Positions 1 to 64,000 of a DNA stretch of 64,000 nucleotides are shown here, piece by piece; the stretch's first letter is position 1, and each line of letters begins with the position of its first letter. The notes below the pieces were generated by a model. That model was given only the letters and a program-made list of their open reading frames with translations, did no database searches and was not told where the DNA came from. This DNA comes from Halobacteriales archaeon QS_6_71_20 (GTDB taxonomy: Archaea; Halobacteriota; Halobacteria; Halobacteriales; Haloferacaceae): positions 62,001 through 126,000 of the forward strand of contig PXRU01000026.1 in assembly GCA_003020945.1 (NCBI GenBank). The letters are read 5' to 3'. Position numbers and translations under genes: made by a program.

Positions 1-334
1 TCTCGTCGGCCCGCGTCTCCAACTCCTCGCGGGCGATCCGGTCGGCCTCCCCGCTTTCCTCCTCCGCGTACCGCTCCTCCAGCTCCTCGAAGCGGCGCGA
101 GATGACCGTCTCGGCGTCGAGAACGACCGTGTAGGCGTCGCGTTCGAGCCCCACCTCGCGCAGCTCCGAGAGCACCGGCTCGACCGCCCCCGTCGGGAGG
201 GGGAACGAGACGACGGCGGTGTACTCCCGGCCGCTCGTCTCGTCGGAGAGGACGTAGTCGATCCCCTCGTCGTCGAGCGTCGAGAGCACCGTCTCCCGCT
301 TGCCCGCGGGGATCATCACCTGGACGAGTCGCAC
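1..334 (-). CDS. TIGR00341/DUF389-like protein, partial (runs off left edge; GTG start)
   Basis: Minus-strand translation MRLVQVMIPAGKRETVLSTLDDEGIDYVLSDETSGREYTAVVSFPLPTGAVEPVLSELREVGL... resembles the N-terminus of the DUF389 family. Confidence 0.7.
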   Translation of the reverse strand, partial: MRLVQVMIPAGKRETVLSTLDDEGIDYVLSDETSGREYTAVVSFPLPTGAVEPVLSELREVGLERDAYTVVLDAETVISRRFEELEERYAEEESGEADRIAREELETRADE

Positions 335-393
335 GGTCGGGCCTCTCGGACGGGACAGTTATAGTCGGCGGACGTGCCGGCGTTCGCGCCCGT

Positions 394-1149
394 CTACTCC
401 GGCCGCAGCCGGCGCAACACCGGGATCGACTCCAGCTTCTCGGCCGGGAGCGCCGCCCAGTCGACGCCCTCCGGTCGCGCGGGGGCGCCCCCGCCGGCGT
501 CGTCGGTCCTGCCGTCCGTCCCGTCGTCGGCCGACTCGCCGGGGCGGACCGTCCGCTCCGGCGTACAGATCACGTCCAGCGGCACGTCGTGGGCGTCCAG
601 CGCCACGTCGTCCTCGACGACCTGTCGCTCGTGGACCGTCGTCGCCACCGCGGGCGCGGCGTCGACGGCGTCCAGCTCCGCCAGCACCGCGAACTCCAGG
701 TCGGCGAACCCCTCGCCCTTCCCGACCCTCCCCCCGGCCGGGGTGACGGCGACGCTGCCGGAGACGATCAGATCGACGTGGGGCATCTCGTCGGGCCCGA
801 CGGGGACGCCGTGAGTCGCGGAGCCGGAGACGGTCGTCGCGTCGTCGATGTCGGGCACCTCCTCGGGCGCCAGCCGGAGGAACGGCTCCTCCTCGCGGAG
901 CCGCGGGACGGCCACGTAGACGGTCTTCCCGGCGCGAAGCGCGGCGCGGCGGACCGGCAGCTGGGGGGCGTCGGGGTTCGCCTTCACCGTCTCCGCCGCC
1001 TCCCACTCCGGCGTGTCGGTCAGCCGGGCGCACGCCTCGTCGGCGCCCGCGAAGTTCGGGATCCGGCCGTGAGGCGGGAACGGGAACCGCGCCTCGCCGG
1101 ACGCCTCCAGGTCGTCCCAGACGCGCTCGCGGAGGGGCTGTTTCTCCAT
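394..1149 (-). CDS. 5-formyltetrahydrofolate cyclo-ligase family protein
   Basis: 251-aa ORF; RERVWDDLE..., VSGSVAVTPAGGRVGKGEGFADLEFAVL resembles the MTHFS G(K/R)G(G/E)G(F/Y)(Y/A)D motif. Confidence 0.85.
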   Translation of the reverse strand: MEKQPLRERVWDDLEASGEARFPFPPHGRIPNFAGADEACARLTDTPEWEAAETVKANPDAPQLPVRRAALRAGKTVYVAVPRLREEEPFLRLAPEEVPDIDDATTVSGSATHGVPVGPDEMPHVDLIVSGSVAVTPAGGRVGKGEGFADLEFAVLAELDAVDAAPAVATTVHERQVVEDDVALDAHDVPLDVICTPERTVRPGESADDGTDGRTDDAGGGAPARPEGVDWAALPAEKLESIPVLRRLRPE

Positions 1150-1348
1150 GCGGTCCGGTGGGCCGGTGGCGACTTGGGCGCACCGCTCGGCGCTCGGTCC
1201 CCGGCCGCCCGCCCCCGTGACGACCCTCGCCGCTCGATCGCCCGCGACGGCCCCTTGCCGCTCGACGCTCGCGCGCCGGCAGCGGGCCCCCGTCGTCCGG
1301 CCGTGCCCGACCCGCGCCGCTTAACCGCCGCGACGGCCAGGTTCGTTC

Positions 1349-1981
1349 ATGACCTTCGAGGGCCGACCGGACCGGGACGCGGAAGTCGTCCTCGTCGGAC
1401 GGTCGAACGTCGGCAAGTCGACGCTGATGCGGGAGCTGACGGGCCACGACGTGACGACGGGGAAAAAGCCCGGCGTCACCAGGCGGCCCAACTACTTCGA
1501 CTGGGCCCCCCAGTCGTTCATGTTCACCGACCTCCCCGGCTTCGGCTTCATGTCCGGCGTCGAGGAGGGGAAGCGGGAGGCGATCAAGACGGACGTGGTG
1601 CGGTACGTCGAAGACAACGCCGACTCGATCGTCGCGGGCGTGCTCGTCGTCGACGGGAAGGCGGCCGTCGACATCATCGACCGCCACAGCGGCGAGGGGG
1701 AGATCCCCCACGACGTGGAGCTGTTCGGGTTTCTGCAGGACATCGACGTGGCGCCGGTCGTCGCGGTGAACAAGATGGACAAGGTCGACGACCGCGACGA
1801 GCGCCTCGACGCGCTGTGTGAGCGCCTCGGGCTGTACCCGCCCTGGCAGCAGTGGTCGGGTGAGGGCGGAACGATCGCGCCGATCACCGCGAAGCGGGGG
1901 CGGATCGAGCCGCTGAAGGAGGCGCTGCGCGGCCACTTCCGGGCGGCCAAGCGGGACGACCTGCTGCAGTTCGTGACGTAG
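1349..1981 (+). CDS. engB: GTP-binding protein EngB
   Basis: G1 [10 protein letters not shown]3 DLPGFGFM, G4 NKMDK; TrmE/Era-family small GTPase. Confidence 0.92.
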
Positions 1982-1997
1982 TCGTCCGTATCGGTTG

Positions 1998-2081
1998 AGC
2001 TGTTCGGGCCGTGCCCTCGACCGACGGCGCAGTCGCTCCAGCTGTTCGGGCCGTGCCCTCGACCGACGGCGCAGTCGCGCC
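1998..2081. repeat. 42-bp-period tandem duplication, two copies with 39 bp identical
   Basis: agctgttcgggccgtgccctcgaccgacggcgcagtcgc occurs at 1998 and again at 2040. Confidence 0.95.
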
Positions 2082-2090
2082 GGAAAGCCC

Positions 2091-2186
2091 CCGGCGCTCT
2101 CGGAGGCTGCGACTCGCTGTGCTCCTCGTCGCTCCCTCCGGTCGCTCCTGCGGTGCTTGCGTCGTCTCGCTCCCCGAGAGCGCCGG
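2091..2186. repeat. 13-bp perfect inverted repeat flanking a ~70-bp CG/CT-rich spacer
   Basis: ccggcgctctcgg (2091-2103) and ccgagagcgccgg (2174-2186). Confidence 0.85.
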
Positions 2187-2360
2187 CCCCTTTCAGTCCC
2201 ACCCACCGCCACCGCACCGCGCCACACCCTCCCCAGCCGATTCGCTCGTCGGTCGCGTCGCTCCCGACTCGCTCATCCCTCGCGCGCTCCCGGCGCGGAC
2301 GGAGCCGCGCCGGCACGCGCCGACCGTCGTTCCCCTCCGTCGACCTCCCCGAGTACGAGC

Positions 2361-2370
2361 GTTTATATCG
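2361..2370 (+). promoter_or_regulatory. TATA-like box of the downstream DHH gene
   Basis: gtttatatcg lies ~26-35 bp upstream of ATG 2396, the usual spacing for a leaderless haloarchaeal promoter. Confidence 0.6.
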
Positions 2371-2395
2371 GAGAACGCCCCACCCTCGCACAGCA

Positions 2396-3964
2396 ATGGC
2401 GAGCGCGGACGGCGAGGACGAGCGGAGCGAGTCCTCGGATCGAACGGGGAGCGACGGCGAACGGGGCACGGAGCGCCCCGTGAGCGACGCGACCCGTGAG
2501 GACCCGGAGGGGGCGGACTCGGACAGCCACGAACAGTCCGACTTCCCCGTCCCCGCGCTCCGCGGGCGCGCCGAGGCCTGCGCCGCCCGGCTCCGCGAGG
2601 CCGACGACCTGCTCGTCTGTTCGCACATCGACGCCGACGGCCTCACCAGCGCCGCCGTCGCCGCGTCCGCCCTCGAACGTGCCGGCCTCGCGTTCGAGAC
2701 GACGTTCTGCAAACAGCTCGACGCCGAGGCGGTCGAGCGCGTCGCCGCGACGGAGTACGACGTGGTCTGGTTCACCGACCTCGGCAGCGGACAGCTCGAC
2801 GCGATCGCGCCCCACGAGGCGGCCGGCGACTTCGTGCCCGTGATCGCCGACCACCACCGGCCCGCCGAGGCGGACACCGAGTTCCACTGCAACCCCCTGC
2901 TGGAGGGGATCGACGGCGCGAGCGAGCTCTCCGGCGCGGGGGCGGCGTACCTCCTCGCTCGCGCGCTGGGCGACGCGACCGGGACGGACAACCGCGACCT
3001 CGCCGCGCTCGCGGTCGTGGGCGCCGTCGGCGACATGCAGGACGGCGAGGGCGGCCTCTCGGGGGCCAACGAGGGGGTCGTCGCCGACGCGGTCGCCGCG
3101 GGCGCGCTTGCGGAGGAGACGGATCTCGCGCTGTACGGCCGCCAGACCCGGCCGCTCCCCAAGCTCCTGGAGTATGCCGGCGAGGCGCGCATTCCGGGCA
3201 TCTCGAACGACGAGGCCGGCTGCCACGAGTTCCTGGCGGAGCTGGACGTGCCGATGAAGGATGGCGACGACGAGTGGCGCCGCTGGGTCGACCTCGCACG
3301 CGACGAGCGGCGGACGGTCGCCAGCGCGCTCATCAGGCGGGCCGTCTCCTCGGGCGTCCCCAGCGAGCGGGTCGACTCGCTCGTCGACACCACCTACGTC
3401 CTCGTCGACGAGGAGCCCGGCACCGCGCTGCGGGACGTGAGCGAGTTCTCCACGCTCCTGAACGCGACGGCGCGCTACGAGCGCGCGGACGTCGGACTCG
3501 CGGTGTGTCTCGGCGACCGCGACGGGGCGCTCGACCGCGCGCGGACGCTGCTGCGGACCCACCGCCGGAACCTCTCGGAGGGGCTGCAGTGGGTGACCGG
3601 CGAGGGCGTCGAGCGCGAGGAGCACGTCCAGTGGTTCGACGCCGGCACGCGGATCCGCGAGACGATCGTGGGCATCGTCGCCGGGATGGCCGTCGGCGCC
3701 GACGGCGTCTCGCGGAGCCGGCCGATCGTCGCGTTCGCGGACAAGGGCGACGGCGAGACGAAGGTGTCGGCCCGCGGGAGCGGCCACCTCGTGCGCGAGG
3801 GGCTCGACCTCTCTGGGGTCATGCGGGAGGCGAGCCGCGCGGTCGGCGGCGACGGCGGAGGCCACGACGTCGCCGCGGGCGCGACGATCCCCGACGGCGA
3901 GCGGGCGGCGTTCCTCGCGGCGGTCGACGAACTCGTCGGCGAGCAGTTGGCGGACGACGGGTAG
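2396..3964 (+). CDS. DHH family phosphoesterase, archaeal RecJ-like
   Basis: In-frame start MASADGEDERSE within ORF 2153..3964; CSHIDADGLTSAAV, FTDLGSGQ, VIADHHRP (DHH), C-terminal GSGHLVREGLDLSGVMREASRAVGGDGGGHDVAAGATI (DHHA1-like). Confidence 0.9.
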   Translation: MASADGEDERSESSDRTGSDGERGTERPVSDATREDPEGADSDSHEQSDFPVPALRGRAEACAARLREADDLLVCSHIDADGLTSAAVAASALERAGLAFETTFCKQLDAEAVERVAATEYDVVWFTDLGSGQLDAIAPHEAAGDFVPVIADHHRPAEADTEFHCNPLLEGIDGASELSGAGAAYLLARALGDATGTDNRDLAALAVVGAVGDMQDGEGGLSGANEGVVADAVAAGALAEETDLALYGRQTRPLPKLLEYAGEARIPGISNDEAGCHEFLAELDVPMKDGDDEWRRWVDLARDERRTVASALIRRAVSSGVPSERVDSLVDTTYVLVDEEPGTALRDVSEFSTLLNATARYERADVGLAVCLGDRDGALDRARTLLRTHRRNLSEGLQWVTGEGVEREEHVQWFDAGTRIRETIVGIVAGMAVGADGVSRSRPIVAFADKGDGETKVSARGSGHLVREGLDLSGVMREASRAVGGDGGGHDVAAGATIPDGERAAFLAAVDELVGEQLADDG

Positions 3965-4003
3965 CCGCGCACAGGGTGCGGACAGACCGGGGCGGGAGAA
4001 CGG

Positions 4004-4024
4004 CCCGGGGTCCGGCTCCCCGGG
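4004..4024. terminator. Candidate hairpin between convergent genes
   Basis: cccgggg/ccccggg 7-bp arms with 7-nt loop between a + strand and a - strand gene end. Confidence 0.3.
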
Positions 4025-4035
4025 GACGGGGACCG

Positions 4036-4626
4036 CTACACCGACTCGGAGGCCGACGACTGGGAGTCGCCCATCTCGCGGAACAACATCCGGTAGTCGT
4101 CCGCCGAGAACGCCGACGCGAGGTCGTCCAGGTCCGACTGCAGCGACTCGATGCTGTCGAGCAGGTCGTCGTACTCCGGCGAGGAGCGCAGCTCCGCGGG
4201 CGTCCGCTCGGCCTCCAGCACGGCGCGTTTCGTGACGAGCGACGCCGTCCGCTTGAGCGCGTCGTCGTACTGGGCGCGCGTCCCCAGGCGCTCGACGGCC
4301 GACTGGATGTCGTCGCGCGTCGCCGGCTTCACGAGGTACAGATCGAACCCCATCTCCACGATGTCGATGTCGGGCTCGACGGCGGTTACCATCGCAACCC
4401 GGCAGTCGAGGCCGCGGTCGCGGATGGACGCGAGCACCTCTGCGCCGGAGGTGTCCGGCAGACGACGGTCGAGCAGTACGGCGTCCGTGTCGGCGTCGAC
4501 GAGTTCGAGCGCCTCCGCGCCCGTGTTCGCCACGGCGACGTCGTAGTCGTCGAGGTAGCCGCGGTACAGCTCGGCGACCTCGTGTTCGTCCTCGACGATG
4601 AGCACGCGTCGCGTCACCGGACGCAC
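4036..4626 (-). CDS. Response regulator with receiver domain and C-terminal HalX domain
   Basis: VLIVEDEHEVAELY, VLLDRRLPDTSG, LVKPATRDD receiver motifs; C-terminal coiled segment typical of HalX. Confidence 0.9.
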   Translation of the reverse strand: MRPVTRRVLIVEDEHEVAELYRGYLDDYDVAVANTGAEALELVDADTDAVLLDRRLPDTSGAEVLASIRDRGLDCRVAMVTAVEPDIDIVEMGFDLYLVKPATRDDIQSAVERLGTRAQYDDALKRTASLVTKRAVLEAERTPAELRSSPEYDDLLDSIESLQSDLDDLASAFSADDYRMLFREMGDSQSSASESV

Positions 4627-4816
4627 CCCCCGACGTGCTCGCTATCGCCGTCAGTCATAGTCGACAACCGGATGTGTTCGCGCTTAAAACTATCGCACAC
4701 GAAGCCCGCCGATACTCATATCGGACGAAAGACATGTGAAACGGTGATCGTATGCGGCGCTCACCGTCGACCGCACGGCGGAACCGTTTTCATTTGTGCG
4801 ACCGGCGGGTACGAAC

Positions 4817-5548
4817 ATGGTAACGACGGTTCCGACCGGAGTCGACGGCCTCGACTCCGTTCTCAACGGCGGACTCGTGAAGGACGCGACGGTGTTGGTC
4901 AGCGGGAATCCGGGGACGGGGAAGTCCCTGTTCGGGATCCAGTATCTGTACAACGGCGTGAAGAACCACGACGAGTACGGCATCTACATCTCCTTCGAGG
5001 AGAACGAGGAGGACATCCGGCAGGCGGCCGAGTCGATCGGCTTCGATGAGTGGGGCGACCTCGTCGACGCCGACTCGATCAAGGTGTACGACAAACAGCA
5101 CATGCTCCGGGAGGGCGACTTCTCATCGGCGTTGGACACGCTGCTCGAGGACTTCGCCAACACCACCTACGACCGGCTCGTCCTCGACTCGCTCACGATG
5201 TTCTCGCTGTTCTTCGACGACGAGAAGGAGGAGCGCACGTACCTCCTGAAGTTCTCGGACATCCTGAAACAGAACGGGCTCACCTCGCTTCTGATCAACG
5301 AGCAGGGCGCGGTGTTCCCGCAGACGGAGATCGGCCTGGAGAACTTCCTCACCGACGGGAACGTCTACTTCATCCAGACGCCGACCGACTCCGGCGTCAA
5401 CCGCTACGTCTGGGTGGCGAAGATGCGCAAACAGAACATCGACACCGACATCTTCCCGATGGAGATCGGCGATGGCGGCATCAAGGTGTACGAGCGGGCG
5501 GGCGGCTTCTCGATGATGGGCGGCGACGGGCCGGACGCCGGCTTCTGA
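4817..5548 (+). CDS. KaiC/RAD55-family RecA-superfamily ATPase
   Basis: Start MVTTVPTGVDGLDSVLNGG; Walker A GNPGTGKS; ISFEENEE catalytic glutamates; Walker B LVLDSL; VAKMRKQNIDTDIFPMEIGDGGIKVY. Confidence 0.9.
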   Translation: MVTTVPTGVDGLDSVLNGGLVKDATVLVSGNPGTGKSLFGIQYLYNGVKNHDEYGIYISFEENEEDIRQAAESIGFDEWGDLVDADSIKVYDKQHMLREGDFSSALDTLLEDFANTTYDRLVLDSLTMFSLFFDDEKEERTYLLKFSDILKQNGLTSLLINEQGAVFPQTEIGLENFLTDGNVYFIQTPTDSGVNRYVWVAKMRKQNIDTDIFPMEIGDGGIKVYERAGGFSMMGGDGPDAGF

Positions 5549-5553
5549 GGCCG

Positions 5554-5579
5554 CGGCGACCCCCCGGCATCGGTCGCCG
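5554..5579. terminator. Candidate hairpin between convergent genes
   Basis: cggcgacc/ggtcgccg 8-bp arms, 10-nt loop, between gene ends at 5548 (+) and 5592 (-). Confidence 0.35.
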
Positions 5580-5591
5580 GTCGGCGCCTCC

Positions 5592-5933
5592 TCACCCGTC
5601 GGTTATCGTCCGCCAGACGTCGTCGAGCTTGTTTTTCACCTCCGACCGCTCCTCCAGTTCGACGGCGAGCCCGTCGCGGAACGTGACCCTGACCCCGTCG
5701 ACGCACCGCCGATACACCTTGATCCGCCGGTGTTCGTCCGAGAGGGGCCGGTCGTGAAGCTCCAGTAGCTCCGTGTCCTCGAGCTCGTTGATGCGCCGAT
5801 AACACGTCGCGATCGGCACGCCGAGTTGGTCCGACAGCTCCTGTGCCGACTTCGGCTCGCCCGCCGCATCGAGTATCTCGGGGTTGTACTTGTTCCCCAG
5901 CACCTCAACGATCTCCTCGTCGTCCGCGGACAT
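5592..5933 (-). CDS. Winged-helix (ArsR-like) transcriptional regulator
   Basis: Start MSADDEEIVEVLGNKYNPEILDAAGEPKSAQELSDQLGVPIATCYRRINELEDTELLELHDRPLSDEHRRIKVYRR: HTH architecture. Confidence 0.85.
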   Translation of the reverse strand: MSADDEEIVEVLGNKYNPEILDAAGEPKSAQELSDQLGVPIATCYRRINELEDTELLELHDRPLSDEHRRIKVYRRCVDGVRVTFRDGLAVELEERSEVKNKLDDVWRTITDG

Positions 5934-6145
5934 GAGTTTCAGTACTGATTGTGGGAGATAAAAGCATACCGCCTCGGATCGCACGCAGCAACTCGAATCT
6001 CGGCTACTCTCAGCTTCGCTATCGAGTTCGATACTACTCGGTGAAACCGTTTCGTTCGAGAACCGGCGTCGCGGGTTACTACCTGGACCCGACAGAGCGG
6101 CGATAGCGTCCGGCCCGGGGCAGAACGAGACTGAGAGACTCACCA

Positions 6146-6376
6146 TTGTTCGAATTCATCATCGAGACGGAGCGCGGGCAGGTCGGAACCGGGACGCTCA
6201 TCGAGTTCCTCCTCCCGTCGGTGATCCTGTTCAACGCGGTCCTTTCGTCGGTGACGATCCGTACCGACGGCGGCGACAAGGCGAACGCCTCCCTTCACTT
6301 CGTGCTCATGACATGGCTCGGCTCCGGCGTCGCCGTCTTCGCGAAGCACTTGGTCACCACCGTCCTCTCGATCTGA
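6146..6376 (+). CDS. Small membrane protein of unknown function (apparent TTG start; true start uncertain)
   Basis: 76 aa with hydrophobic segments; strong GC3 bias supports coding over the antisense frames. Confidence 0.6.
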   Translation: MFEFIIETERGQVGTGTLIEFLLPSVILFNAVLSSVTIRTDGGDKANASLHFVLMTWLGSGVAVFAKHLVTTVLSI

Positions 6377-6518
6377 TGCGGGCGCCGACCGCCGCCCCGC
6401 GACCGCGACGGTCGGACACGACGGCGAGGAGGTGTCGGCCGTCGCCGCCCGGCCCGCCGCGGTCGAGGAGCGCGACCGCCTCGCGGACCCGCTCGCGGCG
6501 GACGGCGGTCCGGTGTGC

Positions 6519-8402
6519 TCAGGAGTCGCCGTGCGACCCCCGACCGCCGTCCGTGGCGACCGCGCCGTCGGGCGTCCGCCGCGCCTCCTGGATGTTCCTG
6601 TACCCCATCCTCGCGAGCGCGAGCGCGAGGTACACCAACACGAGCGCGAGGACGATCTGGACCGCGACCGACGCCTGCGTGGCGAGCGTGAGGGTCTCGC
6701 CCTCCGCGAGCCCCCAGTTGCCCTGCACGAACTTCTGGTAGAGGTTCTGGTACAGCGCCAGGTACAGCAGCGCCACCACCGTCACGCCGGTCATGATCGC
6801 CATCGGGACGCCCGTGGAGATCAGCTGCTTGGACTCGTCCCAGTTGGCGAGCCACACCGTCGCGGTGAGCAGCGCCATCGCGGCCAGCAGCTGGTTGGCG
6901 CCGCCGAACAGCGGCCAGAGGTCGGCCCACGTCCCCGAGGAGACGAGGACGTAGCCGCCGAACACCTGGATGCTCGCCGAGACGTAGCGGTTCGAGACGG
7001 TCTCCTCGACGCTCGTCTCCGGCGTGCCGACGATCTCGTTCATCATGTACCGCCCCAGGCGGACGGCCGTGTCGGTGGAGGTGAGCAGGAAGCTCACGAG
7101 CACCAGCGCCATGAACGGCGCGCCGTACGCCGCCGGGATACCGAACGACGTCAGGATGACGCCGCCGCCGGTGGCGAAGTTCGGGAGCGCCTGCCCGATC
7201 CCGCCGCCGGAGACGGTGATCCCGGCGATCGACACCGTCGCGAGCGCGACCGTCGCGAGCAGTCCCTCGCCGAGCATGCCGCCGTAGCCGATGGCCCGCG
7301 CGTCGGTCTCCTTGTCGAGCTGCTTCGACGTCGTGCCCGACGACACCAGCGAGTGGAACCCGGAGATGGTCCCGCAGGCGATAGTCACGAAAAGCAGCGG
7401 GAACAGCGGGAGGGCGTAGGACCCGCCCATGAAGCCGCGGTACATCGGGATCGTGTCGCTGACCACCAGCGCCTGGTTCGCCGTGCCGAGCACCGTTCCG
7501 ACGATGATCGCCAGCAGCGTCCCGCCGACGCCCGAGTACAGCAGGAACGACGACAGGTAGTCGCGCGGCTGGAGCAGCATCCAGACCGGAAGCACGGACG
7601 CGACGAACGCGTACACCAGCACGACCGGGATCCACGCCGAGATGTTGGCGTTGATCACCGTCGGCAGGAAGCCGACGCTCTCGCCGAACAGGACGATGAA
7701 CCCGTTGCCGGCGGCGTTCGTCGCGGTCGCGACGGTCTCGCCCTCGCCGACGAACGAGCCCGCGGTCAACGCGATCGGGTACTGGATCCCGACCCAGACG
7801 CTGGCGAACACGCCGGCGACGAACCCGACGGTTCCCGGAACGAACGGCCCGTCGAGCTGGTACAGGTAGAACCCGAACACCAGCGCCAGCGCGATGTACA
7901 GGAACGACGCCGTCGCCGCGCTCGGGAACGCGTCGAACACCAGCGCGACGACGAGCGCGAACACCGCCACCACCAGGATGATGGTGAGGAACGCGAACCA
8001 CAGCAGCATGCTCTTGCCGCGGTCGCCGACGTACTCGCCGATGATGTAGCCGATCGACTTCCCCTCGTGTCGGAGCGACGACGACAGCGAGACGAAGTCG
8101 TGGACCGACCCCATCAGCGGGTTGCCGACGGCGATCCACAGCAGCGCCGGCAGCCAGCCCCACACCACGCCGGCCGTGATGGGACCGACGATGGGCGCGC
8201 CGCCCGCGATACTCGAGTAGTGATGCCCCAGGAGGACGGGCTTTTTCGACGGCACGTACTCCTGTCCGTCCTCGTATTTGTGTGCCGGCGTCTCGTTTTC
8301 CTCCTCCAGCTCCACGAACCTCGCCAGGTATCGGGAGTAGCCGAGGTACCCCGCGCTGAACAGCGCGAGCACTGCGAGCACCAGCCAGATCACAGCCACC
8401 AT
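6519..8402 (-). CDS. cstA: Carbon starvation protein CstA family transporter
   Basis: GHHYSSIAGGAPIVGPITAGVVWGWLPALLWIAVGNPLMGSVHDF is diagnostic of CstA; multiple TM segments. Confidence 0.93.
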   Translation of the reverse strand: MVAVIWLVLAVLALFSAGYLGYSRYLARFVELEEENETPAHKYEDGQEYVPSKKPVLLGHHYSSIAGGAPIVGPITAGVVWGWLPALLWIAVGNPLMGSVHDFVSLSSSLRHEGKSIGYIIGEYVGDRGKSMLLWFAFLTIILVVAVFALVVALVFDAFPSAATASFLYIALALVFGFYLYQLDGPFVPGTVGFVAGVFASVWVGIQYPIALTAGSFVGEGETVATATNAAGNGFIVLFGESVGFLPTVINANISAWIPVVLVYAFVASVLPVWMLLQPRDYLSSFLLYSGVGGTLLAIIVGTVLGTANQALVVSDTIPMYRGFMGGSYALPLFPLLFVTIACGTISGFHSLVSSGTTSKQLDKETDARAIGYGGMLGEGLLATVALATVSIAGITVSGGGIGQALPNFATGGGVILTSFGIPAAYGAPFMALVLVSFLLTSTDTAVRLGRYMMNEIVGTPETSVEETVSNRYVSASIQVFGGYVLVSSGTWADLWPLFGGANQLLAAMALLTATVWLANWDESKQLISTGVPMAIMTGVTVVALLYLALYQNLYQKFVQGNWGLAEGETLTLATQASVAVQIVLALVLVYLALALARMGYRNIQEARRTPDGAVATDGGRGSHGDS

Positions 8403-8607
8403 GTGTGTTACCTCGTCGCAGGGGTGAGTGTACCTGGCATAAAAACGTTGAGATCCGACGTCGGACCGCGGGTCGTGATACCGCCGATAGCCGGGCCGAC
8501 TGGACGAGGTTCGGTTCGTTTCGGGCGACGGCAGGCAGTATTTACCCAGGGATCCTCCTTGAGTACTTTTCGGCCGGGTCGCCGCCCCGAGCGGCTGGGC
8601 GCGCGCC

Positions 8608-9573
8608 TCACAGCCGCTCCGGGCCGGGGTCGATATCCAGTTCCGCGGCCATCTCCGTGAGGAAGTCCCCCCGGACCTCCTCGACCCGGGTTTCGATCTC
8701 CGCGACGACGGGCCGGTCGAACTCCTCGCGGAGCGTCCGGAGGTGTGCCCGCTCGGTCTCCACGCGGTCCCGGAGGTAGCGCGCCCCGCGGCCGTCCTCC
8801 TCGGGGTCGGGCTCGGGGGTGAGCCGGTTCACGGCCAGCCCCCGGACGGAGAGCCCGCGGTCGGCGAGTCCGTCGGCGGCCCGCCGCGTCTCCCGGACCG
8901 ATAGCTCGTCGGGGTTGACGACGAGGAAGAAGGCGGCCCGCTCCCGCAGCGTCCGGCCGGCGTACTCGAAGAACTCCTTGCGCTCCCGCAGCCGCGCGAG
9001 GATCGGGTCGCCGTCCATCACGCGCCGCGGCTCGTTGTTGCCGATCGCGGCCTTCTCGAACAGGTCGATCGACTCCTCGCGCTTGCGGAGCAGGCGGTCG
9101 ATCCATCCTTCCAAGAAGTCGGGCAGCCCGAGCAGGCGAAGCGTCCCCCCGGTTGGGGAGGTGTCGAAGACGACGCGGTCGAACGACTCGCTGGACCGCA
9201 TCACGTCGACGAAGCGGTCGAACAGCGCCGCCTCGTAGGCGCCGGGCGTCCGGTGGGCCATCTCGATCTGGCGGTCGATCTCGTTGACCATCGCGGCGCT
9301 CACCTGGTCGCCCAGCGCCCGCTTCGTCTCCATGAGGTGGTGTTCGACCTCCTCGTCGGGGTCGATCTCCATCGCCCACAGCCCGTCGCGCCCGTCGACC
9401 GCCGCCGGCTCGTCGCCGAACCGCTGGTCGAACACGTCCGAGATCGAGTGTGCGGGGTCCGTCGAGACGACCAGGGTGTCGAGCCCCGCGTCGGCGCACG
9501 TGACCGCGTACGCCGCCGACACGGTCGTCTTGCCGACGCCGCCCTTGCCCCCGAAGAACACGAACTTCTCCAT
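8608..9573 (-). CDS. ArsA/Get3-family ATPase
   Basis: FFGGKGGVGKTTVSAAYA deviant Walker A, STDPAHSISDVF, FDTSPTGGTLRLL. Confidence 0.92.
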   Translation of the reverse strand: MEKFVFFGGKGGVGKTTVSAAYAVTCADAGLDTLVVSTDPAHSISDVFDQRFGDEPAAVDGRDGLWAMEIDPDEEVEHHLMETKRALGDQVSAAMVNEIDRQIEMAHRTPGAYEAALFDRFVDVMRSSESFDRVVFDTSPTGGTLRLLGLPDFLEGWIDRLLRKREESIDLFEKAAIGNNEPRRVMDGDPILARLRERKEFFEYAGRTLRERAAFFLVVNPDELSVRETRRAADGLADRGLSVRGLAVNRLTPEPDPEEDGRGARYLRDRVETERAHLRTLREEFDRPVVAEIETRVEEVRGDFLTEMAAELDIDPGPERL

Positions 9574-9579
9574 CGGCGG

Positions 9580-9915
9580 TCAGAAGTGGTACTGCTGGCC
9601 CTTGCGTTCGAGCATCGAGCCGCGGTTCCACATCCGTCGCTCCCACGCCTCGAACTCCGATTCGAGGTACGGAAGCAGCTCGGCGGTGTAGTAGGAGACG
9701 GGCGAGGGGATGCCGAAGGCGTCGGGGAAACACGCCAGCATGAACGTGTCCTCGCGGTCCTCGGCCTCCTTCTCCACCTTCTCGAACGCCGGATGCGAGA
9801 TCATCCCGTGGTAGAGGCCGGCGGCCCACTCGCGCACCACCGCGAGGAACCGGTCGATGCGGTCCGACAGCGTCGGCTCCTCGCCGGCGTCGCCGGCGGC
9901 CGTGTCGTCGGTCAT
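9580..9915 (-). CDS. Haloarchaeal protein of unknown function adjacent to the ArsA-family ATPase
   Basis: Start [27 protein letters not shown]...; 6-bp gap to the next gene suggests an operon. Confidence 0.75.
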
Positions 9916-10023
9916 CGCCCGTGTGTGCGTCGGTAGCGTGGATAAGGCTGTCGCGGTCGCCGTCGTCGCGGCCGCCGGGACCGACGGGCACAAGTACCAC
10001 ACGCCCCCCTCTCCGGACGACCG

Positions 10024-11373
10024 ATGACGCCCGGACGCGGACTCGGCGGCTCAGGCCCGAGCGACTCCGACGCCGTCCCCGTGACCGTTCTCTCTGGAAG
10101 CCTCGGCGCGGGGAAGACGACGCTCGTGAACCACCTGCTGTCGAACGCCGGCGAGCGCGACGTCGCCGTCCTCGTCAACGACGTCGGCGCGGTGAACGTC
10201 GACTACGACCTCCTCTCGGGCGAGGACCTCCCCGCCGTCGGCGTCGCCGAGCTGTCGAACGGCTGTATCTGCTGTGAGCTGCGCGACGACCTCGAACGCG
10301 CGGTGATCCAGCTGGCGGACGGCGAGGAGTTCGACCACCTCGTCGTGGAGCCGTCCGGCATCAGCGAGCCCGGACCGGTCGCCCGCCAGTTCACGAACGG
10401 CCCGGCGGCCGCCCGCTACCGCATGGACGCCGTCGTCACCGTGGTGGACACGCCGCGGTTCCTCGACGCCTTCGCCGGGGAGGGGACCCCGCGACGACGC
10501 GGGACCGGCACCCACGAGGCGGGCGGCCCGGCCGACGCGACGACCACTGGCGACCCCGAGGCGACCGACGACGACGGCCGCCGCCCCCTCTCGGACCTGC
10601 TGGTCGAGCAGGTCGAGGCGGCGGACGTGGTGTTGTTGAACAAGACGGACCGCTGTACGGCGGCGGAGCTCGACGAGGCGGACGCGCTCGTGCGCGCGCT
10701 CCGCCCCGGGATCGAGACCGTCCGCACCGAACACTCCGCCGTCCCGCTCGACCGGGTGCTGGACGTGGACCTGTACGGGACCCGGCAACGCGAGTCCGCC
10801 CGCGCGGACAACGGCGCACGCGAGGGGGAGGCCACGACCGACGACGGCCACGCCGCGACTGACGACGATGGCCACGCCGCGACCGACGACCACGACCACG
10901 CACACGCCCACCCGGACGAGGTGTACGGCGTCACCTCCGTCCGCTACCGCGAGCGCCGCCCGTTCCACCCCGGGCGGCTGGCCGACCTCCTCCGGGACCT
11001 CCCCGAGTCGGTCGTCCGGTCGAAGGGGACGCTCCACGTCGCCGGGTCCGACCGGCGGCTCAGCTACAGCCAGGCGGGCCCCTCCGCGCGGGTCGAGGCG
11101 GTCGGGCCCTGGGTCGCGGCGATGCCGGAGTCGGACCGGAAGCTGTACCGCGCGAACCGCGGCGGGGACGACGACTGGCACGAGGAGTGGGGCGACCGTC
11201 ACACGGAACTGGTCGTCATCGGCGTCGACCTCGACGAGACGGCGGTGCGCGAGCGGCTCGACGACTGCCTGCTCACCGACGCCGAACTGGCGGCGGGAGT
11301 CGACGCCGACTCGGGGGCGTGGCTTCCGGACGGCGAGGGGGAGGGCGAGTCGGTCGTCTCGCTGTCGTCGTAG
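10024..11373 (+). CDS. CobW/COG0523-family G3E GTPase with His-rich loop
   Basis: [17 protein letters not shown] Walker [16 protein letters not shown] (CxCC), LLNKTD, His-rich segment [16 protein letters not shown]. Confidence 0.9.
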
Positions 11374-11598
11374 TCAGCAGGCGCAGCCCGTCGAGCCGGG
11401 CGAGCGCTCGAACGCCATCGCCTCGCCGCAGTCGGGACACGACGGCGGCTCCTCCCCCTCCACGTCGAGGTCGAGCAGCCGCTCGTCGCAGTCGTGACAC
11501 CAGTACGCCCCCTCCGACTGTCGCGTCCGACCGTCGCCGCGGTCGGGCGACTCCGTCGAGGCCTTCAGCATCTCCGTGAGCGTGCCGAGCAGTCCCAT
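11374..11598 (-). CDS. Small zinc-ribbon protein
   Basis: Start MGLLGTLTEMLKAS; CHDCDERLLDLDVEGEEPPSCPDCGEAM, C-terminal GCAC. Confidence 0.75.
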   Translation of the reverse strand: MGLLGTLTEMLKASTESPDRGDGRTRQSEGAYWCHDCDERLLDLDVEGEEPPSCPDCGEAMAFERSPGSTGCAC

Positions 11599-11703
11599 AC
11601 CGTTTCCAATCGCCGCACCGACATAAACACCGACGCGGGTTCCCGGCGGCGACACACGAGCGTCGATTCCGGCGGGCGCGCCGTCCCCACCGCGGGGGTC
11701 GGC

Positions 11704-12108
11704 TCAGGCGTCCGCGGCGACGTTGTCGAGGAGCCGACCGAGTTCGCCGCGGCGCTTCCAGCCGGCGACGCGGTCGGAAAGCGGCACGGGGAGCCCGAGC
11801 GAGACGCGCGAGACGGCCCGGACCCGACTCCCTTCGTCGGCCGCCGAGACGGACACCGCCGTCTCCATCGCGTCGAAGGGGCCTCGGTCGCCGTCCTGGC
11901 TGTAGCGCCAGCCGTCGTCGGTCTCGACGAACCGGAGGTCGAACTCCAGGCCGCCGCCGGCGACGGTGACGACCGTCTCCGCCCCCTCCTCGGCGGCGGC
12001 CCGCGCGGCGAAGCTCCCCTCGTACTCCACGAGCGTCGCCGGCGAGAGCCGTCGCCGCAGCGCCGCCGGCGTCGCGCCGACGAACCGCTCGACCTCGACC
12101 TCGCGCAC
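11704..12108 (-). CDS. SRPBCC-like (START/polyketide cyclase fold) protein
   Basis: MREVEVERFVGATPAALRRRLSPATLVEYEGSF... pattern typical of haloarchaeal SRPBCC proteins. Confidence 0.65.
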   Translation of the reverse strand: MREVEVERFVGATPAALRRRLSPATLVEYEGSFAARAAAEEGAETVVTVAGGGLEFDLRFVETDDGWRYSQDGDRGPFDAMETAVSVSAADEGSRVRAVSRVSLGLPVPLSDRVAGWKRRGELGRLLDNVAADA

Positions 12109-12159
12109 ACCCGGCGTGTGCGGCCGCGCGACAAAAGTCCGCGGGAACCGGACCGGCGC

Positions 12160-12483
12160 TCACAGCTCCATGAACGGCAGCGACAGCAGCGCGAGCAGCA
12201 GCATCAGCGCCGCGGCGCCGTACCACAGCCTGCGATACCGACCGGCGACGGGGACCTCCTCTCGCAACTCCGGCCTGGCGGTCCGGACGTAGCGGTAGTA
12301 CGCGGCCGCGGCCGCGGCGAGGAACACGCCCGCCGAGCCGGCGATCGCCGTGGCGATGTCGACGTCCAGCAGCGCCCGGATGTAGATCGGCCCCGTGGAG
12401 AACACCAGCAGGAACGCGAAGCCGACGACGACCAGGAACGGCACCGGGTCGACCGGGTCGCCGGCGCGGTTGCGGAGGGGCAC
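12160..12483 (-). CDS. Integral membrane protein of unknown function
   Basis: 107 aa with several hydrophobic segments and acceptable start/stop. Confidence 0.65.
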   Translation of the reverse strand: MPLRNRAGDPVDPVPFLVVVGFAFLLVFSTGPIYIRALLDVDIATAIAGSAGVFLAAAAAAYYRYVRTARPELREEVPVAGRYRRLWYGAAALMLLLALLSLPFMEL

Positions 12484-12534
12484 ACCCCGACTACGACCGC
12501 GAGAGCCAAGTAGGTGGTCCCCGCACCGCGACGC

Positions 12535-12714
12535 ATGGCGTCCGACGGCGACCCGCGCGTGCTGTTCGCAATGAACCTCGTCCTCTCGGCGGCGTTCGCG
12601 TCGGCGGTGGTGTGGGGGTTCTCCGTCCTCGACCTCGCGGCGTTCACGCTCCGCACCGTCGCGGGTTTCGCCCTCGTCGTGTTCGCGCTGACGTACGTCG
12701 TCGTGTTGCGATAG
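12535..12714 (+). CDS. Small membrane protein of unknown function
   Basis: Start MASDGDPRVLFAMNLVLSAAFASAVVWGFSVLDLAAFTLRTVAGFALVVFALTYVVVLR; two predicted TM helices. Confidence 0.7.
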   Translation: MASDGDPRVLFAMNLVLSAAFASAVVWGFSVLDLAAFTLRTVAGFALVVFALTYVVVLR

Positions 12715-12774
12715 GCGACCGGGAGCGGGAGCGGCGGACCCGGGCAGGGGGACGCCGCTCGGCTCCGGCCGGGC

Positions 12775-13407
12775 TCACCCGACCAGCGCGAAGGCCGCGA
12801 CCATCGCGGCCCCGGAGACGGGCGGGATCGTGAGGTTGTCGTCGACGACGTGGCCGCGGATCACCGGCTTGAGTCCGTCGGCGACGGTCGCGCCGAGCGC
12901 GCCGGCGCCCGCGACGGCGACGCCGCCGACCTCCCCGGCGTGGTCGACGGCGAACGGCGCCGCCAGCGCGAAACAGACGACGAACATGACCGCGAGCACG
13001 CCCGCCTCCTTGGCGGTCGTCGCGTCGTTGCTCCCCAGATACCCGGAGACGGGGTCGCCCACCGACAGCATGAGGATCGCCGGCACCGCAAGCGGCGGTT
13101 CGACGGGGACGAGTTCGGGGCCGAACGGCGGGGCGAAAAGCAGCGCCGCCAGCGTCGCCCCGATCATGAACAGCGCGTAGCCGGCGACGTTGTCGGCCTC
13201 GTACTCCCGTGTCAGCTCGTCGTACACGCGGTCGAGCGGGCCGTAGTCGATCTCGACGACAAGGCGGAGGAACTCCAGCACGAACACGCCGACCGTGGCG
13301 GCCACCAACAGCGCCTGTAGCTGGCGCCAGGTGACCAGCCCGAGCAGGTAGACCGCCGGAAAGCCCGTCCCCGAGAGGTGGACGGCCCGGCGCTTCAGTT
13401 CCCCCAT
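12775..13407 (-). CDS. Dolichol kinase-like / CDP-alcohol related membrane protein
   Basis: MGELKRRAVHLSGTGFPAVYLL, LSVGDPVSGYLG, ADGLKPVIRGHVVDDNLTIPPVSG. Confidence 0.8.
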   Translation of the reverse strand: MGELKRRAVHLSGTGFPAVYLLGLVTWRQLQALLVAATVGVFVLEFLRLVVEIDYGPLDRVYDELTREYEADNVAGYALFMIGATLAALLFAPPFGPELVPVEPPLAVPAILMLSVGDPVSGYLGSNDATTAKEAGVLAVMFVVCFALAAPFAVDHAGEVGGVAVAGAGALGATVADGLKPVIRGHVVDDNLTIPPVSGAAMVAAFALVG

Positions 13408-13413
13408 CCCGGC

Positions 13414-15261
13414 TCAGCCCGTCCGGACGCCCGTCTCGATCTCCCCGTACGACGCGGCCAGCGCCTCGAACGCTCGGTCGTCCTCCGGATCGAGCAGGGC
13501 CGCGATCTCCGCGCCGACGTCGGCTACCGGCACCCGGACCTGCCGGGCGGAGTCGCGCTCGCGAACGGTGACGGTGTGGGGGCCGTCCCCCTCGATCCCG
13601 TCGCGGTCGACCGTGACGCAGAAGGGGGTGCCGACCTCGTCCTGTCGACGGTAGCGCCGGCCGATGGAGCCGGAGTCGTCGTACTCGACCGAGAGGCCCG
13701 CCGCGCGGAGGTCGGCGGTCACGTCGTCCGCGAGGTCGAGCAGGCGCTCGTCGTTGGAGACGAGCGGGAAGACGGCGGCGTCGGTCGCGGCCATCTCCGG
13801 GTCCAGCGCGAGGTAGGTGCGCTCCTCGCCGTCGACCTCGTCGGTGCGGTAGGCGTGATCGATCACCGTGTAGACGATGCGGTCGACGCCGAAGGAGGGT
13901 TCGACGACGTGCGGGGTGACGTGCTCGCCGTTCTCGGTCACCTCCTCGACCGAGAAGTTCGCCACCTCGGCGTCGACGGCGTGGGTCTCGCCGTCCACCT
14001 CGACCTCGACCTCCCCGGCGTCGAAGGCGTCCGGGTCGCGCTCGGCGAGCGTCCGGAGGGCGTCGGCGACCGCGCCGGCGTCGCCGCCGAACTCGGGGCC
14101 GAGCGTCGCCATGTCCGGGTCGACGGTCGCGCGCTCGACGGTCTCGGGCTCGTCGTACTGCTTGAACACGGTGAACGACTCGCCGGAGCCCTCGGCGTGC
14201 TTCGAGAGGTCGTAGTCCGAGCGGTACGCGAACCCGGTGATCTCGATCCAGTCGCCCTCGTCTCGCGGCTCCCCGCCGTCGCTCGACCCCGCGGCGGTCC
14301 CCGCCGCGCCCACCTGGCTTTCGGCGTCCCAACAGTCCGCGGCGTAGTGGGCGAGTTCGCCGGGGAGGTGCTGGCGGAAGCGGAAGCGGTCGGTGTCGAC
14401 GCCGATCCGCTCGTACCACTCCTGGGCGACGCCGAGGTAGTAGCCGACCCACGCCGAGCCGACGACGCCCTCCTCGACGGCCTCGCCGACGGTCGTCGTG
14501 TACGCCTCGCCGTCGTCGGCCGCCTGTTCGGTCGCCGGGTAGAGGCGGACCTCGACGTCGGCGACCTCGTGAAGCGGCGGCTCGTCCGCCTCGGGGTCGA
14601 TGAACGTCTCCAGCTCCGCCTGCGTGAACTCCCGCACGCGGATGATCCCCTTGCGGGGGCTGATCTCGTTGCGGTAGGCCGGGCCGATCTGGGTGACGCC
14701 GAACGGGAGCCGGTTGCGGGCGTACTCCTTCAGGCGGGGGAACTCCACGAAGATGCCCTGAGCCGTCTCCGGCCGCATGTAGCCGGTCTGGCCCGTGCCG
14801 GGGCCGATGCTCGTCTCGAACATGAGGTTGAACTCCTCGACCGGCTCGTCCGACAGCGGCGCCTCACAGGCGGGACACCGCAGGTCGTGCTCGCGGATCA
14901 GCTCCTCGACCTCCGGGATCGGGATCGACTCGGCCTCCTCGATGTCGGTGTCGTCCTCGACGAGGTGGTCGGCGCGGTGGGACTCCCCGCACTCCGGGCA
15001 CTCCACGAGCATGTCGTCGAAGCCGTCGAGGTGGCCCGACGCCTCGAAGACGGCCTCCGGCATGATCGTCGGCGCCTCGATCTCCATGTTGCCCTGACGG
15101 ACGGTGAAGCGGTCGCGCCAGGCGGACTCGAGGTTGTCCTTGACGGCCGCGCCGTTCGGCCCGTAGGTGTAGAAGCCGGCGACGCCGCCGTAGGCGCCGT
15201 TCGCGCCGAAGAAGAACCCCCGGCGCTTCGCCAGCTCGATCACGTCCTCCCGTGCGACCAT
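13414..15261 (-). CDS. glyS: Glycine--tRNA ligase (archaeal/eukaryotic type)
   Basis: KRRGFFFGANGAYGGVAGFYTYGPNGA, NLMFETSIGPGTGQTGYMRPETAQGIFVEF, RNEISPRKGIIRVREFTQAE. Confidence 0.95.
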   Translation of the reverse strand: MVAREDVIELAKRRGFFFGANGAYGGVAGFYTYGPNGAAVKDNLESAWRDRFTVRQGNMEIEAPTIMPEAVFEASGHLDGFDDMLVECPECGESHRADHLVEDDTDIEEAESIPIPEVEELIREHDLRCPACEAPLSDEPVEEFNLMFETSIGPGTGQTGYMRPETAQGIFVEFPRLKEYARNRLPFGVTQIGPAYRNEISPRKGIIRVREFTQAELETFIDPEADEPPLHEVADVEVRLYPATEQAADDGEAYTTTVGEAVEEGVVGSAWVGYYLGVAQEWYERIGVDTDRFRFRQHLPGELAHYAADCWDAESQVGAAGTAAGSSDGGEPRDEGDWIEITGFAYRSDYDLSKHAEGSGESFTVFKQYDEPETVERATVDPDMATLGPEFGGDAGAVADALRTLAERDPDAFDAGEVEVEVDGETHAVDAEVANFSVEEVTENGEHVTPHVVEPSFGVDRIVYTVIDHAYRTDEVDGEERTYLALDPEMAATDAAVFPLVSNDERLLDLADDVTADLRAAGLSVEYDDSGSIGRRYRRQDEVGTPFCVTVDRDGIEGDGPHTVTVRERDSARQVRVPVADVGAEIAALLDPEDDRAFEALAASYGEIETGVRTG

Positions 15262-15262
15262 G

Positions 15263-16117
15263 CTACAGCGCCTCCAGCAGACTCACGTCGCGAACGACGC
15301 CGACCAGCTCGCCGCCGCCCAGCAGCGGGATCTGTTCGATGTCCTCCGTGATCATCTCCTGGGCGGCCTCCCGCACCGAGCGCGACCGGCCGACGGTGAC
15401 GACCTCCTCGGTCGTGAACTCCGAGACGGGACCGGTGGGGAGCTCGACGTTCCGGGTGGGGACGTAGGCGCTGCCGACGGCCTTGATCCCCTCCCACTTC
15501 CAGTCGTCGTCGTCGTCGGCGATGGAGTCGCCGGTGTCGTCGGCGCCCTCGACGACGCGGGCGACCTCGATGACGTCGACCTCGGTGAGCATCCCCGCCA
15601 TGTCGCCGTCCTCGCCCAGCGCGACCGCGTACGGGACGTTCGCGAAGTACAGCTGACGCTCCGCGACCGTCAGCGGCGTGCCGGTGTACACCGTGTTCAC
15701 GTCGGCGGCGGCGACCTCGCCGCAGGTGGCGTCGAGGTCGACCTCGCCGTGGGCGACGGCGCTCACCACGTCGGTCACGGTGACGATGCCGACGAGACAG
15801 TCGCCGTCGTCCGTCGAGACGACGGGGACGCGGCGGGTGCCGGCGAGCATCACCTGTGCGGCGTCCCGGAGCTTCGTCTCCGGCGTCACGGTCGGGATCT
15901 CCCGCATGAGCAGCGCGAGCTGGTCCTCGTCGGGCGACTCGATGAGGTCGTCCCGGGAGACGAGCCCGCGGTACACCTCGTCGTCGCCGTCGCCTTTCAC
16001 CACCGGCACCGAGGAGAAGCGGTACTCCTGGAGGTACGTGAGCACGTCCTCACGGCTCCCGGGGAGCGACACCGTGACGAGGTCGCTCCGGGGCGTCATC
16101 GCGTCGGCCACCTTCAT
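15263..16117 (-). CDS. CBS-domain protein (apparently four CBS motifs)
   Basis: Start MKVADAMTPRSDLVTVSLPGSREDVLTYLQEYRFSSVPVV; repeated VPVV...G(V)VT/IVTVTDV pattern. Confidence 0.88.
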   Translation of the reverse strand: MKVADAMTPRSDLVTVSLPGSREDVLTYLQEYRFSSVPVVKGDGDDEVYRGLVSRDDLIESPDEDQLALLMREIPTVTPETKLRDAAQVMLAGTRRVPVVSTDDGDCLVGIVTVTDVVSAVAHGEVDLDATCGEVAAADVNTVYTGTPLTVAERQLYFANVPYAVALGEDGDMAGMLTEVDVIEVARVVEGADDTGDSIADDDDDWKWEGIKAVGSAYVPTRNVELPTGPVSEFTTEEVVTVGRSRSVREAAQEMITEDIEQIPLLGGGELVGVVRDVSLLEAL

Positions 16118-16190
16118 ATCCGCACTGCGACCCCACGCCTCTTGTATCATACGAAGGTGTGGAGTCCGGTGACGACCCGGACGTCCCCGC

Positions 16191-19004
16191 TCAGCTCCCG
16201 TCGAGCGTCCGCCGACCGGCGGTGCCGGCCACGCCGCTCCAGCCCGCGCCGGCGTCCACCTGCACCGGCCCGAACAGGTGCTCGCTCGGCAGGTCGAGCA
16301 GCTCCGTCGGCGTCTCGACGGCGTAGGAGAACGTCGTCGCCTCGCCCGCGGGCGCCTCGCCGAGTTCCACGTAGGTCACGCCGGTGTCGTCGTCCTCGAC
16401 CGTCGAGAGCAGGTCGGAGACGACGCTCCACCCGTCCGGAACCACGTCACGGACGACGACGTCCGCGTCCGGCTCGACGGTCACCTCGACCGTCGTGAGC
16501 ACGCCGGCGCCCAGCGGCTCGTCGCCGCCGTCCCCGCGCCGGCCGCGGGCGCGAACCCCGGGCGTCCTCTCGACCGCGAGGTCGAACTCGGCGCGCACGT
16601 CGTCGCCGTTGGTCGCGCCAGGCACGTCGACGAGCTTCGCCACGACGAGATACGTCGATCCGCCGTCGCCCGGCTCGGCGCTTGCGGTCACGGAGGCGGT
16701 CCCGGCGACGCCGGCCGCGCGGTCGACGACGTTCGGCTCCCCGTGCTCGGCGGGCGCGCCGCCGTCGTACACGAACAGGTCGACGTGCGGCGCGCCGGTC
16801 GGGAGGTCGGCGTCGTCGCCGGCGTAGCCGGTGAACTCGACGGACGCCTCCAGCTCGCCGACACCCAATTCGACGTAGCCGGCGACGGCGCGCTCGTCGA
16901 ACGGCACGTCCAGGCCGACGGTCTCGGCGCTCGTGCCCGACAGCTCGCGCGACACCGCGTCGACGGCCGCCCCGACGTTCACGCGACCGTACCCCTCGTA
17001 GAGGTCCCGACCGCCGAAGTCGTACGTCGGCAGCTTCGCGCGGTGGAACGGCGCGGCCGTGAACGCCGTCTCGGAGGCGGTCGCGAGCAGCACCTGCTTC
17101 AGCCGCATCGCGTCGTCGAACGTCGCGTCCGCCGGGGCGGGGAGGCCGAGCCGCGGCCCGCCGTCCTCCTCCATCGCCTGCGACACCAGCGCGGTCGTGC
17201 CCGTCGTGAACGGGGCGGCCATCGAGGTGCCGGCCTTGCCCGTGAAGTCGCGGATCGGCGGCTGGTCGGCCGCCGGCGCGTCCGGGTCGCCGGTGTCGGC
17301 TGCGACGATCAGGTCGTCGACGATCCCGCCGGGCGCGGTGACGTCGGGCTTCATGTAGGTGTCCTCCTCGTCCTCGTCGACGCCGCCGATGCCGCCCGAG
17401 GAGTACCCCGAGATGCCGTCGCGCGGCCCGGTCGCGACGACGGAGACGCACTCGTCGGCGACGGCCGGCGAGCCGTTCCCGTTGAGCGGCGTCGCGGCGT
17501 TGCCGGCGGCCGCGACGGTGAGGATTCCCGCCTCCGCGATGGTCCGGATCGTCGCGGGGATGCGGTCGAGCGTCCCGGCGGCCGCCCCCAGCGGGAGCCC
17601 GCCGACGTACCCCCAGGACATGTTGACCGCCCGGAGGTTGAACGTCGACGCGAACTCGCCGGCGTACCGGCCGAGGTCCTCGGTCGGCGCCGACAGCCCC
17701 TGCAGGCAGATCAGGCTCTCGTCGGGCGCGACGCCGGCGTGGAGGCCGTCGGCGCCGCCCGCCGCGCGGTCGGCGACGGTCGCGTCGGGGTCGAGAAACG
17801 GCCCGTAGCCGACGCGCTCGACGGTCGCCGCGGACGCGTCCTCGCCGTCGGCGGTCCCGATCTCGAGGGTGTACGTGCCCGAGACGGTCGCCGGCTCCTC
17901 GACGGTGTGGACGTCGCGCAGCGAGGAGTCGCCGGTCGTCGTCGAACTGTCGACCCGCGTCCCGTCGGGCGCGATCAGGCGGAGCTCGACGAGCGAGCCG
18001 TACACCGAGCCGAACACGCCGGTGCCGGCCTCGGCCTCGACCTCGTACCGCAGGACGCCCCCGGACACCGCCGACAGCGTCGTCCGCGGCGCCTCCTGGG
18101 TGAACGAGTCGGGGTCGATCGCGCTCGCGCGCCCCGTCCCGCCCATGATGCCCGAACAGTGGGTGCCGTGTCCGTTCGGGTCGCGCGGCCGGTCGTACAG
18201 GCCGTACCGGCTCCCCTGGTCGTACCAGCCGACGGTCTTGGGGGTGTCCGGAGTGACCGACCCGTCCACGTCCGCGAACACGACCGAGTCGTCGTACGTC
18301 GTCACGGTCCCCTCGACATCGACGTACGTGCCGTCGATCTCGTACTCCGTCTGCGTGTTGAGGTACGTCTCCACGACGTAGCGATACCGGCGTTCCCCCT
18401 CGACGTCGACCGCCGGGAGCGTCTCCGGGGCCGACGCGGTCGCGGCTCGCGCCTCCGTCTCCCACCGGCTCCCGGTCCACACGTCGATCCGGAACTCCAG
18501 GTCGTTCCCGTCGCTCGCCGGCGAGAACGACAGCGTCGAGTCGAGTTCGTCCACGTCGACCGGCGTCGTGAACTCGTGGTACCGCTCCTCCCCGGTCGCG
18601 AACGTCCCCGGGCCGACGCTGCCGGAGAACCGCTCGGTCTCGCCGGACGCGACCCGGTCGACGTCGTTCTCGGCCGGCTTCGTCAGCGCGAGCCGGTCCC
18701 CGTCGGGGTACGCCGTGACGCCGTTCCACGGGCCAAGCGCCGGATGCCGCGCCTCAAGCCCCGAGTCCGTCAGTCCGACGACGCGGTCCCGCCGTCCGCG
18801 GTAGCCGCGTTCCCATCCCTGACTCGCCTCGGTCGCACGGAAGTTTCGGAACCCGTCGTACGACTCGGTCCCCGACGCGAGCGCCGGTTCGGACCCGACG
18901 GAGAGCGCGCCCACGCCCAGCGCGGCGGCTGTCGCGCCGAGGAACCCGCGTCGTGACAGCGATCCGTCCGTCGACTGCTCCGACTGCCCGTCCTGTGATG
19001 ACAC
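16191..19004 (-). CDS. Tat-exported subtilisin-like (S8) serine protease with inserted domains
   Basis: SLSRRGFLGATAAALGVGALSVGS Tat signal; Asp VVGLTDSGLEARH, His NGHGTHCSGIMGG, Ser GTSMAAPFTTG; 937 aa. Confidence 0.92.
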   Translation of the reverse strand: MSSQDGQSEQSTDGSLSRRGFLGATAAALGVGALSVGSEPALASGTESYDGFRNFRATEASQGWERGYRGRRDRVVGLTDSGLEARHPALGPWNGVTAYPDGDRLALTKPAENDVDRVASGETERFSGSVGPGTFATGEERYHEFTTPVDVDELDSTLSFSPASDGNDLEFRIDVWTGSRWETEARAATASAPETLPAVDVEGERRYRYVVETYLNTQTEYEIDGTYVDVEGTVTTYDDSVVFADVDGSVTPDTPKTVGWYDQGSRYGLYDRPRDPNGHGTHCSGIMGGTGRASAIDPDSFTQEAPRTTLSAVSGGVLRYEVEAEAGTGVFGSVYGSLVELRLIAPDGTRVDSSTTTGDSSLRDVHTVEEPATVSGTYTLEIGTADGEDASAATVERVGYGPFLDPDATVADRAAGGADGLHAGVAPDESLICLQGLSAPTEDLGRYAGEFASTFNLRAVNMSWGYVGGLPLGAAAGTLDRIPATIRTIAEAGILTVAAAGNAATPLNGNGSPAVADECVSVVATGPRDGISGYSSGGIGGVDEDEEDTYMKPDVTAPGGIVDDLIVAADTGDPDAPAADQPPIRDFTGKAGTSMAAPFTTGTTALVSQAMEEDGGPRLGLPAPADATFDDAMRLKQVLLATASETAFTAAPFHRAKLPTYDFGGRDLYEGYGRVNVGAAVDAVSRELSGTSAETVGLDVPFDERAVAGYVELGVGELEASVEFTGYAGDDADLPTGAPHVDLFVYDGGAPAEHGEPNVVDRAAGVAGTASVTASAEPGDGGSTYLVVAKLVDVPGATNGDDVRAEFDLAVERTPGVRARGRRGDGGDEPLGAGVLTTVEVTVEPDADVVVRDVVPDGWSVVSDLLSTVEDDDTGVTYVELGEAPAGEATTFSYAVETPTELLDLPSEHLFGPVQVDAGAGWSGVAGTAGRRTLDGS

Positions 19005-19034
19005 GGGTTATCGACAGAGCGGTCGGACAAGTAC

Positions 19035-19053
19035 TTATCGGTACGAACGATAA
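19035..19053. promoter_or_regulatory. Inverted repeat overlapping the probable promoter of the S8 protease gene
   Basis: TTATCG-N7-CGATAA ~30-50 bp upstream of the minus-strand ATG (19004); minus strand reads TTTTATCG (TATA-like). Confidence 0.35.
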
Positions 19054-19169
19054 AACAACTGTCACCGCTGTGGACGAACCGAGGGGACACGTCCACGTCT
19101 CCGCCACCGGGACTCGGATCGCCGTGTCGATCCGACGCGTTTATGCCCGTAGATATGGGATTCATGCAC

Positions 19170-19322
19170 ATGGCAACGAGGCACACAGGGTCGGAGCCCG
19201 GCGAAGTGATGGCGTCGGTCGACGAGGCCGCGGCGGAGTTCGTCATCGCGGACCTCGCGTGCGACGAGGCGTGGCTCTCGGTCGGCGAGGCCGACGCCCC
19301 GGTGCTCAAGAACTGGTGCTAG
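19170..19322 (+). CDS. Very small (50-aa) haloarchaeal protein (not in supplied ORF track)
   Basis: MATRHTGSEPGEVMASVDEAAAEFVIADLACDEAWLSVGEADAPVLKNWC*; two in-frame upstream ATGs (19155, 19164). Confidence 0.6.
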   Translation: MATRHTGSEPGEVMASVDEAAAEFVIADLACDEAWLSVGEADAPVLKNWC

Positions 19323-19416
19323 CTCGGCGGCGACATCCTCGAACGCGGTCGGCGCGGCTCCCTTCGTACGGACGAACTTGCCTGCCAGCGGCGCGGCTCG
19401 CGGCGACGGTTCGGCC

Positions 19417-19668
19417 TCAGACCTCGTCGGCGGGGTCGTGGTCGGCGGCCATCCGTTCGGCCTCCGCGGCGTAGCGCTCGCGGCGGTCCGCCTCCCCGAC
19501 TCGCTCGGTATTGGACCGCTCGCGGTCGATCGCGGCGGTCACCGGGTTCCGCCGGAGCAGTTCGACCGACGCCTGACGGGTGTACACCCGTCGGCCGTCG
19601 ACGGCGGCGTACGTGAGCGTGACCGTCTGTCGAGTGTCGTACTCGCGGGCGACGAGCCAGAGGCGCAT
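19417..19668 (-). CDS. Small conserved-looking protein of unknown function
   Basis: MRLWLVAREYDTRQTVTLTYAAVDGRRVYTRQASVELLRRNPVTAAIDRE... Confidence 0.6.
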   Translation of the reverse strand: MRLWLVAREYDTRQTVTLTYAAVDGRRVYTRQASVELLRRNPVTAAIDRERSNTERVGEADRRERYAAEAERMAADHDPADEV

Positions 19669-19953
19669 GCGTCGTCGAACGGTCGCGACGGAGAAAGGCT
19701 GGGGGGGTCAGGTCGCGCGCGGTCGCTACGCTCCGACTGAAAGCCGCCGTGGTTGTCGTCCGTGTCCCCGTCACCGTCGGGGTCGTCAGCGTCACCCGTA
19801 GCAACGTCGATGCCGCCGTCTGTGCGGAACCGTCCGAAAATCACGTTCGACACCCGGAGCAGCCCCCGGCGTCGCCCGTCGGGTCCCTGTCAGGTCCCCG
19901 TCGGGACGGCGAACGCGTCAGCCTCAAGCGCTCCGACCGCCACTGTTTCACCG

Positions 19954-21687
19954 ATGGACGCGAGCGCAGTTCGCGAGCGCGCGGCGGACCTCCCGCGGGA
20001 GCCCGGGGTCTACCAGTTCCTCGACGGCGACGTCGTCCTCTACGTCGGGAAGGCGGTCGACCTCCGCGACCGGGTGCCGTCGTACGCGGACCCCCGTTCC
20101 GCCCGCGTCGCGCGGATGGTCGAGCGGGCGGACGCGCTCGATTTCGCCGTCACGGACACGGAGACGCAGGCGCTGTTGCTGGAGGCGAACCTGATCAAGC
20201 GGCTCAACCCCCGCTTCAACGTCCGCCTGAAGGACGACAAGTCGTACCCCCTGGTCCAGCTCACCGACCACGCGGTCCCCCGGATCCAGGTGACGCGAGA
20301 CCCCGACCAGGCCGCGACCGTCTTCGGCCCGTTCACCGACAAGGGCCGCGTGGAGACCGTGGTGAAAGCGATCCGCGAGACGTACGGCCTCCGGGGCTGT
20401 TCGGACCACAAGTACGAGGGGCGGGACCGCCCCTGTCTCGACTACGAGATGGGGCTGTGTTCGGCGCCCTGTACCGGCGAGATCGCTCCGGAGGCGTACC
20501 GGGAGGATGTCGAGTCCGCGGTCCGCTTCTTCGAGGGGGAGACGGGAGCATTGGCCGACCCGCTCCGCCGGGAGATGGAGACCGCCGCCCAGGCCCGCGA
20601 GTTCGAGCGCGCGGCCAACCTCCGGGACCGACTCGACGCCGTCGAGTCGTTCCACGGCGCCGGCGCGGAGGCGATCTCCGACCGGTCGGACGAGCGCGCG
20701 GTCGACGTGCTCGGCGCGGCCGTCGAGGGCGAGGCCGCGGTCGTCGCCCGGCTCCACAGCGAAGGCGGGCAGCTCGTCGACCGGTCGCGCCACTCGCTGG
20801 ACGCGCCGGAGGCGGCCGACCGCGTCGCGGAGGTGCTGTCGGCGTTCCTCGTCCAGTACTACGCCGAGCGCGACCTGCCCGACGCCGTGTTGCTCTCCGA
20901 GCGCCCCGCCGACGAGGACGTGGTCGAGTGGCTGGCCGCCGAGGGCGTCTCCGTCCGCGTGCCCGGCGCCGGCCGTGAGGCGAAGCTCGTCGACCTCGCG
21001 CTGAAGAACGCCCGCAGCGGGCCGACCCGCCGCGACGAACTCGCGGCGCTCGCGGACGCGCTCGGCGTCAACCGCCCCGAGCGGATCGAGGGATTCGACG
21101 TGAGCCATGCGGGGGGGAAGCAGGTCGTCGGCTCGAACGTTTGCTTCGTCGACGGAAGCGCCGAGACCGCCGACTACCGCCGGAAGAAGCTCACCGACCG
21201 TAACGACGACTACGCGAACATGCGCGAGCTGATCCGCTGGCGCGCCGAGCGCGGCGTCGAGGGGCGCGACGACCGACCCGCCCCCGACCTGCTGCTCGTC
21301 GACGGCGGCGACGGCCAGCTCGGCGCGGCCACCGACGCCCTTCGGGAGGTGGACTGGGACGTGCCGGCGGTCGCGCTCGCCAAGGAGGAGGAGCTGGTGA
21401 TCACGCCCGACGGCGTCCGCCGGTGGGACGACGACGCCCCCCATCTTCACCTGCTCCAGCGGGTCCGCGACGAGGCCCATCGCTTCGCCGTCCAGTACCA
21501 CCAGACGCTGCGCGACGACGTCTCGACGGTTCTGGACGACGTACCGGGGGTCGGTCCCGAGACGCGCCGCCGGCTCCTGCGGCGGTTCGGCTCCGTCGAG
21601 AACGTTCGAGCGGCCGGCGAGTCGGACCTGCTGGACGTGCCGGGTGTCGGGGAGGCGACGGCGAGCGCGCTGAACGAGCGGCTGTAG
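19954..21687 (+). CDS. uvrC: Excinuclease ABC subunit C
   Basis: Start [41 protein letters not shown] (GIY-YIG-like), [27 protein letters not shown]-terminal HhH. Confidence 0.95.
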
Positions 21688-21869
21688 TCGCGGCGTCCGC
21701 GGCTGCTGGCTGACAGGCGGTCCGACCGCGTCGGCGTCGTCGAGGGTGGACCGCACACCCGCCCGGGTCCCCGACGGTCCTCGATTACGTCACGCGACGG
21801 AGTGGTCCCGTTCTCGGTGAAGAAGGTTCGGCCGGCATCGGCGCTGGCTCCGACGCCGTCGCTTCGCCG

Positions 21870-22547
21870 CTACTGCGTTCGGAACGCGCGGTCGCCGGCG
21901 TCGCCGAGACCGGGGACGATGAACCCCTCGTCGTTGAGTTCCTCGTCGATGGCGACGGTGAGGAGGTCGGCCTCGGGGACCTCCCTGGCGACGCGGGTGA
22001 GCCCGTCGGGCGCGGAGACGGCCGAGAGCACGAACAGGTCCTCCGGCTCCGGGTTCTCCGCGAGGACGTGGTCGAGCACCGCACACATCGTCGACCCGGT
22101 GGCGAGCATCGGGTCGGCGACGATGACGGTGTCCTCGCCCGTGATCTCGGGCAGCTTCGTGTAGTCGATCTCGATGGGGAACGTGCCGTCCTCGCCCATC
22201 CCGGCGTCCTCGTTGCGGCCGGCGGAGATGACGCCCTGTTTCGCCCGGGGGAACGCCTTCAACAGCCCCTCGACGAACGGCGTCGCCGCCCGGAGCACGT
22301 TGACGATGACGACGTTGTCCAGCCCCTTCACCCGCTCACCGGTCGTCTCGGCCAGCGGCGTTTCCATGGAGACGAACTCCGTCCCCATCGCGCCGTCGAT
22401 GACCTCGTAGCCACAGATCCGACCCAGCTTCACCAGTCCCTTGCGGAACGCGACCTGTTCCGTCTCGACGCTCCGGAGCCGCGAGAGCGTGTCCTTCGCC
22501 AGCGCGTGCGTGATGAGATGTGCGTCGCCTCGCTTCTCGATGGCCAT
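21870..22547 (-). CDS. upp: Uracil phosphoribosyltransferase
   Basis: Start [60 protein letters not shown] loop. Confidence 0.93.
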
Positions 22548-22736
22548 TACTGTCGAGTTGCCGCGCGGGCGATGATAAACCCCGTTGGCTTCCGCGCGCA
22601 TCCCCCACACCCGGTCCGCGTCCCCGAGTCCGTCGCCGCGGAGTTCGACGATCGACGAATCGGCGTACGTCGCGAACCCCGCTTCATCGCCCGATTCGAA
22701 ACGCTTACCGGTCGTTCCGTCGGTTGTTTACGTGGT

Positions 22737-23651
22737 ATGACAAAAGTCAGCGTGGTCGGCGCCGCGGGGACGGTGGGCGCCGCGGCCGGCTACAACATCG
22801 CGCTCCGGGACGTCGCCGACGAACTCGTGTTCGTCGACATCCCGGACATGGAGGAGACGACGGTCGGCCAGGCGGCGGACACGAACCACGGCGTCGCCTA
22901 CGACTCGAACACGCGGATCCGACAGGGCGGCTACGATGCCACCGAGGGCTCGGACGTGGTCGTCATCACGGCCGGGATCCCCCGTCAGGAGGGGCAAACG
23001 CGCATCGACCTCGCGGGCGACAACGCGCCGATCATGGAGGACATCGGCGAGTCGCTGCGCGAGTACAACGACGACTTCGTCTCGATCACCACCTCGAACC
23101 CAGTCGACCTCCTCAACCGTCACCTGTACGAGAGCGGCGAGCGCGCCCGCGAGAAGGTGATCGGCTTCGGCGGCCGCCTCGACTCCGCCCGGTTCCGGTA
23201 CGTGCTCTCCGAGCGGTTCGACGCGCCCGTGCGGAACGTGGAGGCGACGATCCTCGGCGAGCACGGCGACGCGCAGGTGCCCGTCTTCTCGAAGGTCCGC
23301 GTCGACGGCGCCGACCCCGAGTTCACCGACGACGAGCGCGAGGAGATCCTCGCCGACCTCCAAGCGTCCGCGATGGACGTCATCTCCCGGAAGGGCGCCA
23401 CCGAGTGGGGCCCCGCGTCCGGCGTCGGCCACATGGTCGAGGCCGTGCTCCGCGACACCGGCGAGGTACTCTCCGGCTCGATCGCGCTGGACGGCGAGTT
23501 CGGCCACGACGACACCGCCTTCGGCGTTCCCATGCGTCTCGGCTCCGACGGCGTCGAGGAGGTCATCGAGTGGGACCTGGACGACTACGAGGCCGACCTC
23601 ATGGACGAGGCGGCCGAGAAGCTCGCCGACCAGTACGAGACGATCGCATAG
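22737..23651 (+). CDS. mdh: Malate dehydrogenase (LDH-like)
   Basis: [69 protein letters not shown]. Confidence 0.95.
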
Positions 23652-23942
23652 CCCGGCCGGAACGCCCAGGTCGCCAGCCCGACGCCGTCACCGCCGGGTG
23701 GCTCCGCCCGGCGACGTGACCCCGCTCTGGTCGCCCCCCTCCCGAGGCCCATCGTGTGAAGGTTCTTGTCCGATGCCGGGACCACCCGTCGCGTGACGTG
23801 ACGACCGCCGTGACGGGCTCGCGGTAGCGCGGCCACCCCGTTACGGTCGCCGTCGGCCGCCTGTTCGTCCCCGCCTTACGGTCGGCGACCCGCCGACGCA
23901 GCCGTGGCAACGACTATACTGTTGGCTCGCACAGCCGTGGGT

Positions 23943-24146
23943 ATGGCCGACTCCTGTGACGCCTGCGGCTCGTCCGTGGAGGACGCGCTCGCCCGGACGA
24001 TCCGGCTCTCGGTCGACCGCTCGACGGTCGACGAGCAGCGCCTCTGTCCCGGCTGTTTCGCCGACTGGATCGACCGCTACGAGGAGCGGATGCAGTCGGA
24101 GTCGGACGTCCGGATCGACGAGGACAACGACATCATCGTCGACTGA
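23943..24146 (+). CDS. Small zinc-finger protein of unknown function
   Basis: MADSCDACGSSVEDALARTIRLSVDRSTVDEQRLCPGCFADWIDRYEERM: CxxC...CxxC. Confidence 0.75.
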   Translation: MADSCDACGSSVEDALARTIRLSVDRSTVDEQRLCPGCFADWIDRYEERMQSESDVRIDEDNDIIVD

Positions 24147-24170
24147 GCCGCCGGGGACCGTCCCCGACGC

Positions 24171-24350
24171 TCAGATCTCGACCGAACAGGTCGCCCCGAC
24201 GGCGAGCCCCTCCTCCTCGACGTGTGCGGCGAGACAGCCGTAGTTGCAGAACGGCGTCTCCGCCGTCTCCTCGCCCTCGCGGACGTACACCGGGTCGTGG
24301 TCGGTCACGTCGCAGCCGCAGTACGCGCAGTCGGTGGTGTCGTCAGTCAC
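24171..24350 (-). CDS. Small (59-aa) cysteine-rich protein, GTG start (not in supplied ORF track)
   Basis: Translation (M)TDDTTDCAYCGCDVTDHDPVYVREGEETAETPFCNYGCLAAHVEEEGLAVGATCSVEI*. Confidence 0.75.
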   Translation of the reverse strand: MTDDTTDCAYCGCDVTDHDPVYVREGEETAETPFCNYGCLAAHVEEEGLAVGATCSVEI

Positions 24351-24419
24351 GATCGATCTCTCGGCGACCTCAGGTGAAACCCGAACGCGGTCGTGCGCGC
24401 TCGGCGTCTCTGCGACGCG

Positions 24420-26501
24420 CTACTCGTCGCCGCCGTCCTCGTTCGCCTCGTCGCTGGCGCTCAGTCCGTCGTCCTCCGGCCGGTCGAGCGCCCGGTCGGC
24501 GTCGTGGTGCTCGGAGTAGCCGTCGAACCACCGGACGATCCGCTCGATCCGGTCGACGACGTGGGCCGGCTCCCCCGAGCGCGACAGCTCGTGGCCCTCG
24601 CGCGGGTACCGCACCAGCCGTGTGTCGACGCCGTGTTTCCGCAGGATCCGGTAGAACAGCTCCGCCGTGTTGTCGGGCGTCCGGTAGTCGCGGTCGGAGT
24701 GGAGCACGAGCGTCGGCGTCGCCACCTCGTCGGCGTGCGCGACGGGCGACTGCTCCCGGAGGAACTCCGGCTCCGCCCACGGCGTCGTGTCGTAGTCGCC
24801 CTCGACGAGCTTGTACGCGCCGTCCGTCGAGCCGTAGAACCCGGTCAGGTCGTACACGCCGCGCTGGGAGACGGCCGCGCGGAAGCGGTCGGATCGCCCG
24901 ACCGCCCACGAGGTCATGTAGCCGCCGAAGGAGCCGCCGGTGAGGAAGACGTTCGTCTCGTCGACGTACTCCCTGTCGGCGACCGCCTCCACGCCGGCCA
25001 GCACGTCGGTGAGCGTCACCTCCCCCCAGTCGCGCTCGATCGCCTGCATGAACGCCTCGCCGTAGCCGGTCGACCCGCGCGGGTTCGACCAGAACACGAC
25101 GTAGCCCCGGGCCGCAAGCGTCTGGAACTCGTGCCACATCGTCCCGCTGGTGGTCCACATGGCGTGCGGGCCGCCGTGGACCTCCACGGCGAGCGGATAG
25201 CTCCCGTTCCCCTCGAACCCCGGCGGCGTCAGCACCCACCCCTCGACGGGACCCTGCTCGGACTCGAACGAGAGCGGCTCCGGCTCGGGGACGGCGACCG
25301 AGTCGAGGTACTCCTCGTTCAGCCGGGTGAGCCGCCGCTCCGCCGATCCGTCGCCCCCGGCGACCTCGCCGTCTCCCTGTGGCCCGTCGGCGACCACGAA
25401 CACGTCTCCGGGGTGGTCCCACTCGCTTCTCGTGAGCGCGATCACGCCGTCGGCGACGTGCGCACCGTTCACGGAGCCGCCGCGGCACTCGCGCTCGGGC
25501 GCCGCACTCGCGTCGCCGGGGGCCGACCACAGGCTCGTCGCCCCCTCGTCCGGGGTCGTGAAGAACACCCGCTCGGCCTCGGGCCCCCACTGCGGCGCGG
25601 CCTCGTAGCCCAGGCTCCGGTCCAGTTCCGCGGTGAGGTCGTGCGTCTCGTCGGCCGTCCGGTCGTACACGTGTAGCTCCGTGGGCTGGATGCTGGCCCG
25701 CTCCGCCTCGGTGTACGTGTAGGCGATCCGGTGGTCGTCGGTGGCCGCGAGCGCGGCACCCCACCCGGAGGCGCGGAGGACGTCCTCGGCCTCCCCGGAG
25801 TCGGTGTCGTAGGCGACCACGTCGAACCGCATGTCGTCGTCCGGGTCGTCGCCGACCTTCTGGGCGGTGAAGTACAGCGTCTCCTCGTCGCCCCACGTCG
25901 GCGCGCCGTGGTCGTGGTCGCCGTCCGTGACGCGCGTCAGGTCGCCCGAAGCCACGTCCAAGACGTACACCTGCGAGCGCTTCCCGTCGAAATAGTCGGT
26001 GCCCGACCGGTACACCGTCCGGTCGATCACGCGGGGGTCCGGCTCCTCGGGCTCGTACTCCTCCGGGCGGTCGAGGTCCCGGTCCTCCTCGCGGTCCTCC
26101 GGAGTCACCGACTGCAGGAACGCGATCCGGCTCCCGTCGGGGCTCCACGCGATCTCCCGCACCCCGCCGACCACGTCCGTCGCGCGCTCGGCCTCGCCGC
26201 CGACGCCGTCGAGCGGGAGCAGCCACAGCTGCTGAGTGTCGTCCGCCTTCCCGCGGGTGGAGGTGAACGCCAGCCGGTCGCCCGACGGCGAGAACCGCGG
26301 CTCGGCGTCGGTCCCCTCCGCGACGGTCAGGCGGCGGGCCTTCTCGCTCCCGTCCGTCGGGACGAGGTACACCGTCGATTCGTACGACTCGTCGTCGTCC
26401 GGCACGCTACGCACGAACGCGACCCGCTCGCCGTCCGGCGCGACTCGGGGGTCGCTCGGCATCGCGATGTCGCGGAAGTCGCTCGCCTGCACAGTGTCCA
26501 T
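24420..26501 (-). CDS. S9 family (prolyl oligopeptidase/acylaminoacyl) peptidase
   Basis: WD-like TolB repeats; GGSFGGYMTSWA nucleophile elbow; LVLHSDRDYR; REGHELSRSGEP. Confidence 0.93.
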   Translation of the reverse strand: MDTVQASDFRDIAMPSDPRVAPDGERVAFVRSVPDDDESYESTVYLVPTDGSEKARRLTVAEGTDAEPRFSPSGDRLAFTSTRGKADDTQQLWLLPLDGVGGEAERATDVVGGVREIAWSPDGSRIAFLQSVTPEDREEDRDLDRPEEYEPEEPDPRVIDRTVYRSGTDYFDGKRSQVYVLDVASGDLTRVTDGDHDHGAPTWGDEETLYFTAQKVGDDPDDDMRFDVVAYDTDSGEAEDVLRASGWGAALAATDDHRIAYTYTEAERASIQPTELHVYDRTADETHDLTAELDRSLGYEAAPQWGPEAERVFFTTPDEGATSLWSAPGDASAAPERECRGGSVNGAHVADGVIALTRSEWDHPGDVFVVADGPQGDGEVAGGDGSAERRLTRLNEEYLDSVAVPEPEPLSFESEQGPVEGWVLTPPGFEGNGSYPLAVEVHGGPHAMWTTSGTMWHEFQTLAARGYVVFWSNPRGSTGYGEAFMQAIERDWGEVTLTDVLAGVEAVADREYVDETNVFLTGGSFGGYMTSWAVGRSDRFRAAVSQRGVYDLTGFYGSTDGAYKLVEGDYDTTPWAEPEFLREQSPVAHADEVATPTLVLHSDRDYRTPDNTAELFYRILRKHGVDTRLVRYPREGHELSRSGEPAHVVDRIERIVRWFDGYSEHHDADRALDRPEDDGLSASDEANEDGGDE

Positions 26502-26590
26502 ACCGCGGCCTGGAAGTCTCGCCGCAAGAACGTTCGGGAGCCGGAACGGGGAACCCGAACTCGGGGCGGCCGCCCGCCCCGAGCGAACGG

Positions 26591-27244
26591 CTACTCGATG
26601 TCGACGCGCCCGCTCGTCGCCGACCGGAGTCGGTCCCGGAGGTCGGCCGCGTCGGCGACGGGGACGCGCGCCTCGAACGTCGCCTCCGTGCCGTACTCGG
26701 CGTCGAACTCGACGCCCGCGGACTCGAGGATCCCCCGTACGGTCCCGGAGTCGTCGTACTCGACGGCGAACGCGACCCGCTCGTGGGGCGCCTCCTCGAC
26801 GACGCCGGCGGCGTCGAGCCCCTGCTTCACCGCCCGGGCGTAGGCCCGGGCGAGCCCGCCGACCCCGAGGTTCGTCCCGCCGTAGTAGCGGGTGACGACC
26901 GCGGCGACGTTGCGTATCTCCTGCTGCTGGAGCACGTTCAGCGCGGGCTTGCCCGCCGAGCCGGTCGGCTCGCCGTCGTCGCCGGCGTACTCCCGGAGCA
27001 TCACCTCTCCGGACGATCCTGACGCGCCCCTAGACGACCTCGACGCGCCCGTCCCGGCGGGGACCCGGTAGGCGGGAACGTTGTGGGTGGCGTCGTCGTA
27101 CTCGGCCTCGACCTCGGCGACGAACGCCTCCGCCTCGCTCACGTCGTCGGCGGGGGCGAGGTGGCCGAGAAAGCGCGACCCCTGTACGACGAACGTCGCG
27201 GAGGCGCGGCCGTCGACGGTGCGGTACGGCTCCGGCGCTGCCAT
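26591..27244 (-). CDS. YigZ/IMPACT family protein
   Basis: FVVQGSRFLGHLAPADDVSEAEAFV; GDDGEPTGSAGKPALNVLQQQEIRNVAAVVTRYYGGTNLGVGGLARAY. Confidence 0.92.
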   Translation of the reverse strand: MAAPEPYRTVDGRASATFVVQGSRFLGHLAPADDVSEAEAFVAEVEAEYDDATHNVPAYRVPAGTGASRSSRGASGSSGEVMLREYAGDDGEPTGSAGKPALNVLQQQEIRNVAAVVTRYYGGTNLGVGGLARAYARAVKQGLDAAGVVEEAPHERVAFAVEYDDSGTVRGILESAGVEFDAEYGTEATFEARVPVADAADLRDRLRSATSGRVDIE

Positions 27245-27274
27245 ACCCCCGGTTCCGGCGCCGCGGTGAAAGGG

Positions 27275-27775
27275 TTACTCGTCGCCGGCCGACCCGGGCG
27301 CCGGCTCGGGTTCGGCGGCGGCTCCGCGGTCGTTCTCGGCGAGTTCGGGGTCGGCGACGAACAGCGCCAGCAGGCAGGCCGCCCCGACCGCCTGAGCGAC
27401 GAACGCGACCAGCGCGACCGGGTCGGTCGCGAGGTGGCCCGCCACCTCGCCGACGGGGTCGCTCACCTCGTGACTCGGGACGAGTCCGCCGTGGTCGGTG
27501 AGGTGCCACCACGCGTAGCCGGCGGTGTACGCCAGCAACACGCCGGCGGTCAGCGAGTAGAGCCGTCGGTGGCGCGAGCCGCGGACGATCAGCGTCGCAA
27601 GCGCCACCAGCAGGAGCGCGGAGGGGACGAACAGGTACGGCCGCGGGTCGCGAACGGACAACAGCGGGAGGTAGACGAGCAGGTCCGGCACCCCCTCGAT
27701 CAGGTGGATCGCCGCCGAGACGAGCGCCGCCTGCACGCCGACGACGCGCAGGACGCTCGCGGTTCGGCCGTCCAT
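27275..27775 (-). CDS. Membrane protein (DoxX-like topology), unknown function
   Basis: Start MDGRTASVLRVVGVQAALVSAAIHLIEGVPDLLVYLPLLSVRDPRPYLFV; multiple TM segments. Confidence 0.8.
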   Translation of the reverse strand: MDGRTASVLRVVGVQAALVSAAIHLIEGVPDLLVYLPLLSVRDPRPYLFVPSALLLVALATLIVRGSRHRRLYSLTAGVLLAYTAGYAWWHLTDHGGLVPSHEVSDPVGEVAGHLATDPVALVAFVAQAVGAACLLALFVADPELAENDRGAAAEPEPAPGSAGDE

Positions 27776-27846
27776 GCCCGTCGTCGGTCGCTCACGGTGA
27801 AAGCGTCGTCGGTTCGGGCGGCACCGGGGGGTCTCGTTCGCCGGCC

Positions 27847-28377
27847 TCAGAACTCGACGCTGCGGACGTACTCCAGTTCGCGGATCGACACGAGCAGGTC
27901 GCTCGGGAACTCCTCGTCGGTGATGAGGTAGAGCTTGGCCTCGTCGGCGAACTCCGGGTCGTCCGACAACACCTGTCGCAGCGAGAGGTCGGCGTCGGCC
28001 AGCAGCCCGGTGATGTCGGCGACGATGCCGGCGGCGTCGGGGTCGCCAACCTCGACGGTGAGCACCGTGAGGTCCAGCACCGGCGCCAGGTCCATCAGGC
28101 TCGGTACGGCGGAGATGTTGGCGAAGATCCGGCGGAGCTGGTCGTCCTCGCGGATCGCGGTCGTCGTCGCGTCCACCACCCGTCGGTCGACGCCCGCCTC
28201 CCGGGCGATGCCCGTGTCCGGGATCTCGATGCCGCCGGAGACGACCCGCCCGTCCTCGTTCACGGAGAAGCCGCGCTCCAGGAGGAGCCTGACGACGGCT
28301 TGCCGCCCCGGCGACCCGTCGAACTTTCCCACGATCTCGTCGAACATCCGTGTCCACCGTCGCTCATCGTCGGACAT
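27847..28377 (-). CDS. ACT-domain regulatory protein (COG2061-like)
   Basis: LTVEVGDPDAAGIVADITGLLADADLSLRQVLSDDPE ACT core with N-terminal HTH-like region. Confidence 0.85.
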   Translation of the reverse strand: MSDDERRWTRMFDEIVGKFDGSPGRQAVVRLLLERGFSVNEDGRVVSGGIEIPDTGIAREAGVDRRVVDATTTAIREDDQLRRIFANISAVPSLMDLAPVLDLTVLTVEVGDPDAAGIVADITGLLADADLSLRQVLSDDPEFADEAKLYLITDEEFPSDLLVSIRELEYVRSVEF

Positions 28378-28513
28378 AACTGTTCGGTGTCGTCCGATCC
28401 CGTCCCGGACCGCCGCCCCGTCCGCAGGTCGTCCCGGCTCCCGATCGTCGACGGCTCCCGCTCGCTCGACCGCCCCCGGAACGCCCTTGTCGTCCCCCGC
28501 CGACGGCCGGGAC

Positions 28514-29148
28514 GTGCGCGAACTCGACTGCGACTTCTGCGGCGCGACCGCCGACGGCGCCTACGAGCTGCTCCCGCCGTCGCTGGACCCCGCGCCCGAC
28601 GAACAGACCCGGCTTGCCCTCTGTGGGGGCTGCCGCGAGACGCTGGACGGCGTCGTCTCCCCCCTGCTGGACCGGCTCGAAGCGACCGCCGGCGACGGCG
28701 CCGGTTCCGCGGACGCCTCGCCCTCCCCCGGCAGCGACGAGGTCGCCCCGCCGGGAACGGGCTGGACGCGACCCCGACCTCCGATCCCGAGCCGACTGTC
28801 GGCTCCACCCCCGAACCAGTCGTCGATTCCGATCCCGAGCCCACGTCCGACGCGGTCCCCGACACCGAGCAGACCGCGGGCGACGCGGACGCTTACGACG
28901 GTTCGAAGGTCCGCGGCGACGACGCCGACGGTGGCGGTGGGGGCGACGCCCGCGCCGACGAGCCGGAGGGGTTCCGGACGGTGATGCGCCTGCTCAACAA
29001 CCGCGAGTTCCCCGTCGACCGCGCGGCGGTGACGGAACTGGCGGCCGGCGCCTACGAAATGGAGGACGACGAAGTGGCCGCGATCATCGAGTACGCGGTC
29101 GAGCGCGGTGTCCTCGTCGAGGAGGCCGGACGGCTCGACAGGGCCTGA
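28514..29148 (+). pseudogene. Frameshifted zinc-finger/DUF protein (conserved halves in different frames)
   Basis: Frame 2: VRELDCDFCGATADGAYELLPPSLDPAPDEQTRLALCGGCRETLDGVVSPLLDRLEA...; frame 1: ...LDATPTSDPEPTVGSTPEP...EGFRTVMRLLNNREFPVDRAAVTELAAGAYEMEDDEVAAIIEYAVERGVLVEEAGRLDRA. Confidence 0.65.
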
Positions 29149-29224
29149 CCCGCCCCCCGCCCGTACCCGGCTTGGGCAACTCGGTCGCCGGCGCTGGCCG
29201 TGCGGACCGACTCCGGGCGTTCGG

Positions 29225-29815
29225 CTACAGGTCGCCCTTCGTGCTCGGCGTGTCGCTGCGGCGCTCGTCCGTCTGCGTCGCGTCGTCGAGCGTCCGGGCC
29301 AGCGCCTTGAACAGCGCCTCCACCTCGTGGTGGGCGTTGACGCCCGCCTCGATCTCCATGTGGAGCGTCACCCCGGCGTTCATCGCCAGCGAGTACGCGA
29401 AGTGGCGCCCCATGTCGCTTGTCATCCCGCCCACGGCGTCCTGGGAGAACTCGCCGTCGAACTCGACGTAGGGCCGGCCGCTCACGTCGACGACGACGCC
29501 CGCGACGGCCTCGTCGAGCGGGACGCGCCGGTCGGCGTACCGGCGGATGCCGCGCCGCTCGCCTAGCGCCTCGTCGAACGCCTCCCCGAGCGCGATCCCG
29601 ATGTCCTCGACGGTGTGGTGGTCGTCGACGTGCGTGTCCCCGTCACACCGGATCGTCAGGTCGAACAGCCCGTGTTCGGCGAACGACGCGAGCATGTGGT
29701 CGAGGAAGCCGACGCCGGTGTCGACCTCGCTGTCGCCGTCGCCGTCCACGTCGAGGGTGAGGTCGATGGCCGTCTCGGCCGTCTCCCGGGAGACGGCCGC
29801 CGTGCGGTCGCTCAT
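29225..29815 (-). CDS. hisB: Imidazoleglycerol-phosphate dehydratase
   Basis: Start [62 protein letters not shown]. Confidence 0.95.
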
Positions 29816-29953
29816 GCTCGGTGCGTCGGCGCGCCCCGGCAAGACGGTTCCGGCTCCCCGGGCGACACCCCCGGGTCGGGGAACGCCCGTCGTTCGGCCG
29901 TCGGACGCCCGTTCGACCGGGATTCAAGTGACGAGGCTGTGTAAGGCGTTCAC

Positions 29954-30106
29954 ATGCGCGCCGAGCTGGCGACCGCGGCCGCGTTCGCCGTCGGGTCGCT
30001 GTCGCTGTCGTCCGCCACCGTCGTCGGGCCCGTCCTCGGGCTGGTGGCGGTCGCGGCCGGGACGACGTTCGCCGTCGTGTGCGCCGCCGGGCGGCTCGGT
30101 CCCTGA
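29954..30106 (+). CDS. Putative 50-aa membrane protein (not in supplied ORF track)
   Basis: MRAELATAAAFAVGSLSLSSATVVGPVLGLVAVAAGTTFAVVCAAGRLGP*; two hydrophobic segments between hisB and hisA. Confidence 0.4.
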   Translation: MRAELATAAAFAVGSLSLSSATVVGPVLGLVAVAAGTTFAVVCAAGRLGP

Positions 30107-30164
30107 CCCCCCGGGACCGCCGTGAGGGGCCCAAGGCCGGCGGACGGCGACGGACGGCCGGATC

Positions 30165-30890
30165 TCACTCCAAGGACTGCGCCTCCGCGAGGGTGAACCT
30201 CCCCTCGTACAGCGCGGTGCCGACGACGACCGCCGCGGCGCCGGCGTCCCGCAGCGTCCGCACGTCGTCGAGGGTGGCGACGCCGCCGGAGGCGACGACC
30301 GGAACGTCGACCGCGTCGACGACGCGCTCGACCAGGTCGCGGTTCACCCCCTCCAGCTGTCCCTCCACGTCCACGTCGGTGAACAGGACGGCGCCCGCGC
30401 CCAGTTCCTCGTAGCGGCCGGCGGCCTCCGCGGGGTCGAGCCCGGTGCCCTCGGTCCAGCCGGAGACGACGACCTCGCCGTCCCTCGCGTCGAGACTCAC
30501 CGTCACGCGTCCCGGATACGTCTCGGAGATCTCGGCGACGATGGCGGGCTCCTCGACGGCGGCGGTGCCCAGGATGACGCGGTCGACGCCCCGCTCCAGC
30601 AGCGAGCGCGCGTCCTCGGCCGCGCGGATCCCGCCCCCCAACTGGACCGGCACGTCGACGGCGTCCAGCACCGCGTCGACGGCGGCGGCGTTGGCCCGCT
30701 CGCCGTCGAAGGCGCCGTCGAGGTCCACCAGGTGGAGCGTCTCCGCGCCGGCGTCGACCCAGCGCCGGGCCGCCTCTACCGGGTCGCCGTAGCGGGTGGC
30801 GGTGCCGCGCTCCCCCTGCACCAGCTGGACGACCTCCCCGTCCTGCATGTCGACCGCGGGGATCACCTCGAACTCCGGGACGTGACTCAT
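30165..30890 (-). CDS. hisA: Phosphoribosylformimino-5-aminoimidazole carboxamide ribotide isomerase
   Basis: Start MSHVPEFEVIPAVDMQDGEVVQLVQGE; LHLVDLDGAFDG; VQLGGGIRA; VPVVASGGVATLDDVRTL. Confidence 0.95.
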   Translation of the reverse strand: MSHVPEFEVIPAVDMQDGEVVQLVQGERGTATRYGDPVEAARRWVDAGAETLHLVDLDGAFDGERANAAAVDAVLDAVDVPVQLGGGIRAAEDARSLLERGVDRVILGTAAVEEPAIVAEISETYPGRVTVSLDARDGEVVVSGWTEGTGLDPAEAAGRYEELGAGAVLFTDVDVEGQLEGVNRDLVERVVDAVDVPVVASGGVATLDDVRTLRDAGAAAVVVGTALYEGRFTLAEAQSLE

Positions 30891-30969
30891 GCGTCGACGT
30901 GCGACGGGGCCGCGGGTAAGTCGTTCGTCATCGACGGAACCGGCCGGGCGGTCTCGCGACGTCAACGGC

Positions 30970-31315
30970 GTCACCGACCGGATCGACTCGTTCATCGAGT
31001 CCCGCAGCATCGGCCGAGTCGTCATCGACTCGTCGATGCTGCTGTGCTACATCCTCGACGACGAGGACGACGCGACGATGCGGTTCCTCTCGGTGCCGAA
31101 GCGCACGGACGTGACGACATACCCTATTTTCGAGATGACCGACCCCTCCGCGTACGCCGACGAGCACCTCCTGGCTCACGACGTCGTTTTTTCCACAGCC
31201 GCATCGAGGACGCCGGGATGCGGCGCAGGCTCCAGGTCGTGAAGATGCGCGGCGCCGACGTCGACACCGACATCCAGGACCTCCGCTTTACCGACGCCGG
31301 GCTCGTCGTCGGCGA
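30970..31315 (+). pseudogene. Remnant of a KaiC/RAD55-type ATPase (C-terminal part only, frameshifted)
   Basis: Frame 1 VTDRIDSFIESRSIGRVVIDSSMLLCYILDDEDDATMRFLSVPKR... then frame 0 HSRIEDAGMRRRLQVVKMRGADVDTDIQDLRFTDAGLVVG; second part matches VAKMRKQNIDTDIFPMEIGDGGIKV of the intact paralogue at 4817-5548. No Walker A half. Confidence 0.75.
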
Positions 31316-31342
31316 GGCGGGGAGCCGCACCGTCACCAACCG

Positions 31343-31772
31343 ATGTGCGGGGAGAAGCTGGGGACCGACTGGGGAGACGTCTCGGGCGACGAGGCGCTCC
31401 GCCGGGCGTACGTCCTCGGCGTCGCCGCCTCCTTCGGCTACGAGAACGACGAGGAGTTCGACCGCCTCCGGAACACGCTGGACAGCTCCTACGACCGGAG
31501 CATCATCGACCTCGCCTACCGGGAGGCGACGGTCGTGCGCGACGACAGCGACGCGGACTCCGCCGAGGCCGTCTGGACGGGGCTGGTCGAGGGGACGCCG
31601 TCGCCGACGGCAAACCGGGCGGCCCGTCGCCGGCCGGCCGGTCGGCGCGACCGAGTTCCCCGCGACGCTGGATCGGGCGGGACTCCCGGACGGCGGGCGC
31701 GACCTCGACGCGCTAGAGTTCCCGGCGCTGCTCGGGTCGTCCTCGCCGGCGGACGACGGGTCGGAGTCGTGA
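31343..31772 (+). pseudogene. Frameshifted haloarchaeal protein of unknown function downstream of the KaiC remnant
   Basis: Frame 2 MCGEKLGTDWGDVSGDEALRRAYVLGVAASFGYENDEEFDRLRNTLDSSYDRSIIDLAYREATVVRDD...AVWTGLVEGTPSP then frame 0 VGATEFPATLDRAGLPDGGRDLDALEFPALLGSSSPADDGSES*. Confidence 0.6.
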
Positions 31773-31846
31773 ACGCGCACCGATCCGAGCCGTCGCTTCC
31801 GTCGATTTGGACAAAGGTTTTAGCTGTCCGCCGTTTCCTCCCTGAC

Positions 31847-32470
31847 ATGCTTGAGGACGCCCCGCTTTCGTTCGGCGGCGGGGGAGGCAGGAGCCTTCTC
31901 ATCGCCGGTCCGCCCATGACCGGCAAGTACGACCTCATGCTCCGGCTGCTGGCCGACGCCGGGGAGCGGGGCGTCCTCATCACCACCGGCGACCCCGTCG
32001 AGGAGGTCAGACGCGACTACGCGGAGGTCGCCGGCGTCGACCCGCGGTCGGTCGGCGCCGTCGACTGCGTCTCCAAGCAGCGCGGCGGCGACCTCGTCGA
32101 GGACGAACTCGTCCGATACGCCTCCTCGCCGAAGAACGTTACCGACATCGGGATGAAGTTCACCGACCTGTACGAGGCGTTCCGGGGGTTCGACACCTCC
32201 ATTGGCGTCGGCATCCACTCGCTGTCGGAGCTGCTGATGTATCTCGACCCGCAGGACGTCTATCAGTTCGTCCGCGTGCTCACCAGACAGGTGGAAAGCG
32301 AGGGGTGGACCACCGTCGCGGTTATCGGTTCCACGATGCACGACGAGCAGACGCTGCACACGATGTACGAGCCGTTCGACGCCGTAATCAACACCCGCGA
32401 GGAGAACGGCGCCCGCGAGCTCCGCGTCCGCGAACGCCAGCAGGCGTCGACGGCGTGGCAGACGTTCTGA
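31847..32470 (+). CDS. RAD55/KaiC-like (HTR-like) protein with degenerate P-loop
   Basis: MLEDAPLSFGGGGGRSLLIAGPPMTGKYDLMLRLLADAGERGVLITTGDPVEEVRRDYAEVAG...; RecA-like fold pattern. Confidence 0.8.
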   Translation: MLEDAPLSFGGGGGRSLLIAGPPMTGKYDLMLRLLADAGERGVLITTGDPVEEVRRDYAEVAGVDPRSVGAVDCVSKQRGGDLVEDELVRYASSPKNVTDIGMKFTDLYEAFRGFDTSIGVGIHSLSELLMYLDPQDVYQFVRVLTRQVESEGWTTVAVIGSTMHDEQTLHTMYEPFDAVINTREENGARELRVRERQQASTAWQTF

Positions 32471-33008
32471 GAGACGCTCCTGCCTCGGCCTGCTAACTCT
32501 GTCTCTCGATACCTGATCCCGGTTCGTAACGACGGCGCTCCCCGATCGACTCCGCGCTTGCTGCGACACAGACGGCCCACGCCGCCCGGTCGGCCGATCC
32601 GGACGAGGCACGTACCGGAACGTTCGCTTCCCTCCCGCCGTGAACCGCACGGTGCCCTGCTCACTGTCGGTGGCCGTTTCGGCGGCTCATTGACGGCTGT
32701 TCCGGTGGTGCCCCGAAGCCACCGACCGAGGCGGGGTCTCGGGCGCCGACCGACACGGACACCGCCCGCCGCACGCGGTTGACGACGGACGCCGACGGGC
32801 GACCGTGACGCCGCGGACCGACCGTCTTCGCCGTCCGCCGGTGCGCGTGCGTACGGATATCCGGAAGCGGTTCACCCTGCTCGGGCGGGACGGCTCGCCT
32901 GACTTGGGGGCGCGTCTCCGTCTCCGAACGTCGCCGTTCTATATCGCGCCATCCGATTTACGACAGGGGACCGTCGCGCTTACCCCGCTGCCGGCGGATC
33001 GACAGTCA

Positions 33009-33344
33009 ATGACCGAGTTCGACCCCGCATTGTTCGAGGACAAGTACGCCAACTACTTCGCGGAGCTCCAGCGGGCGTACAAGAACGCGTTCGAGGCGAT
33101 GAACGAGCGCTACGACTCGGAGCTCGTCCACGCGATCGATCAGCAGATCCTCAACGAGTCGGAGCCGTTCTACGACGAGAAGCGCGGGGCGTTCACCGTC
33201 GAACTGCCCGACGATCCCACGGACCGCCTGACCGCGATCGTCGTCGACGACGAGCGGGTCGCGGAGACGCTCGACCGCTACGTCGACGAGATCGAGTCGC
33301 AGCTGTATCGCGTGTTCGACCTCGAACCGCCCGAGGCGGCGTGA
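33009..33344 (+). CDS. DUF5783-like haloarchaeal protein
   Basis: Start MTEFDPALFEDKYANYFAELQRAYKNAFEAMNERYDSELVHAIDQQILNESEPFYDEKRGAFTVELP. Confidence 0.8.
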   Translation: MTEFDPALFEDKYANYFAELQRAYKNAFEAMNERYDSELVHAIDQQILNESEPFYDEKRGAFTVELPDDPTDRLTAIVVDDERVAETLDRYVDEIESQLYRVFDLEPPEAA

Positions 33345-33424
33345 TCGCGCGACCGCAGATCCGACGGAAGCGACGCTCCCACCGAGCACAAGCTTGAAAC
33401 CCTCGTGCGGCCTATCTTTCGGTA

Positions 33425-33814
33425 ATGAGCACCGACTCCCACAACGACGGCGGCGAGGACGAGCTCCGCGAGCGCGTCACCAACTTCCTCCGGCGGAACT
33501 TCCCGCAGATCCAGATGCACGGCGGCAGCGCGGCCATCCAACACCTCGACCGCGAGTCGGGCGAGGTGCACATCCAGCTGGGCGGCGCCTGCTCGGGCTG
33601 TGGCATCTCCCCGATGACGATCCAGGCGATCAAGTCGCGAATGACCAAGGAGATCCCGGAGATCGAGACGGTCGTCGCCGACACCGGCATGGGTGGCGGC
33701 GCCGACGGCGACCTCGGCGGTATGGGCCACTCCGACGACGGGATGTCCCCCTCGTTCCCGGGCGACAGCGCCGACGACGGCGAGTCCGACGAGGGGCCGC
33801 AGGCCCCGTTCTGA
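33425..33814 (+). CDS. NifU-domain iron-sulfur scaffold protein
   Basis: VTNFLRRNFPQIQMHGGSAAIQHLDRESGEVHIQLGGACSGCGISPMTIQAIKSRM (CxxC NifU C-domain). Confidence 0.92.
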   Translation: MSTDSHNDGGEDELRERVTNFLRRNFPQIQMHGGSAAIQHLDRESGEVHIQLGGACSGCGISPMTIQAIKSRMTKEIPEIETVVADTGMGGGADGDLGGMGHSDDGMSPSFPGDSADDGESDEGPQAPF

Positions 33815-34288
33815 CGCGGCTCGCACGCGCCTCGCCGACTGCCGTTCGTTCTCTCTGTTCTCCCGCTCGCTCCCCGTAGCGACCGCTCCGTCCCCGATCG
33901 ACTGGCGACTCCTCCTTGAGTCCCGATCTCCGGCCTCTCACTGGTCTCGGAGTCGTGGTTTCCTCTTCCCCCGGGAGCATCGCTCGGCGGGTCGACGACG
34001 GCCGCCCGGACCCGCTGCCGCCCACTGATAAACTTCATAGTGCGATATCAAATACCGATCGACCTGGATCGGACCGGCGTGTACAGCGCGACGGTCCGAG
34101 CCGCCGGCCGTGGGGGGAATGACGACGGCAGCGATCCGTACGGGTGATGGGGGCGCCGGCGTTCGGCCTTCATACCTCATCGCCCGGCCGGTTCCGGTCC
34201 CGGTGTCCGGTCCGTACTATGCCCCGGTCGCGCGCCGAACGCCCACCAGACCAGAAGAGGGATTACCGGCGAGCGGAATCCCGAGCAC

Positions 34289-35854
34289 ATGAGCGACGAC
34301 TCCGTCGAGAACGTCCTGTTCGTGGTGCTCGACACGGTCCGAAAGGACCGCCTCGGGCCGTACGGCTACGACGGCGGGACCACGCCGGCGCTGGACGCGT
34401 TCGCCGAGGAGGCGACGGTGTTCGAGAACGCGGTCGCGCCCGCGCCGTGGACGCTCCCGGTGCACGCGTCGCTGTTCACCGGGCTGTATCCCCACGCCCA
34501 CGGCGCCGACCAGGAGAACCCGTACCTGGAGGGGGCCACGACGCTCGCGGAGACGCTGTCGGCGGCGGGCTACCGGACGGCCTGTTACTCCTCGAACGCC
34601 TGGATCACTCCGTACACCCACCTCACCGACGGCTTCGACGACCAGGACAACTTCTTCGAGGTGATGCCCGGCGACCTGCTGTCGGGACCGCTCGCGCGGG
34701 CGTGGAAGGCGATGAACGACAGCGACGCGCTCCGGTCGGTCGCGGACAAGCTCGTCTCCCTGGGCAACGTCGCCCACGAGTATCTCGCCTCGGGCGAGGG
34801 GGCGGACTCGAAGACGCCGGCGGTGATCGACCGCACGATGGCGTTCGTCGACGACGCGGCCGCCGACGGCGACGACTGGTTCGCGTTCCTCAATCTGATG
34901 GACGCGCACCTCCCGTACCACCCCCCCGAGGAGTACGCCGACGAGTACGCCCCCGGCGTCGACTCGACGGCGGTGTGCCAGAACTCCAAGGAGTACAACT
35001 CGGGCGCCCGCGACATCGACGACGAGGAGTGGGCGGCGATCGAGGGGCTGTACGACGCCGAGATCGCCCACATCGACGACCAACTCGCGCGGCTGTTCGA
35101 CCGGTTGAAGGAGACCGACCGCTGGGACGACACCGCGGTCGTCGTCTGTGCCGACCACGGCGAGCTCCACGGCGAACACGACCTCTACGGCCACGAGTTC
35201 TGCCTGTACGACCAGCTGGTCGACGTTCCCCTGCTGGTGAAGCATCCGGCGCTCGAACCCGACCGCCGCGAGGGGACGGTCGAGCTGATCGACTGCTACC
35301 ACACCGTGCTCGACAGCCTCGGCGTCGAGGGCGGCGAGCCGGCCGCCCCGGGCGAGGAGGCGGTCGCGCTCGACCGGACGCGCTCGCTGCTGTCGGCCGA
35401 CTACCGGGAGTTCGCGGGCGTCGCCGACGCCGACCGCGACCCGGGCCAGCGGGCCTCCCCCGACGGCGAGTTCGGATTCGTCGAGTACTCCCGGCCCGTC
35501 GTCGAGCTGAAACAGCTGGAGGAGAAGGCGGCCGGCGCCGGGATCGAACTTCCGGAGGAGTCCCGCTTCTACTCGCGGATGCGCGCGGCCCGGAGCGCCG
35601 ACGCGAAGTACGTCCGTATCGACCGGATCCCCGACGAGGCGTTCCGGCTCGACGCCGACCCGGCCGAGGAGCGGAACCTGGCCGGCGGCGACGACGACCG
35701 TGTCGCCGCGGCCGAGGCGCGGCTCGGGCGGTTCGAGGCGGCCGCCGGCGGCGCCTGGACCGACGCCGACGCCGCCGAGGTGACCGACGACTCGCTGGCC
35801 GAGATGGACGAGGAGGCGACCGAGCGGCTCCGCGACTTGGGATACGTCGAGTAG
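34289..35854 (+). CDS. Sulfatase/alkaline phosphatase-superfamily protein
   Basis: VLFVVLDTVRKDRLGPYGYDGGTTPALDAFAEEATVFENAVAPAPWTLPVHASLFTGLYPHAHGAD; VVVCADHGELHGEH. Confidence 0.93.
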   Translation: MSDDSVENVLFVVLDTVRKDRLGPYGYDGGTTPALDAFAEEATVFENAVAPAPWTLPVHASLFTGLYPHAHGADQENPYLEGATTLAETLSAAGYRTACYSSNAWITPYTHLTDGFDDQDNFFEVMPGDLLSGPLARAWKAMNDSDALRSVADKLVSLGNVAHEYLASGEGADSKTPAVIDRTMAFVDDAAADGDDWFAFLNLMDAHLPYHPPEEYADEYAPGVDSTAVCQNSKEYNSGARDIDDEEWAAIEGLYDAEIAHIDDQLARLFDRLKETDRWDDTAVVVCADHGELHGEHDLYGHEFCLYDQLVDVPLLVKHPALEPDRREGTVELIDCYHTVLDSLGVEGGEPAAPGEEAVALDRTRSLLSADYREFAGVADADRDPGQRASPDGEFGFVEYSRPVVELKQLEEKAAGAGIELPEESRFYSRMRAARSADAKYVRIDRIPDEAFRLDADPAEERNLAGGDDDRVAAAEARLGRFEAAAGGAWTDADAAEVTDDSLAEMDEEATERLRDLGYVE

Positions 35855-35891
35855 CGTCGCCCGCGGCGCTCATCGCCCCGGGATCACGGAC

Positions 35892-36794
35892 TTACTCGTC
35901 GACGTGTTCCGACTCCCACGCGCGCAGCAGCGCCGCGAGCGTCCGGTTCGTCGGCGTGGCGACGCCGTGCTCGTCGCCGCGGGCGACGACCGCACCGTGG
36001 ATCGCCTCCAGTTCGGTCCGACGACCCGCCTCAACGTCCCGCAGCATCGACGATCGGTTCCTCGCGGTCTCGCTGGCGACGGTCTCGACGGCTGCCGTCG
36101 CCGCGTCCTCGGTGAGGTCGACCCCCTCGGCGCGGGCGACGCGTGCGGTCTCGCGGGCCGCCCGACGGGCCGGGGCGCCGCCCGGGCCGTCCACGACCGC
36201 GCCGTTGGGCACGCGCGCGAGCGCCGTCGTCGCGTTGATGCCGGCGTTGACGGCGAGCTTCTCCCAGCGCCGGCGGGGCATCTCCGGGTCCGCCTCGCAG
36301 TCGAGGCCGGACTCGCGGAGGGCCGCGGCGACCCGTCCGCTCCGCTCGCTCGCGCCGCCGTCGAGCTCCCCGACGTGGATCCGGCCGACGCCGGTGCAGC
36401 GCACCTCGCCCGGACCGACCAGCTCCGCGCCGTAGGTCGCGGCGCCGGCGAGCACGCTGTCGCCCAGCTCCGCCGCGAGCGTCTCCTCGGTCAGTCCGTT
36501 CGAGAGCGAGCAGACGACGTCGGGGTCGCCGGCGGCGAGCGCCCGGCCGGCCGCCGCTGCGTCGTACGCCTTCACCGTCACGAGCGCGAGGTCGGCCGAG
36601 AGGTCCGCGGGCGTCGGGTCGGTCGTCGCCCGCGGCCGGGTGTGGGCGTCGAGTTCGCCGACGACGCGGAGACCCTGACCGGCCACGCGGCGGGCGTGTG
36701 GGTCGCGGGCGACGAGCGTGACGTGGTGCTCGCGGGCGAGCAGTCCGCCGACGAGGCTCCCCAGCGCGCCGGCGCCGTACACGACGATCTCCAT
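35892..36794 (-). CDS. 2-dehydropantoate 2-reductase family (KPR/PanE-like)
   Basis: Start MEIVVYGAGALGSLVGGLLAREHHVTLVARDPHARRV; VTVKAYD; SLSNGLTEE; WEKLAVNAGINATTAL. Confidence 0.92.
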   Translation of the reverse strand: MEIVVYGAGALGSLVGGLLAREHHVTLVARDPHARRVAGQGLRVVGELDAHTRPRATTDPTPADLSADLALVTVKAYDAAAAGRALAAGDPDVVCSLSNGLTEETLAAELGDSVLAGAATYGAELVGPGEVRCTGVGRIHVGELDGGASERSGRVAAALRESGLDCEADPEMPRRRWEKLAVNAGINATTALARVPNGAVVDGPGGAPARRAARETARVARAEGVDLTEDAATAAVETVASETARNRSSMLRDVEAGRRTELEAIHGAVVARGDEHGVATPTNRTLAALLRAWESEHVDE

Positions 36795-36915
36795 ACGCTG
36801 CTGTCGGCGGGCCGTCGCAAGAGCGGTTCGGTCCCCCCCTCGGGTCGCCACCGGCGGCGTCCGGTCGATCCCCCGCTCGTTTCCGCCTGCTGACTCCGCC
36901 GGGTTACCCCCGCGG

Positions 36916-37245
36916 TCAGTCCTCGGTCCAGTAGTAGAGGCCCTCCTTCGGCCCGTCGCAGTTAGGGCAGGTGTCGGGGAGTCCGTCGTCGATCTCGCCC
37001 ATCTCGCCGCACTGCGTGCAGCGCCACATGAGGTGGCCCTCGCCGAACTCGTGTCCGGTGCGGGCGTGTTCGATGCTCAGCGCCTGGACCCCCTCCCGCA
37101 TCGTCACGTAGAAGCCCGCCTCGTCGAAGCCGCGGACCTGCCCCAGCTCCGAGCCGTCGTCGTCGTAGACGTTCATGCCGAGGCTTAGCTCCTCCAGCTC
37201 CGTCTCGGAGACGTCCTCCGGCTGCTCCCCCGAGTCTCCGACCAT
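36916..37245 (-). CDS. Rubredoxin-like zinc-ribbon protein with PRC-like N-terminus
   Basis: LGMNVYDDDGSELGQVRGFDEAGFYVT...MWRCTQCGEMGEIDDGLPDTCPNCDGPKEGLYYWTED. Confidence 0.82.
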   Translation of the reverse strand: MVGDSGEQPEDVSETELEELSLGMNVYDDDGSELGQVRGFDEAGFYVTMREGVQALSIEHARTGHEFGEGHLMWRCTQCGEMGEIDDGLPDTCPNCDGPKEGLYYWTED

Positions 37246-37417
37246 GCGGCGGCCTTCGGCGACCGTCCGCTAAAGCTCGGTGACCGTTCCCGTCGGACAC
37301 GAAACGCCGGCGCGCCGGCGACCCCGGTTCGCCCGCGCGCCGCCAGCGGCCGGGAGACGTCCCGTCGATAGTCCGCGGCAGCCGGTCGTCGACCGTCGGC
37401 TCGGCCGCCGGCTCACC

Positions 37418-40400
37418 TCACATGAAGTCCGCGATGCTGCCCTGTTTGTTCTTGTCGTTCTCGAACACGGACTCCAGCGAGCGGTCGAGGATCTCGAGGC
37501 GCTGTTTGGTGTACTCCCGGCAGCCGAACTCCTCGGCGACCCGGCGGGCCACGTCCATGTACTTGTTCACGGAGCCGCGGTGGACGGTGAGCGTCATGTC
37601 GCCGCCACACTCCCGGCAGTCGCCGGTGAGCGGCATCCGCCGGTACTTCTCCCCGCAGTCGAGGCATCTGGTCTCCTGCCGGCTGAACGCCCGGAGGTTC
37701 CCGATGAGGTCCGGGAGGAAGTGGTACTCGATGACGCGCTCGGCGACGTCCGTCTCGTCGACGGCGCGGAGCTTCCGGGCGAGTTCGAGCTGGGCGTCCA
37801 TCTTGTCCATCATCGACCCGAGCGTCTTGTACGCCGACAGGTCCGGCCCGAGCGCGATGTCGGTCGTGTCGTGGGTGTGGTCGAAGCCGCGGTACTCGTC
37901 GTCGGTGCCGAGCGTGTCCTCCCCCAGTCGGATGCGCTCCGCGACCGACTCCGGATCGGCCATCTCCCGGGTCGCCTCGTAGAACTCCCTGGGGTACTGT
38001 CGGACGATGTCCATGTTGTGCGCCTCGTCGTCGATCTCCGTGGGATCGATCCGCGAGGACATGACGAGGGGCGCGTCCATTCGACCGCCCCGCTGGTCCG
38101 GGAGGAACGACTTGCTGAAGTTGAGCAGCCCGTCCATGAGCAGCATGACGCAGTCCTCGTCGCCATCGCATTGATTTTGTGACATATCGTTGGCGACGAG
38201 CGAGTGCGTGTCCTCGACCGTGAGGCAGTAGGTGTGTTCCGTATCGGACTCGATGTACTCGACCGTGGAGACTGATTCCACGAGCGCGTCCGATAGCCCG
38301 CCATCGAAGGCTCTGCGTTTCATCGTCCCCCGCTCTCGTACCTGTCTTTTGAGGCGCGCGTCCTTGCGCTGAAGGTGGAACCCGACACGTTCGGCGAATC
38401 TCGCGGCGTCTTCGGCCGTGACGGTGATCACGTACGCCCGTGCCGACACTGCGGGATCGTCGATCTCGTAGAACTCGGGGAACTTCTCGACTAACGGTAC
38501 GGGATCTGTCGTGTTTACCCGACTGACGATACCCAGTCTCGTGAGTAGCGCCAAGAGGTCCTCTTTTAATTCCCGGCTAACAGTCGTCGCATTGACGGCG
38601 GCCGTGTTTCTATCGGCGGTCCCGTCGCCGCTGAAGTAGCCGCTAAGATACGCCTCGATGATACGGTTCTCGGCGTCGAAAACGCACTGTGGAACCCGTT
38701 TCGTTCCCGCGAGTACACCGGCGTCGAGTACGGTGTCGAAGAACGCACGGAGCAACCTACCCGAAACGGTGACCTTGGCGTCGTTCTCGCGGTACGGGTC
38801 GACGCCGAACTCCTCGCGCAGAACCTCGACGTAGAACTCACGCGCCTGCGCTTCGGTTCCACAGATCGTCGTCTGATGGATCGTGCCCTTCGGCGTCTCC
38901 TGCTCCCGCGCGAATCCCTCCGCGGCGTAGTAGCCGAGGAGCGTCGCGACCCGTTCGTTCAGTTCGACGGTTCTGTGGATCTCGGTCGAGTCCCGCTTCA
39001 CGCCCAGCTTCACGTCGGCGGGGACGAACGCGAGCATCGCGTCGGTCGAGTCGAAGAGCTCAAGCAGCAGGTCCGCCGGAAGGCTTCCGCGGTAGAGGTA
39101 GTTGCTCAGGCCCTTCTTCGAGAGCCCGAGGTACTCCGCGGTGCTTTTCAGCGGGTAGAATTGGCCGTCCCACCCGTCGGCCAACCGGTCGGTGAACAGC
39201 TCGTAGAGCGAGTCCTTCTCCAGCCCTTTGATCATCAGCCGGTCGTTTCCGATCGTCTCCGAGTCGACGAACTCGGCGAGAAGGTCGAACCGCTTCGGAC
39301 TGCTGCCGTCGATCACGTCGAGGTGCGCCGGCTTGACGACGTGGTCGTTCTCACTCAGATCTCTCGCGGCCTTCGAGTCGATCTCGTCGCCGTCGAGGAC
39401 GTGCATCTCGTGGTCCGGCGTCACCGTGATCTCCCGGCCGCTCCGCGTCTCCACCCGAACCATGTGGTCGGGTGCGACGTGCTTCGACACCGCCTCGACC
39501 GGCCTCACCACCTCCTCGCCGTCCTCGGTCACCGACGGGACGAACACGTCGCCGTCGAGTTCGGAGACGAGCGTTCCGAAGTCGTCCTCCTCCGGCTCCT
39601 CCAGTCGCGCCTCGACGAACTCGTCGATCCGGCCGTGGTGCCACTCGTCCGCCTCGTCACGGTACCAGAGCTTCGTCTCCGGATGGAAGCAGTTCCGGCG
39701 CTTCGCGGCGTGGAAGTACGGGTGTGCGTACCCCACCGCGGCGCTCGTGAACCCCACGACCCGGCCGACCACCGCCGCGCTGGTGTGCGGCGCCATCCCG
39801 AACACGAGTTCGCCCACGAGGTCGTCGCGCTCGTTCACTTCGTAGAACGGCTCCAGGTCGTAGAAGTCCGAGAGGAGTTCGTCGACGAAGTCGGCCGTCC
39901 TCATCATGTGCTCGGCGGCGCCGTCCGAGAGGACGACGTCCTGCACCTTCAGCTCGACCAGCTGGTCGTCGTGGACGAGCGGCTCGCCGTCGATGTCCGT
40001 CTCGTACCCCAGCTCGCGGAAGTGGTCGGCGGTGACGTCGAGCTCCTCGGGGCGGACCGACGTGACGGGGAGGTCGGTCATATCGTAGCGGACAGTGCCG
40101 TCCTTGAACGAGGAGACGCCGTGTTTGGCCCGGAAGATCCCCTTCTCGATCGGCTCGGGCGTCTTGTCCGCCGAGGTGAGTCCCTTCACGCCCTTCAGCA
40201 TCTCGAAGCCGGCCTCGCGCTCGTCGGCCCGCTCCAGCGCCGACCAGTACTCCTCGTCGAGGTCGATCGTCTGCCAGTCGGGGCTCTCGACCTCGCGTTC
40301 ACAGCGCGGACACTCCACCCGACCCGACTCGTCCGGCTCACGGACCGTGCCGCACTCCTCGCACTCGTAGTGGGGCTCGGTGTGGGCGCCGCAGTCGGGA

Positions 40401-42490
40401 CACTCGGGCTTGAACGTATGTGTGCCGCAGTCGGGGCACGCGCGGTCGCCGACGAGCGCGTCGTACACCCCCTTCCCCTGCTCGGTGCGCTCGCGGGCCG
40501 CCTGCCCGACGGAGCGCTGGTTGCCGCCGTGTTCCTTGATCGGGAACAGCGTGTGGACCGCCGGCGACAGCTCGCGGCTCTCGGACTTCTCCGGGCGGCC
40601 CATCCGGTTGCCGATCCGGGTGGGGGCGCGCTCGCGCACCGTGAACTCCGCCACCTCGTTGACCGCGCGGATCGCGTTGTCGCCGCCGTCCCACTCGCGG
40701 GCCGTCGCCGAGAGGTCGGCGGACTCCCACTCCCGCCGGAGCCCGTCCGTGACCCCCAACTGCCGGAGGAGGGGCCGGAAGTCGGGGATCCGGAGGGCGT
40801 CCTCCGTCTGGGTGTGCTCGACGAGCAGCGTCTCCAGCGCGCCCCGTACCGGCTCCGTGTGCTCGACGACGAGGAGGTCGCCGGTCACCTCGCCGTTCGC
40901 GGCCGCCTCGGCGACGGCGTCGTACTCGTCGACGGAGACGTCGTGCCAGCAGTAGGTGTAGGCGGGGTGTAGCGGCGCGTCGTACTCGTCGACCCACGCG
41001 AGCGCCCGCTCGGCGTCGGGGTCGTCGAGGTCGACCCGGAGGTCGTCCCGCAACGCCTGCAGGTCGGCGCCGGCGGCCGCGAGGTCCTGCTCCCACCACT
41101 CGCGGACGTAGGAGGCGGGCGCCAGCGGGTGGTTGTTCTCGACGAACTCGCCGAAGTTGACGAGGTACTCGCCCAGGTCGAGCACCGCCTCGACGCCGTT
41201 CCGGAGCTCCTTCGCCTCCGCGGGGTCGTCGATCCGGCGCACGTCGCCGTTGGCGAGGCGGACGGTCGGCCCCTCGATGGAGTCGACGGGGACGACCCCG
41301 CCGGCCTTTCCGGGGCGCTCGGTTTTGATCTGGGTGCCCGTCGCGAGGAAGTCGTCGACGATGTGCATCGTCGCCGGGTGGACGCCCGCGGTCGCGAAGC
41401 CGTGGTTGCGCGCGCGGCCGTACCGCAGTCGGAAGCCGCCGGGCTCCGAAGGGTGGCCGAAGACGGGCCGTCCCGCGATCAGGTCCCGCAGGAACTTCTC
41501 GGAGGAGTCGGGCCGCGGCGACCCGGTTCCTCCGGCCGCCTCCGCCGCGTCGTCGTCGGCGTCGGCAGTGGTCGCTGTGGCGTCGCCGTCGACGCTCGCT
41601 CCCTCGCCCTCGCCGTCGCTCTCGGCCTCGCCCTCACCGCCGCCGGCGTCGTAGTACGTCCCGTCGATGAGGTCCTGGAGCCACGGCCAGTCCACCTCGT
41701 CGAGCTTGCGGGTGTAGCGCTGGATCTTCGGCGCCTTCAGCGCGATCCCCTCCGCGAGCACGAGACACATCCCGCCGCGGGCGGAGTTGGTGTCGACCCG
41801 TTCCAGGTCCCGGAAGCCGGAGACCTCCTCGTCGCCGGTGGCCTCCCCGTCGAGCATGATCGGCATGTGCTCGGCGATGAACTTCGTCTCCTCGTCGCTC
41901 GGGGTGTACTGGAGCCCGGTCTCGGTGTCGTACAGCGCGATCTCCTCGGCGTACCGCTCCACCTCCCGGTCGCGGGCGCGGAACTCGTCGATCCCCAGCA
42001 GCGCTCGGGCGTAATCGCCCACCAGCACCGACAGCGCCTGCGCGGTGCCGCCCGCCGAGCGGATCGGGCCGGCGTAGTAGACGTTGACGAACTCGGTGCC
42101 GTCGTCGTTCTCCAGGATCTCGACGCGGTCGATCCCCTCGATGGGCGCGGCGACCACGCCCTCGGTGAGCAGCGCGACGGCGGTCCGGACGGCCCCCTCG
42201 ATCTTCCCCGCGCGTCCGTCGAAATCGCCGACGCTCCCCTCCACGAAGTCGGTGACAAGCTCCAGGGCGGCCTCCTCGCGGGACGTCTCCCCCTCCAGCT
42301 CCCGGACGCGCTCGGCGACGCCCGGAATGCCGAGGATGTTCTCGACGCGGTCGGCCATGTCGCGGGCGACGGGGATCTCGATCTCCGTCTCGGGGTCTTT
42401 CCCACGGGACTTGGCGGCCTCGGCGTGCTCGAACGCCTCGTCGAGCCGCTCCTCGATGCGCGCGAAGTAGCGCTCGTCCTCGGGCCTCAC
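37418..42490 (-). CDS. polC: DNA polymerase D large subunit (DP2) interrupted by an intein; 1690-aa precursor, ~1183-aa spliced product
   Basis: ERLDEAFEHAEAAKSRGKDPETEIEIPVARDMADRVE; YYAGPIRSAGGTAQALSVLVGDYAR; HAAKRRN//CDGDEDCVMLLMDGLLNFS; C-terminal Zn finger CLDCGEKYRRMPLTGDCRECGG. Confidence 0.95.
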   Translation of the reverse strand: MRPEDERYFARIEERLDEAFEHAEAAKSRGKDPETEIEIPVARDMADRVENILGIPGVAERVRELEGETSREEAALELVTDFVEGSVGDFDGRAGKIEGAVRTAVALLTEGVVAAPIEGIDRVEILENDDGTEFVNVYYAGPIRSAGGTAQALSVLVGDYARALLGIDEFRARDREVERYAEEIALYDTETGLQYTPSDEETKFIAEHMPIMLDGEATGDEEVSGFRDLERVDTNSARGGMCLVLAEGIALKAPKIQRYTRKLDEVDWPWLQDLIDGTYYDAGGGEGEAESDGEGEGASVDGDATATTADADDDAAEAAGGTGSPRPDSSEKFLRDLIAGRPVFGHPSEPGGFRLRYGRARNHGFATAGVHPATMHIVDDFLATGTQIKTERPGKAGGVVPVDSIEGPTVRLANGDVRRIDDPAEAKELRNGVEAVLDLGEYLVNFGEFVENNHPLAPASYVREWWEQDLAAAGADLQALRDDLRVDLDDPDAERALAWVDEYDAPLHPAYTYCWHDVSVDEYDAVAEAAANGEVTGDLLVVEHTEPVRGALETLLVEHTQTEDALRIPDFRPLLRQLGVTDGLRREWESADLSATAREWDGGDNAIRAVNEVAEFTVRERAPTRIGNRMGRPEKSESRELSPAVHTLFPIKEHGGNQRSVGQAARERTEQGKGVYDALVGDRACPDCGTHTFKPECPDCGAHTEPHYECEECGTVREPDESGRVECPRCEREVESPDWQTIDLDEEYWSALERADEREAGFEMLKGVKGLTSADKTPEPIEKGIFRAKHGVSSFKDGTVRYDMTDLPVTSVRPEELDVTADHFRELGYETDIDGEPLVHDDQLVELKVQDVVLSDGAAEHMMRTADFVDELLSDFYDLEPFYEVNERDDLVGELVFGMAPHTSAAVVGRVVGFTSAAVGYAHPYFHAAKRRNCFHPETKLWYRDEADEWHHGRIDEFVEARLEEPEEDDFGTLVSELDGDVFVPSVTEDGEEVVRPVEAVSKHVAPDHMVRVETRSGREITVTPDHEMHVLDGDEIDSKAARDLSENDHVVKPAHLDVIDGSSPKRFDLLAEFVDSETIGNDRLMIKGLEKDSLYELFTDRLADGWDGQFYPLKSTAEYLGLSKKGLSNYLYRGSLPADLLLELFDSTDAMLAFVPADVKLGVKRDSTEIHRTVELNERVATLLGYYAAEGFAREQETPKGTIHQTTICGTEAQAREFYVEVLREEFGVDPYRENDAKVTVSGRLLRAFFDTVLDAGVLAGTKRVPQCVFDAENRIIEAYLSGYFSGDGTADRNTAAVNATTVSRELKEDLLALLTRLGIVSRVNTTDPVPLVEKFPEFYEIDDPAVSARAYVITVTAEDAARFAERVGFHLQRKDARLKRQVRERGTMKRRAFDGGLSDALVESVSTVEYIESDTEHTYCLTVEDTHSLVANDMSQNQCDGDEDCVMLLMDGLLNFSKSFLPDQRGGRMDAPLVMSSRIDPTEIDDEAHNMDIVRQYPREFYEATREMADPESVAERIRLGEDTLGTDDEYRGFDHTHDTTDIALGPDLSAYKTLGSMMDKMDAQLELARKLRAVDETDVAERVIEYHFLPDLIGNLRAFSRQETRCLDCGEKYRRMPLTGDCRECGGDMTLTVHRGSVNKYMDVARRVAEEFGCREYTKQRLEILDRSLESVFENDKNKQGSIADFM
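38171..39691 (-). other. Intein in PolD large subunit, 507 aa, LAGLIDADG homing-endonuclease type
   Basis: N-terminal CFHPETKLWY, block B GREITVTPDHEMHV, two dodecapeptides LLGYYAAEGF and YLSGYFSGDG, C-terminal HTYCLTVEDTHSLVANDMSQNQ followed by extein Cys (CDGDED). Frame preserved (1521 nt). Confidence 0.95.
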
Positions 42491-42740
42491 CGCGTCGCCC
42501 CCGCGATCGTTCGCTCGGGTCGTCGCTCGTCGATGCCGCCTCGCGGTCGGTCGCCGATGCCGTATCGCCGTCGCTCGTTGGGTTCACGTCTCGTCGGCGT
42601 CGGCGGTGACGGCCCCGTCGGATCGGCGGCGACGAGGGGGTCGCCTCGGTCCGCGCGCCGGGGTCGTCGATGCATGTCACTCCCGTGTGACGGGGAGGAT
42701 AATAAGCGGTTCGTCGTCCGCCGGGTGCCCCGCGCCCGGT

Positions 42741-43160
42741 CTACAGCCACAGGTCCAGGTCAGTGACCTCGTCGTGCTCGCGCTCCAGCGGCGTCTCGAA
42801 CGCGCGGAGGTACGCCTCGCCCGCGAACACGGTGCCGCCGTCGAGGTGGCCGGCGAGCGCCTGGCCGTTCCGGCGCGACAGCACCGCGTGCGTGTGGGCG
42901 AAGCGGTCGCCCGCAAGCAGCGCGACGTTCCCCACACACGCCGCGACCTCCAGCGGCTCGTCGAAGAACACCGAGCGGTACTCCCGGTCGTTCTGGTCGT
43001 AGAACCACACCTCGGCGTCCTGCACGGCGCCCATGGCGTTGAACCACGCCGCGTCCGCGCCCACCTCGTCGGCCAGCGACTCGATCTCCTCGCGCCAGTC
43101 GGCCCCGTTATCTAGGCTCGCCAGGTACTCCCCGGTCGCCTCGACCTCCCGGTAGTTCAT
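42741..43160 (-). CDS. PPC-domain (DUF296) DNA-binding-like protein
   Basis: Start MNYREVEATGEYLASLDNGADWREEIESLADEVGADAAWFNAMGAVQDAEVWFYDQ; HTHAVLSRRNGQALAGHL. Confidence 0.88.
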   Translation of the reverse strand: MNYREVEATGEYLASLDNGADWREEIESLADEVGADAAWFNAMGAVQDAEVWFYDQNDREYRSVFFDEPLEVAACVGNVALLAGDRFAHTHAVLSRRNGQALAGHLDGGTVFAGEAYLRAFETPLEREHDEVTDLDLWL

Positions 43161-43415
43161 ACGGGGGCCGTCGACCGACCGCAAGTAAAGCGTTGCCTCC
43201 GCGGACGAACGGCCGCGCCAGCGGCCGGCCGACGCCCATCGCGGGCGAGGATTGAAAGGCGATCACGGGACCACTGCCGTCGATGCGACGCTGAGGACTG
43301 TCGCCGGCGGCGAGGCGGGTGTGCGGCCCGGCCGTCGGCGTACGGACGCGACCCGCCCGTCGCCACGAGGGTCGGGTCGCGCGGGCCGCCTGTCAGCTCC
43401 GTTACCCGACCGCGG

Positions 43416-44741
43416 CTACCCCGGGAACAGGCTCGCGTGGACCGGCGCGCGCTCGGGACTCCCGGAGCCGCCGTTCGACGGCTCGGGGTCGTCCTCGTCG
43501 CGGACGGCCCGGCCGTCGACCCCGTCGGCGAGGAAGTCGTGCAGCGGCGGTCCCACCGACTCGGGCTCGACGAGGAACGCGTCGTGGCCGTGGTCGGACT
43601 CGACGACGTGGTGGGCCGCCGGGACGTCGGCGTCGCGGGCGGCCCCCGCGAGCAGCCGCGACTCCTCGACGGCGAAGTGCCAGTCGCCGGTGAACGACAG
43701 CGCGAGCAGCTCCCCCTCGAAGGCGGCCAGCGCCTCCGCGTCGGAGCCGCAGCCGGCGGCGAGGTCGTACTCGTCCATCGCCCGCGTGAGGTAGAGGTAG
43801 CTGTTGGCGTCGAACCGCCCGGTGAAGGAGTCGGCGTTGTAGTCGAGGTACGACTCCGCCTCGCGGTACGGGAAGAAGCGGGCCGTCGGGTCAGGGGGCG
43901 CGTCGTCGAAGGCGCCGCGTCCGGCCGCGCGCCGGCCGAACTTCCGGGCCATCGACGCCTTCGAGAGGTACATCACGTGGCCGATGCGGCGCGCCTGCGC
44001 CAGCCCGTCGTCCGGGTTCGGCCGGTCGGCGCCGTAGTAGTCGCCGCCGTTCCAGTTCGGATCGGTGGTGATCGCCCGGCGCGCGATGGCGTCCAGCGAC
44101 AGACACTGCGTGTCGAGCCGCGCCGCCGCCGCGACGGCCGCCACCCGACGCACGTCGTCCGGGTAGCGCTTCGCCCAGTCCAGGGCGTTCATCCCCCCGG
44201 CGCTGCCGCCGACGACGGCGTGGAGGCGGCCGACGCCGATGCGGTCGAGCAGCCGGCGCTGCGCGCGTGTCCAGTCACCGATCGTCACCGGCGGGAAATC
44301 GGTGCCCCACGGCTCGCCGTCCGGCCCCTCCGAGGGCGGCCCCGAGGAGCCGTAACAGGAGCCGGGGACGTTCACGCAGACGACGTAGTATTCGGTCGTG
44401 TCGATGGCCTTCCCCGGGCCGACCACGTCGTCCCACCACGCGCGGGCCTGTCCCGCGGTCTGGACGCCCGTCGTCGCCGTGGCGTCGTCGCCGTCCCCCT
44501 CGTCTCCGCCGACGGCGTCGGCGTCGTGCTCCTCGCTTCGAGGGGCGTTCGAGACGTGCTGACTCCCGGTGAGCGCGTGACAGACGAGGACGGCGTTGCT
44601 CGCGGACTCCGTCCGCTCGCTTGCGGCGGTTCCCGCCGCGCACCCGTCGAACTCGCCGTACGTCTCGTAGGCGAGCCGCAGGTCCGGCACCGACTCGCCG
44701 CACTCGAAGCGGAACTCGCCGACCGACTCGACGGCCGTCAC
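43416..44741 (-). CDS. metX: Homoserine O-acetyltransferase
   Basis: [77 protein letters not shown]. Confidence 0.93.
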
Positions 44742-46105
44742 GACGTCGCCTCCGCGATGGCGCGGTCCAGGTCCGCCACGACGTCCGCGGGCTCTTCGAT
44801 CCCCACGGAGAGCCGGAGCAGGTCCGGGCGCACGCCGGCGGCCCGCTGTTCCGCCTCCGTGAGTTGGGCGTGGGTCGTGCTCGCGGGGTGGATCAGCAGC
44901 GAGCGCGCGTCGCCGATGTTCGCGAGAAACGACACCAGCTCCACCTCCTCACAGAGGCGCTTCCCGGGGTCGAAGCCCCCCTCCAGACCGAACACGACCA
45001 TGCCGCCGAAGCCGTCGAGGTACTCGGCCGCGTTGTCGTAGGTCGGGTGGTCCGCGAAGCCGGGATACGTCACCCACGCGACCTCGGGGTGGTCCCGGAG
45101 GTGTTCGGCGACGACGCGGGCGTTCTCGCAGTGCTTCTCCATTCGGACGGGCAGCGTCGAGAGCCCTTGGAGCGTCTGCCAGGCGTCGAAGGGGGACTGC
45201 GGGTTGCCGAGCGCGCGCACGCCGCGGTGGCGCGCAACCCGTGCGAACGCGCGCTCGCCGAACCGCTCGGAGAAGTCGACGCCGAAGGCGGGGTTCTCCC
45301 CCGACAGCTCCGGGTAGTCGGCGTCCGGGTGGTCCCAGGGGAACGTGCCGCCGTCGACGAGCACGCCGCCGACGGTCGTGCCCGCGCCGTGGATCCACTT
45401 TGTCGTCGAGTCCCAGACGACGTCGGCGCCGTGGTCGATCGGACTGCACAACGCCGGCGTCGCGAACGTGTTGTCGACCACCAGCGGCACCGCGTGGTCG
45501 TGGGCGATCTCGGAGACACGCTCGATGTCGGGAGTGACCAGCGATGGGTTCGCGAGCGTCTCGACGTGGACGTAGGCGGTGTCGTCGTCGATCGCCTCGG
45601 CGTACGCCCCGTACTCGAGGGTGTCGACGGTGCGCGTCTCGACGCCGCGCCGCGAGGCCATGTGCGCGAGGTACGCGCCCGTGCCGCCGTACATGTCGGC
45701 GCTGGCGACGACGTTGTCGCCGCTGCGGGCGAGCAGGCTCGTCGCCGTGTCGATGGCGGCCATCCCCGAGGCGGTGGCGACCGCGTCGACGCCACCCTCC
45801 AGGTCGGCGAGGCGTCTCTCCAGCACCCGCGCCGTCGGGTTGGAGATGCGGGTGTACACGTCGCCCTCGCGTTCGAGGGCGTACAGGTCGGCGGCGGTGT
45901 CGGCGTCGGGGAAGGAGTATGAGGTGGTCTGATAGATGGGCGGCGCACGCGCGCCCGTCGCGGGGTCGCCGGCCCAGCCGCTGTGGAGGGCGCGCGTCCG
46001 CGCCCCCCACCCGGCGGTTCGGCCGCCGCCGTCTCCGGCCGTCCGCTCCCCGTCCCCCGTCGCGGCCCCCTCGGACGGAGTCGGGGCGTCGGCGTCGTCG
46101 TTCAT
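44738..46105 (-). CDS. O-acetylhomoserine sulfhydrylase / Cys-Met metabolism PLP enzyme
   Basis: Start [73 protein letters not shown]; overlaps metX by 4 nt. Confidence 0.92.
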
Positions 46106-46218
46106 GTACCACGGAAATATTCCTTCGAACGGATATGCACGGGAGTTACGGCAACGTTCGCCGGCTGCCGGGGCGACTCCCAAAGTCTAAAGCGGGGACC
46201 GACGGAAGCGGGCGGTAC

Positions 46219-47178
46219 ATGGCCGCCATCGAGTTGGAGGGCGTCACGAAGCGGTACGGCGACGTAACGGCCGTCCGCGACCTCGACCTCACGGTCGAGG
46301 AGGGCGAGGTGTTCGGCTTCCTCGGCCCCAACGGCGCCGGGAAGTCGACGACGATCAACATGCTCCTCGACTTCGTCCGGCCGACCAGCGGCACCGTCCG
46401 GGTGCTCTCACGGGACGCGCAGGCGGAGTCGGTGGAGGTGCGCCGCAACACGGGCGTGCTCCCCGAGGGGTACGACGTGTACGAGCGGCTCACCGGACGC
46501 CAGCACGTCGAGTTCGCCATGCGCTCGAAGGAGCTCGATGGCGACCCGGACGCGATGCTGGAGCGGGTCGGCATCGCCGACGCCGCCGAGCGCCGCGCCG
46601 GCGACTACTCGAAGGGGATGCGCCAGCGGCTCGTCCTCGGGATGGGGCTGGTCGGCGACCCCGACCTGCTGATCCTCGACGAGCCCTCCTCCGGGCTGGA
46701 CCCGGCGGGCGCGAAGGAGATGCGCGAGATCGTCCGCAGCGAGGCCGAGCGCGGGGCGACGGTGTTCTTCTCCAGCCACGTGCTCGGGCAGGTGGAGGCG
46801 GTGTGTGACCGCGTCGGCATCATGCGCGAGGGCGAACTCGTCGCCGAGGACTCCATCGCGGGGCTGCGCGAGGCCGTCGGCGGGGAGGCGCAGTTGGTCG
46901 TCACCGTCGACGCCGCCGGCGAGGACGACCTCTCGGGGGTGCGCGCGCTCGACGGCGTCTCCTCGGCCCACACCGACGGCGGCACCGTCACCGTCTCCTG
47001 CGACAGCGACGCGAAAACGGAGGTGATCGGGGCGCTTGAGGACGCCGGCGTCACGGTGAAGGACTTCTCGACGGAGGAGGCCAGTCTTGAGGACCTATTT
47101 CTCACCTACGCCGGCGACGGCGACAGGGTCGACACGACCGACGACGGCGCGGCCGCGGACACGGGGGTGGCCGAATGA
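46219..47178 (+). CDS. ABC transporter ATP-binding protein
   Basis: Start MAAIELEGVTKRYGDVTAVRDLDL; GPNGAGKST; DYSKGMRQRLVLGMGL signature; LLILDEPSSGLDP. Confidence 0.95.
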   Translation: MAAIELEGVTKRYGDVTAVRDLDLTVEEGEVFGFLGPNGAGKSTTINMLLDFVRPTSGTVRVLSRDAQAESVEVRRNTGVLPEGYDVYERLTGRQHVEFAMRSKELDGDPDAMLERVGIADAAERRAGDYSKGMRQRLVLGMGLVGDPDLLILDEPSSGLDPAGAKEMREIVRSEAERGATVFFSSHVLGQVEAVCDRVGIMREGELVAEDSIAGLREAVGGEAQLVVTVDAAGEDDLSGVRALDGVSSAHTDGGTVTVSCDSDAKTEVIGALEDAGVTVKDFSTEEASLEDLFLTYAGDGDRVDTTDDGAAADTGVAE

Positions 47179-48014
47179 CCGTCGAGGCGGTCGCGCGCAA
47201 GGACTTCCAGGACGCGGTGCGCTCGCGGTGGGTGCTGGTGCTGGCGGCGCTATTCTCGCTATTGCTGTCGCTTGCGGTGTACCTCGTCCCGCGGGACGCC
47301 TCCACGTCGGCGCTGTTCAACAGCCTCGTCGTCCGCGACCTGTTCGTCACCCTGCTGGTGCCGCTGATCGGCGTCGTCATCGCGTACAACGCCATCGTCG
47401 GCGAGCGGACGACCGGCTCGATCAAGCTGCTGTTGGCGCTGCCGCACTCCCGCAGCGACGTGGTGTTCGGGAAGGTGCTCGGGCGCGCGGCGGCACTGGG
47501 CGTCCCGGTGGCGATCAGCTTCGTGCTCCCGCTGGTGGTGGCGCTCGTGACGCCGCTGTCGCTCGACCTGGGCGTGTACGTCGGCTACCTATTGTTCACG
47601 GTGCTGCTCGGCTCGGCGTTCGTCGCGCTGGCGGTCGGCTTCTCCGCGGGCGTGCGGTCACAGCGGATCGCCGTCGCCGGCCCGGTCGTCGTCTATCTCC
47701 TGTCGGGACCGATCTGGAGCGTCATCCAGCTCCCGCTCCAGCTGTACATCTCGGGCCGGCAGTTCCCGGGCTGGTTCCCGCTGGACGCCGCCGGCGTCTT
47801 CCGACTGATCCGGCTGGTGAACCCGATCGAGTCGTTCAAGATCCTCACCGTCGAGTTCGTCAACGGCTTCCTGTTCGCCGCCGGGCAGGCGGGGACCGAG
47901 GCCGCCGGCCGCTACGCGCTCGACACGGAGATCGCCGCGCTCGCGATGCTTGCGGCGTGGATGCTCGTCCCGCCGCTGCTCGGGCTGTGGCGGTTCGAGG
48001 AGGCCGACCTGTAG
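47175..48014 (+). CDS. ABC-2 type transporter permease
   Basis: Overlaps the upstream ATPase by 4 nt; VVIAYNAIVGERTTGSIKLLLALPHSRSDVVFGKVLG typical of ABC-2 permeases; six TM-like segments. Confidence 0.9.
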   Translation: MTVEAVARKDFQDAVRSRWVLVLAALFSLLLSLAVYLVPRDASTSALFNSLVVRDLFVTLLVPLIGVVIAYNAIVGERTTGSIKLLLALPHSRSDVVFGKVLGRAAALGVPVAISFVLPLVVALVTPLSLDLGVYVGYLLFTVLLGSAFVALAVGFSAGVRSQRIAVAGPVVVYLLSGPIWSVIQLPLQLYISGRQFPGWFPLDAAGVFRLIRLVNPIESFKILTVEFVNGFLFAAGQAGTEAAGRYALDTEIAALAMLAAWMLVPPLLGLWRFEEADL

Positions 48015-48178
48015 TCGAGCCGGTCGACGGGCTCGGGCCGCCGGACGGAGCACAGTCGGCCGTCGCGTAGTGCTCGAACGCTCCCGCTCCCGTTCGGCTC
48101 CACTCTGTGACCACTGCCTCCCCGGCCGACTCGCTCGCCGCTCGCTACGTTCGCGGCTCGCTCCTCCCCCGTGCGCTC

Positions 48179-48202
48179 GCGGCCGACACGACGGTCGGCC
48201 GC
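48179..48202. terminator. Candidate bidirectional hairpin between convergent ABC permease and ligA
   Basis: gcggccgac-acgacg-gtcggccgc, 9-bp perfect arms. Confidence 0.4.
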
Positions 48203-48221
48203 CGCGCGCCGCCGCGGCCGG

Positions 48222-51185
<2,964 letters not shown>

Positions 51186-51337
51186 TCAACTCCCCGGCTC
51201 GGGGGAGTCCTTCGGCCGGGGGTCGCCGTCCCCCGCCTCGCGGCTCGCCGTCGGTGCCCGGCCTCGCGGTCCGCTTCCGCCGCCTGCCGGCCGCCGCCGA
51301 ACGCGCCGACCGCCCCGCCCACGTGCCGCCGAAAAAT

Positions 51338-51393
51338 CCACACACGTGGGATATCGATCCGAGACGTGGGGGTCAAATATCCACTTACGTGGA
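51338..51393. promoter_or_regulatory. Candidate operator: two CCAC-N4-GTGG palindromes in the serB/serA divergent intergenic region
   Basis: CCACacacGTGG (51338-51349) and TCCACttacGTGGA (51380-51393), centres 43 bp apart, with ACGTGG half-site at 51364-51369. Confidence 0.5.
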
Positions 51394-51458
51394 CAGATTG
51401 TCGGGCGAGTTCCGCCGAGGTGGAAAGCCTTTACCACGCGCCGGAACTCCGGTCGCGC

Positions 51459-53057
51459 ATGAAGGTACTCGTCACGGACCCGATCGCCGAGGAGGGGATC
51501 GCGACGCTCCGGGACGCCGGCCACGAGGTCGTCACCGGCTACGAACTGGAGGGCGAGGCGCTGCTCGACGCCGTCGGGGACACCCACGCGCTGATCGTCC
51601 GCTCCGGGACCGAGGTGACCGCCGAGGTGTTCGGGGCGGCCCCGTCGCTTCGCATCGTCGGCCGCGCCGGCATCGGCGTCGACAACATCGACGTCGACGC
51701 CGCGACCGACCACGGCGTCGTCGTCGCGAACGCCCCCGACGGCAACGTCCGCGCGGCCGCCGAGCACACCGTCGCGATGACGTTCGCCGCCGCCCGGTCG
51801 ATCCCGCAGGCGCACGGCCGCCTCGCGGACGGCGAGTGGGCGAAAGGCGACTACCTCGGGCGCGAGGTGAACAACAAGACGCTCGGCGTCGTCGGCCTCG
51901 GCCGCGTCGGCCAGGAGGTCGCCAAGCGCCTCGACTCCCTGGGGATGGATCTCGTCGTCTACGACCCGTACATCAACGAGGAGCGCGCCGCCCAGTTCGG
52001 CGCGGAGCTGGTCGACGACCTCGACGACTGCCTCGCGCGTGCCGACTTCGTCACCATCCACACGCCGCTGTTGCCCGAGACGGAGGGGATGATCGGGGCC
52101 GAGGAGCTGGAGACGATGGGCGACGCCTACCTGGTCAACTGCGCCCGCGGCGGCATCGTCGACGAGGCGGCGCTGGCGGAGGCCGTGGCGGACGGCCCCG
52201 TCGCCGGCGCGGCGCTGGACGTGTTCGCCGAGGAGCCGCTGTCGCCGGACTCGCCGCTGCTGGACGTCGACGACGTCATCGTCACCCCCCACCTCGGCGC
52301 GAGCACGGAGGCCGCCCAGGAGAACGTCGCGCTCGACACCGCGAGACAGGTGCTCGCGGCGTTCGAGGACGAGCCGGTGGTCAACGCGCTGAACGCCCCC
52401 TCGGTCGACGAGTCGGCGTTCCCCCGCATCGAGCCGTACCTCGACGTGGCCGACACCGCCGGCAAGATCGCCGCCCAACTGCTGGGCGAGCGTATCTCCG
52501 GCGTCGAGGTCGGCTACGAGGGCGACATCGCCGAGGAGGACGTCGACCTCGTCACCGCCAGCGCGCTGAAGGGCGTGTTCTCGCCGCTGGAGTACGAGGT
52601 GAACGCGGTGAACGCCCCCCAGATCGCGGAGGACCGCGGCATCGGCGTGACCGAGAGCAAGACCCGCCAGGCGGAGGACTTCCGGAGCCTCGTCACGGTG
52701 ACGGTGACGGACGGCGACGCGGAGCTGTCCGTCCGCGGCACCCTCCTCGCGGGCGACGATCCCCGCATCGTCCGCATCGACGGCTACCGGGTCGACGCCC
52801 GACCGTACGGCCAGATGCTCGTCGCGCGCAACCGCGACGAGCCGGGCGTCATCGGCCTCATCGGCACGGTGCTTGGCGAGGCCGGCGTCAACATCGCCGG
52901 GATGTTCAACGGCCGCGAGACGATCGGCGGCGAGGCGCTGACGGTGTACAACCTCGACGACCGCCTCTCCGACGACGCCGTCGACCGACTGCTCGACGAC
53001 GACCGGATCACCTCGGTCGACCGGATCACCCTCGACGGCGCCGACGCCGACCGCTGA
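51459..53057 (+). CDS. serA: D-3-phosphoglycerate dehydrogenase
   Basis: Start MKVLVTDPIAEEGIATLRDAGHEV; GRAGIGVDNIDVDAATDHGVVVANAP; LGVVGLGRVGQEVAKRL; C-terminal ACT DEPGVIGLIGTVLGEAGVNIAGM. Confidence 0.96.
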   Translation: MKVLVTDPIAEEGIATLRDAGHEVVTGYELEGEALLDAVGDTHALIVRSGTEVTAEVFGAAPSLRIVGRAGIGVDNIDVDAATDHGVVVANAPDGNVRAAAEHTVAMTFAAARSIPQAHGRLADGEWAKGDYLGREVNNKTLGVVGLGRVGQEVAKRLDSLGMDLVVYDPYINEERAAQFGAELVDDLDDCLARADFVTIHTPLLPETEGMIGAEELETMGDAYLVNCARGGIVDEAALAEAVADGPVAGAALDVFAEEPLSPDSPLLDVDDVIVTPHLGASTEAAQENVALDTARQVLAAFEDEPVVNALNAPSVDESAFPRIEPYLDVADTAGKIAAQLLGERISGVEVGYEGDIAEEDVDLVTASALKGVFSPLEYEVNAVNAPQIAEDRGIGVTESKTRQAEDFRSLVTVTVTDGDAELSVRGTLLAGDDPRIVRIDGYRVDARPYGQMLVARNRDEPGVIGLIGTVLGEAGVNIAGMFNGRETIGGEALTVYNLDDRLSDDAVDRLLDDDRITSVDRITLDGADADR

Positions 53058-53104
53058 GGCGACGCGGTCGGCGTCGCTTCGGCCGGCGGTCGCCCACGGA
53101 CCCC

Positions 53105-53443
53105 TCACCGGCCCCGGAGGCGACCCAGCGCCCGCCGGATCGCCGACCGGACCGCCGCCGCCACCGATCGGGGGCCGCCGCTCCCGGCCGGCGTTCCCTT
53201 CCGACTGTCGCCCGGTTCGTCGCCGCCCCGGCCGTCGCCGCCCCGGTCGCCGTCGGCCCGGTCGTCGTGCTCGCGCGCGGCGTCGAGCAGCGTCTCGTAG
53301 CGCTCGACGATGCGCCGCCGCTCGCGGTCCTTCTCGTCGAGCCGCCGTCGGAGCCGGTCGTTCTCGCGTCTGAGCCGGTCGATCGTCTCCGCGGCGGAGA
53401 CGTCGTCGGAGCCGTCGCGGTCCCGGCCCGCCGTCCCGCTCAT
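53105..53443 (-). CDS. Coiled-coil/charged haloarchaeal protein of unknown function
   Basis: Start MSGTAGRDRDGSDDVSAAETIDRLRRENDRLRRRLDEKDRERRRIVERYETLLDAARE heptad-like. Confidence 0.65.
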   Translation of the reverse strand: MSGTAGRDRDGSDDVSAAETIDRLRRENDRLRRRLDEKDRERRRIVERYETLLDAAREHDDRADGDRGGDGRGGDEPGDSRKGTPAGSGGPRSVAAAVRSAIRRALGRLRGR

Positions 53444-53573
53444 GCTACCGAGTACCACACGCGGGCGGAAAAAGCCGCGTCGGACGAACGCGTGCCCGGC
53501 GCGGGACGGACGTCCGACGCGGCGCGTCTCGGCGGTCGCCGATCCGCGGACGGTGCCGCTCCCGTCGGCGTCT

Positions 53574-54836
53574 CTACCGGGCGCCGATGTGCTCCAGTAC
53601 GGCCTCCGTGGAGTTCGCGACGGGTTCGGGGTCGTCGCCGGCCTCGTAGGCGGCCTCGGGGTCCTTCAGCAGGTGGCCGGTCGTGAGACAGACCACGTCC
53701 TCGTCGGCGTCGACGCGCCCCTGCTCGCGGAGCTTCCGGAGCCCGGCGACGGAGGCGGCGGAGGCGGGTTCGACGCCGACGCCCTCGCGGGCCAGGTCGC
53801 GCTGGGCCTCGGTGATCGCCTCGTCCTCGACGGCGACGGCGGTGCCGCCGGTGGCGCGGATCCCCGGCAGCGCCTTCGGCGCGTTCACCGGGTTGCCGAT
53901 GCGGATGGCGGTCGCGACCGTCTCGACGGAGTCCCACCGCCGGATCCCGTCGTTCCCCTCCTCGACCGCCTCGACCATCGGCGCGGCGCCGGCGGCCTGG
54001 ACGCCGGTGAGCGCCGGCACCTCCTCCGGTTCCACGGCGCCGGCGGTGACGAGCTCGCGGAACCCCTTGTACAGCGCCGCGGTGTTGCCCGCGTTGCCGA
54101 CGGGGAGCACGATCCGGTCGGGGAAGCGGCCGTGGTCGTCGCGGAACTCCTCGAGGATCTCGAAGCCGATCGTCTTCTGCCCCTCCAGCCGGAACGGGTT
54201 CAGCGAGTTGAGGAGGTACACCTCCCCGCGGGTCGCCAGCTCCTGGACGATGTCGAGGCAGGCGTCGAAGTTCCCGTCGACCTCTAAGATCCGCGCGTCG
54301 TGGAGGCTCGCCTGTGCGACCTTGCCGGCGGCGACCTTCCCCGCCGGGAGCAACACGAGCGTCTCCATGCCCGCCCGGGCGCCGTACGCCGCAAGCGCCG
54401 CGGAGGTGTTGCCGGTGGAGGCGCACGCGAGCCGGCCGACGCCGAGTTCGCGCGCGACGCGCACGCCGACGGTCATCCCGCGGTCCTTGAACGAGCCGGT
54501 GGGGTTCATCCCCTCGTGTTTGATCCGGAGGCGGTTCACGCCGAGGTCCTCGCGCAGGCGGGGCACCTCGTGCAGCGGGGTGTGGCCCTCCGGCAACGAC
54601 ACGCCCTCATCAAATGGAAGCGCGGCCGCGTACCGCCACACCCCTTCCCCCTCGAAGTCGTCCCACGTGGGCTCGGCGGCGTACCGCACCTCGAACAGGC
54701 CGCCGCAGTCGTCGCAGGTGAACCGGACGTCGTCGAACGGCGCGAACTGGCCGCCGCAGGCGATACACTCCAACCAGACGCCGTCGTCGGCCTCCGGCGG
54801 GGCCGACTGGGCCGGCGCGTCGAGGGCGAGGCTCAT
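53574..54836 (-). CDS. thrC: Threonine synthase
   Basis: ECIACGGQFAPFDDVRFTCDDCGGLFEVRY; LPEGHTPLHEVPRL; KHEGMNPTGSFKDRGMTVGV; CASTGNTSAALAAYGA. Confidence 0.95.
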   Translation of the reverse strand: MSLALDAPAQSAPPEADDGVWLECIACGGQFAPFDDVRFTCDDCGGLFEVRYAAEPTWDDFEGEGVWRYAAALPFDEGVSLPEGHTPLHEVPRLREDLGVNRLRIKHEGMNPTGSFKDRGMTVGVRVARELGVGRLACASTGNTSAALAAYGARAGMETLVLLPAGKVAAGKVAQASLHDARILEVDGNFDACLDIVQELATRGEVYLLNSLNPFRLEGQKTIGFEILEEFRDDHGRFPDRIVLPVGNAGNTAALYKGFRELVTAGAVEPEEVPALTGVQAAGAAPMVEAVEEGNDGIRRWDSVETVATAIRIGNPVNAPKALPGIRATGGTAVAVEDEAITEAQRDLAREGVGVEPASAASVAGLRKLREQGRVDADEDVVCLTTGHLLKDPEAAYEAGDDPEPVANSTEAVLEHIGAR

Positions 54837-54966
54837 GGGGCGACGGTCGGACTCGCCGGGTAAAAGTGGGCTGTTCGGGGCGGGTAGTGCCGGCCGGTCG
54901 GGAGCGGGGACGGCCGGGCGAGCGACGACCGGAGCGGGACGCGGGAGCCGCCGGGCGCGACGGGGG

Positions 54967-55338
54967 CTACTCGCCGTCGAACTCCTCGATGACGCCGTGG
55001 ACGGCCTCGGCCCACTCGTCGAGCGCCCCGTGGAGCAGCTCCTTCGCCTCCGGCAGCGGCGTCGCGGTGTACTGGTAGACGTAGCCGCCGGGGTCGAGCA
55101 GCCGGCGCTCGCGCCGGGCCAGCCCCTTCTCCAGCAGCGTCGTCAGCGAGCGGTTCACGTTCGAGCGGTCCCGCTCCAGCACCTCCGCGAGCTCCTCGAC
55201 CGTGCTCCCGGGGTTCTCCAGCAGCCGGAGGTACGTCCGGCTCTCGTGCTCCCGGATCCCGAAGACGCACGCCATTACGTGCCCGAAGCTCGGGTCCTGG
55301 GTGTCGATGAGGTCGTCGATCTCGGGCGGCTCGGTCAT
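54967..55338 (-). CDS. TrmB/MarR-like winged-helix regulator
   Basis: DPSFGHVMACVFGIREHESRTYLRLLENPGSTVEELAEVLERDRSNVNRSLTTLLEKGLARRERRLL. Confidence 0.88.
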   Translation of the reverse strand: MTEPPEIDDLIDTQDPSFGHVMACVFGIREHESRTYLRLLENPGSTVEELAEVLERDRSNVNRSLTTLLEKGLARRERRLLDPGGYVYQYTATPLPEAKELLHGALDEWAEAVHGVIEEFDGE

Positions 55339-55410
55339 GTCGTCTCCACCGAGGCCGTCTCGGCGAATAAATCCCGACGTTCGCGGTCAGCGCCGGGGGT
55401 CGGCCGCGCT

Positions 55411-55713
55411 TCACTCGTCGTCGTCGCCGATCGTATCGCCGTCGCCCGCATCGTCGCCGCCGATCGCGTCGCCGCCGTCGCCGTCGCTGGCGTACCCCAT
55501 CCGCCGGATACACGTCAGCATCTCCGCCTCGTCGTCGTGTCTGTGGAGGCGCGTCGGCGTGTCGCAGTAGTACGTCTCGCCGTCGTGGCGCAGCGTGAGC
55601 CGCCGCTCGCTCCCGAACAGGTCCGCGGTCACGACGACCCGGCGACCCTCGCGGACGGCGTCGACGATCTCCTCGGCGGTGAGCTCGCCGGCGTCGATCT
55701 CCAGCGGTTGCAT
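55411..55713 (-). CDS. Small haloarchaeal protein of unknown function
   Basis: MQPLEIDAGELTAEEIVDAVREGRRVVVTADLFGSERRLTLRHDGETYYCDTPTRLHRHDDEAEMLTCIRRMGYA + acidic tail. Confidence 0.75.
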   Translation of the reverse strand: MQPLEIDAGELTAEEIVDAVREGRRVVVTADLFGSERRLTLRHDGETYYCDTPTRLHRHDDEAEMLTCIRRMGYASDGDGGDAIGGDDAGDGDTIGDDDE

Positions 55714-55771
55714 ACCCGTGCGTCCTCGGCACGGCGTTATGTTTCTTGTCTCCGCGACGCCACGCCCCGGT

Positions 55772-56176
55772 ATGGACGTCCGCACCATCGACCACGTGAA
55801 CCTCCGGATCCCCGCCGACGGACTGGCCGACGCGCGCGAGTTCTACGCCGACGGGCTCGGCTTCGAACTGGAGGGCGTCGACCGCTTCGAGGCCGGGGAG
55901 AAGCCGTTCTTCGACGTGCGGCTCGCGCCCGAACACGTGATCCACCTCTGGCCGACCGACGAGTTCGACCCGCCGACGGCGACGAACTACGACCACATCG
56001 CCCTCGTCGTCGAGGCGGACGTCGAGACGACGACCGCGGCGCTGGCCGACGCGGGGATCGAGGTGGAGAAGACGCTCGACGGCCCGCTCGGGGCCACGGG
56101 CGAGGCCGGCGCGGTGTACGTCCGCGACCCGTTCGGCTACCGGGTGGAGCTGAAGGAGCGGGTGACGACGGCGTAA
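55772..56176 (+). CDS. VOC (glyoxalase/bleomycin resistance) family protein
   Basis: MDVRTIDHVNLRIPADGLADAREFYADGLGFELEGVDRF...YVRDPFGYRVELKE. Confidence 0.92.
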   Translation: MDVRTIDHVNLRIPADGLADAREFYADGLGFELEGVDRFEAGEKPFFDVRLAPEHVIHLWPTDEFDPPTATNYDHIALVVEADVETTTAALADAGIEVEKTLDGPLGATGEAGAVYVRDPFGYRVELKERVTTA

Positions 56177-56232
56177 CGGCCGACGCCGCGCTGTCGGCGG
56201 ACGACGGGGGTCTCAGTTCGTCGTCGAACTCT

Positions 56233-56292
56233 TCGAACCCGACGACAAACGTCGCAGGCGACGGATCGCCCTTAGTTTGTCGTCGGGTTCGA
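56233..56292. repeat. 18-bp inverted repeat with internal small hairpin, between convergent genes
   Basis: tcgaacccgacgacaaac (56233-56250) and gtttgtcgtcgggttcga (56275-56292); inner cgtcgc-ag-gcgacg at 56250-56263. Confidence 0.9.
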
Positions 56293-56991
56293 CTCCCCCT
56301 CGGTGCCGTCCTCGACCGTGTCGACGGGCGCCTCGGCGCCCTCGGCGGCCTCGGCGCTTTCGACCTCCTTGGGGGTGTCGACGTGCCAGCGGTCGACGTT
56401 GTCCTCGTAGCCGGCGAGCCGCTCGGAGACGTCCTCCTTCAGCTCGTCGTTGTTGACGTTCACCTCGAAGACGAACTCGGGGCCCTCGCCGTCCTCCTCC
56501 CGGGCGGACTTCTGGACGTTCGCGGAGACGAGCTCGTTGTCGAAGTAGTACGGCGCGATCTGGGTCATCACCTTCCGGTAGACGGTGTTCTCGACCCGCC
56601 GCACCGCCTTCCGCCCGGCGGAGTCGGCCGCCCGGGCGACGTGGTCGATGGAGTCCTTCCAGGAGTCGAGCGCGCCGTCGTTGTCGCCGCTCTCGACGCG
56701 CTGGTACGACTCGGAGAGCTTCTCGCCGGCCGTCTGGAGGTCGTCCTCGGGACTCTTCCCCTCCTTCTCGCCGGCGCCCTCGCCGACGCTGGCCTGGTCG
56801 GCGGTCTTCTCGCTCACGTCCTCCCCGAGCCGCTCGTGCGCCTTCGGCCGCCACTCGTCCCACTCCTCGAAGGCGTCGCGGTCGGCGTCGGCCGCTCCGG
56901 CCTCGTGGAGGGCGCGAGTGATGCGCTCGCCGTGCTCGACGATGTCGCCCCACTCGCCGCGGAGCTTGAAGCCGGAGATGCTCTCTTCCAT
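56272..56991 (-). CDS. DUF5828-like haloarchaeal protein
   Basis: MEESISGFKLRGEWGDIVEHGERITRALHEAGAADADRDAFEEWDEWRPKAHERLGEDVSEKTADQASVGEGAG... Confidence 0.78.
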   Translation of the reverse strand: MEESISGFKLRGEWGDIVEHGERITRALHEAGAADADRDAFEEWDEWRPKAHERLGEDVSEKTADQASVGEGAGEKEGKSPEDDLQTAGEKLSESYQRVESGDNDGALDSWKDSIDHVARAADSAGRKAVRRVENTVYRKVMTQIAPYYFDNELVSANVQKSAREEDGEGPEFVFEVNVNNDELKEDVSERLAGYEDNVDRWHVDTPKEVESAEAAEGAEAPVDTVEDGTEGESNPTTN

Positions 56992-57362
56992 GTGGGTGGC
57001 GGGCGGCTATGACCCCGAGCCTGATAAGGAGTTCTCCGCCGCCGACGGGCGTCTGACGCCCGCGTCCCGGCGAGGGGAGTCGCCGGCCGGTCGTCGCCGC
57101 CCCCGCCGGTCCGCGACCGCTCAGCGCTCGCCGTAGGTGAGCCGCGTCGCCGCCTCCGCCGAACGGGTCGCGGTCGGCCGCGTCCTCGCCGTCCTCCGCC
57201 GCGTCGACGACCGTCGACATCGAACACCGGCCACACGCCTCTCGCTTTCCGAGTCCCATGAGTGTCGTCCCGATCATGACGGACGACGATGATAAACCCT
57301 CGTCTCCCCGCCCGCCGCGCCCGGACGACGGGCTTTTGGATCCCGTCGCCGTCCCGCGAGGT

Positions 57363-57737
57363 ATGGGATACCACGTCGTGAACCCCGAGGACCTGGAGCC
57401 GGTGCCGGACCGACCCTGTGAGCTCCGCCGCGTGGGCGACGCCGCGGGCTTCGAGGAGCTGGCCGCCAACTGGTTCCGCGCCGAGCCGGGCGAGGACCTC
57501 CCGCTGGCGTACCACTACCACGACGACCAGGAGGAGCTGTTCTACGTGATCGAGGGGACGCTCCGGGTCGAAACGCCCGAGGGGGCGTTCGAGGTGCCCG
57601 AGGGGTCGGCGTTCGCGGTCGAGCCGGACAGCCCCCAGCGCGCCCACAACCCCGCGGACGCCGACGGCCGCGTGACCGCGCTGGCGATCGGCGCCCCCGC
57701 CGTCGACGACGTCCACCCGTACGAGCCGGAGGCGTGA
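57363..57737 (+). CDS. Cupin-domain protein
   Basis: MGYHVVNPEDLEPVPDRPCELRRVGDAAGFEELAANWFRAEPGEDLPLAYHYHDDQEELFYVIEGTLRVETPEG... Confidence 0.92.
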   Translation: MGYHVVNPEDLEPVPDRPCELRRVGDAAGFEELAANWFRAEPGEDLPLAYHYHDDQEELFYVIEGTLRVETPEGAFEVPEGSAFAVEPDSPQRAHNPADADGRVTALAIGAPAVDDVHPYEPEA

Positions 57738-57738
57738 G

Positions 57739-58548
57739 ATGAGCGACGACGACCGCGAGGGGTTCTCGACACCGCATGCGGGGCGGGAGGCGACCCGCGA
57801 TCACGACGGGGATACAAGCGAGGGCGACGAGACGGTCGTCAGCGCCGATCCCGCCGACGCCGATTCGCGCTCCGCTTCCGACGGCGTCGGTGCGGGCGTC
57901 GACCCGGATACCGCCGACTCCGGCTCGGGCGGCGAGCCGCGGACCGACGAGCACGGGCAGATCCTCGACGGCGACGCCTACGAGGACGTCCCCACCTGGG
58001 ACGACGAGTACCTCAACCGCGTCGGCGACCGGCTCATGTTCAACTACGACCTCGAACGCGACTACCGCGCCCGGGGCGAGCCGTTCGACATGTACGGGTC
58101 GATGCGGATCCGCTCGCAAAAGGAGTTCTTCCATCCGTCGCTCGACTACGCGAACCACCGCAGCGACGAACACCTGTTCGCCCGTCGCGTCACCTCGGTG
58201 ACCGTCCGGGACCTCGAACGGCTGGTCGAGCTGGGCCACGCCCTCGCGGACGAGCGCGTCGACGCCGACGAGGAACATTTCGGGACGGACTTCTCGTTCG
58301 TCCTCGTCGCCCCGGAGATCCCCGAGGACGTCCGGGAGTTCGTCGTCGACTTCCGGGAGCGCCAGCTGCTGAAGCTCGGCTACTACGGCCACTACGAGAT
58401 CACCCTCGGCGTCGTCGCGCCCGACCGCGAGGCGGCGGTCGCGAGCCGCGAGGCGGACGTCGTCGCCGCGTTCGCGCTGTGGGACGACGTGCCCGAGCGC
58501 CACGACGGCGGGCTCGTCTCGCGGCTGCTGCGTCGGCTTCGGGGGTAG
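57739..58548 (+). CDS. Haloarchaeal protein of unknown function with acidic N-terminus
   Basis: 269-aa ORF directly after the cupin gene; DDEYLNRVGDRLMFNYDLERDYRARGEPFDMYGSMRIRSQKEFFHPSLDYANHRSDEHLFARR. Confidence 0.85.
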   Translation: MSDDDREGFSTPHAGREATRDHDGDTSEGDETVVSADPADADSRSASDGVGAGVDPDTADSGSGGEPRTDEHGQILDGDAYEDVPTWDDEYLNRVGDRLMFNYDLERDYRARGEPFDMYGSMRIRSQKEFFHPSLDYANHRSDEHLFARRVTSVTVRDLERLVELGHALADERVDADEEHFGTDFSFVLVAPEIPEDVREFVVDFRERQLLKLGYYGHYEITLGVVAPDREAAVASREADVVAAFALWDDVPERHDGGLVSRLLRRLRG

Positions 58549-58572
58549 CGCGACCGGGACGGTTTTGTCGCC

Positions 58573-58896
58573 ATGTCGGTAGTGTTCAACATGGACGCGC
58601 AGGACCGCGTCGCCGCCTTCTCCGACCGGCACGACCTCGAAGGCCGCCCGGCGTACCAGGCGCTCGATCTGGCCAGCGAAGTGGGCGAGATCGCCGGCGA
58701 CGCCGCGAAGTCGACGACGTACGGCGAACACCCCGAGGACCTGAGGGTGAAGCGTGACGAACTCGGGGACGCGCTGTTCTCGCTGTTGTCGCTGTGTAGC
58801 TCCCTCGACGTGAACGCCGACGAGGCGCTCGACGAGGCGATCGAGAAGTACGAGCAGCGGATCGAGGCGCGCGGTGACCCGGGGTCCGAGAGGTAG
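58573..58896 (+). CDS. MazG-like nucleotide pyrophosphohydrolase (start may be 58591)
   Basis: ASEVGEIAGDAAKSTTYGEHPEDLRVKRDELGDALFSLLSLCSSLDVNADEALDEAIEKYEQR: EXXE(12-28)EXXD pattern. Confidence 0.88.
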   Translation: MSVVFNMDAQDRVAAFSDRHDLEGRPAYQALDLASEVGEIAGDAAKSTTYGEHPEDLRVKRDELGDALFSLLSLCSSLDVNADEALDEAIEKYEQRIEARGDPGSER

Positions 58897-59046
58897 TCGA
58901 GCGCTCGTCGAAGCTCGCCCCTGGCTCCGCGAGAGGGATGCGAGGGTGCTTCGGCGACATCGTACCGCGGCCGTCGCCGGTCCTCCCGCATGGTTCGACG
59001 GAGGGTTCGGCCCACGAGCGATCCCGCGGAGCGACCGACCGCAGGA

Positions 59047-59484
59047 TCACCCCGGACCGTCCCGGAACCGCAGGAGCTCGACCTCGACCGGAAGCTCCGC
59101 GAAGTCGTCGTCGCCGCCGACGACGAGCGCCGCGTCGTGCTCGTGTGCCAGCGCGACCGCACACGCGTCCGCGAGCGAGATATCCCCGGCGGCCTTCACC
59201 TCGCCGGCGAGTCGCCAGTCCGCACGCTCGATCGACAGCCCGCGACGTTCGAGGGCGCGCACGTCCCGGTCGGCCGCACGGAGCGACGCGTCCGTGGGCC
59301 GCTCATCGTCCCCTTCGAGCCGAGCGACGAGATAGAACACTTCGCTTGCGTTGATCGCCGCGAGCCGTCCCTCGGCAGTCCCGTCCCCGACGGTGGCGAG
59401 CAGGTCGGCCACCTCGGCGTGCCCGGACTCGCCGTAGAGGAAGGCGACGACCGCCTCGGTGTCGAACACGACCCGACGGCTCAT
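59047..59484 (-). CDS. vapC: VapC-like PIN-domain toxin
   Basis: VVFDTEAVVAFLYGESG; INASEVFYLVAR; DISLADACAVALAHEHDAALVVGGDDDFAEL. Confidence 0.9.
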   Translation of the reverse strand: MSRRVVFDTEAVVAFLYGESGHAEVADLLATVGDGTAEGRLAAINASEVFYLVARLEGDDERPTDASLRAADRDVRALERRGLSIERADWRLAGEVKAAGDISLADACAVALAHEHDAALVVGGDDDFAELPVEVELLRFRDGPG

Positions 59485-59783
59485 TTCCCGTCGTCCTCGT
59501 CGTGTCGGAATCGCCCCGCGCGTTCGTCCTCATGTTCCCGTTCCGCCTCGCGGACCTCCTGTACACGGTCCGACACCGCTCCCGGTTCGCGGTCACCGGC
59601 GTGGATGCCGTGGAGATCCGCCATCGACAGGACCGGTTCGAGGACGACCCGGCCGTCCGCCTCGTAGACGAACACCTTCCCCGGCGCCTCGATGCCGAAC
59701 TTCTCGCGAAGCGCCTTCGGGATCGTCGCCTGTCCCTTCTCGGAGACGCGGACGACCGCCGGGTCGCAGCTATTACTCGACAT
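59481..59783 (-). CDS. vapB: VapB-like AbrB/SpoVT-fold antitoxin
   Basis: VVRVSEKGQATIPKALREKFGIEAPGKVFVYEADGRVVLEPV; overlaps vapC by 4 nt. Confidence 0.9.
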   Translation of the reverse strand: MSSNSCDPAVVRVSEKGQATIPKALREKFGIEAPGKVFVYEADGRVVLEPVLSMADLHGIHAGDREPGAVSDRVQEVREAEREHEDERAGRFRHDEDDGK

Positions 59784-59789
59784 CGACGG

Positions 59790-59816
59790 TTGTACCTACG
59801 CAGTAGAGTAATACAA
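59790..59816. promoter_or_regulatory. Nested inverted repeats at the vapBC promoter
   Basis: TTGTA...TACAA (59790-59794/59812-59816) enclosing CTAC-GCA-GTAG (59796-59806), 7-33 bp upstream of vapB ATG. Confidence 0.5.
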
Positions 59817-59916
59817 GCGTTCGGGTGTACGACGTCTCGTCTCCACGCGATTCCAGTAGCCTTCAGCGCGTACCGGTGCGCGAGGAGAAAGATCCGGTTT
59901 TAGCTTTGGGAGGATA

Positions 59917-61260
<1,344 letters not shown>

Positions 61261-61292
61261 ACGCCGTGATTGGGGAGTGACGCCGAAAGTAG

Positions 61293-61988
61293 TTACCGGG
61301 TGTCGCCGGGCGTTACGACCCCGTCCGACCCCTCCGCGTCGTCGGCCTCGGGGGCGAGAAACAACCCCAGAATGTCATTGAGTGCGTGGATCGCGATCAG
61401 CACCGGGAGCGAGCGCCAGTAGAGATACATCCCGGTGACGAGGATCGCCGGCTGTGCGATCCGGAGGACGGCCGAGAGGCTCCACTGATCTCCCCAGTGG
61501 CCGAGCACGAACGCCGTCGCCGTGACCGCGCCGGCCAGCGGCGGATTCCCGGTGAGAACGGCGAGGCGTTCGAGCGCGTAGCCGTTGTACGCCACCTCCT
61601 CGGTCGCGCCGGCGGTCGCGCCGACGAACACCTTTCCCATGGCGCTCGTGTCGGCTAGGTCGGCCATTCCTGCCTCCAACTCGTCGTTCCCGCTTCCGAT
61701 CCGGTCGTACACGGGCGAAGCGAGCGCCGCCGAGCCGATCAGCACGACGAGACCGACGGCGACGCGGCCGAGGGTCCGGACCGGCGAGTCCACCCGCCAC
61801 CCGAGATCGGCGGGGGTGAGCCCCTGTGTGGCCGCGATCGCGAGAAGTGCCGCGGGAACGAGCCACTTGCTCGCGTGCGACAGGAGTCCGTTCGTCCCGA
61901 CGCCGACAGCATCGAGCATAGCCGCGCGGAGCCTGAACCCGGCGAGCGCGACGACGAGGCCGACGACGAGCAACGGATCGAACGCCAC
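61293..61988 (-). CDS. CPBP-type intramembrane protease family protein (GTG start)
   Basis: [23 protein letters not shown] (EExxxR-like), [20 protein letters not shown] motifs; multi-TM. Confidence 0.85.
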
Positions 61989-62356
61989 GGCGCGTTTCCA
62001 GTCGCCGGGATGGCAAGAAGGCTTCGTGAGCGGCGGCGTCGTCGAGTGTTCGGTCGAGTCGCGAGAGAAGGCGGGTGACGACCCGCGACGGGCTGGCGGA
62101 CCGTCGCGGGCGTAGCCGGACGCGTCGCCGCGCGGGCGACTGCGGCGGCCGCGGGAGCGGTGACACGGAACGTGACACGGTGGCGGGCGCGCGGGGAGAG
62201 CACCAGTACCAGTGGGGTCCCCCGTCGCGATGCTCCCGGCGGCCGCGTCCGCGTCGCGCGCGCAGCGGGCGTCCGGGCGAGCAGTTGAGCGGGCGGTTAA
62301 GCGGTCGACGAGCGGAGCGGGACCGAGCGGACCGGGACGGCCCCCGGGTCGGCGAC

Positions 62357-62728
62357 TCAGACCGCGCTGGGCCCCCGCTCGCCGGTCCGGATCTGGTAGG
62401 CGTCGTCGACCGGGAGGACGAACACCTTGCCGTCGCCCTTCTCGCCGGTCCGGGCGGCCTCGCCGATCGCCTCCGCCACGTCGCCGGCGGGGATGTCGGC
62501 GACCACACACTCGATCTTCACCTTCTGGTGGAGGTCGACGGTGTACTCCTCGCCGCGCCACTGGCCCTTCTTCGCCGGCTGGCTTCCCCGGCCGGAGACG
62601 TTCGTCACCGTCAGGGAGGGGGCGCCGACCCCGGCGAGCGCCTTCTTCACGTCGCCGAGCCGGTCGGGGCGGACCACCGCCACCACCATCTTGATCCCGC
62701 CGTCGTTGGCGGCGGCGTCGTCAGTCAT
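62357..62728 (-). CDS. P-II family nitrogen regulatory protein
   Basis: [40 protein letters not shown]...[56 protein letters not shown]. Confidence 0.95.
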
Positions 62729-64000
62729 CGCGGGTCACCTCCGGATCCGGATCCGCCGATCCGGACTCGACTCCGACGCTGCCGTCGGCGCGCACGTCGC
62801 CGGAGCCGTCGGTCCGGACAGTCGCGCCGGCGCCGGCGCCGTCGACCTCGGACGGCCCCCACTCGGGATAGGTGTCGACGCCGTGCTCGCTCGTGTCCAG
62901 CCCCTCGCGCTCGTGGTCGGGAGTGACGCGGGCCTCGCCGACGGCCTTGATCGCGCCGAAGACGAGCGCCGTCGCGGCGAACGTCCAACCGGCGATGACG
63001 GTGACGCCGACGGCCTGCGCGACCACCGAGGCGACGGTGAACCCGTCGACCGCGAAGAACGGTAGCAGCAGCGCGCCGAGCACGCCCGCGGAGCCGTGGA
63101 CCGGGAACACCGCACACACGTCGTCGATCCCCAGGCGTTTCTCCACGAACTCGAAGACGATCGGGAGCTGCGCGCCGGCGAGCAGGCCGATGACGACCGC
63201 GCCGGGCCAGACGATCGCGTCCGTGTTGCTCGTGATGCCGACCAGGCCGGCGAGCAGCCCGTTGGCGACGTACAGCGTGTCGACCTTGCCCGTGCGGTAG
63301 AGCGCGACCGCGGCGGCGCCGATGGCGCCGGCGGCCATGCCGAGCGTCGTCGTCAGCGCGACGCGGCCGACGTAGGCGAAGGAGGCGAGCTCCGTCCCGC
63401 TCTCGGCCAGCGGCGCGGCGGCCGTGCCGACGTTGAACCCGTACCAGCCGAACGCGAGGATCAGCGTCCCCAGCGCGGCGAACGTCAGCGAGTGGCCGGG
63501 GATCACGTTCGCGGTGCCGTCGTCGTTGAACCGGTCCATCCGGGGGCCGATCACCCACGCGGCCGTGAGGCCGGCGATGCCGCCCATCCCGTGGACGATC
63601 ATGCCGCCGGCGAAGTCCGTGAAGCCGAACTGCGAGAGGAAACCGCCGGCCCACGTGAGCCCGACGACGACGGGGTAGATGACCCCCGCCAGCAGGACGG
63701 TGTAGGTCACGTACGCACGCAGCTTACAGCGGCCGGCGACGGCGCCGGAGACGATGGTCGCCGCCGTCATGGCGAACACCGCCCCGAACAGCCAGTTCAC
63801 CCACGCGGTCGAGGACGCCGGGGCGTATATCGCCGCGAACTCGCCCATCACGTCCACCGGCCCGCCGCTGGTCAACCCGGCGACGACGCTCGACAGCGCG
63901 GCGCCGACGAGGAAGAACACGATCACGCCGATCGACCACGTGAGCAGGTTCTTCGTCAGCTGGTTGGCGACGTTCTTCGCCCGCACCTGCCCGGCCTCCA
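62721..64000 (-). CDS. amt: Ammonium transporter Amt, partial (start beyond right edge)
   Basis: [69 protein letters not shown]; overlaps the P-II gene. Confidence 0.95.

Follow-up and report, generated by a model that had tools for sequence, protein, structure and literature searches.

The DP2 gene (PolD large subunit) of Halobacteriales archaeon QS_6_71_20, in a window of 64,000 nucleotides (contig PXRU01000026.1, positions 62,001 to 126,000), is interrupted in frame by an intein that ends in Gln and has no His before it, which raises the questions of how such an insert is removed and whether its ending sets it apart. The insert belongs to the known pol-IIa (Pol-II) allele and is a class 1 intein of full length. 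It very probably removes itself by the standard four splicing steps, carries a homing endonuclease and has inherited its terminal Gln. The features of the gene are collected in the table.

Features of the DP2 gene and its intein, in positions of the window
Feature	Position	Strand	Basis
DP2 (PolD large subunit) gene with in-frame intein, 1690 aa, GTG start	37418..42490	-	ORF and family models
N-extein, DP2 residues 1-933, last residues HAAKRRN	39692..42490	-	sequence; vacant alleles
pol-IIa intein, 507 aa (Cys1 to Gln507)	38171..39691	-	sequence, alignment, structure match
Block B, TVTPDHEMHV (step 1 Thr and His)	39398..39427	-	T98, D100 and H101 invariant in 25-sequence alignment
First LAGLIDADG dodecapeptide, LLGYYAAEGF (acidic Glu, Asp in two relatives)	38912..38941	-	alignment
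Second LAGLIDADG dodecapeptide, YLSGYFSGDG (acidic Asp invariant)	38621..38650	-	family models, alignment
Blocks F and G, TYCLTVEDTHSLVANDMSQNQ (F:4 Cys, block F His, penultimate Asn, terminal Gln)	38171..38233	-	alignment, ending tally
C-extein from CDGDED (Cys+1 and catalytic Asp pair)	37421..38170	-	sequence; PMC4996933

The intein occupies residues 934-1440 of the DP2 ORF without an internal stop, begins with CFHPETKLW and ends with LVANDMSQNQ, directly before the CDGDED of the C-extein. The DP2 models of Pfam and NCBIfam match both flanks, and the insert itself is matched by PF14890 Intein_splicing (E 9e-14), TIGR01445 intein_Nterm (E 3e-14) and PF14528 LAGLIDADG_3 (E 1e-15). An earlier sequence-only reading had given the coordinates of the 507 codons exactly, and all the motifs that it named are present; its call of a LAGLIDADG intein at the known Pol-II/DP2 site agrees with the vacant alleles, the family models and a published allele. 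The class 1 features include Cys1, Cys+1 and the block B Thr and His, all invariant in the alignment, and the cyclisable C-terminal residue of this class is provided in the sequence by Gln. The penultimate His, a common class 1 feature, is replaced by Asn; class 1 membership stands because this His is optional. The F:4 Cys brought a class 3 mechanism into consideration, which is ruled out by the presence of Cys1. In a tally of 91 distinct inteins, every one has Cys1.

The position of the insert, precisely at the boundary of HAAKRRN and the catalytic CDGDED, is established by empty alleles that read HAAKRRN-CDGDED in four congeneric species and in many other genomes. Because the vacant congeneric alleles read RRN-CDGDED, both intein junctions are fixed, and with them the C-terminal Gln without penultimate His that the sequence-only reading had taken from the ending SQNQ before Cys. 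That reading had named a true junction at a nearby Asn as the result that would overturn it, and the vacant alleles, which fix the extein, exclude such a junction. A C-terminal junction elsewhere, for example after SQN, would yield a canonical Asn and could appeal to the Asn that stands before the terminal Gln; it is nevertheless extremely improbable, as the vacant alleles define the extein, Gln is no nucleophile as a +1 residue, and this Asn is not conserved, given that relatives have G, K, D, A, R, S or L in its place.

In the DP2 insert, a Hint splicing domain is accompanied by an endonuclease with two LAGLIDADG motifs and the PI-PkoII fold. An AlphaFold model of the intein (pTM 0.88) finds its best PDB match in the PI-PkoII intein endonuclease (2cw7, E 1.8e-28), and I-DmoI structures also match the endonuclease part. 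Over the 18 C-terminal residues pLDDT falls below 50, so the active-site geometry, including the placement of Gln relative to the block F His, cannot be read from the model. In an alignment of 25 inteins, the Asp of the second dodecapeptide is invariant and the acidic residue of the first is Glu or Asp in all; both acidic residues are kept in the DP2 intein, as the sequence-only reading had stated. Judged from alignment and model, two dodecapeptides with acidic residues and the matching fold identify the insert as a predicted LAGLIDADG enzyme. Against the three nearest relatives, the endonuclease segment has dN/dS values of 0.12, 0.10 and 0.08, no higher than those of the exteins in the same pairs (0.13, 0.19 and 0.20), although these values are rough because the intein has a higher dS and a lower GC3 than the exteins (0.83 vs 0.95). 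By such pairwise comparisons, both the Hint and the endonuclease segments are under purifying selection, and homing activity is likely. The higher dS and lower GC3 are compatible with weaker codon bias or with a separate transfer. The intein is 56-80% identical to 24 relatives at the site and is nested among full-length haloarchaeal copies in the Hint tree; it is homologous to its site-mates and not a new invader.

Within the genus, the DP2 site was compared across 11 genomes, including this one: four are vacant, two have a 181-aa mini-intein ending in AQ, and five have the 507-aa form. The vacant sites differ from the joined site of the window by 2-5 mismatches in the central 30 bp. The vacant alleles in the same genus also mean that the intein is dispensable. 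In the extein tree, two sister alleles (L147 of G014 and L149 of G016) consist of one vacant site and one with a 181-aa mini-intein, a pair that points to recent loss or gain of an endonuclease-less intein. The coexistence of full, mini and empty sites in one genus, together with purifying selection on the endonuclease, fits an ordinary homing cycle.

The C-terminal Gln without penultimate His had been put forward as a mark of something special to this intein, a view that the endings across the phylum do not support. A scan of the C-terminal junction in 394 genomes of the class listed 150 matches. Of these, 50 are vacant (RN) and 96 carry Gln ahead of CDGDED. Among the Gln matches listed, the preceding residue is G, K, A, R, N or L and never His. 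Outside the class, the 106 matches listed for the phylum comprise 42 GQ, 3 AQ and 61 RN. Twenty of these Gln matches were read and all 20 are inteins, mostly 165-aa mini-inteins, with three of 474-476 aa ending in AQ and two others. Among 111 distinct inteins collected at the DP2 site across the phylum, 107 end in Gln and four in Asn, and none of the 111 has a penultimate His; the penultimate residue, both endings taken together, is G (51), K (25), A (18), D (7), N (4), R (4), S (1) or L (1). At the block F His position, 91 have His, as does the DP2 intein here, 19 have Asn and one has Gly. About 20 of the 111 (e.g., L103, L113 and L117), with Asn or Gly in the block F slot, are also devoid of the penultimate His, and these inteins without either step 3 histidine combine that state with a C-terminal Gln. 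The Asn-ended members are mini-inteins (L063, L064, L065 and L066, ending in AN, KN, GN and AN, respectively), and their endings represent apparent Gln to Asn changes in two places of the Hint tree. An intein at locus L132, which we take to be the Methanoculleus marisnigri JR1 copy, ends in FCGQ and likewise has no penultimate His; a 195-aa intein (L081) may be that of Halobacterium salinarum, a guess on which nothing rests.

Judged from these endings, Gln without penultimate His is the rule for the pol-IIa allele in Halobacteria, methanogens and other Halobacteriota, and Gln with a drifting penultimate residue reads as an inherited property of the allele. Since methanogens share this ending, it is not a halophile-specific salt adaptation. 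Nor does it belong to the organism, because eight further inteins read in the same genome are all Asn-terminal. Six of them end in HN, namely those of RIR1 (VHN), the RFC small subunit (two inteins, MHN and THN), a HerA-like ATPase (VHN), RNA polymerase A'' (THN) and PolB (LHN), and two end in SN, those of dCTP deaminase (LSN) and RtcB (VSN), with gene names assigned by eye from the exteins. The genome (G000) is intein-rich, with inteins on contigs C1, C2, C4, C8, C10, C12, C17 and C26.

Splicing of the DP2 intein is proposed to begin with an N-S acyl shift at Cys1, assisted by the block B Thr and His (step 1), and to proceed by transthioesterification to Cys+1 (step 2). The C-terminal Gln would then cyclise with the aid of the block F His instead of a penultimate His (step 3), and an S-N acyl shift would rejoin HAAKRRN to CDGDED in the DP2 catalytic loop (step 4), leaving the ligated peptide HAAKRRNCDGDED. 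Inteins that end in Gln are known to splice by the class 1 route, in which the Gln cyclises (Mills et al. 2014, PMC4031507), and about 5% of functional inteins have no His at G:6 (PMC4031507). The loop into which the intein is inserted also carries the two catalytic Asp residues of DP2 (PMC4996933), and the unspliced precursor should therefore be an inactive polymerase. Homing is most likely driven by the nested endonuclease through cleavage of vacant DP2 alleles. As for the persistence of Gln, the change of CAR (Gln) to AAY (Asn) would take two substitutions by way of Lys or His, neither of which can cyclise; this two-step barrier of the code in an essential polymerase probably keeps Gln in place and needs no regulatory benefit. 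The anatomy of the intein, its junctions, the distribution of the family, the selection on the endonuclease and the patchy occupancy of the site are observed; that the intein splices, the rate at which it does so, the cutting by its endonuclease and the reason for Gln retention are points that we infer.

A different account of the ending is that Gln without His was selected, such that slow or salt-dependent splicing gates the maturation of PolD. The Pol II inteins of Pyrococcus abyssi (Pab) and M. marisnigri splice slowly via Gln and are both accelerated by Asn, which in the Pab intein makes C-terminal cleavage 20-fold and splicing 3-fold faster (PMC4031507). By analogy, slow splicing of the DP2 intein, as the sequence-only reading had suggested, is plausible; the conditional splicing and regulatable PolD maturation that it also raised are conjectural. 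Two reviews describe salt-activated splicing in halophilic archaea (PMC10663303, PMC7765530), the former citing a salt-dependent H. salinarum intein (Reitter 2016), and a regulatory role was suggested for the P. horikoshii (Pho) Pol-II mini-intein (PMC8229266). While the retention of Gln in 107 of 111 inteins could be read in the same direction, a gate with which congeners of vacant allele dispense, whose ending methanogens and halophiles share, which mini-inteins have exchanged for Asn in two places of the tree and whose penultimate residue drifts freely is an unlikely object of selection, and the mutational barrier accounts for Gln without benefit. A frozen mutation behind the two-step barrier would explain Gln at least as well as regulation. 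The broader claim, that His loss and Gln retention across Halobacteriota DP2 inteins reflect a selected, phylum-wide slow gate on polymerase maturation and not a frozen accident, is quite unlikely.

The absence of a His-Asn ending could instead signal that the intein is in decay or does not splice, so that DP2 is left broken. This is very improbable, as the reading frame is open, all other splicing residues are conserved, the Hint and endonuclease segments are under purifying selection, and similar endings occur in intact genes of about 100 genomes. A self-splicing pol-IIa intein with an inherited Gln is the preferred account.

The DP2 intein joins an already published allele and alone adds little. 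A survey of 118 genomes (Soucy et al. 2014, PMC4071816) includes 75 halobacterial sequences of the pol-IIa allele; another 16 come from other Euryarchaeota. Many members of the allele are mini-inteins, and its polyphyly is taken as a sign of transfer (PMC4071816). Both the allele and the Gln chemistry are in the literature (PMC4071816, PMC8175363, PMC4031507). The set surveyed here, of about 100 homologous inteins with a fixed Gln, a drifting penultimate residue, Asn changes in two places and about 20 members without both step 3 histidines, serves two questions: what catalyses the cyclisation of Gln where the usual histidine is missing, and whether slow splicing is under selection or just tolerated.

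Of the known systems, the closest are the haloarchaeal pol-IIa inteins (PMC4071816; e.g., Natrinema versiforme and the Halobaculum and Halobonum copies), which share the site, Cys1 and Cys+1, the His-less Gln end and a LAGLIDADG endonuclease. The DP2 intein is 66-80% identical to the Halobaculum, Halobonum, Natrinema and Natronorubrum copies, and its penultimate residue is Asn compared to Lys in the nearest haloarchaeal relatives. The Pol-II mini-inteins of P. abyssi and P. horikoshii (2LCJ, 5BKH, 7OEC) reside at the same site, between HAAKRRN and CDGDED exteins, and end in Gln; unlike the DP2 intein, they still have His as the penultimate residue (THQ in Pho), have no endonuclease and belong to a different phylum. 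The M. marisnigri Pol II intein shows slow Gln-dependent splicing that improves with Asn (PMC4031507), but is a 165-aa mini-intein of a host that is not an extreme halophile. PI-PkoII (2cw7), the best structural match over both the Hint and LAGLIDADG parts, has 19% identity in the structural alignment and resides at a different host site.
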